NCBI RefSeq assembly: GCF_002198675.1
Contig: NZ_MWLL01000089.1
Coordinates: 1 to 47,039 of the forward strand
Length of the DNA: 47,039 nt
Direction of reading: 5' to 3'
Source of the DNA: Kineosporia sp. R_H_3
GTDB taxonomy: Bacteria; Actinomycetota; Actinomycetes; Actinomycetales; Kineosporiaceae
The position numbers and the translations under genes were made by a program. Below are positions 1 through 47,039 of this stretch, piece by piece (the first letter of the stretch is position 1; each line of letters begins with the position of its first letter). The notes under the pieces were generated by a model, which searched no databases, was not told the origin of the DNA, and saw nothing but the letters and a program-made list of their open reading frames with translations.

Positions 1-2871
1 ATCTACACGACCGAGCTGCTGACCAAGGGCGTCCTGTTCGTCGTCGGCGGCGTCGTCATGGCCGCGGCGGTCTTCGCCAGCCTGACGATCGCCTACCGGG
101 CCCGGCCGGTCTACGCCCCCGTCTCGACGGAGCAGGCGAGCCTGGACCGCTACCGCGACTCGATCGAGCCGCTGCGCCGGGTCGTCGTCGCGGGGGTCCC
201 GCTCGCGCTCGGCCTGTTCGCCGGCTCGGCCGCGAGCCAGCAGTGGCAGACGTTCCTCCTGTGGTGGAACCGGGAGCCGTTCGGCCAGCGCGACGAGCAG
301 TTCGGGATGGACATCGGCTTCTTCGTCTTCACCCTGCCGTGGCTGCAGTTCCTCACCGGTTTCCTCACCGCGGTCGTGTTCCTCGCGTCCCTGTCGGCGG
401 TCGTCACGCACTACCTCTACGGCGGGATCCGGCTGCAGGGCACCGGCTCGCGCTTCACCGATGCCGCGCGGATCCACCTCGCGACGCTGGCAGCGGTCTT
501 CCTCCTGCTGCGCGGCGTCGACTACTGGCTCGGCCGGTTCGCGCTGACGACGAAGGAGTCGGGGCTCATCACGGGCCTGCGCTACACCGACGCCAACGCC
601 GTCCTCATCGCGCGCGGGGTGCTCGCCGGCATCGCGATCATCGTCGCGGTGCTCTTCGTCGTGGCCGCGATCGTCGACCGGTTCCGGATGCTCCCGCTCT
701 ACGGTGTCGTCCTGCTCGTCCTCAGTGCGATCGTCGTCGGCGGCATCTACCCGGCCGTCGTCCAGCGCTTCCAGGTGAAGCCGAACGAGCGCACCAAGGA
801 AGCCGCGTACATCGCGAAGAACATCAAGGCGACCAAGGCGGCCTACGGGCTGGAGGGCGTCGAGAAGACGCAGTACAACGCGCAGACGCAGGCGACGCCC
901 GACAAGCTGCGCCAGGACGCGGGCCTCATCCCGGGCATCCGGCTCATCGACCCGTACATCGTGTCCGACGCGTTCAGCCAGCTCGAGCAGAAGGCGCAGT
1001 ACTACTCGTTCCCCGCGGCCCTGGACGTGGACCGGTACACGATCGACGGCACCCGCCGCGACACCGTGACGGCCGTGCGCGAGCTCGACCTCGCCGAGGC
1101 GCCCACGACCCAGCGCAACTGGATCAACGACCACATCGTGTACACCCACGGCTACGGCCTGGTCGCGGCCTACGGGAACCAGCGCACCGACAACGGCCGG
1201 CCGGTCTTCTTCCAGAGCGGCTTCCCGAACGCCTTCAACGGCAAGGACTACCAGCCGCGCGTGTACTTCGGTGAGAAGTCGCCCGACTACTCGATCGTCG
1301 GTGCGCCGAGCACGGCGCCCCCGCAGGAGTTCGACTCGCCGGAGTCGACGACCTCGACGAACGGCGCGAGCTACACGTACACCGGCACGGGCGGCGTCCC
1401 GATCGGCTCGTTCGTCAACCGGCTGCTATACGCGACGAAGTTCCGCGACCAGAACATCCTGCTCTCAGGCTCGATCAACGACCGCTCGCGCATCCTCTAC
1501 GACCGCACGCCGCGGCAGCGCGTCGAGAAGGCGGCCCCGTTCCTCACCCTCGACGGCGACCCGTACCCGAGCGTCGTCGACGGCAAGATCGTGTGGATCG
1601 TCGACGCGTACACGACGACCGACAAGTACCCCTACTCGAAGTCGACGATCCTCGCGGACGCCACCGAGGACGCGCTGACCGGGGCGACGAACGTCGTCCC
1701 GCTCGGGGCCAAGCGGGTCAACTACATGCGCAACTCCGTCAAGGCGACCGTCGACGCCTACGACGGCACCGTGACGCTGTACGCGTGGGACGACAAGGAC
1801 CCGATCCTCAAGACGTGGATGAAGGTCTTCCCGGGCAAGGTGCAGCCGATGAGCCGGATCAGCGCCGACCTCATGTCGCACCTGCGGTACCCGGAGGACC
1901 TCTTCAAGGTCCAGCGCCAGCTGCTCGGCCGCTACCACGTGACCGACCCCGGCGTGTTCTTCTCCCAGAGCGAGCTCTGGACGGTGCCGCGCGACCCGAC
2001 CCGGGACAGCCAGACGACGGCCGGGTTCCAGCCGCCGTACTTCCTCACGCTGCAGATGCCGGACCAGGAGGCGCCCGCGTTCTCGCTCACGTCGGCGTAC
2101 ATCCCGGCGACGGGGCAGTCGAACCAGCGGAACAACCTCACCGGCTTCCTCGCGGTCGACGCGGACGCCGGCACCCAGGCCGGTGAACGCAGGTCCGGCT
2201 ACGGCACGCTGCGGCTGCTCGAGCTCCCGGACGACGTCGTCGTCCAGGGCCCGGCGCAGGTCCAGCAGGCCTTCCGTGCCGACACCGGGATCAGCGCGGT
2301 CCTCAACCCGGCGGTGATCAACCGGGCGACGATCGAGTACGGAAACATGCTCACGCTCCCGCTCGGCGGCGGTCTGCTCTACGTGCAGCCGGTGTACGTC
2401 CGGCCGGCGGGGCAGAACACGTACCCGCAGCTGCAGAAGGTCCTCGTGAGCTTCGGCGACAAGATCGCGTTCGCCGACACCCTGCCGCTCGCCCTCGACG
2501 CCCTCTTCGGCGGCGGGGCGTCGACCGGGACCGGGGGCACCGGAACCGGCACCGGGACGGGCACCGGCACCGGGACGGGGACCGGCACCGGTTCCCCGAC
2601 CGGCGGGACCGGCGGGACCGGCTCGGCGCAGGCGGACCTCACCACGGCCCTCCAGGACGCCCAGCGGGCGCTCGCGGCCGGCAAGGACGCCCTCGCCAAG
2701 GGTGACTTCGCGGCCTACGGCAAGGCCCAGACCGACCTGCAGGACGCCGTCAACCGCGCCATCGACGCCCAGGCCCGCCTCGGCGAGACGGCGTCCACGG
2801 CGACGGCGAGCCCGAGCGCCGGAGCGACGCCGAGCCCGACCGCGACCGGTTCGGCGAGCGCGACCGGGTGA
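1..2871 (+). CDS. UPF0182 family integral membrane protein (5' truncated by window edge)
   Basis: The reading frame is open from base 1 and stops at TGA 2869-2871. About 956 residues are visible, so the true start lies upstream; the ATG at 58 is internal to a hydrophobic stretch and is unlikely to be the start. The N-terminal third is a series of membrane helices separated by short charged loops. A long hydrophilic domain follows, including the characteristic NERTKEAAYIAKNIKATKAA and NQRTDNGRPVFFQSGFPN-like regions of the UPF0182 family known in actinobacteria and cyanobacteria. The visible length fits a family size near 1000 residues. Function is unknown. The C-terminus ends in a Gly-Thr repeat linker, a short Ala-rich helix-like segment (AQADLTTALQDAQRALAAGK) and a Ser/Thr/Pro tail. 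Family assignment is confident; no role is inferred. Confidence 0.9.
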   Translation: MYTTELLTKGVLFVVGGVVMAAAVFASLTIAYRARPVYAPVSTEQASLDRYRDSIEPLRRVVVAGVPLALGLFAGSAASQQWQTFLLWWNREPFGQRDEQFGMDIGFFVFTLPWLQFLTGFLTAVVFLASLSAVVTHYLYGGIRLQGTGSRFTDAARIHLATLAAVFLLLRGVDYWLGRFALTTKESGLITGLRYTDANAVLIARGVLAGIAIIVAVLFVVAAIVDRFRMLPLYGVVLLVLSAIVVGGIYPAVVQRFQVKPNERTKEAAYIAKNIKATKAAYGLEGVEKTQYNAQTQATPDKLRQDAGLIPGIRLIDPYIVSDAFSQLEQKAQYYSFPAALDVDRYTIDGTRRDTVTAVRELDLAEAPTTQRNWINDHIVYTHGYGLVAAYGNQRTDNGRPVFFQSGFPNAFNGKDYQPRVYFGEKSPDYSIVGAPSTAPPQEFDSPESTTSTNGASYTYTGTGGVPIGSFVNRLLYATKFRDQNILLSGSINDRSRILYDRTPRQRVEKAAPFLTLDGDPYPSVVDGKIVWIVDAYTTTDKYPYSKSTILADATEDALTGATNVVPLGAKRVNYMRNSVKATVDAYDGTVTLYAWDDKDPILKTWMKVFPGKVQPMSRISADLMSHLRYPEDLFKVQRQLLGRYHVTDPGVFFSQSELWTVPRDPTRDSQTTAGFQPPYFLTLQMPDQEAPAFSLTSAYIPATGQSNQRNNLTGFLAVDADAGTQAGERRSGYGTLRLLELPDDVVVQGPAQVQQAFRADTGISAVLNPAVINRATIEYGNMLTLPLGGGLLYVQPVYVRPAGQNTYPQLQKVLVSFGDKIAFADTLPLALDALFGGGASTGTGGTGTGTGTGTGTGTGTGTGSPTGGTGGTGSAQADLTTALQDAQRALAAGKDALAKGDFAAYGKAQTDLQDAVNRAIDAQARLGETASTATASPSAGATPSPTATGSASATG
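2524..2622 (+). repeat. GGNACC hexamer microsatellite coding for a (Gly-Thr)n linker
   Basis: Repeated GGGACC/GGCACC-type hexamers run in frame inside the UPF0182 gene and encode roughly twelve Gly-Thr units, then TGGTGG-type units. This is a low-complexity spacer between the main extracytoplasmic domain and an Ala-rich C-terminal segment. Because the unit is a multiple of three, length changes would keep the frame. Confidence 0.85.
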
Positions 2872-2886
2872 CGCCGGGCAACTGAT

Positions 2887-2916
2887 TTGCCTCCGCCCCC
2901 GCAGGGCCCGTAGTGT
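2887..2916 (+). promoter_or_regulatory. Promoter of first initiator tRNA gene
   Basis: A -35-like TTGCCT (2887-2892) and a -10-like TAGTGT (2911-2916) are separated by 18 bp, and the tRNA begins 11 nt after the -10. The second initiator tRNA has the same arrangement at 14777-14805, and both are preceded by a GATTTG stretch. That recurrence supports the call. Confidence 0.6.
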
Positions 2917-2927
2917 CGAGGTACCGA

Positions 2928-3001
2928 CGCGGGGTGGAGCAGCTCGGTAGCTCGCTGGGCTCATAACCCAGAGGTCACAGGTTCAAATCCTGTCCCCGCT
3001 A
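2928..3001 (+). tRNA. Initiator tRNA-fMet (CAU), copy 1
   Basis: The 74-nt cloverleaf has anticodon loop CTCATAA flanked by three consecutive G-C pairs (GGG/CCC), the hallmark of initiator tRNA. The first base C1 faces U72, so the top of the acceptor stem is unpaired, again an initiator feature. The T loop is TTCAAAT, and the T stem pairs ACAGG with CCTGT. CCA is not encoded. It is near-identical to the copy at 14818-14891; the only difference is the A49-U65 pair, which is G49-C65 there. Confidence 0.97.
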
Positions 3002-3061
3002 CGAATGACTGAAGGCCCGGATCCTGTTCCTGGATCCGGGCCTTCAGTCATTCGTAGCGGG
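2995..3061 (+). terminator. Long perfect hairpin downstream of and overlapping tRNA-fMet copy 1
   Basis: A perfect inverted repeat has 30-bp arms (2995-3024 and 3032-3061) and a 7-nt loop. Its core is GAAGGCCCGGATCC paired with GGATCCGGGCCTTC. No T-tract follows, which is common for actinobacterial terminators. The left arm includes the last seven bases of the tRNA (CCCGCTA), so the hairpin can in principle compete with acceptor-stem pairing. A related hairpin follows the second copy. Terminator or 3'-end processing signal is the best reading. Confidence 0.75.
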
Positions 3062-3076
3062 CACAGCCCCCCGCTC

Positions 3077-3140
3077 ATGCTCACGCCCGGTACCGAATCC
3101 GAGCCCGCGACGCCCCGGAACCGGTACCCGCCGTGAGCAT
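3077..3140. repeat. Imperfect inverted repeat in the tRNA-sugar operon intergenic region
   Basis: Arms 3077-3095 and 3122-3140 pair at 17 of 19 positions around a 26-nt loop. They read ATGCTCACG...GGTACCG against CGGTACC...CGTGAGCAT. The element sits in the roughly 290-bp gap between the tRNA hairpin and the sugar-binding protein gene, in which I see no gene. It could be an RNA structure or a protein-binding element. Confidence 0.5.
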
Positions 3141-3235
3141 CGGCGGGTGGTGGGGCGGGCTGCTGCTGGGAGCGGTCGGCGGGCCGGGCACAACCGGTGC
3201 CCCCGCTCCGTGACCACTCCGCAACAGACTTACCG

Positions 3236-3264
3236 TTGCTCTTCCTTACTTCACTTGATTAAGT
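3236..3264 (+). promoter_or_regulatory. Putative promoter/operator of the sugar ABC operon
   Basis: TTGCTC (3236-3241) and TTAAGT (3259-3264) are 17 bp apart within the only AT-rich patch of this gap, about 85 bp before the ATG. An ACTT-gatt-AAGT palindrome (3253-3264) overlaps the -10 position. It is a plausible operator for the ROK regulator encoded at the other end of the operon; that pairing is inference. Confidence 0.45.
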
Positions 3265-3348
3265 TAGTCCTGCCCCTCGACGGCGAGGGCGCCCGGGCGT
3301 CGGCGCCTGGTGGGTGCCGCCTCCGGCGGTGAACGAAGGAGAGCAACG

Positions 3349-4683
3349 ATGTCGTTGTCCTATCGACGTCGCGCCGTGCTCGGTGCGACCTCCGTGCTCG
3401 CTGTCGGTGCCCTGCTCGCGGCGTGCGGCGGCGGCTCCTCGGCCGGGCAGGCGTCGTCGGCACCCTCGGCCGCGGCCGAGCCGTCGGGAGCCATCCAGCT
3501 CCTCACCTGGCGCACCGACCTCGTCAAGGACGGCACCTTCGACAAGTACGTCGCCGCCTTCAAGGCCAAGTACCCGAAGGTCACCGACGTCAAGGTCGAG
3601 GGCATCACCGACTACGAGGGGGAGGTGAAGACGCGGATGAACACCGACAACTACGGTGACGTCCTCGCCATCCCCAACACCGTCAGCGGCAAGCAGCTCC
3701 CGGACTTCTTCGAGCCCCTCGGTGACCAGGCCGAGCTGGAGAAGACCTACCGCTGGCTCGACACGAAGTCCTACGAGGGCAAGTCCTACGGCATCCCGGT
3801 CGTCGGCAACGTCCAGGGCGTCCTCTACAACACCAAGGTGTTCGCGGCGGCCGGCATCACCGACTTCCCGACGACGCCCGACGCGTTCCTCGCCGACCTC
3901 CAGGCCATCAAGGACAAGGTGCCCGGCGTCACGCCGCTCTACACGAACTACAAGGACGGCTGGCCCCTCACCGCGTGGACGTACTACCGCGGCGGCGTCA
4001 GCGGCGACGTGAACTTCAGCAACGAGCTGACCGCCGACAAGGCGCCGTGGACCGGCACCAAGGACATGGCGGTCATCGACGGCCTCGTCTACGACGCCGT
4101 CGCGAAGAAGCTCACCGAGGCCGACCCGACGACGACGAACTGGGAGAGCTCGAAGAACCTCGTCGGCACCGGCAAGATCGGCGTGATGTTCCTCGGCTCG
4201 TGGGCGATCCCGCAGATGCAGGCGGCCGCGGTCGCCGCAGGCGGCAGCGCGGACGACATCGGCTACATGCCGTTCCCGAACCAGGCGAACGGCAAGTTCT
4301 ACGCGGTCGCCGGCGGCGACTACAACCTGGGCATCAACGTGAACTCGAAGAACAAGGTGACGGCCCGGGCCTGGATCGACTGGTTCAACAACGAGTCCGG
4401 CTTCTCGGCGGCGCAGGTCGGCCTGTCGCCGCTGACCGCGGGCGAGGTCCCCGCTGCCCTCAAGCCCTTCGTGGAGAAGGTCGAGCTCATCACGCTCGAG
4501 CCGGCCCCGGCCGGCAAGGAGGACGCGCTCAACCAGGTGCAGAAGGCCGCCGAGCTGAGCATGGACACGCCGGACTACCGGCAGGCCCTCATCGACGACG
4601 CCCGCTCGGGCAAGAAGACCAAGCAGCAGGTCTTCGACGCGCTCAACAAGCAGTGGGCGCAGGGCGTCGCGGACGCCGGCTGA
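3349..4683 (+). CDS. ABC transporter sugar-binding lipoprotein (family 1 extracellular solute-binding protein)
   Basis: The 444-residue product should capture an oligosaccharide or monosaccharide outside the membrane and deliver it to the two permeases downstream. The ATG at 3349 is chosen because GAAGGAGAG lies 5 nt upstream and gives a clean lipoprotein signal: basic YRRR, a hydrophobic core, then lipobox LAAC with the lipidated Cys at residue 26. The mature part has the usual SBP features, including LTWRTD near the start, a NVQGVLYNTKVF segment and GKIGVMFLGSW. It is followed after 6 bp by the first permease gene. Context with a ROK regulator and a beta-mannosidase-type GH2 suggests a mannoside ligand, but this is inference. 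Confidence 0.9.
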   Translation: MSLSYRRRAVLGATSVLAVGALLAACGGGSSAGQASSAPSAAAEPSGAIQLLTWRTDLVKDGTFDKYVAAFKAKYPKVTDVKVEGITDYEGEVKTRMNTDNYGDVLAIPNTVSGKQLPDFFEPLGDQAELEKTYRWLDTKSYEGKSYGIPVVGNVQGVLYNTKVFAAAGITDFPTTPDAFLADLQAIKDKVPGVTPLYTNYKDGWPLTAWTYYRGGVSGDVNFSNELTADKAPWTGTKDMAVIDGLVYDAVAKKLTEADPTTTNWESSKNLVGTGKIGVMFLGSWAIPQMQAAAVAAGGSADDIGYMPFPNQANGKFYAVAGGDYNLGINVNSKNKVTARAWIDWFNNESGFSAAQVGLSPLTAGEVPAALKPFVEKVELITLEPAPAGKEDALNQVQKAAELSMDTPDYRQALIDDARSGKKTKQQVFDALNKQWAQGVADAG

Positions 4684-4689
4684 CCCGTC

Positions 4690-5664
4690 ATGACCGAGAC
4701 CGCGCCGCAGGCCCCACCAGCACGGTCCGCCGCCGGCCGGCCGGCCCCGGCCACCCGGGCACCTCGCCCGGGTGGCCCGGGGCCGCGCCGGCCCGCGCGG
4801 CTGCTGCGCCGGGGGACGCCGTACCTGTTCCTGCTCGTCCCGCTCGTGCTGCTCGTCGGCCTGACGTACCTGCCCGTTGCGAACATGGTCTGGTACTCGT
4901 TCACCGACTGGGACGGTCTCGACAAGACCAAGACGTACGTCGGCCTGGACAACTACGTCGACGTCTTCACCCAGCCCCGCAACGTCCAGGTCTTCAAGGT
5001 CAGCCTCTACTACTTCGTCGCGTCGTTCGCGCAGATGGGGCTGGCCCTCTACTTCGCGACGGTGCTGTCGGCCAGGCTCCGCTTCCGCAGCATGTGGAAG
5101 GGGATCCTGTTCTTCCCCTACCTCATCAACGGGGTCGCGATCGGCCTCATCTTCCTGGACTTCCTGCGGCCGGACGGCGGTCTCGACACGACGCTGCGGG
5201 CCGTCGGGCTGCAGAGCCTCATCCACCAGTGGACCGGCGACCCGGCGATCGTCAACTACACGCTGGCGTCGGTCTCCGTGTGGCGCTACCTCGGGCTGAA
5301 CTTCGTCATGTTCCTCGGGGCCATCCAGTCGATCCCGGCGGACATCTACGAGGCGGCCGAGATCGACGGCGCGGGCCGGTGGGCCCAGTTCCGCTGGATC
5401 ATCCTGCCGTCGATCCGGCCGATCGTGTCGCTGTCGTTCATCCTCGCCATCTCCGGCTCGCTGTCGGTCTTCGAGATCCCGTTCATCATGACCAACGGCG
5501 GCAACGGCTCCGAGACGTTCGTCATCCGCGCGGTGAAGCTCGCGTTCAACCTCGAGAAGGTCGGGCTCGCGTCGGCGATGGCCGTCGTCCTGCTCCTCGT
5601 CGTGCTGCTCGTGAGCTGGGTCCAGCGCCGGCTCGTCCCCGACGAAGGGGTGGACATCGCATGA
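4690..5664 (+). CDS. Sugar ABC transporter permease 1 (MalF/UgpA type)
   Basis: The 324-residue protein has a Pro/Ala/Arg-rich cytoplasmic N-terminus of about 40 residues and then six predicted membrane helices, beginning GTPYLFLLVPLVLLVGLTYL. The ATPase-docking EAA loop is clear as EAAEIDGAGRWAQFRWIILP. It starts 6 bp after the binding-protein gene, and its TGA overlaps the ATG of the second permease (ATGA at 5661-5664), so the pair is probably translationally coupled. It forms the channel with the next gene product. No ATPase gene is present, so a shared MsiK-type ATPase encoded elsewhere is presumably used, as is known for actinobacterial sugar transporters. Confidence 0.93.
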   Translation: MTETAPQAPPARSAAGRPAPATRAPRPGGPGPRRPARLLRRGTPYLFLLVPLVLLVGLTYLPVANMVWYSFTDWDGLDKTKTYVGLDNYVDVFTQPRNVQVFKVSLYYFVASFAQMGLALYFATVLSARLRFRSMWKGILFFPYLINGVAIGLIFLDFLRPDGGLDTTLRAVGLQSLIHQWTGDPAIVNYTLASVSVWRYLGLNFVMFLGAIQSIPADIYEAAEIDGAGRWAQFRWIILPSIRPIVSLSFILAISGSLSVFEIPFIMTNGGNGSETFVIRAVKLAFNLEKVGLASAMAVVLLLVVLLVSWVQRRLVPDEGVDIA

Positions 5665-6494
5665 CCCGGGTCCGTACCGGCAGCGTCCTCGCACGGGGCG
5701 GCGTGTACGCGAGCCTCGTGCTCGCCACGGTCGTCGTCGTCCTGCCGATCGCGATCGTCGTCCTCGGCGCGTTCAAGACCGACCAGGAGTACCTCACGAG
5801 CCAGCCGCTCGACCCGCCGGCCGACTGGTCGAACGTCTCGAACTTCGTGACGGCGTTCCGCGACGGCGAGATGGTGTCGGGCTTCCTGAACACCGCGGTC
5901 GTGCTCGCCCTCGCGGTGACCGGGACCGTGCTCATCGGCGCCGGGGCGGCCTACGCGATCGACCGGTTCCGCTTCGCCGGGCGCAGTGCCGTCCTCGTCG
6001 CGTTCCTCGTCGCGACCCTCGTCCCGGGCGTGACGACCCAGGTCGCGACGTTCCAGATCATCAACGGACTGGGGCTCTACAACACGATCTGGGCCGGGGT
6101 GCTGCTGTTCGCCGGCACCGACATCGTGTCGATCTACATCTTCTGGCAGTTCATGCGCTCGATCCCGCGGGCGCTCGACGAGGCGGCCACCCTCGACGGG
6201 GCCGGCCACCTGCGGATCTTCTTCCGCATCATCCTGCCGAACCTCAAGCCGGCGATCGCCACCGTGGTCATCATCAAGGGGATCGCCATCTACAACGAGT
6301 TCTACATCCCGTACCTCTACATGCCCGACCACAAGACGATCGCGACGTCCCTGTTCGCCTTCAAGGGACCCTTCGGGTCGCAGTGGGAGGTGATCTGCGC
6401 CGGCATCGTCATCATCCTCGTGCCGACGCTCGTCGCGTTCCTCGCCCTGCAGCGCTGGATCTACAACGGGTTCACCTCGGGCGCGACGAAGTGA
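5661..6494 (+). CDS. Sugar ABC transporter permease 2 (MalG/UgpE type)
   Basis: The 277-residue permease carries an N-terminal helix (VYASLVLATVVVVLPIAIVV), the family-typical segment GAFKTDQEYL, and the EAA loop DEAATLDGAGHLRIFFRIILP. The C-terminus ends QRWIYNGFTSGATK, close to the usual QRxFxxGLTxGAVK ending. The start is the ATG overlapping the previous stop. It partners with permease 1. The gene ends 40 bp before the convergent ROK gene, with a small hairpin between them. Confidence 0.94.
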   Translation: MTRVRTGSVLARGGVYASLVLATVVVVLPIAIVVLGAFKTDQEYLTSQPLDPPADWSNVSNFVTAFRDGEMVSGFLNTAVVLALAVTGTVLIGAGAAYAIDRFRFAGRSAVLVAFLVATLVPGVTTQVATFQIINGLGLYNTIWAGVLLFAGTDIVSIYIFWQFMRSIPRALDEAATLDGAGHLRIFFRIILPNLKPAIATVVIIKGIAIYNEFYIPYLYMPDHKTIATSLFAFKGPFGSQWEVICAGIVIILVPTLVAFLALQRWIYNGFTSGATK

Positions 6495-6510
6495 CGGGCC
6501 AGCACGACCC

Positions 6511-6526
6511 GGCCGCCGACGCGGCC
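6511..6526. terminator. Possible bidirectional terminator hairpin
   Basis: GGCCGC-CGAC-GCGGCC forms a perfect 6-bp stem with a 4-nt loop in the 40-bp gap between two convergent genes. In DNA this GC-rich such a stem can arise by chance, but the location fits a terminator. Confidence 0.4.
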
Positions 6527-6534
6527 CCGCCCGG

Positions 6535-7725
6535 TTACGCGGGGTCGCCGCCGCGCGGGGCCAGCTCGGCCTGCAGGACGAGCGCCGCGGCCCCGAGGGC
6601 GGCCGACTCGGGCCCGTGCGTCGACAGGCGCACCTCGATCGGCCCGCTGCCGCGGGCGAACCGGGTGCCGGTGACGACCTCGGTGACGACGGGCAGGTAT
6701 AGCGGGCCGGCGACGGCGAACGCCGGCCCGGTGAGGACGAGCAGGTCGGGGTCGACGACGTTGACGAGGGTGTGCGCGGCGACCGCGACGAACCGGGCCG
6801 ACCGCTCGACGACCTCGAGCGCGGCCGGCTCACCGGCGAGCGCCCGCCGTGCCAGCGCGCCGAAGGCGGCCAGGGTCGGCCGGTCCTGCGGGCCGAGGTC
6901 GACGCCCGCGGCGCGGGCCCGCTCGACCGTGACCGCGGTGCCGCCGAGCATCTCGACGCAGCCGCGGTTGCCGCACCAGCACAGCGGTCCGTCGACGTCG
7001 ACGGTCACGTGCCCGATCTCGCCGGCGTTGCTCGTCGCGCCCCGGTACACCTGGCCGCCGGACAGCAGCCCGGCGCCGATGCCCTGCCCCATGAAGAGGG
7101 CGGCGATGGTCGTCGTCGCGGTGATGCCGTCCGCCCAGTACAGGCCGACCGCCGTCGCCGTCGCGTCGTTGTCGAGCAGCACCGGCAGGCCGGTGCGGTC
7201 CTCGAGCCGGGCCCGCAGCGGGAAGTCCACCCAGGCGGTCATCGCCGGCGGGGCGAGCGCGATGCCGGACGCCGCGAGCTGCGGCCCCGGTGCGACGACG
7301 CCGAGCCCGATGAGCCGGTCGCGGGGGACGCCGGCGCGTTCGAGGCTGCCGTCGACCTCCGTGCCGATGACGTCGACCGCCTCCCGGGGGTCGGTGAGCG
7401 CCGGCCGCCGCCAGCGCGAGACCGTCGCCCCACCCAGGTCGGCGAGCACGAACGTCGTCGCGTCCGCCCCGAGCTGCACGCCGAGGGCGTACCGTGCGGT
7501 CGGCTCGATCCGCAGCAGGGTGCGCGGCTTGCCGCCGGTGGACGCGCCGCGGCCGACCTCGACGACGAACCCGTCCTCGAGGAGCCGTCGGACGACGTTC
7601 GACACCGTCGCCTGGGTCAGCCCCGTCGCCTGCGCGAGCTCGACGCGGCTGATCATCCGCGACGCACGGATGATGTCGAGGATCATCGTGCGGCTCTGCG
7701 TCGGGTGCGTCGCCACGGAAGCCAC
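6535..7725 (-). CDS. ROK family transcriptional regulator
   Basis: The roughly 396-residue protein begins with a winged-helix domain (MISRVELAQATGLTQATVSNVVRRLLEDGFV). The sugar-kinase-like ROK domain follows, with the zinc motif C-W-C-G-N-R-G-C followed by E, and the conserved NAGEIGH. It should sense a sugar and repress the adjacent transport and hydrolase genes. The start is taken as GTG 7725, because a TACTGT -10 lies exactly 6 nt upstream with no Shine-Dalgarno, suggesting a leaderless mRNA; GTG 7716 or ATG 7686 are alternatives. It is convergent with the ABC operon and divergent from the glycosidase gene, the usual position for a local regulator. Confidence 0.92.
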   Translation of the reverse strand: MASVATHPTQSRTMILDIIRASRMISRVELAQATGLTQATVSNVVRRLLEDGFVVEVGRGASTGGKPRTLLRIEPTARYALGVQLGADATTFVLADLGGATVSRWRRPALTDPREAVDVIGTEVDGSLERAGVPRDRLIGLGVVAPGPQLAASGIALAPPAMTAWVDFPLRARLEDRTGLPVLLDNDATATAVGLYWADGITATTTIAALFMGQGIGAGLLSGGQVYRGATSNAGEIGHVTVDVDGPLCWCGNRGCVEMLGGTAVTVERARAAGVDLGPQDRPTLAAFGALARRALAGEPAALEVVERSARFVAVAAHTLVNVVDPDLLVLTGPAFAVAGPLYLPVVTEVVTGTRFARGSGPIEVRLSTHGPESAALGAAALVLQAELAPRGGDPA

Positions 7726-7731
7726 GTCGAC

Positions 7732-7737
7732 ACAGTA
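7732..7737 (-). promoter_or_regulatory. -10 element for a leaderless ROK regulator transcript
   Basis: TACTGT on the minus strand is followed by six bases and then the GTG start codon at 7725. The TANNNT-N6-start spacing is typical of leaderless actinobacterial transcripts. No clear -35 is seen. Confidence 0.5.
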
Positions 7738-7742
7738 CAAGC

Positions 7743-7773
7743 GGGCCCGTCGCGCACCTCGTGCGACGGGCCC
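7743..7773. promoter_or_regulatory. Palindromic candidate operator between ROK regulator and glycosidase
   Basis: The perfect 11-bp arms GGGCCCGTCGC and GCGACGGGCCC (7743-7753 and 7763-7773) flank a 9-nt spacer. The element lies in the 90-bp divergent gap, just upstream of the regulator's -10. It could be the operator for autoregulation and glycosidase control. A terminator is less likely because both flanking genes run away from it. Confidence 0.5.
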
Positions 7774-7815
7774 CGCGAGATCCTTGCCCGCAACCGGTTC
7801 GACGAGGAGCGCACG

Positions 7816-10383
7816 ATGAGCACGCTGCACGAGGGGTGGACGGTCCGGGTCGCCGGCGGGGGCCCCGTCCCGCCGGAGGTCGCCGGCCGCACCGTGCCCG
7901 CGGCCGTCCCCGGGTGCGTGCACACCGACCTCTTGGCGGCCGGTCTCATCGGCGACCCGTACGTGGACGCCGCCGAGCAGGACCTGGTCTGGATGCACCG
8001 CGTCGACTGGCGCTTCGCCCGCCCGCTGCGGCTGGAGCCGGCGGCGCCGGACGAGCGGGTCGACCTCGTCCTCGACGGCGTCGACACGGTCGCGACCGTG
8101 CGGCTCGGCGACGTCGTGCTCGGCCGCACCGCCAACATGCACCGCGGCCACCGGTTCGACGTCCGGGCCCTCGCCGACGGGCAGGAGCGCGAGCTCGTCG
8201 TCGACATCGCGTCGGCGACGACGTACGCCGAGGGGGAGCGGGACCGGCTCGGGGCCCGGCCCAACGCCTACCCGACGCCCTTCAACTACGTGCGCAAGAT
8301 GGCCTGCTCGTTCGGCTGGGACTGGGGCCCCGACCTGCGGACCGCGGGCATCTGGAAGCCCGTAACCCTGCACCGGTGGCGGGTCGCCCGGCTGGCCGAG
8401 GTACGCCCGCTCGTCGGGGTCGGGCCGGACGGCACCGGCGTCGTCGAGCTGCACGTCGAGGTCGAGCGCAGCGGGCTGGCGGCGGCCGGTGCGTTGGAGC
8501 TGCGGGCCGAGGTCGCCGGCGTCGTCGCGCGTGCCGTCGTACCGGCGGACGCCGGCCGCTCCGCGCTCGTCGTCCGGGTGCCCGACGCGCCGCTGTGGTG
8601 GCCGGCCGGGTACGGCGACCAGCCGCTCTGCGACGTCGTGGTGACCCTGCTCGACGGCGGTAGCCACGGGGAAGGCGCGGACGACGGGGACGGGGCGGAC
8701 GGTGCTGACGACGTGCTCGACCGGTGGACCTCCCGGGTCGGCTTCCGCACCGTCGAGCTGCGCACGGACGACGACGAGCACGGCACCGCGTTCACGCTCG
8801 TCGTCAACGGCCGCCCGGTGTTCGTCAAGGGCGCGAACTGGATCCCGGACGACCACTTCGTCAGCAGGGTCACCCGGGAGCGGCTCGCGGCCCGGTTCGA
8901 CCAGGCGCTCGGCGCGAACCTCAACCTGCTGCGGGTGTGGGGCGGCGGCATCTACGAGTCCGACGACTTCTACGACCTCGCCGACGAGCGCGGCCTGCTC
9001 GTCTGGCAGGACTTCCTGCTGGCCTGCGCGGCCTACCCGGAGGAGGAGCCGCTCGCCGGCGAGCTCGCGGCCGAGGCGCGGGAGAACGTCGTCCGCCTCA
9101 TGCCGCACCCCTCGCTCGTCGTGTGGAACGGCGGCAACGAGAACGTCTGGGGGCACGAGGACTGGGGCTGGAAGGCCGAGCTGGGCGGGCTGACCTGGGG
9201 CGGCGGGTACGCCCACGAGCTGCTCCGGGACGTCGTCGCGCGGACCGACCCGACGCGCCCGTACTGCGACAACTCGCCCTACTCGCCGCGGCGCACGCCG
9301 GACGAGGTGCACCCGAACGACCCCGACCACGGCACCCACCACCAGTGGGAGGTCTGGAACCGGGTCGACTGGACCGAGTACCGCAGCGAGGTGCCGAGGT
9401 TCTGCTCCGAGTTCGGGTTCCAGGGCCCGCCGACGTGGCGCACGCTCACCGAGTCGGTGCACGCGGCCGACGGCGGCCCGATCGAGGACGCCCCGGACCC
9501 GAAGAACGACCCGGTCTGGCTCGTCCACCAGAAGGCCGAGGACGGCAACGGCAAGCTCGACCGGGGGATGGCCCCGCACGTCGGGGTGCCGGAGCGGTTC
9601 GTCGACTGGCACTGGGCGGCGCAGCTCGTCCAGGCCCGCGCCGTCCGGTACGCCCTCGAGCACTACCGCTCGTGGTGGCCGCGGACGGCGGGCGCGATCG
9701 TGTGGCAGCTCAACGACTGCTGGCCGGTGACGAGCTGGGCCGCGGTCGACGGCGCGGGACGGCCCAAGCCGCTGTGGTGGGCGCTGCGGCAGGCGTTCGC
9801 GCCGCGGCTGCTCACGGTCGTCGAACGGGACGGCGCCACGTGCGTCGCCGCGGTGAACGACACCGACGAGCCCTGGGTCGGCGACCTGCGGGTACGCCGC
9901 GAGACCCTCGGCGGCCGGCTCGTCGCGGAGGAGTCCGTCGCCGTCGCCGTCGACCCCCGGCAGGTGCACCTGCACGTCGTCCGCGCGGCCGTGGCCGGCT
10001 GGGACGACCCGGTGACGGAGGTGCTCGTCGCGACGATGGGGGACGACGTCGCCGTGCACCCGGGCGCGGAGGACGTCCGGCTCGCGCTCGACCCGGACCC
10101 GGCCGACTACGCCGTCGAGCGGACGGCGACCGGTTACCGTCTGCGTGTGCAGGCCCGCAGCCTCGTCCGTGACCTCGTGGTCCACGCCGACCGCATCGCC
10201 CCCGAGGCGGTCGTGTCCGACGCGCTCGTCACACTGCCCGCCGGGGCGGCCGCCACGCTCGACATCACGTGCGGCGAGCTGGACGACCCCGCGGTGCTCC
10301 TCGCCGCACCCGTGCTCCGGACGGCGAACGACCTCCGGGCGGCCCGGGTCGGCGACGTCGCCGCCGCGGCGGCCGGCACGTGA
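7816..10383 (+). CDS. Glycoside hydrolase family 2, beta-mannosidase type
   Basis: The 855-residue cytoplasmic enzyme has no signal peptide, so it acts on imported sugar. An N-terminal sugar-binding domain (VPGCVHTDLLAAGLIGDPY, typical of beta-mannosidases) is followed by an immunoglobulin-like domain and a TIM barrel. The expected acid/base Glu is E442 in WNGGNENVWG and the nucleophile is E532 in FCSEFGFQG. FVKGANWIPDD and LLRVWGGGIYE are further family landmarks. The ATG at 7816 is preceded by GAGGAG. It is divergent from the ROK gene and overlaps the next gene by 4 nt (GTGA). Beta-mannosidase is favoured over other GH2 activities from the N-terminal and barrel motifs; the exact linkage is not proven. 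Confidence 0.9.
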   Translation: MSTLHEGWTVRVAGGGPVPPEVAGRTVPAAVPGCVHTDLLAAGLIGDPYVDAAEQDLVWMHRVDWRFARPLRLEPAAPDERVDLVLDGVDTVATVRLGDVVLGRTANMHRGHRFDVRALADGQERELVVDIASATTYAEGERDRLGARPNAYPTPFNYVRKMACSFGWDWGPDLRTAGIWKPVTLHRWRVARLAEVRPLVGVGPDGTGVVELHVEVERSGLAAAGALELRAEVAGVVARAVVPADAGRSALVVRVPDAPLWWPAGYGDQPLCDVVVTLLDGGSHGEGADDGDGADGADDVLDRWTSRVGFRTVELRTDDDEHGTAFTLVVNGRPVFVKGANWIPDDHFVSRVTRERLAARFDQALGANLNLLRVWGGGIYESDDFYDLADERGLLVWQDFLLACAAYPEEEPLAGELAAEARENVVRLMPHPSLVVWNGGNENVWGHEDWGWKAELGGLTWGGGYAHELLRDVVARTDPTRPYCDNSPYSPRRTPDEVHPNDPDHGTHHQWEVWNRVDWTEYRSEVPRFCSEFGFQGPPTWRTLTESVHAADGGPIEDAPDPKNDPVWLVHQKAEDGNGKLDRGMAPHVGVPERFVDWHWAAQLVQARAVRYALEHYRSWWPRTAGAIVWQLNDCWPVTSWAAVDGAGRPKPLWWALRQAFAPRLLTVVERDGATCVAAVNDTDEPWVGDLRVRRETLGGRLVAEESVAVAVDPRQVHLHVVRAAVAGWDDPVTEVLVATMGDDVAVHPGAEDVRLALDPDPADYAVERTATGYRLRVQARSLVRDLVVHADRIAPEAVVSDALVTLPAGAAATLDITCGELDDPAVLLAAPVLRTANDLRAARVGDVAAAAAGT

Positions 10384-11279
10384 GCGGGGCGGCGCTCGGG
10401 CTCGTCCTGGCCCGGCCGGCGCGCCTGCTCGGCGAGGAGGCGTTCTTCAGCGAGCTCGTCGCGGGCATGGAGGAGGCGCTGTCGCCGCACGGGCTGTCGG
10501 TGCTGCTCCACATGGTCCCCGACCACGAGGCCGAGCAGGCCACGTGGCGGCGCTGGGACGCCGACCGCCTCCTCGACGCGCTCGTCGTCGTCGACCTGCT
10601 CGTCGACGACTCCCGCCTGCGCACACTGGCGGACCTGCGGCTGCCGGCCGTCGTCCTCGGCGGGCCGCCCGACGGCCTGCCGGTGTCGAGCGTCTACGTC
10701 GACGACGACGCCGCCGCCCGGGCCGTCGTCGAAGGGCTGGCCGACCTCGGTCACCGGCACCTGGGCCGCGTGAGCGGCCCGCGGCGGCTGTGGCACACCG
10801 CCCGCCGCGACGAGGCGTTCGCCGACGAGTGCGCGCGGCGCGGCATGACGATCCGCACGCTCGAGGGGGACTACACCGAGGAGGCCGGCGCCCGGCTGAC
10901 CCGGGACCTGCTCGGGACCGGGCTGCCGCTCACCGCGCTCGTCTTCGACAACGACGCGATGGCCGCGGCCGGCCTGGCCCAGGCGGCGGCCGCCGGGCTG
11001 CGCGTGCCCCAGGAGCTGTCCGTGGTCGCCTGGGACGACTCGACGCTGTGCCGGCTGACGAGCCCGGCCCTGTCCGTCATCGCCGTCGACGTGCACGCGA
11101 TGGGGGAGCAGCTCGCGGGCGTCGTCCTCGACGCGGTCGCCGGCGGGCCACGGCGCTGCCACCGGGCGGCGCCGCACCGGCTCCTCCTGCGCCGGTCGAC
11201 GGCGCCCGCACCGGCCGGCCCGTCGTCCGCCGCCCGGTCGTCGTCCGCCGCCCGGGTCCCCGGGACCCGTCGGCCGTAG
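10380..11279 (+). CDS. LacI/GalR-type sugar-sensor protein lacking a DNA-binding domain
   Basis: The roughly 299-residue product begins directly at the periplasmic-binding-protein-like effector domain: GLVLARPARLLGEEAFFSELVAGMEEAL corresponds to residues about 60 onward of a normal LacI protein. It continues with VVLGG, a conserved VDDDAAARAVVEGLADLGHRHLGRVSG, FDNDAMAAAGL and LSVVAWDDS. No helix-turn-helix can be found in frame upstream; that stretch is Arg-rich shadow sequence of the glycosidase. The GTG start overlaps the glycosidase stop by 4 nt and has no own Shine-Dalgarno, so translation is coupled. The last 25 residues are a low-complexity Ala/Pro/Ser tail. It may be a sugar sensor, a partner of another regulator, or a decaying regulator. 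Confidence 0.75.
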   Translation: MSGAALGLVLARPARLLGEEAFFSELVAGMEEALSPHGLSVLLHMVPDHEAEQATWRRWDADRLLDALVVVDLLVDDSRLRTLADLRLPAVVLGGPPDGLPVSSVYVDDDAAARAVVEGLADLGHRHLGRVSGPRRLWHTARRDEAFADECARRGMTIRTLEGDYTEEAGARLTRDLLGTGLPLTALVFDNDAMAAAGLAQAAAAGLRVPQELSVVAWDDSTLCRLTSPALSVIAVDVHAMGEQLAGVVLDAVAGGPRRCHRAAPHRLLLRRSTAPAPAGPSSAARSSSAARVPGTRRP

Positions 11280-11288
11280 CGGTCGACC

Positions 11289-11323
11289 GCTTCGCTATCC
11301 GGCTACGGGCTTCGTTGTCCGGC
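11289..11323. repeat. Pair of 15-bp direct repeats with 20-bp period
   Basis: GCTTCGCTATCCGGC (11289-11303) and GCTTCGTTGTCCGGC (11309-11323) differ at two positions. They lie just after the LacI-like gene, in the 150-bp gap before the next ORF. Two turns of helix separate them, so a binding site for a dimeric regulator is possible. Confidence 0.45.
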
Positions 11324-11429
11324 CGGGACGGTCCGGTCTGTCCGACGTCACACCCCGGCCGGCCCGGGAACCGGCCCGGCCCCGCGCGTACGGGCGCTCG
11401 CCGCCCGCGCGCAGCCGCACACTGTGGCC

Positions 11430-11864
11430 ATGTCAGGTGCGCAGGGGACGGACCGCCGGGTCGTCCGCTTCGTGGTCGACACCCTCGTCACGCCGGACCA
11501 GGTGGAGCTCGTGCGGCAGGTCCTGGCCCGGGCGCTCTGCGGTGCGGACGACGACCACCCGGGGCCGTGCCGGGTCGCCTGGGACGTCTGGCACCTCGAC
11601 GAGGGCGCGGCGGCGCGCGGCGCGGCCCTCGCCGCGCCGGACGCGGACGCCGTCCGGGCGGCGCTCGGTGCCCTCGAGGCGCTGCCCCCGGCGGTGGCGA
11701 CCGCGGAGCTCCTCGACGAGCTCGCCGGCGCGGGGCCGGCCGGCCGGTCAGCCCCGGGGACCGCCGCGGCGCAGGGTCTCGTGGGGCAGGACGCCGTAGG
11801 TCCGCCGGTAGAGGGTCGTGAACCGGCCGTGGTGCCCGAACCCCCAGCGCAGCGCCACGGCTGA
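11430..11864 (+). CDS. Hypothetical small protein, overlapping the AraC gene end
   Basis: The roughly 144-residue product is not recognised. The first 95 residues look protein-like, with a predicted beta/alpha pattern (VVRFVVDTLVTPDQVELVRQVLARAL), an acidic GADDDHPGPC loop and Ala/Leu helices. The last 40 residues are read antisense to the AraC gene's 3' end (overlap 11748-11864) and look like shadow sequence, so the true protein may have lost an earlier stop or be misread. There is no clear Shine-Dalgarno before ATG 11430; GTG 11424 is also possible. Moderate doubt remains that it is expressed. Confidence 0.45.
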   Translation: MSGAQGTDRRVVRFVVDTLVTPDQVELVRQVLARALCGADDDHPGPCRVAWDVWHLDEGAAARGAALAAPDADAVRAALGALEALPPAVATAELLDELAGAGPAGRSAPGTAAAQGLVGQDAVGPPVEGREPAVVPEPPAQRHG

Positions 11865-12731
11865 GACCGTCGTGGCCGCCGGGTCGGCGCGGAGCAGCTC
11901 GTCGTGCACGTGCCGCAGCCGCACCGCCCGCAGGTACCCCATCGGGGTGGTGCCGAGGTGCCGGCGGAAGGCGAGCTGGACGGCGCGCACGGAGACCCGG
12001 GCGGCCGCGGCGACGTCGGCGACGCTCAGGTCGTCCCGCGGGTGGTCGTCGATGTAGGCGACGGCGCGACGCAGCGAGTCGGCAGCGGCGTCGCGGTTGT
12101 CCCGGCGGGTCGGGCCGCCGGACGCCGTGTTCGGGAACGTCGCCAGCGTCGTCGCGGCGAGCAGCCGGGCGACGCTGCCGAGGACGAGCGGGTTCGCGGC
12201 GGCCGCCGGGTCGGCGAGGACGCCCGCGGTGAACATCCGCGTGGCCTTCCAGTGCGCGGCCGCCGCCGGCGACACGGGGTCGAGGCCGGTGAAGCGGACG
12301 GGTGCGGCGGCGTCGGCCCCGGAGGACGCCACCTGCGCGACGAGGTCCTGGTCGAGGAGGGCGAGCTGGACGACGGCGCCCTCGCTGAGCCCGGAGCGGG
12401 GTGCGTCGGGTTCGGCGGTGAGCAGGACGTCGCCGCTCTGGACGCGCCGGTGCGACCCCTGGGTCGAGAACTCGAACCGCCCGCTGCGCACGGAGGCGAC
12501 GACGAGCGGGCCGAGCGAGTCGAACCGGTAGCCGAAGCCGGCCGGCGCATCGAGCTCGCAGAGCGCGAGGGCGCCCGCGTCGGCCACGACGTGCCGCAGG
12601 CCGGCGCCGGGCGGCAGCGACGCGACGGCGCTGCGCGGCCCGTAGTGCGACCGCCAGTGCGAGACGGCCGAGTCGTCGTCGGTGAGGGCGTGGTCCGTGC
12701 GCACGGGGGGCGTGAGCAGGGCGGGAGTCAT
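11748..12731 (-). CDS. AraC family transcriptional regulator
   Basis: The 327-residue protein has an N-terminal cupin-like sensing domain of the AraC-binding-like type (residues about 10-190) and a C-terminal double helix-turn-helix: LSVADVAAAARVSVRAVQLAFRRHLGTTPMGYLRAVRLRHVHDELL, then VSAVALRWGFGHHGRFTTLYRRTYGVLPHETL. ATG 12731 is chosen because AGGGAGGA lies 8 nt upstream on the minus strand. No obvious target gene is adjacent: RecQ is upstream in the same orientation and the hypothetical ORF is convergent. The effector is unknown. Confidence 0.92.
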   Translation of the reverse strand: MTPALLTPPVRTDHALTDDDSAVSHWRSHYGPRSAVASLPPGAGLRHVVADAGALALCELDAPAGFGYRFDSLGPLVVASVRSGRFEFSTQGSHRRVQSGDVLLTAEPDAPRSGLSEGAVVQLALLDQDLVAQVASSGADAAAPVRFTGLDPVSPAAAAHWKATRMFTAGVLADPAAAANPLVLGSVARLLAATTLATFPNTASGGPTRRDNRDAAADSLRRAVAYIDDHPRDDLSVADVAAAARVSVRAVQLAFRRHLGTTPMGYLRAVRLRHVHDELLRADPAATTVSAVALRWGFGHHGRFTTLYRRTYGVLPHETLRRGGPRG

Positions 12732-12852
12732 CGGCGGTCCTCCCTCTGCGGCCCCGGGGTCTGTGGGGCTGGTGTGCCCCAGGGTGCCCGGGAGCGCACC
12801 CAGTCTCCAGCACCGGGGCACCGACCCGCGGCGGTTGCGGGATCTGCGCGGA

Positions 12853-14733
<1,881 letters not shown>

Positions 14734-14776
14734 GAGGGCCCTCGAGCGGTCGCCTGTGGACGACGCCCGCGCCGAT

Positions 14777-14805
14777 TTGGTCCCCGGCCGCCGCTGCCGT
14801 ACGGT
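14777..14805 (+). promoter_or_regulatory. Promoter of second initiator tRNA gene
   Basis: TTGGTC (14777-14782) and TACGGT (14800-14805) are 17 bp apart, with the tRNA starting 12 nt after the -10. The arrangement copies that at 2887-2916, including the TACCGA just before the tRNA. Confidence 0.6.
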
Positions 14806-14817
14806 TGGGACTACCGA

Positions 14818-14891
14818 CGCGGGGTGGAGCAGCTCGGTAGCTCGCTGGGCTCATAACCCAGAGGTCGCAGGTTCAAATCCTGCCCCCGCTA
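14818..14891 (+). tRNA. Initiator tRNA-fMet (CAU), copy 2
   Basis: The 74-nt cloverleaf has the same initiator hallmarks as copy 1: C1 opposite U72, three G-C pairs next to the CTCATAA loop, and no encoded CCA. It differs from copy 1 at two bases only, positions 49 and 65, which form a pair (G-C here, A-U in copy 1). Base pairing is therefore preserved. Confidence 0.97.
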
Positions 14892-14948
14892 CGAAATGGT
14901 GAAGGCCCCGGATCCCGCACTTGGATCCGGGGCCTTCACCATTTCGTA
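14890..14948 (+). terminator. Long perfect hairpin downstream of tRNA-fMet copy 2
   Basis: Perfect arms 14890-14915 and 14923-14948 (26 bp) enclose the 7-nt loop CGCACTT. The core GAAGGCCCCGGATCC resembles the hairpin after copy 1 but carries changes that are matched in both arms, so the structure is maintained while the sequence drifts. No T-tract follows. Transcription terminator or tRNA 3'-end signal. Confidence 0.75.
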
Positions 14949-15014
14949 TCTGTCGGCCAGGAGGATCTGGGAGGAGCGAGCGCAGCGAGCGACGGTTCCT
15001 GCCCCCGCTCCCAC

Positions 15015-15908
15015 CTACGGCGCGAACGACCCCGCAGGCGGCTCGTACTCCCTCGGCACGACGACCATCGGGACCGGCAGCGCGCGGAGCATCTTGCTCG
15101 CCGAGGCCCCGATGAAGAGCCGGCGCGGGCCGGCGAGCCGGCTGGACCCGACGAGGACGATCTCGCCGGGGGAGAAGTCGAGGGCCTGCACGCAGTCCTC
15201 GAGGGAGTGCCCGTGGCCGACGACGGTCGTCACCTCGCTGCGGCCCTGCAGCGCCGCGTTCGCCTTCTCGGCGAGCCGGTCGGCGTGGGCCCGGGCGGCG
15301 GCCACGCGTGCGTCGCCGTCCTCGCCGGGGCCGTCGCCCAGGGCGACGAGCGACATGAGCCGCAGCGGGACGCCCCGCCGTCCGGCCGAGTCGATCGCGA
15401 CGGTCACCAGGGCGTCGGCGCCCTCCCTGGTGCCGGTGGCGCACGTGATGCGGGTGATCGCCGGGTGGCCCTCGTAGCCGGCCGGGGCGAGTGCGACGGG
15501 CACCGGGGAGGAGTGCAGGAGGGCGCCGGCGACGCTGCCGACGGTGAAGCGGCCGAGCAGCCCGCGCTGGGCGGCCCCGATGACGACGAGGCCGGCCTCG
15601 TCGCCTGCGGCCGGGTCGGTCGCCGCGTGGATCAGGCCCTCGGTGACCGACTCGCCGTGCACGAGTCGCGCGGTGGCGGTCACGCCGTCCGGGACGTGCG
15701 TCATCGCAGCGTCGAGCCACTCCTTGCCCTGCTTCTCGACCTGGGAGAAGTAGGCGTGGTCCGGTGAGTACATGTCGAAGGTGACGGTCTCGACCGGGGT
15801 GACGACGACGATGTCGAGCGTCGCCGTCCCGGCCGCGGCGAGCGTCGCCGCCAGGGTCACCGCGTCGACGCCGTGCTGGTTGGGCACGTACCCCACGACG
15901 TATCGCAC
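15015..15908 (-). CDS. Universal stress protein, two tandem Usp domains
   Basis: The 297-residue cytoplasmic protein contains two Usp folds, the first running from RYVVGYVPNQHGVDAV to PVPVALAP and the second from ITRITCATGTREGADALVTVAIDSA to PMVVVP. GTG 15908 is chosen because AAGGAG sits 5 nt upstream; the longer ATG start at 15938 has no such signal. Neither domain has an exact G-x2-G-x9-G-S/T ATP loop (GAAQRGLLGRFTVGS and GSSRLAGPRRLFIGAS are degenerate), so nucleotide binding is uncertain. It is divergent from the APC permease across a 230-bp gap, a pairing that may reflect shared regulation. Confidence 0.88.
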   Translation of the reverse strand: MRYVVGYVPNQHGVDAVTLAATLAAAGTATLDIVVVTPVETVTFDMYSPDHAYFSQVEKQGKEWLDAAMTHVPDGVTATARLVHGESVTEGLIHAATDPAAGDEAGLVVIGAAQRGLLGRFTVGSVAGALLHSSPVPVALAPAGYEGHPAITRITCATGTREGADALVTVAIDSAGRRGVPLRLMSLVALGDGPGEDGDARVAAARAHADRLAEKANAALQGRSEVTTVVGHGHSLEDCVQALDFSPGEIVLVGSSRLAGPRRLFIGASASKMLRALPVPMVVVPREYEPPAGSFAP

Positions 15909-16138
15909 GCTGGCTCCTTGCGCCGAGGTCGACGACACGGGTCCCGACGCCGACGGGCGGACGGGATCACGCGCCTGAGATCCGTCAGCGTAGGCCGCGG
16001 GACCGACGCTGCACCAGGGACGACCCGGCCGGACGACGACCGTGCCCCTCCGGGGTCTGCCGTCGGGCGGACCCTGGCTGTTATGTTGCCCAGGCTCCGA
16101 CTGGGGCGATCAAGCGGCCGACCCGGAAGGGGGCTGTC

Positions 16139-17530
16139 ATGTCGCAGGACGTGACCGCGTCGCACGGCTCCGCGAACCTGTCCCGGTCGCTCGGGCTCTG
16201 GGCCATCGTCGCGCTCGGCCTGGGCTACATGACGCCGACGGTCATCTTCGACACCTTCGGCATCGTCTCCGAGGAGACGAAGGGGCTCGTCCCGACCGCC
16301 TACCTCCTGGCGCTGGTGGCCATGGTGTTCACGGCGATCAGCTACGGCCGGATGACGCGCGTCTTCCCGTCGGCCGGCTCCGCCTACACCTACACCTCCG
16401 AGACGATGAGCCCGAACGTCGGCTTCCTCATCGGGTGGGCCTCGCTCCTGGACTACCTGCTGCTGCCCCTGGTCAACGCGTTGATCATCCGCAGCTACCT
16501 CGAGTCGTTCTTCCCCAGTGTCCCGCCGTGGATCTGGGTCGTCGTCTACGTCGCCGTCATCACCGTGATGGTGGCGGGCAGCATGTCGAACACGTCGAGG
16601 GTCAACGCCCTCCTCGTGGTCTTCGAGGTCGTCCTCATCGCCGTCTTCCTGTTCCTCGCCGGCCGCGCGCTGCTCGACGGCGAGGGCAACGGCACGCTCC
16701 TGTCGACGTCCCCGGTCTGGAACGACGAGGGCCAGCTGGGCCTGCTCATCACCGGCGCGACGATCGTCTGCTTCTCGTTCATCGGCTTCGACGCGATCAC
16801 CATGTACACCGAGGAGGCGAAGGACGCGAGCACGGTGCCGAAGGCGATCGTCCTGGCGCTGCTCATCGGTGGCGCGATCTTCTTCGTCGCCGCGTGGTTC
16901 ACCCAGTCGCTGTTCCCGACGCTCGAAGGCTTCAGCCAGGACGCCCTGGAGAACAGCGCCCTCCCCGAGATCGCCTTCAAGGTCGGCGGGGACCTGTTCA
17001 AGATCCTGCTCACCTCGGCGGCGTTCGCCGCGACCATGGCGTCCAGCCTGGCCTCGCACGCCTCGGTCGCCCGCCTCCTCTACGTCATGGGGCGCAACGG
17101 CAAGGGCCCCGTCTCGAAGTTCTTCGGGTCGGTGCACCCGACGTTCCTCACGCCCGCGAACGCGATCGCGTTCGTCGGCGTCGTGTCGCTGCTGGCGATC
17201 CCGTTCAACCTCGACTTCGTCGCCTCGCTCATCAACTTCGGCGCGCTCATCGCGTTCACGTTCGTCAACCTCACGGTGATCGTGTACTTCGCCTACCGCA
17301 AGAAGCTCACGCGGGGCGCGGACCAGATCGTCCGCAACATCGTGCTGCCCCTGCTCGGGGTGGCCGCCACGCTCGTCCTGTGGGCGAACCTGTCGCCCGA
17401 GTCGCGCAACTACGGCCTGATCTGGTTCGGCGTCGGCATCGTCGTCCTGCTGGGCATGACCCGGTTCCTCCGCCGGCCGCTGACGCTGCGGCTGGAGGAG
17501 GAGGGGATCATCCAGGTCGGCGACGACTGA
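16139..17530 (+). CDS. APC superfamily amino acid/amine permease
   Basis: The 463-residue inner-membrane protein has about twelve hydrophobic helices. It opens with LGLWAIVALGLGYMTPTVIFDTFG and has SYGRMTRVFPSAGSAYTYTSETM, a signature of the APC family, followed by GFLIGWASLLDYLLLPLVN and SFIGFDAITMYTEEAKDASTVPKAI. The overall pattern resembles putrescine and amino-acid importers (PuuP-like). The ATG is preceded by GGAAGGGGG. A TATGTT about 50 bp upstream could be the -10. It is followed after 56 bp by pdxY; substrate is not predictable from sequence alone. Confidence 0.92.
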   Translation: MSQDVTASHGSANLSRSLGLWAIVALGLGYMTPTVIFDTFGIVSEETKGLVPTAYLLALVAMVFTAISYGRMTRVFPSAGSAYTYTSETMSPNVGFLIGWASLLDYLLLPLVNALIIRSYLESFFPSVPPWIWVVVYVAVITVMVAGSMSNTSRVNALLVVFEVVLIAVFLFLAGRALLDGEGNGTLLSTSPVWNDEGQLGLLITGATIVCFSFIGFDAITMYTEEAKDASTVPKAIVLALLIGGAIFFVAAWFTQSLFPTLEGFSQDALENSALPEIAFKVGGDLFKILLTSAAFAATMASSLASHASVARLLYVMGRNGKGPVSKFFGSVHPTFLTPANAIAFVGVVSLLAIPFNLDFVASLINFGALIAFTFVNLTVIVYFAYRKKLTRGADQIVRNIVLPLLGVAATLVLWANLSPESRNYGLIWFGVGIVVLLGMTRFLRRPLTLRLEEEGIIQVGDD

Positions 17531-17586
17531 CGGCGGCACGGGGCGCCGGTGCGACGGCGGCGCCCCGGCCCTGGCAGGCTCTGGTC

Positions 17587-18438
17587 GTGCCCTCCGTGCT
17601 CTCGATCCAGTCCCACGTCGCCTACGGTCACGCCGGCAACTCCTCCGCGGTCTTCACCCTGCAGCGCCTCGGCATCGAGGTCTGGCCGGTGCACACCGTC
17701 CAGTTCTCCAACCACACCGGCTACGGCGCGTGGACGGGCCGGGTGTTCGACGGCCAGTTCGTCGACGAAGTCGTCGAGGGCATCGCGGACCGCGGCGTGC
17801 TGCCGGGCTGCGACGCGGTCCTGTCGGGCTACCTCGGGTCGCCGGACATCGGCCACGCGGTGGTCGCCGCGGTCGCCCGGGTGCGGGCCGCGAACCCTGC
17901 CGCCCGGTACTGCTGCGACCCGGTCATCGGGGACGTCGGGCGCGGCGTCTTCGTCCGGCCCGGCGTCCCGGAGTTCATCCGCGACGTCGCACTGCCGGCG
18001 GCGGACCTGGTGACCCCCAACCACTTCGAGCTCGACCTGCTCTCGGGCCGGACGACGCGGACGACGGCCGAGGTCAAGGACGCCGTCGCGGCGGTGCAGG
18101 CGATCGGCCCTGCCACGGTGCTCACGACGTCGCTCGTCACCGAGGACACCCCCGACGACGCGGTCGACCTGCTCGCCTCCGAGGGCGGCCGGCACTTCCG
18201 GGTGCGGACGCCGCGGCTCGGCCTGTCGGTCAACGGCGCCGGGGACGCCGTGGCCGCGCTCTTCCTCGCCCACCACCTGCGGACCGGGTCGGCGGAGCAG
18301 GCGGTCGCGGCCGCCGCGGCCTCGGTGTGGGGGCTGCTCGCCCGCACCGAGGCGGCCGGCTCCCGCGAGATCCTCCTCGTGGCCGCCCAGGACGAGCTCG
18401 TCGCGCCGTCCCGGACGTTCGCCGCCGAGGAGATCTGA
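17587..18438 (+). CDS. pdxY: Pyridoxal kinase PdxY
   Basis: The roughly 283-residue ribokinase-fold enzyme phosphorylates pyridoxal for the vitamin B6 salvage route. It starts VLSIQSHVAYGHAGNSSAVF, the family's N-terminal substrate site. It contains YCCDPVIGD and DLVTPNHFELDLLSG, and ends with the anion-hole motif NGAGDAVAALFLAHHL, in which Asp is the catalytic base. Length matches PdxY. GTG 17587 is the likely start, with GTG 17596 an alternative. Supply of PLP fits the PLP-dependent decarboxylase further along, but no operon link is seen. Confidence 0.92.
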   Translation: MPSVLSIQSHVAYGHAGNSSAVFTLQRLGIEVWPVHTVQFSNHTGYGAWTGRVFDGQFVDEVVEGIADRGVLPGCDAVLSGYLGSPDIGHAVVAAVARVRAANPAARYCCDPVIGDVGRGVFVRPGVPEFIRDVALPAADLVTPNHFELDLLSGRTTRTTAEVKDAVAAVQAIGPATVLTTSLVTEDTPDDAVDLLASEGGRHFRVRTPRLGLSVNGAGDAVAALFLAHHLRTGSAEQAVAAAAASVWGLLARTEAAGSREILLVAAQDELVAPSRTFAAEEI

Positions 18439-18457
18439 CCCGTCGTCGCGGCGGCCG

Positions 18458-19165
18458 TCACCGGGCCGGCAGCTGCCGGACGAGGTAGTCCCACGCCTGG
18501 TGGAGGGCCTGGTCGGTGTAGATCCGGTCCCGCTTGCGGACCGACTCCTCGGCTCCGGTCCACGACGGCCGGCCGCCGGCGCCGACGGTGAGCAGCTGCT
18601 GCTCGCAGGCCCGCTCGAGCAGGACCGCCGTGACGACCGCCGTCGCCAGGTCCGGGCCGACGCAGACCACGCCGTGGTTGACGAGGAAGAGCGCGTTGCG
18701 GTCGCCGAGCGCCTCGGCGACCGCCCGGCCGAGCCCCGGCGTCACGATGAGGTCCGTCGTCCGGGTGAACCGCGGCAGCGGCTCGGGCCCGAACAGGTTG
18801 GCCTCGTGGCTCACCGGCCGCAGCGGCTGGTCCGTCGCGGCCAGCGCGATCGCGTGGCGCGGGTGGATGTGGACGACGGCCCCGACGTCCGGCCGGGCGA
18901 GCAGCACCTCGGTGTGGATCGGGTACTCGGCGTGCCGCTGGCCGTCGCCGGCCGCGACCTCGCCGTCCGCGGTCACGAGGTGGACCCGGCCGGCGTCGAT
19001 CTCCTCCAGGCCCCAGCCGGCCGCCTTGAGCCAGGCGCCGCGCCCGCCCGGGTCCCGGACGGACGCGTGACCCCAGATGAGGTCGCTCGCGCCGTGCGCC
19101 GCCAGCACCCGGCAACCGGTCGCGACGAGCTCGCGCAGGTCGTCAGGGTCTGCGGTCTCAGGCAC
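18458..19165 (-). CDS. Class II aldolase/adducin family protein
   Basis: The 235-residue enzyme should be a zinc-dependent aldolase or decarboxylase of the L-fuculose-phosphate aldolase type. Zinc ligands are visible as H99 and H101 in VVHIHPRH and H164 in LVNHGVV, and E80 (AEYPIHTEVL) corresponds to the catalytic Glu of FucA. The GTG start at 19165 overlaps the end of the upstream LLM gene by 8 nt, so both are likely translated from one mRNA. Placement at the end of a catabolic run (BKACE, dioxygenase-like cupin, IclR, LLM) suggests it cleaves a downstream intermediate. The substrate is unknown. Confidence 0.87.
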   Translation of the reverse strand: MPETADPDDLRELVATGCRVLAAHGASDLIWGHASVRDPGGRGAWLKAAGWGLEEIDAGRVHLVTADGEVAAGDGQRHAEYPIHTEVLLARPDVGAVVHIHPRHAIALAATDQPLRPVSHEANLFGPEPLPRFTRTTDLIVTPGLGRAVAEALGDRNALFLVNHGVVCVGPDLATAVVTAVLLERACEQQLLTVGAGGRPSWTGAEESVRKRDRIYTDQALHQAWDYLVRQLPAR

Positions 19166-20087
19166 GGGCGGCCGCCCCGAGCCGGGGGAGCACCGTCTCG
19201 CCGACCAGCCGGACGTCGTCCAGCAGCGACTGCGTGAAGAGGACGGCGCTGACGTGCCGGACGCCGGCCTCCTGCCAACGCCCGAGCTGGGCGGCCCAGT
19301 CGTCCGGCGTGCCGACGAGGCACGACTGCTCGAGGGCGGCGAGCGGCGCTCCGAGCATCCCCTGCAGCGCGCCGTCCGCGACCTGCCGGGCCAGCGCGCC
19401 GTCCTCGGCGATCGCGCCGAAGACGTAGACGGCGGGGGTGATCGCGTCCGGGTCCCGGCCGCAGTCCTCGGCCGTGCGCCGGACGACGTCGAACTGCGCG
19501 GGGTAGGAGTCAGGCGTGACGAACGTCGGGATCCAGGCGTCGCCGAGCCGGCCGGCGCGGCGCTGGGCCGCCTCCGAGCCGCCGGCGATCCACACCGGGA
19601 TGTGCCGCGACGGCTTGGGGTGCAGCGTGATGTCGTCGCAGCGGTAGTGGACGCCCTCGTGCGTGACCTCCTCCTCGCCCCAGAGCCGCCGCCATAGGTG
19701 CAGGTACTCGTCGGTCACCGCGCCGCGGACTGCGGTGTCGATGCCGGCGATGGCGAACTCCTTGGGCTCGATCCCGCTGACCCCGACGCCCACCGTGAGC
19801 CGACCCCCGCTGAGGTACTCGACCGAGGCGAGCGCGTGGGCGGTGTTCACGGGGTTGCGCCGGGACGCGACGAGCGAGACCGGGCCGATCGTGACGTTCC
19901 TCGTCAGGACGGCGAGGGCGCTGAGGACGGTGAGCGCGTCGAGGAAGGCCGGCTGCGCGGACAGCGTCCGGTCCGGGGCCCAGATGTGCGAGAACCCGGC
20001 GGTGTCGGCGTAGGCGAGCGTCGGTGCCAGGGTCTGCGCGTCGGGGGTCGGGGGGAGAGCGAGGCCGAGCTCGAACGGACCGGACAT
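19158..20087 (-). CDS. LLM class flavin/F420-dependent oxidoreductase
   Basis: The 309-residue luciferase-like monooxygenase-fold protein has the TIM-barrel motifs AYADTAGFSHIWAPDRTL, NPVNTAHALASVEYLSGGRLTVGVGVSG and PVWIAGGSEAAQRRAGRLGDAWIP. It would oxidise or reduce a small substrate with FMN or F420; the cofactor is not decided by sequence here. ATG 20087 is chosen because GAGGAG precedes it. It follows the IclR gene after 88 bp and overlaps the aldolase gene by 8 nt. Confidence 0.9.
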   Translation of the reverse strand: MSGPFELGLALPPTPDAQTLAPTLAYADTAGFSHIWAPDRTLSAQPAFLDALTVLSALAVLTRNVTIGPVSLVASRRNPVNTAHALASVEYLSGGRLTVGVGVSGIEPKEFAIAGIDTAVRGAVTDEYLHLWRRLWGEEEVTHEGVHYRCDDITLHPKPSRHIPVWIAGGSEAAQRRAGRLGDAWIPTFVTPDSYPAQFDVVRRTAEDCGRDPDAITPAVYVFGAIAEDGALARQVADGALQGMLGAPLAALEQSCLVGTPDDWAAQLGRWQEAGVRHVSAVLFTQSLLDDVRLVGETVLPRLGAAARA

Positions 20088-20175
20088 GGGGGCTCCTCGG
20101 GGGCGTGACGGAGGGACACCGCGACGCGGACGGCGTGCGGCGCGGACGGTGCGGACGGCGCGGACGTGCTGTCGG

Positions 20176-20946
20176 CTAGAGGGAGCTCCCGATCGCCGCC
20201 GCCGTGGCCCGCGCGGCCTCGGCGAGGTCGGCGACGGTCCTGCCGGTGAGCCGGGTGGTGGGTGCGGCGATCGAGATCGCGGCCCGGGCACGGCCCTCCG
20301 GGTCGCGGACGGCGACGCCCACCGAGCCGACGTCGTGCTCGCTCTCCTGGTCGCTGCGGGCGTACCCGCGGTGCCGGACGGCGGCCAGGTCCCGCAGCAG
20401 CTCGGTCACGGTCCGGCAGGTCGCCGGACCGACGAGCTCGAGCCGTCCCCGCGGGTAGAGCGCGCGCACCTCGAGATCGGTGATCGTGGCGAGCAGCGCC
20501 TTCCCGACGGAGGTCGCGTGCGCGGGCATGGTGCGCCCGATCCGCGACGCGACCCGGAGCGGGCGGGTGCTCTCGAAGGACTCGAGGAAGAGGATCTCGG
20601 TCCCGGTCCGGACGGCGAGGTGGACCGTCTCGTCGGTGTCCGCGTGCAGCGACTGCAGGTGCGGCACCGCCACCGCGCGCAGCTCGTCACCGACGCCGGC
20701 GCTGAGCCGCAGGAGGCCGCCGCCGGGCCGGTAGCGCCCGTCCGTGGACCGCTGCACGAGGGAACGGCGTTCCAGGGTGGCCAGCAGCCGGTAGGCCACC
20801 GTCCGGTGGATGCCCAGCGCCGCCGCGATCTCCGAGACGGTCAGCCCGCCGCCGACGGCCGCGAGCAGCTCGAGGACGGCCAGACCACGGTCCAGCGTCT
20901 GTGCGATCTGGCTGTCCCCGGGCCCGGCGCTCCCGGCCCGGCTCAC
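20176..20946 (-). CDS. IclR family transcriptional regulator (copy 1)
   Basis: The 256-residue regulator has an N-terminal winged helix (LDRGLAVLELLAAVGGGLTVSEIAAALGIHRTVAYRLLATLERRSLVQRS) and a C-terminal IclR effector domain (SVGKALLATITDLEVRALYP, ARSDQESEHDVGSVGVAVRD). The GTG start overlaps the upstream cupin gene's TGA by 4 nt. It is embedded inside the operon rather than at its edge, so it is probably co-transcribed with the catabolic genes it controls. Its effector would be a pathway intermediate. Confidence 0.92.
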   Translation of the reverse strand: MSRAGSAGPGDSQIAQTLDRGLAVLELLAAVGGGLTVSEIAAALGIHRTVAYRLLATLERRSLVQRSTDGRYRPGGGLLRLSAGVGDELRAVAVPHLQSLHADTDETVHLAVRTGTEILFLESFESTRPLRVASRIGRTMPAHATSVGKALLATITDLEVRALYPRGRLELVGPATCRTVTELLRDLAAVRHRGYARSDQESEHDVGSVGVAVRDPEGRARAAISIAAPTTRLTGRTVADLAEAARATAAAIGSSL

Positions 20947-22001
20947 TCCCGCCCCGGGCCGGCCGCGCCGTCGTGCAGCCCGAACTGGCCGGTCTCCATC
21001 GGCTCCGCGGCGGCCAGGCCCGCGGGGGCGAGCCGCAGGGTGCCCCGGGACTCGAGCAGCCAGGCGAGGTAGCCCTCGGGGACGTGCTCGAGTGGCCCCC
21101 AGTGCGCGACCCCCTTGGGGACCCAGGCGAGGGTCGCCGGGTCCTTCACCGCGCCGTAGGCGCCCGGGCCGCGGACGTAGAAGATCAGCTCGTCGTAGTC
21201 CGCGTTGTGGTGCTGCGGCGGGCGGGCCGCCGGCGGCCGCGAGCTCAGGGTGTAGAGCATGAGGTCGGTCGTGGGGGTCTGCGCGAACTGACCGGGCGGA
21301 CCTCCCGTGGCGTAGGTCAGCGGGGCGATGGCCGCCAGGTTGAGCTGCCACACGGGCGCCAGCCCGTCGACGACGGCGTTGCACAGCAACGGGTCGTGCG
21401 GTGCGACGAAGACCGTCACGCCGTCGAAGGACTTGACCCAGATCTCGGTCTCGCCGTCCTCGCCGCCGGGGCTGACGACGGGCCGCTTGACGTCGCGGCC
21501 GAAGTTCACCATGCCGAAGGGAGCCGGCGGGTTGAGGTTGAGCTGCTCCGGGGTCTCGACGACGAACCGCAGGCTCTCGGTGTTGTCGGGCGACGGCGTC
21601 ACGCGGTAGGTGACGGTGCGCCCGATCGCCACGAAGTCCCCGGGGCCGGCCGTGAGGACGCCGAAGTCGGTCACGTACTCGAACGTGCCCTCCTGCACGA
21701 AGTGCAGCTCGTCGCACTCGGTGTTGCGGAAGGCGTAGGGCATCGGTGCGCCGCGGCGTGACACGCTGAGGACGACGTCGTTGCGGGTCCGGGCGAAGAC
21801 CGTGGGCAGCGCCCTCGCGTCGGTCGCGTCCTCGCACTCGACCCGGTCGAGCGCGACGCGGCTCGGCGCGTGCGGTCCGGTGACCGACGTGTACTCGAAC
21901 ACGGTGTGGGGGCGGATGGCGACCGCCATCTGCCCGACGAACCCGTCCCGGGTGTAGAGGTGCAGCCCGGGCGGCGGGCCGTGGTGTCCTGCCTCAGCCA
22001 T
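20943..22001 (-). CDS. Homogentisate 1,2-dioxygenase-like cupin protein
   Basis: The 352-residue bicupin resembles homogentisate dioxygenase: VEGTF/QEGTFEYVTDFGVLTAGPGDFVAIGRTVTYRV, then QLNLNPPAPFGMVNFG, then HHNADYDELIFYVRG. The iron triad can be placed as H265, E271 and H300 (PKGVAHWGP). The spacing of 6 and 29 residues compares with 6 and 30 in human HGD (H335, E341, H371). It is shorter than classical HGD (about 440 residues). ATG 22001 has GAGGAGA upstream. It sits between BKACE and IclR genes. It may cleave another dihydroxy-aromatic or act as a non-canonical cupin; homogentisate itself is unproven, since no other tyrosine-pathway genes are here. Confidence 0.78.
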   Translation of the reverse strand: MAEAGHHGPPPGLHLYTRDGFVGQMAVAIRPHTVFEYTSVTGPHAPSRVALDRVECEDATDARALPTVFARTRNDVVLSVSRRGAPMPYAFRNTECDELHFVQEGTFEYVTDFGVLTAGPGDFVAIGRTVTYRVTPSPDNTESLRFVVETPEQLNLNPPAPFGMVNFGRDVKRPVVSPGGEDGETEIWVKSFDGVTVFVAPHDPLLCNAVVDGLAPVWQLNLAAIAPLTYATGGPPGQFAQTPTTDLMLYTLSSRPPAARPPQHHNADYDELIFYVRGPGAYGAVKDPATLAWVPKGVAHWGPLEHVPEGYLAWLLESRGTLRLAPAGLAAAEPMETGQFGLHDGAAGPGRE

Positions 22002-22060
22002 GAGATCTCCTCGTCGAGTCCTGACCGGATGGATGTGGAGCCGTTGCGTACTGAGGGGGA

Positions 22061-23062
22061 TCAGCGGGCGGGCAGCCCGATCATCTCCCGGTACTGGGCC
22101 GGGGTCGCCACCGTCCGGCCCAGGGCGGTGGCCGTCTGGACGACCCGCGCGACCATCTCGCGGTTGCCCTCGACGAGGTCGTCCTTGTGCGGGTAGCGGT
22201 ACACGGTGTCCTCGGTGCCCACGCGGACGTGCAGCCCGAGGAGCAGTCCCGCGGTCGCCAGGTAGTGTCCGGCCCGACCTGCGGCGCAGACGGTGACGAA
22301 GCCGTCGGGGTCGATCTCCCGGATCCGCTCGACGACCTGCATGAGCTCGGTGAGCATCGCCCGCGGGTGCGCCAGGTACGTCGCGAGCCGGTCGGTCGCG
22401 TCGTCGTACTGGTAGCCGATGAGGATCAGCCAGCAGGCCGGCTGCGGGGCGAGGCCGGCGCTGAGGATGTAGCGGTTCGCCAGGTCGACCTCGGCGGTGG
22501 AGTGGATCGAGAAGAACAGCCGCGCGCCCCGCTGGGCGACGACCTTGGCCACGGCCTCCATCCACGGGCGCGGGAAGTTCGGCGCCATCGGGACGGTCTC
22601 GGCGAGGCCGGCCGTCAGCGGGTGCACGTTCTCCGCGAAGGTGTCTCCGCGCAGCACGTTCGCGTCGAAGACGCAGTCGAGGTCGGTCGCGGAGCGGATC
22701 GCCGGGATGAGCCGGTCGTAGGCCTCGGGGACGCTGAGCCCGGACTGCTGGATCGCGGGGATGCCGCCGAAGTCGATGTGCACCCCGCAGGCGCCCTCCT
22801 CGAGGACGTCGACCGCGGCGGCACGGAACCCGTCGAAGTCGAGCGGGAAGCTCGCCGGCGCACCGGTCGAGGCCTCCCGCGCCACCCGGCCGGAGACGGC
22901 GGTCGTGATCGCGACCAGGTCGGGGATGTCCCACGGGGGCTGCACGTCCGGCGACGGGGGCAGGTCGAGCTCGCGGGCACCGCGCGCCGCGAGCAGCGTG
23001 GCCCGGGACGGCAGGCTCTCCCACGGCTGGGACAGGTCGAGGGACGGCAGGTCCTGGGTCAC
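22061..23062 (-). CDS. BKACE-like (DUF849) beta-keto acid cleavage family protein
   Basis: The 333-residue protein matches the BKACE family, known for zinc-dependent exchange of beta-keto acids with acetyl-CoA. Evidence is VAITTAVSGRVAREASTGAPASFP near the start, CVFDANVLRGDTFAENVHPL in the middle, and the C-terminal LGLHVRVGTEDTVYRYPH...GRTVATPAQYREMIGL. GTG 23062 has AAGGAG 8 nt upstream. The usual zinc motif HxH appears here as H95-I-D97, so one ligand is replaced by Asp, while the Glu of GTED is kept. It is first in a five-gene minus-strand run. The substrate is likely a keto acid from the ring-cleavage or oxidation steps, by inference. Confidence 0.82.
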   Translation of the reverse strand: MTQDLPSLDLSQPWESLPSRATLLAARGARELDLPPSPDVQPPWDIPDLVAITTAVSGRVAREASTGAPASFPLDFDGFRAAAVDVLEEGACGVHIDFGGIPAIQQSGLSVPEAYDRLIPAIRSATDLDCVFDANVLRGDTFAENVHPLTAGLAETVPMAPNFPRPWMEAVAKVVAQRGARLFFSIHSTAEVDLANRYILSAGLAPQPACWLILIGYQYDDATDRLATYLAHPRAMLTELMQVVERIREIDPDGFVTVCAAGRAGHYLATAGLLLGLHVRVGTEDTVYRYPHKDDLVEGNREMVARVVQTATALGRTVATPAQYREMIGLPAR

Positions 23063-23157
23063 GGGGGCGCTCCTTGCTGCGTTCCGTCGGCACCGCCGGT
23101 GGCTGGGCGGCGGCTGGTGGACGGCAGGGAACGTACGAAGGCGGTCCGGGCGGGTCA

Positions 23158-23180
23158 ATATCGCCCTGCACGTGCGATAT
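23158..23180. promoter_or_regulatory. Inverted repeat ATATCGC-N9-GCGATAT, candidate operator
   Basis: Perfect 7-bp arms (23158-23164 and 23174-23180) lie in the 285-bp divergent gap between the BKACE and SnoaL operons, about 100 bp upstream of the BKACE start. The sequence is AT-richer than its surroundings. It may be the site of the operon's own IclR, but no second copy was found to support this. Confidence 0.45.
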
Positions 23181-23254
23181 CCGCACTTCTCCGGGGTCGT
23201 CGCAGGTCAGCGCGCCCGCCATGGCGGCGTGTCCGGTCGACGGATCCCCGCAGA

Positions 23255-23273
23255 AGTTCTGTCATGCAGAACT
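23255..23273. promoter_or_regulatory. Operator AGTTCTG-N5-CAGAACT (site 1)
   Basis: The arms AGTTCTG and CAGAACT flank TCATG, 75 bp before the first SnoaL gene. The identical arms and spacing recur at 24936-24954 across the start codon of the second IclR gene. That makes it the likely recognition sequence of that regulator. The rest of the gap holds the other inverted repeat and no gene. Confidence 0.65.
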
Positions 23274-23347
23274 ACCGTTGCGCGCCCGGCGCCGCGCGCC
23301 GTCTCCTTGCGCCGGTCGCCCGACCAGCACACGACGAAGGAGTCCTG

Positions 23348-23716
23348 ATGAGTGATTGGGTGCGTGCCGTCTACGACGACGCCGACAGCCTCGACGCCGC
23401 CGCGTTCGCCGCGCGCTTCGCGCCGGACGCCTCGTTCGCGATGGGGAACAACCCGCCGTTGACGGGGCCCGCCGAGATCGAGGCCGGGCTCAAGGGCTTC
23501 TTCGGCCTCATCGCGGGGATGCGGCACGACTTCAGCCACCGGTACACCGTCGGGTCGGTCGAGGTCATGGAGGCCGCGGTCACGTACACCCGGCTCGACG
23601 GGTCGACCGTCACCGTCCCGGGGGCCTCCGTCACCGAGCGCTCCGGTGACGTCATCACCGCGATGCGCGCCTACATCGACGTCGCGCCGCTGTTCGCGGG
23701 TGGCGGTGCCGCGTGA
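23348..23716 (+). CDS. SnoaL-like / NTF2-fold protein 1
   Basis: The 122-residue protein has the cone-shaped NTF2-like pattern: an N-terminal helix (VRAVYDDADSLDAAAFAARFAPDASFAMGNNPPLTGPAEIEAGLKGFF), then strands (VTYTRLDGSTVTVPGASVTE). Such proteins act as small isomerases, cyclases or binding proteins. The ATG is preceded by AAGGAG at 23337. It is about 45% identical by eye to the next gene product, with which it overlaps by 4 nt. It may form a heterodimer with that protein. Divergent from BKACE and therefore probably part of the same pathway. Confidence 0.82.
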   Translation: MSDWVRAVYDDADSLDAAAFAARFAPDASFAMGNNPPLTGPAEIEAGLKGFFGLIAGMRHDFSHRYTVGSVEVMEAAVTYTRLDGSTVTVPGASVTERSGDVITAMRAYIDVAPLFAGGGAA

Positions 23717-24090
23717 CCGCCGACGCCCGGCAGTGGCTGGCCGGCTTCACGGCGGCCGTCGACAGCCGCGACCTCGACCGGCTGGTGTCGTTCTTCACCC
23801 CGGACGCCGAGTTCACCTACGGCAACAACCCCGCCATGGTCGGGCACGACGGCATCCGGGCCGGGATCGGTGCCTTCTTCGCCGGGATCAGCGCGATCAG
23901 TCACGAGGTGGTCGGCAGCCACAGCCCCGACCCGTCGGTCGTCGTCGCCGAGTTCCGGACGACGTACACCCGCCTGGACGGTGTCCCGGTCACCCTGCCC
24001 GGCGCCGGGGTCCTCGAGCTCGACGGCGACCGGATCAGGCTCTACCGCGTCTACGCGGACGTCGCCCCGGTCTTCGCGCCCGCGGCCTGA
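23713..24090 (+). CDS. SnoaL-like / NTF2-fold protein 2
   Basis: The 125-residue paralogue of the preceding protein shares the GNNP, IxAGxxxFFxxI, TYTRLDG and YxDVAPxFA positions. The GTG start overlaps the previous TGA (GTGA). Preservation of the same fold motifs in both copies argues for a tandem duplication with both members kept. It ends convergent with the second IclR gene, 42 bp away. The substrate is unknown. Confidence 0.82.
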   Translation: MTADARQWLAGFTAAVDSRDLDRLVSFFTPDAEFTYGNNPAMVGHDGIRAGIGAFFAGISAISHEVVGSHSPDPSVVVAEFRTTYTRLDGVPVTLPGAGVLELDGDRIRLYRVYADVAPVFAPAA

Positions 24091-24099
24091 GCGCTCCGG

Positions 24100-24132
24100 C
24101 GTCCCCGTTCTCCTGCAACGGCTCCCGGGACG
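24100..24132. terminator. Possible bidirectional terminator
   Basis: Nested inverted repeats lie between the convergent SnoaL-2 and IclR-2 genes: CCGTT-CTCCTGC-AACGG inside CGTCCC...GGGACG. The stems are short and there is no T-tract. Location is the main support. Confidence 0.35.
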
Positions 24133-24945
24133 TCACGGGCGGTCCGCCACTGGCGGACGCCGGGCACGCGCGGGGGCGGGCCGGGCCGGCGGCGGGCCCG
24201 GCGGCCGGCGCAGGTCCTGCTCGATGCGCTGCCGGCAGACCTGGAGGTCCGGCAGCAGGGTGAGGATCTGCGACCGCCGCAGGCGCACGGTGGGTGCGCT
24301 CACCGCGACCGCCGCGCGGGGGAGCGGGTCGTCCGTCGTCAGGGCGACACTGATCGCCGTGAGCCCCGACTCCGTCGCCTCGTAGTTGAGGCCGTAGCCG
24401 GCCTTGCGCGTGGTGGCCAGCTGCGACAGCAGGTGCGTCATCTCCGCGGAGCCGGGGTGCAGCGCCGGGTGCAGCCGCTCCACGTCGCGGGCGGGCAGCC
24501 GGGCGAGGATCGCCAGGCCGCCCGGGGTCACGCAGGCCGGCAGTCGCACCCCCTCGCGGCTGCCGACCCGCAGCGCCTGGCTGCTCTCGACGCTGCGGGC
24601 GAAGCGGACGTCGGCGCCGTCCAGGACCATGAGGTGCACGGTCTCGCCGACCTTCGCGCACAACGCCTCCAGGTGCGGCAGTGCGCGGTCGACGAGGAGC
24701 CCGGCCGCGTCGGCCGACGCCCTCGGTGCCGTCAGTGCGGGCCCGGCGACGTACGACCTGTCGGGTGCCCGCACGACGAACCCGCGGTACGCGAGCATGG
24801 CGAGCAGCCGATGGGCCGTCGACTTCGCGACGCCGAGGTCCCGTGCGGCCTCGCCGACCCGCACGACCCCGTCCCGCATGACCGTCTGCAGCAGCACCAG
24901 CGCGTTGTCGACCGACTCGATCGCGTACCGGGGCGAGTTCTGCAC
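24133..24945 (-). CDS. IclR family transcriptional regulator (copy 2)
   Basis: The 270-residue regulator has a winged helix (IESVDNALVLLQTVMRDGVVRVGEAARDLGVAKSTAHRLLAMLAYRGFV) and an effector domain (LPHLEALCAKVGETVHLMVLDGADVRFARSVES, CVTPGGLAILARLP). A basic Pro/Arg tail of about 25 residues closes it. GTG 24945 is chosen because a TAGAGT -10 lies 6 nt upstream, as for a leaderless mRNA. A palindrome spans the start, implying autorepression. The same palindrome precedes the SnoaL operon, so it likely controls that divergent locus. It is only distantly similar to copy 1. Confidence 0.92.
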   Translation of the reverse strand: MQNSPRYAIESVDNALVLLQTVMRDGVVRVGEAARDLGVAKSTAHRLLAMLAYRGFVVRAPDRSYVAGPALTAPRASADAAGLLVDRALPHLEALCAKVGETVHLMVLDGADVRFARSVESSQALRVGSREGVRLPACVTPGGLAILARLPARDVERLHPALHPGSAEMTHLLSQLATTRKAGYGLNYEATESGLTAISVALTTDDPLPRAAVAVSAPTVRLRRSQILTLLPDLQVCRQRIEQDLRRPPGPPPARPAPARARRPPVADRP

Positions 24946-24957
24946 GGCAGAACTCTA
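24936..24957 (-). promoter_or_regulatory. Operator AGTTCTG-N5-CAGAACT (site 2) overlapping leaderless IclR promoter
   Basis: The palindrome 24936-24954 (extended to perfect 9-bp arms, 24935-24943 and 24947-24955) covers the GTG start codon at 24945 and most of the TAGAGT -10 (24952-24957, minus strand). A protein bound here would block RNA polymerase. It matches site 1 at 23255-23273 in both arms and spacing. Confidence 0.65.
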
Positions 24958-24989
24958 GGTCGTCGCCCGTGGAGAGCGACGGCTCGCGC

Positions 24990-25403
24990 TCAGGAGACCG
25001 CGGCCAGCCCGAACGTCACCCGGGACGCCGAGACGGCCTCGGGCAGCGAGGCGTGCCAGCGCCACGCCCGGGGCACGAGCACGGCCTCGGCGGGGACCAG
25101 GGCGCGGTCCGGCAGCACGACGTGCACGAGCAGGTCGGGCGCGGGCAGCTCGGCCGCCACGGCGCGCAGCACGCTCGCGACCGTGGCCGCGGGCAGGTCG
25201 GACAGGTCCAGGACGAGCGGACGGCGATCGCCGCGCTGCGCGGCGCCGCCCGGGCCGGCCGCCCGGCTCGTCAGGGCGGCCACCTCGTCGACGGACATGG
25301 TGGCGGCGCGGATCACTGCGGTACAAAGACTGAACGGCACGTTCTCTCGGACCTTCCCCGTGGTGAGCCGGCGCCCCGGTACGGCGTCCGGCTCGTGGAC
25401 CAT
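24990..25403 (-). CDS. Hypothetical protein, possible STAS-like alpha/beta fold
   Basis: The product is up to 137 residues; I do not recognise the family. The pattern RRPLVLDLSDLPAATVASVLRAVAAELPAPDLLVHVVLPDRALVPAEAV (strand-helix-strand) and the final ASRVTFGLAAVS resemble a STAS or glycosyltransferase-GT-like sandwich, but no motif is decisive. The start is uncertain between 25403 and the ATG at 25298. It lies downstream of the PLP decarboxylase in the same direction, with an 89-bp gap, so it could be the last gene of that operon. The sequence includes an aromatic WRWH segment, unusual for a noise ORF. Confidence 0.5.
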   Translation of the reverse strand: MVHEPDAVPGRRLTTGKVRENVPFSLCTAVIRAATMSVDEVAALTSRAAGPGGAAQRGDRRPLVLDLSDLPAATVASVLRAVAAELPAPDLLVHVVLPDRALVPAEAVLVPRAWRWHASLPEAVSASRVTFGLAAVS

Positions 25404-25492
25404 TCAACCGACACATGACCGGCCGGGCGTCCCGGTTGCAGTGGCACGACCTGAACGACCGACGGCGGTACCGGCCGAACGACGGGTGGCGA

Positions 25493-26990
<1,498 letters not shown>

Positions 26991-26995
<5 letters not shown>

Positions 26996-27032
26996 CAGCA
27001 GGTCTGACGCATCAGCAGGTCGGCCGCATCAG
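26991..27032 (-). other. Tandem duplicated start site with two 5-codon leader micro-ORFs
   Basis: A 17-bp unit containing CGCATCAGCAGGTC (plus strand) starts at 26991 and 27008, with a partial third copy at 27025. On the minus strand each carries ATG. The first ATG (27029) reads MRPTC-stop, the second (27012) MRQTC-stop, and the third (26995) is the decarboxylase start MRETCAPD. Each TGA shares its A with the following ATG (TGATG), and the first ATG is also joined to the stop of the upstream FAD oxidase. Ribosomes could pass the chain by termination-reinitiation. Duplication by slippage is the simplest origin. Confidence 0.7.
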
Positions 27033-28210
27033 ACGATGTTCCGCTCGGGCCGGCCGCCGCCCGCGACGGCGAACCGCTCGGCCGACATCGACGACACGTC
27101 GACGACCGGCTCCCGGCCGAGGTAGAGGTCCCGCACGACCTCACCGACGGCGGGCCCCTGGAGGAAGCCGTGCCCCGAGAAGCCGGTGGCGTAGAGCACC
27201 CTCGAGACCCCGGCCGCCTCGCCGATGAGCGCGTTGTGGTCGGGCGTCACCTCGTAGAGCCCGGCCCAGTGCTGCGCCATCCCGACCTCGCCGAGCGTCG
27301 GGCAGCGGCGCTCGACGGCGTCCATGAGGTCGGGCAGCCAGGCCTCGCTGTACCCCAGCTTCACACCGGGTTCCTCTGCGGCGTAGGACATCCCGAGCAG
27401 CACGGCCGGGCCCTCGCGGTGCAGGTAGAACGTCGACGTCGCGTCGATCGTCATCGGCATCGTCGGCGGCAGCAGCGCCTCGGTGGCCGCGTCGAGGGGT
27501 TCGGTGACGAGGATCTGACGGCGCAGCGGGGTGACCGGCAGGTGGACGCCGGCGGTCGCGGCGAGCGGCTGCGCCCAGGCGCCGGCGGCGACGACGACGG
27601 TCGACGTCGCGACGGTGCCTGCCGTCGTCCGCACGCCCGTGACGTCGCCGCCGGAGACCTCGATGCCCGTGACCTCGACGCCCGTGCGCACCGTCGCGCC
27701 GTGGCCCCGGGCGCCGGTGGCGTAGCCGAGGACGACGGACTCCGGCGAGCAGTAGCCGTCGCGGTGGTGGAACGTCGCCATGAGCACGTCGTCCGTGACG
27801 ACCCCGGGCGAGAGCGCGGCGGCCTGCTCCGCGGTGAGCACCTGCGACGCGACGCCCATCCGGTTCTGCAGCGCGACGGACTCGGTGAAGACGGGGACGT
27901 CGTCCGGGTCGGTCACGAGGAACAGGTAGCCGGGCTGGTGCAGGTCGATCTCCTGGCCCGGCCGGACGGCGAACCGCTCGAAGGCGTCGAGGCCGCGGGC
28001 GCCGAGGGCGACGTTCACCGGGTCGGAGAACTGCGCCCGGACACCGCCCGCGCACCGCGAGGTCGACCCGGCCGCGAGCTGGTCGCGTTCGAGCAGCAGG
28101 ACGTCGGTCACGCCCGCCTCGGCGAGGTGGAAGGCGATAGACGCCCCCATCACCCCGCCGCCGACGACGACGACCTCCGCCCGGTCGGGGACCGGCCGGG
28201 GGGTGGTCAT
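27029..28210 (-). CDS. FAD-dependent amine/amino acid oxidoreductase (DAO family, pipecolate/sarcosine oxidase type)
   Basis: The 393-residue enzyme has the FAD dinucleotide-binding motif VVVVGGGVMGASIAFHLAEAG with the following acidic LLLERDQL. The DAO-family landmarks are SRCAGGVRAQFSDPVN and, near the C-terminus, ALIGEAAGVSRVLYATGFSGHGF. Known relatives include sarcosine oxidase beta, D-amino acid dehydrogenase and the Pseudomonas L-pipecolate oxidase AmaA. The ATG at 28210 overlaps the upstream ALDH7-type gene by 4 nt. AmaA-AmaB adjacency is known in Pseudomonas lysine catabolism, so pipecolate oxidation to piperideine-6-carboxylate is a reasonable hypothesis. The exact amine is not provable here. 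Confidence 0.85.
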   Translation of the reverse strand: MTTPRPVPDRAEVVVVGGGVMGASIAFHLAEAGVTDVLLLERDQLAAGSTSRCAGGVRAQFSDPVNVALGARGLDAFERFAVRPGQEIDLHQPGYLFLVTDPDDVPVFTESVALQNRMGVASQVLTAEQAAALSPGVVTDDVLMATFHHRDGYCSPESVVLGYATGARGHGATVRTGVEVTGIEVSGGDVTGVRTTAGTVATSTVVVAAGAWAQPLAATAGVHLPVTPLRRQILVTEPLDAATEALLPPTMPMTIDATSTFYLHREGPAVLLGMSYAAEEPGVKLGYSEAWLPDLMDAVERRCPTLGEVGMAQHWAGLYEVTPDHNALIGEAAGVSRVLYATGFSGHGFLQGPAVGEVVRDLYLGREPVVDVSSMSAERFAVAGGGRPERNIV

Positions 28211-29724
28211 CCGAAGCTCACGCCCTGCGCGAGCGGGAGCTCGGTGGAGTAGTTCACCGTGTTCGTCGCGCGGCGCATGTACGCGCGCCAGGCGTCGGAG
28301 CCGGACTCGCGGCCGCCGCCGGTCGTCTTCTCGCCGCCGAACGCGCCGCCGATCTCGGCGCCCGAGGTGCCGATGTTGACGTTGGCGATGCCGCAGTCCG
28401 AGCCGGCGGCGGAGAGGAACAGCTCCGCCTCGCGCTGGTCGAGGGTGAAGATGCTCGACGAGAGCCCCTGCGGGACGTCGTTGTGGAGCGCGATCGCCTC
28501 GTCGAGGGTCGTGTACGTCATGACGTAGAGCAGCGGCGCGAAGGTCTCGCGGCGGACGACGTCGGTCTGCGCGGGCATCCGCACGATCGCCGGCCGCACG
28601 TAGTAGGCGCCGTCGTCGCCCGGCTGCCGGTCGCCGCCGACGAGCAGGGTGCCGCCGTCGGCGACCGCCTCGGCGATCGCGGCCTGCATCTTCTCGAAGG
28701 CGGCCCGGTTGACGAGCGGCCCGACGAGGACGTCGGCGTCGGTCGGGTCGCCGATCCGCAGCTTCTCGTAGACCGGCACGAGCCGGCCGAGCAGGTCCTC
28801 GACGACCGACTCGTGGACGACGAGGCGCCGCATCGTCGTGCAGCGCTGCCCGGCGGTGCCGGCGGCGGCGAAGGTGATGCCGCGGACGGCGAGGTCGAGG
28901 TCGGCGGACGGCGCGACGACGGCCGCGTTGTTGCCGCCGAGCTCGAGCAGGGTCTCGCCGAACCGGGAGGCGACCCGGGGCGCGATCTCGCGGCCCATCC
29001 GCTCCGAGCCGGTGGCGCTGACGAGGGCGACGCGCGGGTCGTCGAGCAGCGCCGCGGCGTCGTCCCGCTCGGCGAGGACGAGGCGGTGGACGCCGTCCGG
29101 CGAGCCGGTCTCGGCGATCGCCCGGTCGAGGATCGCCGAGCAGGCGAGCGAGGTGAGGGGTGTGGTCTCCGACGGCTTCCACACGACGGTGTCGCCGCAG
29201 ACGAGCGCGACCGCGGTGTTCCAGGCCCAGACCGCGGCCGGGAAGTTGAAGGCGGAGATGACGGCGACGACGCCGCGCGGGTGCCAGGTCTCGAAGAGCC
29301 GGTGCCCCGGGCGCTCCGACGGGAGCGTGCGGCCGGCCATGCTCCGCGACAGCCCGACGGCGTAGTCGCAGACGTCGATCATCTCCTGGATCTCGCCGAG
29401 GGCCTCGGAGCGGATCTTGCCGACCTCGAGGGTGACGAGCTCGGCGAGGTCGGCCTTGTGCTCCTCGAGGAGGCGGCCGAAGTGCTTGACGAGCGCGCCG
29501 CGGACCGGGGCGGGCGTCGTCCGCCAGGTGACGAAGGCGGCGCTCGCGTCGTCGATCGCCGTGACGACCGCTGCGGCGTCCGGCCGGCCGACCGTGGCGA
29601 TGACGCCGCCGGTGATCGGGGACGTCACGGGGGAGGTCCCGGCGGGGACGGTGGCGCCGCAGGCGGCGAGGGCGCGGGCCGCGGAGGCGGCGAGGTCGGT
29701 CGTCGAGGGCATGGGGTCGAGCAT
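28207..29724 (-). CDS. amaB: ALDH7-type aldehyde dehydrogenase (piperideine-6-carboxylate / aminoadipate semialdehyde dehydrogenase, AmaB-like)
   Basis: The 505-residue NAD-dependent dehydrogenase has catalytic Cys295 in AGQRCTTMRR and Glu261 in LLELGGNNA. The C-terminal GTSGAEIGGAFGGEKTTGGGRESGSDAWRAYMRRATNTVNYS is almost diagnostic for ALDH7/AmaB. The reaction converts the lysine-derived semialdehyde (in equilibrium with piperideine-6-carboxylate) to 2-aminoadipate. The start is ATG 29724 or ATG 29712; no strong Shine-Dalgarno distinguishes them. It is coupled to the FAD oxidase by ATGA and divergent from a LysR gene across 91 bp, which probably regulates it. Confidence 0.92.
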   Translation of the reverse strand: MLDPMPSTTDLAASAARALAACGATVPAGTSPVTSPITGGVIATVGRPDAAAVVTAIDDASAAFVTWRTTPAPVRGALVKHFGRLLEEHKADLAELVTLEVGKIRSEALGEIQEMIDVCDYAVGLSRSMAGRTLPSERPGHRLFETWHPRGVVAVISAFNFPAAVWAWNTAVALVCGDTVVWKPSETTPLTSLACSAILDRAIAETGSPDGVHRLVLAERDDAAALLDDPRVALVSATGSERMGREIAPRVASRFGETLLELGGNNAAVVAPSADLDLAVRGITFAAAGTAGQRCTTMRRLVVHESVVEDLLGRLVPVYEKLRIGDPTDADVLVGPLVNRAAFEKMQAAIAEAVADGGTLLVGGDRQPGDDGAYYVRPAIVRMPAQTDVVRRETFAPLLYVMTYTTLDEAIALHNDVPQGLSSSIFTLDQREAELFLSAAGSDCGIANVNIGTSGAEIGGAFGGEKTTGGGRESGSDAWRAYMRRATNTVNYSTELPLAQGVSFG

Positions 29725-29771
29725 GCCTGATCGGAAGGTTGAGGAAAAGCGAGACTTGCCCGAGGCTATGT

Positions 29772-29789
29772 CTAAGAGAACCTAAGAGA
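29772..29789. promoter_or_regulatory. Direct repeat CTAAGAGA, candidate LysR site
   Basis: CTAAGAGA occurs at 29772-29779 and 29782-29789, one helical turn apart, in the 91-bp gap between the divergent amaB-like and LysR genes. This is the AT-richest part of the gap and the only repeat. It is a plausible binding site for the LysR regulator or for RNA polymerase. Confidence 0.5.
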
Positions 29790-29815
29790 TTGCCTCCGGC
29801 GGGGAAGGACGCGGC

Positions 29816-30724
29816 GTGCGGCTCAACCTCAACCACCTCGCGGCCCTGCGCGAGCTCGACCGGCTCGGCACGTTGTCCGCCGTCGCGCGCTCCCTCAGCT
29901 ACACCTCGGGCGCGCTCTCGCAGCAGATGGACGCCCTCGAGCGGGCCGTCGGCGCCCCGGTGCTCGTGCGGGTCGGGCGCGGCGTCGTCCTCACCGACGT
30001 CGGGCGGGCCCTCGTCGACCATGCGGACGCCGTCCTCGGGGCGGAGGAGCGGGCCCGGCAGGCCGCCGCGGTCGCGTCGGGTCGGCCGGCCGCGCCGGTC
30101 ACGCTCGGCACGTGGGGGAGCACGGCGGCCGCGCTCCTCGTCCCGCTGCTGCGGGTCGCCGCCGCCGAGCACCCGGGCCTGCGGGTCCGCACCCGCGAGG
30201 TCGACGTCAACACCGCCGCCGCGGCCGTGCGGCACCGCGAGGTCGACGTCGCCTTCGGCCTCGACTACCCGGACTGGCCGCTGCCGCGGGACAAGGACAT
30301 CGAGCTCGTCCTGCTGCGGCGCGAGCGGTTCATGGTGGCCTCCGCCGCCTCGGACCCCGACCGGCTGCCGGCGCGCGCCGCGCTCGCCGACCTCGCCGGC
30401 CGGCCCTGGATCCTCCCGGTGCGGGAGACCGCGATGGGCCGGGCAGTGCTCTCCGCGTTCCGCCGGGCCGGTCTCGAGCCCGACGTCTCGCACGAGGTCA
30501 ACGACACGGCGAGCTCGCTGCGGCTCGTCGAGCAGGGTCTCGGCCTCGCCCCGGTCACCGACCTCATGCTCCGGCTCGCCCCGCGGGCCCGGCTGCGGCT
30601 CACCGAACCCGTGGAGACGCTCGCCCGCGACCTCGTGCTCGTCGTCCCCGTCGACCGCGCCGGGCGGGCCGGGGTCGACGCGCTCGTCGAGGTCGTCCGC
30701 GCAGCGGTCCCCGCGGTCGGCTGA
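29816..30724 (+). CDS. LysR family transcriptional regulator
   Basis: The 302-residue regulator has an N-terminal winged helix (LNLNHLAALRELDRLGTLSAVARSLSYTSGALSQQMDALERAVGAPVLVRVGRGVVLTDVG) and a type 2 periplasmic-binding-like effector domain starting PVTLGTWGSTAAALLVPLL. The GTG start has GGGAAGGA upstream. It is divergent from the ALDH7/FAD oxidase/decarboxylase operon, the classic LysR arrangement. A lysine or pipecolate pathway intermediate is the likely co-inducer, by inference. Confidence 0.93.
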   Translation: MRLNLNHLAALRELDRLGTLSAVARSLSYTSGALSQQMDALERAVGAPVLVRVGRGVVLTDVGRALVDHADAVLGAEERARQAAAVASGRPAAPVTLGTWGSTAAALLVPLLRVAAAEHPGLRVRTREVDVNTAAAAVRHREVDVAFGLDYPDWPLPRDKDIELVLLRRERFMVASAASDPDRLPARAALADLAGRPWILPVRETAMGRAVLSAFRRAGLEPDVSHEVNDTASSLRLVEQGLGLAPVTDLMLRLAPRARLRLTEPVETLARDLVLVVPVDRAGRAGVDALVEVVRAAVPAVG

Positions 30725-30745
30725 GGCGGGGCGGCCGCGGGGGCG

Positions 30746-31777
30746 CTACCGGCGCAGCAGCGGCAGCACCGCGCGGCCGAGCAGGTCGACCCCGCCGGCG
30801 TCCGTGAGCCCGTGCGGGGTGCCGAACTCGACGCGCCGGGCCCCGGCGTCGAGCACCGCCCGGGCCTGGGCGGCGACGTGCTCGGGGTCGCCGGAGAACG
30901 CGAAGAGGTCGAGGACGTCGTCCGGCACGAGCCGGCCCGCCGCGTCGTCCCGGCCGGCGGCGACCTCGGCGCGCACCCGGTCGAGCAGGTCCTGCGGGAC
31001 GCCGGCCGTCGGGTCGAGGCCGGCGACGACGGCGAGGTACATCGCGACCTCGCGGCGGGCCCTCGCCCGGGCCGCGGCCGCGTCGGTGTCGACGACCGTC
31101 ACGGCCCCGACGACGACCCCGACGTCGTCGGCGCTGCGCCCGGCGGGCAGCGCGCCGGCGCCGGTCCAACCGCGCATGACGTCGACCATCGCGGGGTTGG
31201 CGCTGCCCCCGACCTTGACCTCGTCGGCGACCTCACCGGCGAGCGCCGCCGTCCGCGGGCCCCACGTGCCGAGCAGCACGGGCGGCACCTGCGCGGGCAG
31301 GTCGTAGCGCAGCCGGGTGCCGGCGGCGAGGCGGAAGTGCTTGCCGGAGAACGGCTCCGGGTCACCCGTGAGCAGGGCCCGGACGACGCCCACGGCCTCG
31401 CGCAGGTGCCCGACCGGGGCCGGCTGGTCGATCCCGACCTGCCCCAGCCACGTCCCACGGGCCAGGCCCAGGTACGCGCGCCCGGAGCTCGCGGCGTCGA
31501 GGGCCGCGAGCTGCCCGGCGATCTCGTAGGGATGCATGGTGTAGGGGTTCCAGCAGGCGGCACCGAGCCGCACCCGGGACGTCGCGTGCGCCATCTCGAG
31601 CAGGGCGGGCAGCGGCGGCTGGTAGAGCAGGTCCGCGTAGACCGACAGGACGTCGAAGCCCGCCTCCTCGGCGGCGCGGGCGAGCCGGGCGTAGTCGCCC
31701 GGGCGCTTGTCCGACTGGATGCCGAGCCCGACCTCCTGCCGGACCGCCCGCCGCGGGCCCGTCGCCGGTGCGCTCAC
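30746..31777 (-). CDS. LLM class flavin/F420-dependent oxidoreductase
   Basis: The 343-residue TIM-barrel oxidoreductase has QEVGLGIQSDKRPGDYARLARAAEEAGFDVLSVYADLLYQPPLPAL, then MHPYEIAGQLAALDAASSGRAYLGLARGTWL and VPPVLLGTWGPRTAALAGEVADEVKVGGSANP. The pattern is close to the methylene-tetrahydromethanopterin-reductase-like subgroup, which often uses F420. The GTG start overlaps the TIGR04076 gene's TGA. Last gene of a four-gene minus-strand operon with a peptidase and amidohydrolase. It probably oxidises the liberated product; the substrate is unknown. Confidence 0.9.
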   Translation of the reverse strand: MSAPATGPRRAVRQEVGLGIQSDKRPGDYARLARAAEEAGFDVLSVYADLLYQPPLPALLEMAHATSRVRLGAACWNPYTMHPYEIAGQLAALDAASSGRAYLGLARGTWLGQVGIDQPAPVGHLREAVGVVRALLTGDPEPFSGKHFRLAAGTRLRYDLPAQVPPVLLGTWGPRTAALAGEVADEVKVGGSANPAMVDVMRGWTGAGALPAGRSADDVGVVVGAVTVVDTDAAAARARARREVAMYLAVVAGLDPTAGVPQDLLDRVRAEVAAGRDDAAGRLVPDDVLDLFAFSGDPEHVAAQARAVLDAGARRVEFGTPHGLTDAGGVDLLGRAVLPLLRR

Positions 31778-32115
31778 GTGAGGTCCGAGGTCCGCAGCCG
31801 GCTCGTGCCGGTCCGGGTGATGCGCATGACGAGCCGCTCGTCGGGGTCCGGGCAGGCGACGAGGCTGTCCTGCTCGAGCCAGTCCCCGGGCGGCAGCGAC
31901 CGCTGCTTGGCGGGCAGCAGCGGCAGCACGGACGCGAGGGCGTAGAGGCAGAAGTGCTTGCCGGCCGGGAGCCGGACCTCGTTGCTGCGCACGACGTCGA
32001 AGTGGTCGCCGACCGCGAGGCCGCAGACCGGTCGGCCGTCGATCCGCTCGACGGTGACCCGCAGGTCGTGGAGCACGGTCTCGTCCGGTGCGGCCGGGGC
32101 GTCGTCGTCGCTCAT
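31774..32115 (-). CDS. TIGR04076 family protein
   Basis: The 113-residue protein has the family pattern: LRVTVERIDGRPVCGLAVGDHFDV, a Pro-Ala-Gly-Lys-His-Phe-Cys segment (LPAGKHFCLYALASVLPLLPAKQRSLP) and a closing RLVMRITRTG strand. Two Cys (in PVCGLAVGD and HFCLYA) are conserved in the family, whose function is unknown. GGAGGAGA precedes ATG 32115. It sits between the amidohydrolase and LLM genes with overlap on the LLM side, so its role is tied to this pathway. Confidence 0.75.
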   Translation of the reverse strand: MSDDDAPAAPDETVLHDLRVTVERIDGRPVCGLAVGDHFDVVRSNEVRLPAGKHFCLYALASVLPLLPAKQRSLPPGDWLEQDSLVACPDPDERLVMRITRTGTSRLRTSDLT

Positions 32116-32135
32116 GGTGCTCTCCTCCGGGCCGG

Positions 32136-33434
32136 TCAGGCCGCGTGGTCGGGGTGGCCGTACCCGGCACGGTCGTCGCGGACGACGGTCCCGCCCTTCA
32201 TGACCCAGCGGATGCCGCGCAGCGCCGAGACGTCGGCGGTGGGGTCGCCGTCCGTCGCGACGAGGTCGGCGAACCGGCCGGGGGTCACGCTGCCCACGTC
32301 GCCGTCCGCGCCGAGCCAGCGCGCCGGGACGACGGTCGCGGCCCGCAGCGCCGCGGGCGCGTCGAGCCCGTGGCCGGCGCCGAGCGCGGCCATGTGCTCG
32401 AGCTCGCGGACCGTCGCGGAGGTCCCCTCGAACGGCCAGAACGGCGGCATGTCGCTGCCGAGCATCACCGTGACGCCGGCCGCGAGCGCCATCCGGTAGC
32501 TCTCGACGTGGCGCGGCCCGGCGTCCAGCGACCGCTGCTGCATCCACGCCGGGACCCCGAGGGAGTCGAAGAAGGCCGCGCACCGGGTGACGACGAGCGT
32601 CGGCACGAGGGCCGTGCCGGCGGCGGCCATCGCCGCCGCGACCTCGGCGGTCAGCTGGTAGCCGTGCTCGACGCAGTCCAGGCCCAGCTCCACGGCCTCC
32701 GCGATGACCTCCGCCGGGCCCGCGTGCGCGGTGACCTTGCGGCCCCAGGCGTGCGCCGTCCCGATGACCGCGGCCATCTCGTCGCGGGTCAGCTGCGGCG
32801 TCGAGATCTGCTCGTGCTCACCGGCGATGCCGCCGGAGATCATCACCTTGACGAGGTCCGCGCCGACCTTCACCTGGAGCCGGACCCCGCGGGTGAAGCC
32901 GTCGGCCCCGTCGCACTCGAGGGTGTCCGGGCTGTCGTGCCCGTGCCCGCCGGTGCACACGAGCGCCCGGCCCGCGGTGAAGATCCGCGGGCCCGGGACC
33001 CGGCCGGCGTCCACCGCGCGCCGCAGGTCGAGCTCGGAGTGGTCCTTCTCCGCGACGCAGCGCACCGTCGTGACGCCGCTGAGCAGCGTGCGCCGGGCGC
33101 CGTCCGCCATGTACAGCGCGAGCGCGTACGGGCCCATCGCCATGATCTCGTCGCCGGCGGCGCCGGGCAGCGACAGCGAGAAGTGGGTGTGCATGTTGAG
33201 CAGCCCGGCCATGACGTGCGCGCCGCCGAGGTCGATCTCGCGGACGGCGTCCCCGGCCCCACCTCGGACCTGCCCGGCCCGGACCTCCTGCTCCGGCCCG
33301 ACCGCGAGGATGCGGCCGTCGTCGCCGACGAGCACCGCGGCGTCGCGCAGGACGCCGTCGTGCACGGAGTCGAAGACGTGGCAGCCGGTGACGAGCGTGC
33401 GGGGGCGGACGTCGGCGCGCGGCGTCGTCGTCAC
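32136..33434 (-). CDS. Metal-dependent amidohydrolase (prolidase/imidazolonepropionase-related)
   Basis: The 432-residue TIM-barrel hydrolase has the metal-binding HTH of LLNMHTHFSLSLP, a likely carboxylated Lys in LVKVMISGG, His residues in KVTAHAGP and CVEHGYQ, and the catalytic Asp in LGSDMPPFWP. The N-terminal TLVTGCHVFDSVHDG and C-terminal GDVGSVTPGRFADLVATDGDP are typical of the beta-sandwich that frames this superfamily. It overlaps the DUF885 peptidase gene by 4 nt (GTGA). Relatives cleave Xaa-Pro dipeptides or cyclic amides. No signal peptide, so it acts in the cytoplasm. Confidence 0.9.
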   Translation of the reverse strand: MTTTPRADVRPRTLVTGCHVFDSVHDGVLRDAAVLVGDDGRILAVGPEQEVRAGQVRGGAGDAVREIDLGGAHVMAGLLNMHTHFSLSLPGAAGDEIMAMGPYALALYMADGARRTLLSGVTTVRCVAEKDHSELDLRRAVDAGRVPGPRIFTAGRALVCTGGHGHDSPDTLECDGADGFTRGVRLQVKVGADLVKVMISGGIAGEHEQISTPQLTRDEMAAVIGTAHAWGRKVTAHAGPAEVIAEAVELGLDCVEHGYQLTAEVAAAMAAAGTALVPTLVVTRCAAFFDSLGVPAWMQQRSLDAGPRHVESYRMALAAGVTVMLGSDMPPFWPFEGTSATVRELEHMAALGAGHGLDAPAALRAATVVPARWLGADGDVGSVTPGRFADLVATDGDPTADVSALRGIRWVMKGGTVVRDDRAGYGHPDHAA

Positions 33435-35062
33435 GGCTCCGTACCGATCGCCGCGAGCTCGTCGGTGAGCCCGAGCAGCTCCCAGCGCAGCAGCGCGACG
33501 GGCACGTTCCCGTTGAGCCACAGCGCGTCGTGCAGCCGCCGCAGCTCGAAGGTGTCGCCCTCGACCCGGGCCGCGTCGGCGACGAGGGCGAGGACCTGGC
33601 TCTTGCCGATCTGGTAGGTGATCGCCTGCCCGGGGCACTCGGCGAAGAACGAGGCCTCCTCGACGGCGGTCTCGCGGTCCATCGGGACGAGGCGCTCCAG
33701 CACGTCCGCGGCACCGGCGACGTCGAGGTCCCCGAGCGCGAGCGCGACGTCGACCTCCACCCGCAGGGCGCGCAGCCGCATCATGTTCGCGAGGATCGCC
33801 CGGGAGTGCGGGGCGTCGTCGAACAGCCCCGCAGCGAGCATGAGCTCCTCGTTGTAGAAGGCGATGCCCTCGTTGGAGCCGGAGTCGTAGTAGTGCCGCC
33901 GGACCGGTCGCGGGTGCGCCCAGGACAGGGCGAGCTGCTGGAAGTGCACCCCTTCGTGGACGATGCCGAGCCGGGGGTCGCGCGCGTTGGCGGCGTAGAA
34001 GTACGGCAGGTCCGGCCCCGGTGCGGGGACGTACGCGGTGCCGTCCTCGTCGAGCCGGTCGGGACCGGTGAGGTCGTCGGTGACGCCGAGGAACCGCAGC
34101 GGCTCGAGGTACGCCGGCATCGGCAGGTTGAGGTAGTCGCGCAGCGCGTCCGGCTGCGTGAGCAGGCCCTGGTCCTCGTAGAAGGCCCGGACCTGCGCCA
34201 TCCCGCGGGCCTCGTCCGCGGCCTGCGCCGCGGCGTCGGCGGGCAGGTCCGGCAGCGGGACGGCGGCGGCCCGGTTGCGCGCGACGACCTCGAAGGCCCG
34301 CGCGCGGTCGTACTCCAGGCGCCCGATGTCCCGGACCCGCTCCGGCGACCACGGCACGCAGGCGACCTCGCGCAGGAACCAGGCGTAGGGCTCACGCCCG
34401 ACCGGCTCGGCGTCCGGCAGCCCGGGCAGCCACGTCGCGAGGACGTCCCGGAAGGCGCCGAGCGCACGCCCGGCGTCCGCGGCGGCGGCGAGCAGGTCGT
34501 CGGCGACGTCCGGCGCCAGGTCCGCGACGGCGGCCACGAGCGCCCGCGCGCTCGCGACGACCCGGGCCTCGACGTCGGCGAGCTCGTCGACGGCCGAGCG
34601 CGTGAACGGGGCGACGCAGCGGCCCTCGACCATCTCCAGGCCGGTGGCGAGCGTGCCGGGTGCGGCCCGCAGGAGTCGCAGCACCTCGGCGGCGCGCGGC
34701 GCGTCGACGCCGGGGCGCAGCAGGGTGTCGAAGACGGGGCCGATCGCCTGGTCGACGTAGAACCGCGGCTGCGCCCACACCTCGAGGACGTCGAGCTCCC
34801 AGGTGAGCCGGGCCACGGCCGAGCGCAGCAGGCGGTGGTCGACCCGGTCGGCGACCTGGGCGCCGGCGACCGCCGGGGCGAGATCCGCGAGCTCGGCGGC
34901 GAAGCCGTCCCGGGCCGCCCGGTGCCGCACCACGGCGTCCGCGCCGACCTCGGGCAGCCAGCCCGCCGGCCGGTCGAGCCGGGGGATGTCGTCCCGGCCG
35001 CGCGGCTGCTGCACGGCGCGCCACCGCCAGAACCGGTCCGCGAGGTCGTCGAGCTGCTGCAT
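33431..35062 (-). CDS. DUF885 family protein (putative zinc peptidase)
   Basis: The 543-residue protein has the DUF885 landmarks: FYVDQAIGPVFDTLLRP, the zinc motif HEGVH (H369-E370-x-x-H373), HYYDSGSNEGIAFYNEELML and the C-terminal CPGQAITYQIGKSQVL. HExxH and a downstream Glu suggest a gluzincin. No signal peptide is seen, so it would act on imported peptides. It is first of the minus-strand operon and divergent from a LacI-family gene across 72 bp that holds a candidate operator. A dipeptide- or opine-like substrate fits the Dpp/Opp transporter next door. Confidence 0.88.
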   Translation of the reverse strand: MQQLDDLADRFWRWRAVQQPRGRDDIPRLDRPAGWLPEVGADAVVRHRAARDGFAAELADLAPAVAGAQVADRVDHRLLRSAVARLTWELDVLEVWAQPRFYVDQAIGPVFDTLLRPGVDAPRAAEVLRLLRAAPGTLATGLEMVEGRCVAPFTRSAVDELADVEARVVASARALVAAVADLAPDVADDLLAAAADAGRALGAFRDVLATWLPGLPDAEPVGREPYAWFLREVACVPWSPERVRDIGRLEYDRARAFEVVARNRAAAVPLPDLPADAAAQAADEARGMAQVRAFYEDQGLLTQPDALRDYLNLPMPAYLEPLRFLGVTDDLTGPDRLDEDGTAYVPAPGPDLPYFYAANARDPRLGIVHEGVHFQQLALSWAHPRPVRRHYYDSGSNEGIAFYNEELMLAAGLFDDAPHSRAILANMMRLRALRVEVDVALALGDLDVAGAADVLERLVPMDRETAVEEASFFAECPGQAITYQIGKSQVLALVADAARVEGDTFELRRLHDALWLNGNVPVALLRWELLGLTDELAAIGTEP

Positions 35063-35084
35063 GGTCCCCAAGACTCGACCTGGA

Positions 35085-35099
35085 CAATCGTTTGCGCAA
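35085..35099. promoter_or_regulatory. Candidate LacI operator CAATCGTTTG / TTGCGCAA
   Basis: CAATCGTTTG (35085-35094), symmetric around CG except the central T-T, runs into the palindrome TTGCGCAA (35092-35099). The element lies between the divergent DUF885 and LacI genes. AATCGTTTG recurs at 36265-36273 before the transporter operon, with a TTGCGCAG nearby. Confidence 0.55.
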
Positions 35100-35134
35100 C
35101 TATCGTCGCCGGGAGCGTGCGAGGAGGGAGAGCC

Positions 35135-36154
35135 GTGGCCGTCGACCTGCGCGGCGTCGCGGCCGAGTGCGGGGTGTCGGTGGCGACCGCCTCCCGGGCG
35201 CTCAACGGCTCTCCGCGGGTGAGCGCGGACACCGTGCGCCGGGTGCGCGAGGCCGCGGACCGGCTGGGCTACCGGCCCAACGCCAGCGCGCGGGCACTGC
35301 GGACCTCCCGCTCCCGGTTCGTCGGGCTCGTCGTGACGAACCTCGTCAACGTGAGCTTCCACGTCATCGCCGAGGTCGTGCAGCAGCGCCTCGCGGAGCA
35401 GGGCTACCAGATGGTGCTGTCCGTCACGGGGGGCGACGCGGCGCACGAGCTCGAGGCGCTGCGGATGCTCGCCGACCACAGCGCCGAGGGCGTCGTCGTC
35501 GTCGGGGCCGACGCACCGGCCACCGACGAGCTGCGCCGGCTCGCGCTGCCCGCCGTGCACCTGGCCCGGCGGCCCGACCGGCCGGCGGGCGACTGCGTGC
35601 TCGTCGACGACCTCACCGGTGCGCGGGACGCCACCGCGCACCTCGCGGGCCTCGAGCACCGGCGGATCGCCGTCGTGTGCGGCCCGCAGACCGTGACGTC
35701 GGGCCGGGAGCGGCTCGCCGGCTACCGGCTCGGCCTGCAGGACGCCGGGGTCGCCGAGGCCGCCGAGCTCGTCCTGCCCGGCCCGTTCACCCCTGCCCAC
35801 GGGCGGGACGCGGTGGCACGGCTGCTCGCGCTGCCGGCCCGGCGCCGTCCGACCGCGCTGCTCGTGACGAACCACGAGGCGGCGTTCGGGGTGCTCCCCG
35901 CGCTCCACGAGGCGGGGGTCGACGTGCCGGGCCGGCTCAGCGTCGTCTGCTACGAGGACGCCGAGATCATGCGCTGGTGGCACCCCGCGGTCACGGTCGT
36001 CGACATCAACCCCGCGGAGATGGGCGAGCTCGCCGCCCGGCTCCTGCTCGAGCGGATCACCGGTGCCCGGCCCGGGACGACCCGGCCGGGGGAGTTCCGG
36101 GTGGGCACCCACCTCACCGTGCGGGCCTCGTGCGGGGCACCGCCGCCCCGGTGA
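35135..36154 (+). CDS. LacI family transcriptional regulator
   Basis: The 339-residue regulator has the LacI helix-turn-helix and hinge (LRGVAAECGVSVATASRALNGSPRVSADTVRRVREAADRLGYRPNASARALRT) followed by an effector domain starting FVGLVVTNLVNVSFHVIAEVVQQRL. GTG 35135 has GAGGAGGGAG upstream. It is divergent from the peptidase-amidohydrolase operon and is followed after 176 bp by the Dpp-type transporter. It most likely represses both groups through the operators at 35085-35099 and 36243-36273. Unlike the HTH-less protein at 10380 it is intact. Confidence 0.94.
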   Translation: MAVDLRGVAAECGVSVATASRALNGSPRVSADTVRRVREAADRLGYRPNASARALRTSRSRFVGLVVTNLVNVSFHVIAEVVQQRLAEQGYQMVLSVTGGDAAHELEALRMLADHSAEGVVVVGADAPATDELRRLALPAVHLARRPDRPAGDCVLVDDLTGARDATAHLAGLEHRRIAVVCGPQTVTSGRERLAGYRLGLQDAGVAEAAELVLPGPFTPAHGRDAVARLLALPARRRPTALLVTNHEAAFGVLPALHEAGVDVPGRLSVVCYEDAEIMRWWHPAVTVVDINPAEMGELAARLLLERITGARPGTTRPGEFRVGTHLTVRASCGAPPPR

Positions 36155-36242
36155 CGGCGGGGAGACGGTGATGTTGCGGTTGGGATACAAGCGGTCCCCG
36201 GATGCGGATCTTGCTTGACGGCCGGTGGCGGTGCTGCGACCG

Positions 36243-36273
36243 TTGCGCAGTCGCCGGGCTGCGTAATCGTTTG
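36243..36273. promoter_or_regulatory. Candidate LacI operators upstream of the transporter operon
   Basis: TTGCGCAG (36243-36250) and CTGCGTAA (36259-36266) pair with one mismatch, and the overlapping AATCGTTTG (36265-36273) copies the nonamer at 35086-35094. They sit 58-88 bp before the binding-protein ATG, a typical repressor location. Confidence 0.5.
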
Positions 36274-36330
36274 TACTGGCGACGCCGCGCGGGCGGACGG
36301 CCCGTCGACCACCTCGGAAGTGAGGGCAGC

Positions 36331-37932
36331 ATGCGCAAACGCTCGTTCGTCGTCGGCTCGGCGTCGCTGGTGGCGCTCATGGCGCTCGCCGCGTGCGGGG
36401 GCGGGAGCTCGGCGGGCACGCCGGCCTCCGGTACCGGCTCGGCCGCCGCGCCCGCGAACCAGACCCTCGTCGTCGACACGACCTTCAACCTCAAGACCGT
36501 CGACCCGGGCCGGATGTTCGAGACGACGGGCCTGCTCATCGACCGCGCCCTCTACTCGACGCTCCTCACCTTCACGGGCGGCGACGTCAAGAAGCCGGTG
36601 CCGGACCTCGCCGAGTCCTACACGGCGTCCCCGGACGGCACGACGTACACGTTCAAGCTCCGCAGCGACGCGGTCTTCTCCGACGGCACCCCGGTCACGT
36701 CCGCCGACGTCGTGTTCTCCCTCAACCGGGTCAAGGCGATCGCGGGCAACCCGTCGTTCCTCATGGCGGGCATCACCGTGACGGCGCCGGACGCCTCGAC
36801 GGTCGTGCTCACGAGCGAGAAGCCGAACCCGTCGATCCCGTTCATCGTGCCGAACCCGGCGCTCGGCATCCTCAACTCCAAGGCCGTCAAGGCCGCGGGC
36901 GGGACGGACGCCGAGGGCGCGGACAAGAACGACAAGGCCGAGACGGCGCTCAACACGGCGTCCCAGGGCAGCGGGCCGTACACCCTGACGAGCTTCAGCA
37001 CGACGACGCAGGTCGTCCTCGAGGCGAACGCGAAGTACTGGGGCACCAAGCCGGCCTACTCCAAGGTCGTGCTGCGCAACGTCGCCGCCAACGTCCAGAA
37101 GCTCAACGTCACCAAGGGCGAGTCCCAGATCGCGCTCGACCTCTCGCCGACCCAGGCCGAGGGCATGAAGGACGTGCAGGTCGTCAACGGGGCCTCGCCG
37201 AACGTCTTCTTCCTCTTCACGAACGACGACCCCAAGATCTCCGCGACGACGGCGAACAAGGACTTCCAGGAGGCCGTCCGCTACGGGATCGACTACGACG
37301 GGCTCGTGACGCTCGCCGGCACCGGCTCGACGCAGGCGGCCGGCGTCATCCCGACGATGTTCCTCGGCAGCCTGCCGGCCGGGTCCGGCGTCAAGCGCGA
37401 CGTCACCCGGGCGAAGGCCGCGCTCGCGCGGTCCGGCATCAGCAACCCGACGGTCGACATCGGCTACCCGAGCGACTTCGCCTCCAACGGCATCGCCTTC
37501 GGCGACCTCGCCGCCCGGGTGCAGGCCAACCTCAAGGAGGTCGGCATCACGGTGAACCTCAAGGGCTCGTCGGTGCAGACCGCCCTCGCGGAGTACCGCG
37601 ACGGCAAGGAGCAGATGGGGCTGTGGTTCTGGGGCCCGGACTACCCGGACCCGGGCGACTACCTCGTCTTCCTCCCCGACCAGCTCGTCGGCAAGCGCGC
37701 CGGCTACGTCAAGGGCGCGAACCCGGCGCTCGAGGCGCTCGGCGAGAAGGCCGCGACGACGGTCGACGACGTGGAGCGGGTCAAGCTCTACGAGCAGATC
37801 CAGACCGAGCTCAACACGACGAGCCCGTTCATGCCGCTCCTGCAGCCGGCGCAGATCGTCGTCGCCGGCCCGTCGGTGAAGAACGTGCAGTCGAACGCGG
37901 TCTGGCTCGCGACGCTCAGCGAGCTCGGTTAG
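36331..37932 (+). CDS. ABC transporter peptide/opine-type solute-binding lipoprotein (family 5)
   Basis: The 533-residue DppA/OppA-like protein has a lipoprotein signal (MRKRSFVVGSASLVALMALAAC with Cys22 lipidated, then GGGSSAG). The mature protein has the family patterns: TVDPGRMFETTGLLIDRALYSTLLTF, PDLAESYTASPDGTTYTFKLRSDAVFSDGTPVTSADVVFSLNR, and QGSGPYTLTSF. It is the first gene of a seven- to eight-gene operon. It should capture a peptide-like compound. ATG 36331 was chosen for signal-peptide fit; the Shine-Dalgarno is only GAGGG-like. Confidence 0.93.
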   Translation: MRKRSFVVGSASLVALMALAACGGGSSAGTPASGTGSAAAPANQTLVVDTTFNLKTVDPGRMFETTGLLIDRALYSTLLTFTGGDVKKPVPDLAESYTASPDGTTYTFKLRSDAVFSDGTPVTSADVVFSLNRVKAIAGNPSFLMAGITVTAPDASTVVLTSEKPNPSIPFIVPNPALGILNSKAVKAAGGTDAEGADKNDKAETALNTASQGSGPYTLTSFSTTTQVVLEANAKYWGTKPAYSKVVLRNVAANVQKLNVTKGESQIALDLSPTQAEGMKDVQVVNGASPNVFFLFTNDDPKISATTANKDFQEAVRYGIDYDGLVTLAGTGSTQAAGVIPTMFLGSLPAGSGVKRDVTRAKAALARSGISNPTVDIGYPSDFASNGIAFGDLAARVQANLKEVGITVNLKGSSVQTALAEYRDGKEQMGLWFWGPDYPDPGDYLVFLPDQLVGKRAGYVKGANPALEALGEKAATTVDDVERVKLYEQIQTELNTTSPFMPLLQPAQIVVAGPSVKNVQSNAVWLATLSELG

Positions 37933-37946
37933 GACCCGTACCGACA

Positions 37947-39029
37947 GTGAGCTCTGCCGACAGCGCCCTCCCGGTCCCGGTGGGACGCCCGCGCACGCGG
38001 GCGTCCCGCCGGGACCTGTGGCGTTTCCTCGCCAAGCGGCTGGCCGCGGGCGTGGTCCTCTGCATCGGGATCACCCTCGTCTCGTTCGTGCTGACCCAGC
38101 TCGTCCCGGGCGACCCGGCGGCCGCGAACCTCGGCAACCGGGCGGTCGAGGACCCGGCCGCGGTCGCCGCCTTCCGCGCGCAGTACGGCCTCGACAAGCC
38201 GCTGCCGGTCCAGTACGGGGTCTACCTCGGCAAGCTCGTCCGCGGCGACCTCGGGGAGTCGCAGCAGAGCCACCGCACCGTCAAGGCCGACCTCGCCGAG
38301 TACATCCCCGCGACGTTCGAGCTCGCGCTCTTCGCCATCGTGCTCTCGCTCGTCGTCGGGGTGACCCTCGGCGTCGTCGCTGCGGTGTTCCGGGACCGCT
38401 GGCCGGACCAGGTGCTGCGCGTGGTGAGCCTCGCCGGTGTCTCCATGCCGACGTTCTGGATCGCCCTGCTCGCGTTCTTCGTCTTCTTCTACAAGCTCGG
38501 CTGGCTCCCCGGGGGCGGCCGGCTCGGCCCGGCGCTCACCCCGCCGCCGCGCACCACCGGGATGTTCACGGTGGACGCCGCCCTGGCCGGCCAGTGGAGC
38601 GTCCTGGGTTCCGCGCTGGAGCACCTGGTCCTGCCCGGGCTCGTCCTCGCCACCTACACCGTGGGGATGCTGCTGCGCTTCACCCGGGCGTCCATGCTCG
38701 AGATCCTCGGCAACGACTACGTCCGCGCCGCGCGGGCCAAGGGCCTGCCCGAGCGGGTCGTCGTCGTCCGGCACGTGCTTCGCCCGGCGCTCATCTCGAT
38801 CATCACGGTGGCCGGTCTCGCGTTCGGCAGCCTGCTGTCGGGCACCGTCCTCGTCGAGACGATCTACTCCTGGCCGGGCCTGGGGCAGTACGCCTACACG
38901 AGCGCCAAGAACCTCGACCTGCCGGCGATCATGGGTGTGAGCGTCGTCGTCGCCGCGGTCTACATCGCGATCAACCTGCTCGTCGACCTGCTCTACGGCG
39001 TCATCGACCCGCGGATCCGGCTGTCGTGA
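37947..39029 (+). CDS. ABC transporter permease (DppB/OppB type)
   Basis: The 360-residue permease has a hydrophilic start, then a first helix (LAAGVVLCIGITLVSFVLTQLVPGDPAA), typical of DppB, and six helices in all. The EAA-like loop is LEILGNDYVRAARAKGLPERVVVVRHVLRPAL, followed by SGTVLVETIYSWPGLGQYAYTSAKNLDLPAIMG. GTG 37947 is 15 nt past the binding-protein stop. The end overlaps DppC by 4 nt. It forms the channel with DppC. Confidence 0.95.
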   Translation: MSSADSALPVPVGRPRTRASRRDLWRFLAKRLAAGVVLCIGITLVSFVLTQLVPGDPAAANLGNRAVEDPAAVAAFRAQYGLDKPLPVQYGVYLGKLVRGDLGESQQSHRTVKADLAEYIPATFELALFAIVLSLVVGVTLGVVAAVFRDRWPDQVLRVVSLAGVSMPTFWIALLAFFVFFYKLGWLPGGGRLGPALTPPPRTTGMFTVDAALAGQWSVLGSALEHLVLPGLVLATYTVGMLLRFTRASMLEILGNDYVRAARAKGLPERVVVVRHVLRPALISIITVAGLAFGSLLSGTVLVETIYSWPGLGQYAYTSAKNLDLPAIMGVSVVVAAVYIAINLLVDLLYGVIDPRIRLS

Positions 39030-39916
39030 GCGCCGGTTCCGTGCAGGCCGCGGCAGGGACGACGCCGGACGTCACCGGCGTCACCGGGGTCGCCCGCGCC
39101 CCGTGGCGCTCGCCGCTCGCCGTCGTCGGCGTGACGATCATCGCCGGCTGGCTCGTCCTGGCCGCCGTCGCGCCATGGGTCGCCCCGAGCGACCCGCTCG
39201 CGCAGGACGCCGCGATCCTCCAGGCGCCGTCGGGGGCGCACTGGTTCGGCACCGACGAGCTCGGCCGCGACGTGCTGTCCCGGGTGCTCCACGGCGCCCG
39301 GATCTCGCTGCCGCTGGCCTTCGTCCTCGTCGCGGCCTCGACGCTCATCGGCTCGGTCGTCGGTGCGGTCGCCGGGTTCTTCGGGCGCTGGGTCGACTCC
39401 GTGGCCATGCGGCTGGCCGACCTCGTCTTCGCGTTCCCCGGGATCATCCTCGCGCTCGCCATCGCCGCCGCGCTCGGCCCGCAGCTGCGCAACGCGGTCA
39501 TCGCCGTCGTCATCGTGTCGTGGCCCGGCTACGCCCGGCTCGTGCGCAGCCTCGTGCTCGCGGCCCGGACCTCGCAGTACGTCGTCTCCTCCCGGCTGCT
39601 CGGCGCGTCCGGGCTGCGGACGCTGTTCGTCGACGTCCGGCCGAACATCGCCGGCCCGGTCCTCGTCATGTCGGCCCTCGACATCGGCAACGCCGTCCTG
39701 CTGCTGTCCGGTCTGTCGTTCCTCGGGCTCGGCGCGCAGCCGCCGACGCCGGAGTGGGGCGCGATGGTGGCCGCCGGGTCGCAGAACTTCGACCGCTGGT
39801 GGGTCGGCCTGTTCCCGGGCCTGGCGATCCTCACGGTCGTCCTGGCGTTCAACTTCGTCGGGGACACCCTGCGCGACGTGCTCGACCCGCGCACGGCCCG
39901 GGCGCTGCGGGAGTGA
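39026..39916 (+). CDS. ABC transporter permease (DppC/OppC type)
   Basis: The 296-residue permease has the DppC hallmarks HWFGTDELGRDVLSRVLHGARISLPLAFV, MRLADLVFAFPGIILALAIAAALGP, and the EAA-like loop SQYVVSSRLLGASGLRTLFVDVRPN. It finishes with LSFLGLGAQPPTPEWGAMVAAG. GTG overlap with DppB and GTG overlap with the ATPase (GTGA at 39913) show translational coupling. Confidence 0.95.
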   Translation: MSAGSVQAAAGTTPDVTGVTGVARAPWRSPLAVVGVTIIAGWLVLAAVAPWVAPSDPLAQDAAILQAPSGAHWFGTDELGRDVLSRVLHGARISLPLAFVLVAASTLIGSVVGAVAGFFGRWVDSVAMRLADLVFAFPGIILALAIAAALGPQLRNAVIAVVIVSWPGYARLVRSLVLAARTSQYVVSSRLLGASGLRTLFVDVRPNIAGPVLVMSALDIGNAVLLLSGLSFLGLGAQPPTPEWGAMVAAGSQNFDRWWVGLFPGLAILTVVLAFNFVGDTLRDVLDPRTARALRE

Positions 39917-40938
39917 GCGCCGTGGAACCGCTGCTGCGGGTCGAGGACCTGCGCGTCGACCTGCCGACCCGGCGCGGCCTGCGGCCGGCCGTCGACGGGC
40001 TGTCCTTCGACGTCGCCGAGGGCGAGATCGTCGGCATCGCGGGGGAGAGCGGCAGCGGCAAGACGATGACCGCGATGACGCTGCTCGGCCTGCTGCCGCA
40101 CGGCGCCCGGACGAGCGGGTCCGCCCGCTTCGACGGCCGCGAGCTGCTCTCGCTGCCCCGCCGGCAGCTGCGCGACCTGCGCGGCCGGCAGATCGCCATG
40201 GTGTCGCAGGACCCCTCGACGGCGCTGCACCCGATCCTGCCGGTCGGCACCCAGGTCACCGAGCACATGCGCCACCACCTCGGGCTCTCGAAGAGCGCGG
40301 CCAGGGCGGAGGCCGTCGACCTGCTCGCGACGGTCCGGATCCCCGACCCGGAGCGGGCGCTCGGCGCGTACCCGGGGCAGTTCTCCGGCGGCATGCGGCA
40401 GCGCATCGCCATCGCCGTGGCGCTCGCCGCCCGGCCCCGGCTGCTGCTCGCCGACGAGCCGACGACGGCGCTCGACGTGACCGTCCAGGCCGGGATCCTG
40501 CGGCTGCTCGACCGGCTGCGCCGCGAGCGCGGGCTCGCCGTCCTCGTCATCACCCACGACCTCGGGGTGATGTCCGCCGTGGCCGACCGGGTCGCCGTGA
40601 TGTACGCCGGGCGGCTCGCCGAGAGCGGGCCGCGGGCCGAGGTGCTCGCGCGGCCCCGGCACCCGTACACCCGGGGGCTGCTCGACGCGCTGCCGCACCC
40701 CGAGGCCGCCGACGACCCGGCCCGCGTCGCGCTGCGGCCGATCCCGGGCAGCCCGCCCTCCCTCGGCGAGGTGCCGGCCGGCTGCCCGTTCCACCCGCGG
40801 TGCGCGTTCGCCGTCCCGGCCTGCGCCACCGACCGCCCCGAGCCGCTGCCGGTCACCGCCGGGCACCTGCTCGCCTGCCCGCCGGACCCGCTGCACCGGA
40901 CCGGCGCCGCGCCGGCCGACGAGGAGGCCCCCGCATGA
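39913..40938 (+). CDS. ABC transporter ATPase (DppD/OppD type)
   Basis: The 341-residue ATPase energises the importer. Walker A is GESGSGKT, signature is FSGGMRQRIAIA, Walker B is LLLADEPTTALD, and the H-loop is ITHD. The C-terminal Dpp-type extension has the CPFHPRCAFAVPAC Cys cluster, which probably binds iron-sulfur or zinc as in DppD. The gene overlaps the DppF gene by ATGA. GTG 39922 is an alternative start. Confidence 0.95.
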   Translation: MSAVEPLLRVEDLRVDLPTRRGLRPAVDGLSFDVAEGEIVGIAGESGSGKTMTAMTLLGLLPHGARTSGSARFDGRELLSLPRRQLRDLRGRQIAMVSQDPSTALHPILPVGTQVTEHMRHHLGLSKSAARAEAVDLLATVRIPDPERALGAYPGQFSGGMRQRIAIAVALAARPRLLLADEPTTALDVTVQAGILRLLDRLRRERGLAVLVITHDLGVMSAVADRVAVMYAGRLAESGPRAEVLARPRHPYTRGLLDALPHPEAADDPARVALRPIPGSPPSLGEVPAGCPFHPRCAFAVPACATDRPEPLPVTAGHLLACPPDPLHRTGAAPADEEAPA

Positions 40939-41891
40939 CCGGCCCGGGCGCCACGCGCGACGACGGACCGGTGCTGCTCGAGCTGGCCGCGGCGGCCGTA
41001 CTCGACGGCGTCGACCTCACGGTGGCCGCCGGCGAGGTCGTCGGGCTCGTCGGGGAGTCCGGCTGCGGCAAGTCCTCGCTCGGTCGGGCCGCCGTCGGGC
41101 TCGAGCCGCTCGCCGCCGGCTCGGCCCGTTTCCTCGGCGAGCCGGTGACGACGATCGGCCGGGGCGCCCGCCCGGGCCGGCTGCGCCGGCTCCAGATGGT
41201 GTTCCAGGACCCGTACTCCTCGCTCAACCCCCGGCGCACGGTCGGTGACCTCGTCGCCGACGGCGTGACCCTCGGCGGCGGCAGCCGGGCCGAGGGCCGC
41301 ACCCGGGCCGCGGCCCTGCTCGAGCGGGTCGGGCTGCCGGCGTCCGCGACCGCTGCCTATCCGCACGAGTTCAGCGGCGGCCAGCGGCAGCGGATCGCCA
41401 TCGCGCGCACCCTCGCCGCCGACCCGCTGTGCATCGTCGCCGACGAGCCGATCAGCGCGCTCGACGCCTCCGCGCAGGCCACGGTCGCGAACCTGCTCTC
41501 CGGGCTGGTCCGCGACGGCGGCATCGGGCTGCTGCTCATCTCGCACGACCTGTCCGTCGTGCGGCAGGTCGCCGACCGGGTCGCCGTCATGTACCTGGGG
41601 CGGGTCGTCGAGGTCGGTACCACCGAGCAGGTCTGGTCCCGCCCGCAGCACCCGTACACGCAGGCCCTCGTCGCGGCGATCCCGCGGCCGGACGGCGGCG
41701 GCGTGCTGCCCGCGGACCTGCCGGGTGACGTCCCGGACCCGGCGGACCCGCCGTCCGGCTGCCGGTTCCACCCGCGCTGCCCGATCGCCGAAGACCGTTG
41801 CCGCACGACCGACCCGCGCCCGGAGCCGGTCGCCGGCCGCGAGGTGGCCTGTCTCGTGCGGGCCGCGCCGTCCGCCCGGGCCGACGCATGA
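40935..41891 (+). CDS. ABC transporter ATPase (DppF/OppF type)
   Basis: The 318-residue partner ATPase has Walker A GESGCGKS, Q-loop VFQDPYSSLNPRRTV, signature FSGGQRQRIAIAR, Walker B CIVADEPISALDAS and H-loop ISHDLSVV. A C-terminal CRFHPRCPIAEDRC Cys cluster is present. The DEPI variant is common in this subgroup. It completes a full five-gene Dpp/Opp system. The last bases overlap RidA by ATGA. Confidence 0.95.
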   Translation: MTGPGATRDDGPVLLELAAAAVLDGVDLTVAAGEVVGLVGESGCGKSSLGRAAVGLEPLAAGSARFLGEPVTTIGRGARPGRLRRLQMVFQDPYSSLNPRRTVGDLVADGVTLGGGSRAEGRTRAAALLERVGLPASATAAYPHEFSGGQRQRIAIARTLAADPLCIVADEPISALDASAQATVANLLSGLVRDGGIGLLLISHDLSVVRQVADRVAVMYLGRVVEVGTTEQVWSRPQHPYTQALVAAIPRPDGGGVLPADLPGDVPDPADPPSGCRFHPRCPIAEDRCRTTDPRPEPVAGREVACLVRAAPSARADA

Positions 41892-42334
41892 GCGGGCCGG
41901 TCACGACAGGTGCCGGGACGCAACGGTTGCGCGACGGCACGGGCTGGCAGGACGTCGGCGGCTACAGCCGGGCGGTGCGCCGCGGCCCGCTCGTCGCGGT
42001 GAGCGGCACGACCGCGCACGGGCCGGACGGTGCGGCCCTGTTCCCCGGGGACACGTACGGCCAGGCGCGGCACTGCCTCGGCGTCGTCCTCGGCGCGGTC
42101 GAGGCGCTCGGCGGCACCCGGGAGGACGTCGTCCGCACCCGCGTCCTGCTCGCCCCGGACGCCGACTGGGAGGCCGCGACCCGGGCCCACGGGGAGGTCT
42201 TCGGCGCCGCACCACCGGCGAACAGCACCTACTACGTCGCCGGGCTCGTCGGTGACGGCTTCCTCGTCGAGGTGGAGGCCGAGGCGTTCGTCGCGCCGGG
42301 CGGCGGCGCGGCCGCGGGGGCGTCGTCCGGATGA
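41888..42334 (+). CDS. RidA/YjgF family enamine/imine deaminase
   Basis: The 148-residue protein has the RidA pattern: YSRAVRRGPLVAVSGTTAHGPDG, then QARHCLGVVLGAVEALGGTREDVVRTRVLL, then the catalytic Arg region in an altered form, since the usual NRPARS...E motif is here NSTYYVAGLVGDGFLVEVEAEAFV. This is a divergent Rid subgroup that keeps the terminal Glu but has no clear Arg. Known relatives hydrolyse imines, so it may process an imine formed by the oxidoreductases of this locus. It is coupled to both neighbours by ATGA. Confidence 0.88.
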   Translation: MSGPVTTGAGTQRLRDGTGWQDVGGYSRAVRRGPLVAVSGTTAHGPDGAALFPGDTYGQARHCLGVVLGAVEALGGTREDVVRTRVLLAPDADWEAATRAHGEVFGAAPPANSTYYVAGLVGDGFLVEVEAEAFVAPGGGAAAGASSG

Positions 42335-43332
42335 GGTTCTCCCTGCGGCTCAACAACGACGTCGCCCCCGACGACCTCGTGCTGCTCGCGCGCACGGCCG
42401 AGGACCTCGGCTTCGACCAGCTGTGGGTCTCGAACGACCTGTTCCTGCGCAGCGCCCCCGTGCTGGTCGGCGCGCTCGCGGTGCGGACCACGACGCTCGG
42501 GCTCGGGATCGCGGTGATGAACCCGTACTCGGTGAACGTCGTCGAGGTCGCGATGGCGGCCGCGACCCTGCAGGAGCTGAGCGGCGGCCGGTTCAGCCTC
42601 GGGCTCGGCGCCGGGTCGCAGGAGTTCCTCGGCTGGGCGGGGCTCGAGCGGCCGGCCCCGCTCGGGACGACCCGGCAGGCGGTCCACGCCCTGCGCCAGC
42701 TCCTCGGGCACGAGGACGTCGACCCCGCCGGGCTGCCCGGCTGGGCCGCCACGAAGCGGCCGCTCGGCATGGCCGTCGGCCGCCCCGTGCCGGTCTACGT
42801 CGGGGCGATGGGCCCGCGGATGCTGCACATGGCGGGGGAGTGCGCGGACGGCGCACTGCCGCTGCTCTACCCGCCGGAGCACTTCGCCGCCGCCCGCCGC
42901 CAGGTCGAGGACGGCATCGCGGCGGCCGGCCGCAGCCGGGCGGCCTTCGACCTGCCGGCCTGCTTCTGGGTCTCGGTGGCGCAGGACGCCGCCGCCGGAC
43001 GCGCGGCGCTGGCGAACAAGCTCGCCTACTACGGCCCGTCGATCTCGCCGACGCTGCTCGCCGCCGCCGGGCTCGCGCCCGGCGACTTCCTGCCGGCGGC
43101 GCGGCTGGCCCAGCGCGGCGAGGACGCCGCCGCGCTCGTCGACGACCGGATGCTGTCCCTCGGCATCGCCGGTGCCGCGCAGGACGTCGTCGACCGCTGC
43201 CGCGGCCTCGTCGCCCTGGGCGCCGACCACCTGTCCTTCGGGCCGCCGCTCGGCCCGGACCCGGTCGCCGCCGTCCGGGTGCTCGGCACCGACGTCCTGC
43301 CCGCCCTGCGCGCGATCGGAGCCCCCGCATGA
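42331..43332 (+). CDS. LLM class flavin/F420-dependent oxidoreductase (MER-like)
   Basis: The 333-residue TIM-barrel oxidoreductase starts MRFSLRLNNDVAPDDLVLLARTAEDLGFDQLWVSNDLFLRSAPVLVGALA and has GIAVMNPYSVNVVEVAMAAATLQELSGGRFSLGLGAGSQEFLGW and PVYVGAMGPRMLHMAGECADGALP, features of the methylene-tetrahydromethanopterin reductase-like group. F420 use is likely but unproven. It is coupled to RidA and the SnoaL-like gene by ATGA overlaps. A second LLM lies at the far end of the divergent operon (30746-31777). Confidence 0.92.
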   Translation: MRFSLRLNNDVAPDDLVLLARTAEDLGFDQLWVSNDLFLRSAPVLVGALAVRTTTLGLGIAVMNPYSVNVVEVAMAAATLQELSGGRFSLGLGAGSQEFLGWAGLERPAPLGTTRQAVHALRQLLGHEDVDPAGLPGWAATKRPLGMAVGRPVPVYVGAMGPRMLHMAGECADGALPLLYPPEHFAAARRQVEDGIAAAGRSRAAFDLPACFWVSVAQDAAAGRAALANKLAYYGPSISPTLLAAAGLAPGDFLPAARLAQRGEDAAALVDDRMLSLGIAGAAQDVVDRCRGLVALGADHLSFGPPLGPDPVAAVRVLGTDVLPALRAIGAPA

Positions 43333-43730
43333 CCGAGCCGCTCACCGGGGACGCCGCCGAGGTCTGGACGGCGATCAACGCGGTCTACAGCGCGTTCCTC
43401 GCCGGCGACCCGGTCGCGGCCGACGCGCACCTGCACCCGGACGTGACGATCTGGGACTCCGAGCACGTCCCGCTCGTCGTGGGGCTCGGCGGGCTCGCCG
43501 CGCTGCGGGCGGCCCGCCCCGCGGCGGGGGAGGGGCCGGGGGTACGGGCCATCGAGGCCGGCGACCCCGTGGTCGACGTCTGGGACGACGTCGCGCTGCT
43601 GCGGCACACGCTCGTCGTCCGCTTCCACGGCGGGTACCCGGACGAGACGGTCCGGAACACGAGCGTGTGGCGCCGGGTCGGCGGACGCTGGCTCGCCGTG
43701 CACAACCACGAGGACGTCGTCGCCCGCTGA
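43329..43730 (+). CDS. SnoaL-like / DUF4440 NTF2-fold protein
   Basis: The 133-residue protein has a helical start (AEVWTAINAVYSAFLAGDPVAADAHLHPDVTIWDSE) and beta strands with the typical ending TVRNTSVWRRVGGRWLAVHNHEDVVAR. DUF4440/SnoaL-like proteins often act as small isomerases or nuclear-transport-factor-fold binders. The start overlaps the LLM stop (ATGA). It ends convergent with the response-regulator gene 22 bp away. Confidence 0.85.
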   Translation: MTEPLTGDAAEVWTAINAVYSAFLAGDPVAADAHLHPDVTIWDSEHVPLVVGLGGLAALRAARPAAGEGPGVRAIEAGDPVVDVWDDVALLRHTLVVRFHGGYPDETVRNTSVWRRVGGRWLAVHNHEDVVAR

Positions 43731-43757
43731 GCGTCGCGGCGCCCGCGGGCGCTCAGC
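43726..43757. terminator. Bidirectional terminator between transporter operon and response regulator
   Basis: The 8-bp arms GCTGAGCG and CGCTCAGC (43726-43733 and 43750-43757) enclose a 16-nt GC-rich loop with the palindrome CCCGCGGG. Location between convergent stops supports a shared terminator. Confidence 0.5.
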
Positions 43758-44460
43758 CCCCCGCCACGCCGTCCGCCTCGAGGCGGTAGCCGAAGGAGTG
43801 CAGCGTCGTGATGACCGGCGCCTCGACGCCGGCCGTCGCGGCCGCCTCCTGGAGCTTCTGCCGCAGCGTCGTCAGCGTGACGTTGAGCGACTTCTGCGCC
43901 GAGCGCCCCGGGTCCGGCCACAGCTCGCGGAGCACGACCTGCCGGCTGACCGCCCGCCCGACGGACCGTGCGAGCAGGGCGACGAGCTCCAGCTCCTTGG
44001 GCCGCACCGGTGCCTCGACCCCGCCGACGCTCACGCTGCGGCGGTCGGTGTCGACCGTCAGCGCGCCGGCGACGAGCGGGGCGGGCGGCGCCAGGGGCGA
44101 GAGCCGCCGGGTGTGCGCCCGCAGCCGGGCGAGCACCTCCATCATCGTGAACGGCTTGACGAGGTAGTCGTCCGCACCGGCGTCGAGCCCCGCGACGATG
44201 TCGATCGCCTCGCCGCGGGCGGTCGCGACGACGATCACGGCCTGCGGGTGGCTGCGGCGCAGGCTCCGGACGACGTCGAGCCCCTCGGCGTCCGGCAGAC
44301 CCAGGTCGACGATGCAGACGCCGACCGGCCCCTGCGCGGCGGCACGCAGGGCCAGGGCACCGGTCACGCACCACGTGACCTCGTGCCCCTGCTCCTCGAG
44401 TCCCGCGGCCAGGATCCGGCCGATGATCTCGTCGTCCTCCACCACCAGCGCCCCTGGCAT
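43753..44460 (-). CDS. OmpR/PhoB family response regulator
   Basis: The 235-residue protein has a receiver domain with acidic pocket EDD (residues 8-10), phospho-acceptor D52 in IVDLGLPDAEG, and K102 in DDYLVKPF. The C-terminal winged helix shows LTLTTLRQKL and FGYRLEADG. It starts at ATG 44460; no Shine-Dalgarno is clear, and a TAGCCT -10 lies 7 nt upstream, suggesting a leaderless mRNA. It is divergent from its likely kinase across 70 bp. A direct repeat near the multicopper oxidase gene may be its target. Confidence 0.94.
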   Translation of the reverse strand: MPGALVVEDDEIIGRILAAGLEEQGHEVTWCVTGALALRAAAQGPVGVCIVDLGLPDAEGLDVVRSLRRSHPQAVIVVATARGEAIDIVAGLDAGADDYLVKPFTMMEVLARLRAHTRRLSPLAPPAPLVAGALTVDTDRRSVSVGGVEAPVRPKELELVALLARSVGRAVSRQVVLRELWPDPGRSAQKSLNVTLTTLRQKLQEAAATAGVEAPVITTLHSFGYRLEADGVAGG

Positions 44461-44467
44461 GCCCCCA

Positions 44468-44473
44468 AGGCTA
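44468..44473 (-). promoter_or_regulatory. -10 element for a leaderless response regulator transcript
   Basis: TAGCCT on the minus strand ends 7 nt before the ATG at 44460. Spacing fits a leaderless start. No -35 is obvious. Confidence 0.4.
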
Positions 44474-44530
44474 CGATCGGCGCCGTCGCGGTCAACACCC
44501 CGGATCAGGGGGCCGCGCCCAGGAGGCCCG

Positions 44531-45871
44531 GTGCGGCGGCGGCTGGTGGTCAGCTCCCTCGTGACGACGCTCGTCGCGATCGTGCTCTTCGCCGCGCCGC
44601 TCGCGGTCGTCATCCACCTCGTCCTCCTGCGCGACTCCGACGCCGGGCTCGAGCGGGCCGCGCTGCGCCTGGCCGGTTCCCTGGACCCTGCCGACGTCGC
44701 GGGCTCGGCGCGGGCGGCGGGCGCGGACGACGGGTCGGGCCGCCGCGCCGGGGTGCGCCTGGCGGTCTACGGCCCCGACGGCCGGCGCCTCGCGGGGGAG
44801 GGACCGGCCACGACGCCGGTGCTCGCCGTCGACGACACGTGGCCGCGGCAGTCGGACGCCGCCGGTTCGCGCGTCGTCGAGATCCCCGTCGAGGAGCGAG
44901 GGGTCGTCGTCGCGATGGTGCGGGCCGCGGAGCCCACGACGGCGGTGCGGACCCGGACCGTGCAGTCGGTCCTCGGGCTGGCCGCGCTCGGCCTGCTCGT
45001 CCTCGGCCTCGCCGCCCTCGTGGCCCGCCGGCTCTCGGCCCGGGTGTCGGCGCCGATCCAGGACCTCACGACCGCGACCCGGGCGCTCGCCGAGGGGGTC
45101 TTCGCCGTCGACATCCGCCGCTCCGGCATCCCCGAGCTCGACGAGGCCGCCGCCGCGCTCACGGCGACGGGGGAGCGGCTCGGCGGTCTGCTCGAGCGGG
45201 AGGCGGGCTTCGCGGACGACGCGACGCACCAACTGCGCACGCCGCTCACCGGGCTGCGCCTCGCCGTCGAGGCGGCCCTGGCCGGGCCGGACCACGCGCT
45301 GCGGGCCGGGCTCGGCACGGTCTCGGAGGCGACCGACCGGCTCGTCGTCGTCGTCGACGACCTCGTGTCGCTGCGCCGGCCGGCCGGGTCCGGGGCCGCC
45401 GACCCGCAGGCCCGGCCGCTCGCTCCGGAGACGCTCGGCCGGATGGCGCAGTCGCGCTGGGCCGCCGCCTACGCCCGTGCCGGCCGCCCGCTCGACGTCC
45501 TCGTCACGGCGCGTTCGGCCGGTACGGCCGCGGCCGAGGCCGCCGTCCGGCAGGCGCTGGACGCGTTGCTGGACAACGCGTTGACGCACGGCAGGGGGGC
45601 GGTGACGGTCACGGTCCGGGACGCGCACGGTGCGGTCGCGGTCGACGTCGCGGACGAGGGCGACACGGTGCGGCTGCCGAGCGCGGAGCTGTTCCGACGA
45701 GGGGTGGCGACCGCGGGCGGCAGCGGGATCGGGCTCGCGCTCGCGCGCTCGCTCGTCGCGGCCGAGGGGGGCCGGCTCGAGCTGACGTCCCGCGAGCCGA
45801 CCCGGTTCACGCTGCTCCTGCCCGGTGCCGGCCGCCCCGGCGCCCGCCGGGCGGAGGGCGAACCGGCTTAG
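44531..45871 (+). CDS. Sensor histidine kinase
   Basis: The 446-residue membrane kinase has a first transmembrane segment (residues about 7-33), an extracytoplasmic domain, a second transmembrane segment (about 143-165), a HAMP region and a HisKA domain with His233 in FADDATHQLRTPLTGLRLAVE. The ATPase domain has N-box DALLDNALTHG and G-box GGSGIGLALARSLV. GTG 44531 has AGGAGG 4 nt upstream. It is divergent from the OmpR-type regulator, an unusual layout for a cognate pair. It is followed after 182 bp by the multicopper oxidase gene. The stimulus could be metal or redox, by context. Confidence 0.94.
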   Translation: MRRRLVVSSLVTTLVAIVLFAAPLAVVIHLVLLRDSDAGLERAALRLAGSLDPADVAGSARAAGADDGSGRRAGVRLAVYGPDGRRLAGEGPATTPVLAVDDTWPRQSDAAGSRVVEIPVEERGVVVAMVRAAEPTTAVRTRTVQSVLGLAALGLLVLGLAALVARRLSARVSAPIQDLTTATRALAEGVFAVDIRRSGIPELDEAAAALTATGERLGGLLEREAGFADDATHQLRTPLTGLRLAVEAALAGPDHALRAGLGTVSEATDRLVVVVDDLVSLRRPAGSGAADPQARPLAPETLGRMAQSRWAAAYARAGRPLDVLVTARSAGTAAAEAAVRQALDALLDNALTHGRGAVTVTVRDAHGAVAVDVADEGDTVRLPSAELFRRGVATAGGSGIGLALARSLVAAEGGRLELTSREPTRFTLLLPGAGRPGARRAEGEPA

Positions 45872-45884
45872 CCAGGACTTAGCC
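45867..45884 (+). promoter_or_regulatory. PhoB-box-like direct repeat CTTAGCC-N4-CTTAGCC
   Basis: Exact 7-bp repeats at 45867-45873 and 45878-45884 are separated by AGGA. The 7+4 spacing is the typical OmpR/PhoB recognition layout. It overlaps the kinase stop codon and lies 170 bp before the multicopper oxidase start. Confidence 0.5.
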
Positions 45885-46053
45885 GGGTCCCCCCAACCCG
45901 GGGCTGCCCGCGGCGCCGTCTCCTGCCGAGGATCGTCCTCGCTGGTCCTGCCGGGTGCGACGGCGGACGGCGCCGGGGCGGCCCTGCTGGGCGTTTCGCC
46001 CCGTCGAAGCGGGAGGCCCGTGCGGCCGACCAGGGGCGAAGGAGCGCAGCACC

Positions 46054-47039
46054 GTGACCATCGACAACGAGATCCGGACGGACGGCGTCACGGCCGCACC
46101 GCGGCCGGGAGAGTCCCCCGCGGCGCCCGAGGCGGAACGGCCGCGGAGGGGACCGTCCCGCCGGACGGCGTTACGGCTCGGGGCCGCGGGCACCGCCGCC
46201 GCCGGCGTGGCCGCGGCACGTGTCGTCGCGGTGCCGGACCTGACGAACCAGGGGCAGATGTCGGCCCGCGGTCTCGTCGGCGCGGCGGCGATGGCGTTCT
46301 CGGACGCCATCTACGTCGAGGCGTTCCCGACGAGCCCGCTGATCCTCAGCCCGTTCTCCGACCCGCTGCCGGTCCCGAAGGCGATGCGCCCGGTCCCGCC
46401 CTCGGAGTGGAAGGCGTGGCCCGACCCTCCCGGGCCCGGCGCCGGCCAGCAGACGAACGCGGACGCCGACGAGCGGCACCAGATCTGGTGCGACCAGACC
46501 CCGGGGGCGAGGCCTGGTCTCGAGCCGCTCGTCTACGAGATCGACCTGCTCGTGCGCGGGCACTCGTTCACGACCTCGAAGGTGCTGCCGATCGACTCCA
46601 AGGGGCGGCCCACGGTCTCCTTCGACGCGACCGGGTCCACCTACGCCGCCGGCACCGTGCGCTCGCTGCCGCAGAGCACGATCTACGGTTTCAACGGCAC
46701 CTTCCCCGGGCCGATGATCAACAACGAGTACGGCCGCCCCGCGCTCGTGCGGTTCCGCAACCGGCTCGACGAGAACCCGTGGGGGTTGGACCGGCAGGAC
46801 TTCGGGGCGCCGGACTGGTCGTTCCTCACCCACCTGCACAACGCGCACACCGCACCCGAGAGCGACGGCAACCCGCACTACACGATGAAGTACGGCCCCA
46901 AGTACCAGGGCTACCGGCCCGGTGAGTGGTGCGACAACCTGTACCTGAACTGGCCGGCGGGTGGCGACGACCGGGAGAAGCAGAGCTTCTTCTGGTTCCA
47001 CGACCACCGGATGGACCACACCGGCTCGAACGTCTACAA
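46054..47039 (+). CDS. Tat-exported multicopper oxidase (3' truncated by window edge)
   Basis: About 328 N-terminal residues are visible and the frame is open to the window end. A Tat signal with S35-R36-R37-T-A-L40 and a hydrophobic stretch to about residue 57 indicates export in folded form. The first copper motif is H260-L-H262-N-A-H265 and the second is W-F-H316-D-H318-R-M-D-H322-T. Domain 1 landmarks are GFNGTFPGPMINNEYGRPALVRFRNRLDEN. The pattern is close to CotA and phenoxazinone synthase-type oxidases. GTG 46054 has AAGGAG 9 nt upstream. The two-component system upstream may control it in response to copper or oxidant. Confidence 0.93.
   Translation, partial: MTIDNEIRTDGVTAAPRPGESPAAPEAERPRRGPSRRTALRLGAAGTAAAGVAAARVVAVPDLTNQGQMSARGLVGAAAMAFSDAIYVEAFPTSPLILSPFSDPLPVPKAMRPVPPSEWKAWPDPPGPGAGQQTNADADERHQIWCDQTPGARPGLEPLVYEIDLLVRGHSFTTSKVLPIDSKGRPTVSFDATGSTYAAGTVRSLPQSTIYGFNGTFPGPMINNEYGRPALVRFRNRLDENPWGLDRQDFGAPDWSFLTHLHNAHTAPESDGNPHYTMKYGPKYQGYRPGEWCDNLYLNWPAGGDDREKQSFFWFHDHRMDHTGSNVY

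Follow-up and report, generated by a model that had tools for sequence, protein, structure and literature searches.

Two copies of the heptamer CTTAGCC, separated by the tetranucleotide AGGA, lie at positions 45867–45884 of the 47,039-nucleotide stretch of Kineosporia sp. R_H_3 DNA analyzed here (the window), between a divergent OmpR-type regulator/kinase gene pair and a gene for a multicopper oxidase (MCO; this copy is called MCO-A). Probably, these copies are half-sites for a tandem dimer of the phosphorylated linked regulator, which would control an exported MCO, most likely as an activator. In such a system, the kinase would phosphorylate the regulator in response to an outside signal. The phosphorylated regulator would then dock as one head-to-tail dimer on the 7+4 repeat at the junction of the kinase and MCO genes, and the docked dimer would control transcription of the MCO, with activation as a better guess than repression. 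The MCO product would finally be exported. Apparently, this is a switch of an ordinary kind with an undescribed DNA site sequence. The original prediction had described this repeat with its 7+4 spacing, upstream of the oxidase gene and beside an OmpR-type pair, and our analysis confirmed the arrangement. The features of the locus are collected in Table 1.

Table 1. Features of the regulator/kinase/MCO-A locus, in window coordinates
Feature	Position	Strand	Remarks
OmpR/PhoB-type response regulator gene, 235 aa	43753..44460	-	PF00072 E 4.8e-23, PF00486 E 1.4e-12
Divergent regulator/kinase intergenic region	44461..44530	.	nearly invariant in 3 genomes
Membrane sensor histidine kinase gene, 446 aa	44531..45871	+	HAMP, HisKA, HATPase_c; orthologues in G011 and G012
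Half-site 1, CTTAGCC	45867..45873	+	overlaps kinase stop codon; core CTTAGC identical in 3 genomes
Half-site 2, CTTAGCC	45878..45884	+	11 bp after half-site 1; core CTTAGC identical in 3 genomes
Conserved block 2, CCCCCCAACCCG-N-GGCTGCC	45889..45908	+	19/20 columns identical in 3 genomes; promoter region?
Conserved block 3, GGTCCTGCCGGGTGCGACGGC	45944..45964	+	21/21 columns identical in 3 genomes; between box and MCO start
Conserved GGGGCGAAGGAG	46033..46044	+	12/12 columns identical in 3 genomes
MCO-A gene, 5' part, cut by window end	46054..47039	+	PF07732; start GTG at 46054

Regulators of the OmpR type bind to pairs of half-sites that are arranged head to tail. The CTTAGCC pair has this architecture, with two similar half-sites in head-to-tail order and a period of about 11 bp, although the order rests on a single base pair per half-site because GCTTAGC is almost palindromic. 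The spacing by itself carries no weight, and a bare 7+4+7 repeat is unremarkable in the window: nine exact repeats of any sequence were observed, compared with 14.85 expected from 100 first-order Markov simulations of the window. Repeats with at least three A/T per heptamer numbered two, compared with 0.59 expected from the simulations.

What raises the repeat above chance is its conservation in two relatives. We compared the genome of R_H_3 (G000) with two others of the same genus, G011 (contig C74) and G012 (contig C50), in which the order of the regulator, kinase and MCO genes is kept. The sequence CTTAGC-N5-CTTAGC occurs exactly once in each of the three genomes, and only at the MCO-A locus. 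From the end of its 17-bp core to the start of the MCO gene, the distances are 170, 167 and 168 nt. The spacers (CAGGA, GAGGG and CCAGC) and the flanks have drifted, while the core is kept at all 12 bases, including six A/T. For comparison, 100 of the 171 noncoding columns downstream are identical in all three genomes, and so are 15 of the 35 A/T columns. The kinase stop codon (TAG, 45869–45871 in G000) lies in the first copy of the repeat in G000 and G011; the G012 frame reads through the first copy and stops in the second. The repeat is therefore kept in two reading frames, which means that the DNA is constrained and not the protein. At the level of sequence, this shift of the stop codon is the strongest point for a DNA-level constraint on the repeat. 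A chance repeat, or a recent tandem duplication, kept through common descent would agree with the abundance of 7+4+7 repeats in the window and with the fact that the conservation is known from one genus. We regard this explanation as very unlikely, since it fails to explain why 12 of 12 core bases survived the changes in spacer and flanks and why the stop codon of G012 lies in the other copy.

Alternatively, the repeat could act in the kinase mRNA, as a hairpin or terminator at its 3' end (CCGGCT...AGCCGG). In G000 and G011, a 6-bp inverted repeat indeed extends across the two copies, and it folded in the RNA of the window. However, the fold is only modestly stable (z -1.87), and the outer pairs break in G012, where two of five tested pairs are unpaired with no compensating change while the CTTAGC copies stay. 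No T-run terminator was found, and no Rfam match came near a gathering score. These observations make an RNA element highly improbable.

The repeat might be a real binding site and still be read by an unlinked transcription factor, in particular by an iron repressor of the DtxR/IdeR type. The iron box of these repressors is a 19-bp palindrome, TWAGGTTAGSCTAACCTWA. An iron box would be fitting for an oxidase from a group in which one isolate, Kineosporia sp. A_224, precipitates iron, and work on DtxR turns up among the titles in the literature on the topic. The best match in G012 reaches 13 of 19 positions, a score attained by 2 of 500 simulated sequences, but the best matches in G000 and G011 reach 11 and 10, and at least 11 was attained by 93 of 500 simulated sequences. 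On these scores (11, 10 and 13 of 19, with an uncalibrated functional cut-off) we rejected a DtxR/IdeR box. An iron box would also leave the 11-bp period and the link to the two-component genes unexplained. We consider an unlinked reader quite unlikely.

The regulator contains a receiver domain (PF00072) and a winged-helix Trans_reg_C domain (PF00486), both above their gathering scores, as expected for an OmpR/PhoB-type protein. A scan of the named genomes yielded two good orthologues, along with five more weakly matching relatives. Orthologues in the two same-genus genomes are 96% and 99% identical to the window regulator, while two other genomes of the 13 in the family search contain relatives that are only 42–46% identical. 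Among 396 genomes of the order, no orthologue was found outside the genus at E 1e-58, the three matches being the genus itself. Pho boxes of the PhoB regulon have half-sites of the CTGTCAT type. The label "PhoB-box-like" in the original prediction thus holds for the geometry (7+4, 11-bp period) and fails for the sequence: the half-site here is CTTAGCC, and the regulator reaches 121 bits where the PhoB family cut-off is 296, so that we rejected a Pho box. For the heavy-metal CopRS/CzcRS/SilRS systems, too, regulator and kinase stay far under the family cut-offs (TIGR01387, 124 bits versus 279; TIGR01386, 77 bits versus 293).

These scores also bear on the suggestion that the system handles copper or manganese, which our analysis did not bear out. 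Between the membrane helices, which were placed by eye, the kinase contains no His, Cys or Met that is conserved in the three genomes except His29 at the membrane edge, and the heavy-metal cut-offs are not reached. Copper, manganese, iron and phenols are all possible as signal or substrate of the kinase–oxidase system. Kineosporia sp. A_224 was isolated as an iron-depositing (iron-precipitating) strain, in a paper that mentions no oxidase (PMC5552984).

The MCO-A fragment in the window contains only the two N-terminal copper-ligand motifs, and it shares 73–74% identity with the full-length orthologues of G011 and G012. The G011 protein matches MCOs of the CotA/bilirubin-oxidase type and contains the motif series that defines MCOs (HxH, HxH, HxxHxH and HCHxxxHxxxxM), namely HLHN 255, HDH 311, HPFHLH 678 and HCHN 739, with HCHNLAHEDHAM read in the sequence. 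While it resembles the CotA type in sequence and copper-ligand motifs, it is longer (757 aa versus about 513) and has a long N-terminal part. By eye, the RR start of this part resembles a twin-arginine signal. At E 1e-20, the oxidase is present in three of the 13 family genomes, which belong to a single genus; at E 1e-100 it is found in 3 of 394 class genomes, R_H_3 among them, and at E 1e-150 only in G000 and G017 among 396 genomes of the phylum.

The window ends one base before an N. Just past position 47039, in the extended piece L038, single-N scaffold joins occur at 3041 and 3854. The scaffold continues with three overlapping oxidase pieces, followed by genes that resemble the locus of a second oxidase (MCO-B, described below) in G012. 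These pieces seem to mix MCO-A and MCO-B, and the gene is probably misassembled here. Because the pieces overlap and lead into an MCO-B-like locus, the downstream neighbors on the scaffold are not assignable to MCO-A. Further along L038 are genes for a small membrane protein without Pfam or NCBIfam match (4837–5517, +), relatives of which follow most of these oxidases, and for a protein with three cupredoxin/plastocyanin-like domains (5662–6855, -). According to the translations, a gene for such a small membrane protein follows MCO-A in G011 and G012, MCO-B in G012, and the oxidases in L075 and L076; it was not seen after the oxidase in L074.

Oxidases that are not accompanied by the two-component pair provide a comparison. 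MCO-B is a related oxidase present in each of the three genomes G000, G011 and G012. In none of the three does the repeat occur at MCO-B, and no regulator or kinase relatives were found around it at E 1e-4 in stretches of 8, 9 and 13 kb. Oxidases that are 73–76% identical occur in G017 (two copies) and G460 (one copy). TTAGC-N6-TTAGC is absent from the 12 kb around each of these three homologues, and the same 12-kb regions contain no regulator or kinase relatives at E 1e-4. Genome-wide, G017 and G460 yielded no regulator relatives at E 1e-45, in a search that is weak for lack of a positive control. Among the MCO copies, the repeat is hence found only with the one that the two-component pair adjoins. 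By eye, GGTGCGAC appeared common to the regions upstream of MCO-A and MCO-B; this candidate was dropped, as it is not conserved in the G011 paralogue.

The original prediction took the oxidase to be a member of the regulon of this pair. This claim appears plausible in view of a DNA element that is conserved together with the pair and the MCO, and the oxidase is perhaps the only member. The genome-wide search for CTTAGCC-N4-CTTAGCC that had been proposed as a check returned one exact site in the 7.26-Mb genome (270 contigs) and no visible family of degenerate sites. With up to three mismatches, the pattern is in fact rarer in this genome than its reversed control (161 versus 323 matches), and we discarded the idea of a genome-wide regulon of such sites. 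Neither did we see a second tandem box in the regulator/kinase promoter region (44461–44530). By eye, this region contains TTGACC-N16-TAGCCT, which ends 7 nt before the ATG and is a possible promoter of the regulator gene, whose transcript would be leaderless. On the oxidase side, no sigma-70-like promoter was found at 45800–46100. Conserved block 3 (45944–45964) is possibly a transcription start, a leader or a promoter element, and GGGGCGAAGGAG is likely the ribosome-binding site of the MCO gene.

We also searched 374 genomes of the class for the box. TTAGCC-N5-TTAGCC occurs at 31 places, and an eye count gave about 77 places for the pattern in reverse. The word is hence not enriched in the class, and most of the 31 places may be due to chance. 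The following counts use 29 of these places, leaving out the window's own locus (L111) and one match in G425; three of the places (L138–L140) share one sequence within a single genus. Six of the 29 loci (3 kb each) hold a regulator or kinase gene: Pfam domains identified regulators in L128, L129 and L137 and kinases in L119 and L130, and L118 was identified by tblastn. L130 owes its place in this count to a kinase gene about 900 bp away from the box, and a strict count of two-component genes directly at the box gives 5 of 29 (L118, L119, L128, L129 and L137). Two control sets, both unmatched by species to the box loci, contained no such genes: 0 of 29 own-genome loci chosen by a loose pattern (L002–L030), and 0 of 37 three-kb pieces of loci chosen without regard to two-component genes. 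For the count of six, one-sided Fisher tests gave p 0.012 with the first control alone and 0.0005 with the two combined; for the strict count, they gave p 0.026 and 0.002, respectively. The recognition helices differ among the regulators of the box loci, including that of L137, which means that the box has readers in several subgroups or that the association is partly coincidence.

The linked regulator could bind the box and chiefly repress the MCO, or target the kinase gene by way of its 3' end; the overlap of the box with the kinase stop codon would fit such an action, as would the fact that no MCO promoter is mapped. In four of the six other loci, however, the box ends 71–75 nt before an exported-looking gene, which fits an activator (74, 73, 75 and 71 nt in L118, L119, L130 and L137, with the last distance taken from an internal ATG). 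This spacing is absent from L128 and L129. Repression, or action on the kinase gene, is in our view rather unlikely, and activation of the MCO remains the better guess. Judged by eye from the translations, all six loci have a gene for an apparently exported or membrane-bound protein across the box. In L119 (G401), the 3' end of a kinase gene, the box 30 nt further on and, after another 73 nt, the gene for a small exported-looking protein follow each other on one strand. This layout is that of the window, but the target gene is unrelated.

Relatives of the window kinase, about 40% identical, are encoded in 19 other genomes of the 394 in the class, and we inspected 20 loci of the 22 places that this search gave (all except G443:C15 and G452:C233). 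One of the 20 has a perfect box, GTTAGCC-CCGG-GTTAGCC, between the kinase gene and a divergent lipoprotein-like gene (L088 in G436, the same place as L118, where the box thus sits before a 40%-identical kinase relative). Five others contain 10/12 matches to the box (L092, L096, L099, L104 and L106), compared with 0.11 expected per locus. In the related two-component loci L094 and L098, a different 11-bp tandem repeat, CTCACAC-N4-CTCACAT, lies beside the regulator gene.

Several described systems resemble this locus in part. The closest working analogue that we found is CopRS from Corynebacterium glutamicum, which is reported to activate, on copper, a neighboring cluster with a putative MCO from a 9+2 tandem repeat (PMC3353115). 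As in the window, an OmpR-type pair adjoins a gene cluster that includes a putative multicopper oxidase; in contrast, the repeat TGAAGATTT-NN-TGAAGATTT is placed between copR and cg3286 and also activates copR (PMC3353115). PhoP from Mycobacterium tuberculosis, likewise an OmpR-type regulator from an actinobacterium, is described as needing a 7-bp direct repeat with a 4-bp spacer, the same 7+4 head-to-tail geometry (PMC4832192). Its half-site is TCACAGC (PMC4832192) instead of CTTAGCC, and one exact site per genome is found here. The PmrA box is reported to consist of 6-bp half-sites, CTTAAG/XTTAAT, with 5 bp between them, and one verified box lies at position -170 relative to the start codon (PMC3973317). 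The 6+5 head-to-tail geometry and a half-site that begins with CTTA recur in the window; yet, the PmrA half-sites are AT-rich and PmrA is proteobacterial (PMC3973317), and the DNA-binding domain of the window regulator matches PmrA weakly (E 6e-4). CutR from Streptomyces, with TAWATAAA as its reported site, was ruled out as a precedent. Within the open PMC literature, mainly titles and the openings of abstracts, we recognized no account of an actinobacterial response regulator with a TTAGCC tandem box.

It is conceivable, and we propose it tentatively, that (C/G)TTAGCC-N4-(C/G)TTAGCC is the box of undescribed actinobacterial OmpR-type systems, each of which would switch on one adjacent exported protein: a lipoprotein, a small secreted protein or, here, an MCO. 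In this Kineosporia group, with its iron-depositing isolate, the sensor would be reserved for a single extracellular oxidase that acts on metals or phenols. The locus offers a defined 18-bp candidate site, a linked regulator and a single target gene, and is open to simple testing. If the TTAGCC box were general, it would provide a route to assigning targets to anonymous actinobacterial two-component systems. What switches the oxidase on would bear on its substrate, in a group that includes an iron-precipitating isolate.

Finally, allowing up to one mismatch in the repeat returned one further match in each of G000, G011 and G012, an unrelated conserved palindrome. This sequence, CTAAGCG-N3-GCTTAGC, lies upstream of a gene with a thiolase-like start (L066 in G000, L065 in G011 and L067 in G012), and is perhaps a separate repressor operator.
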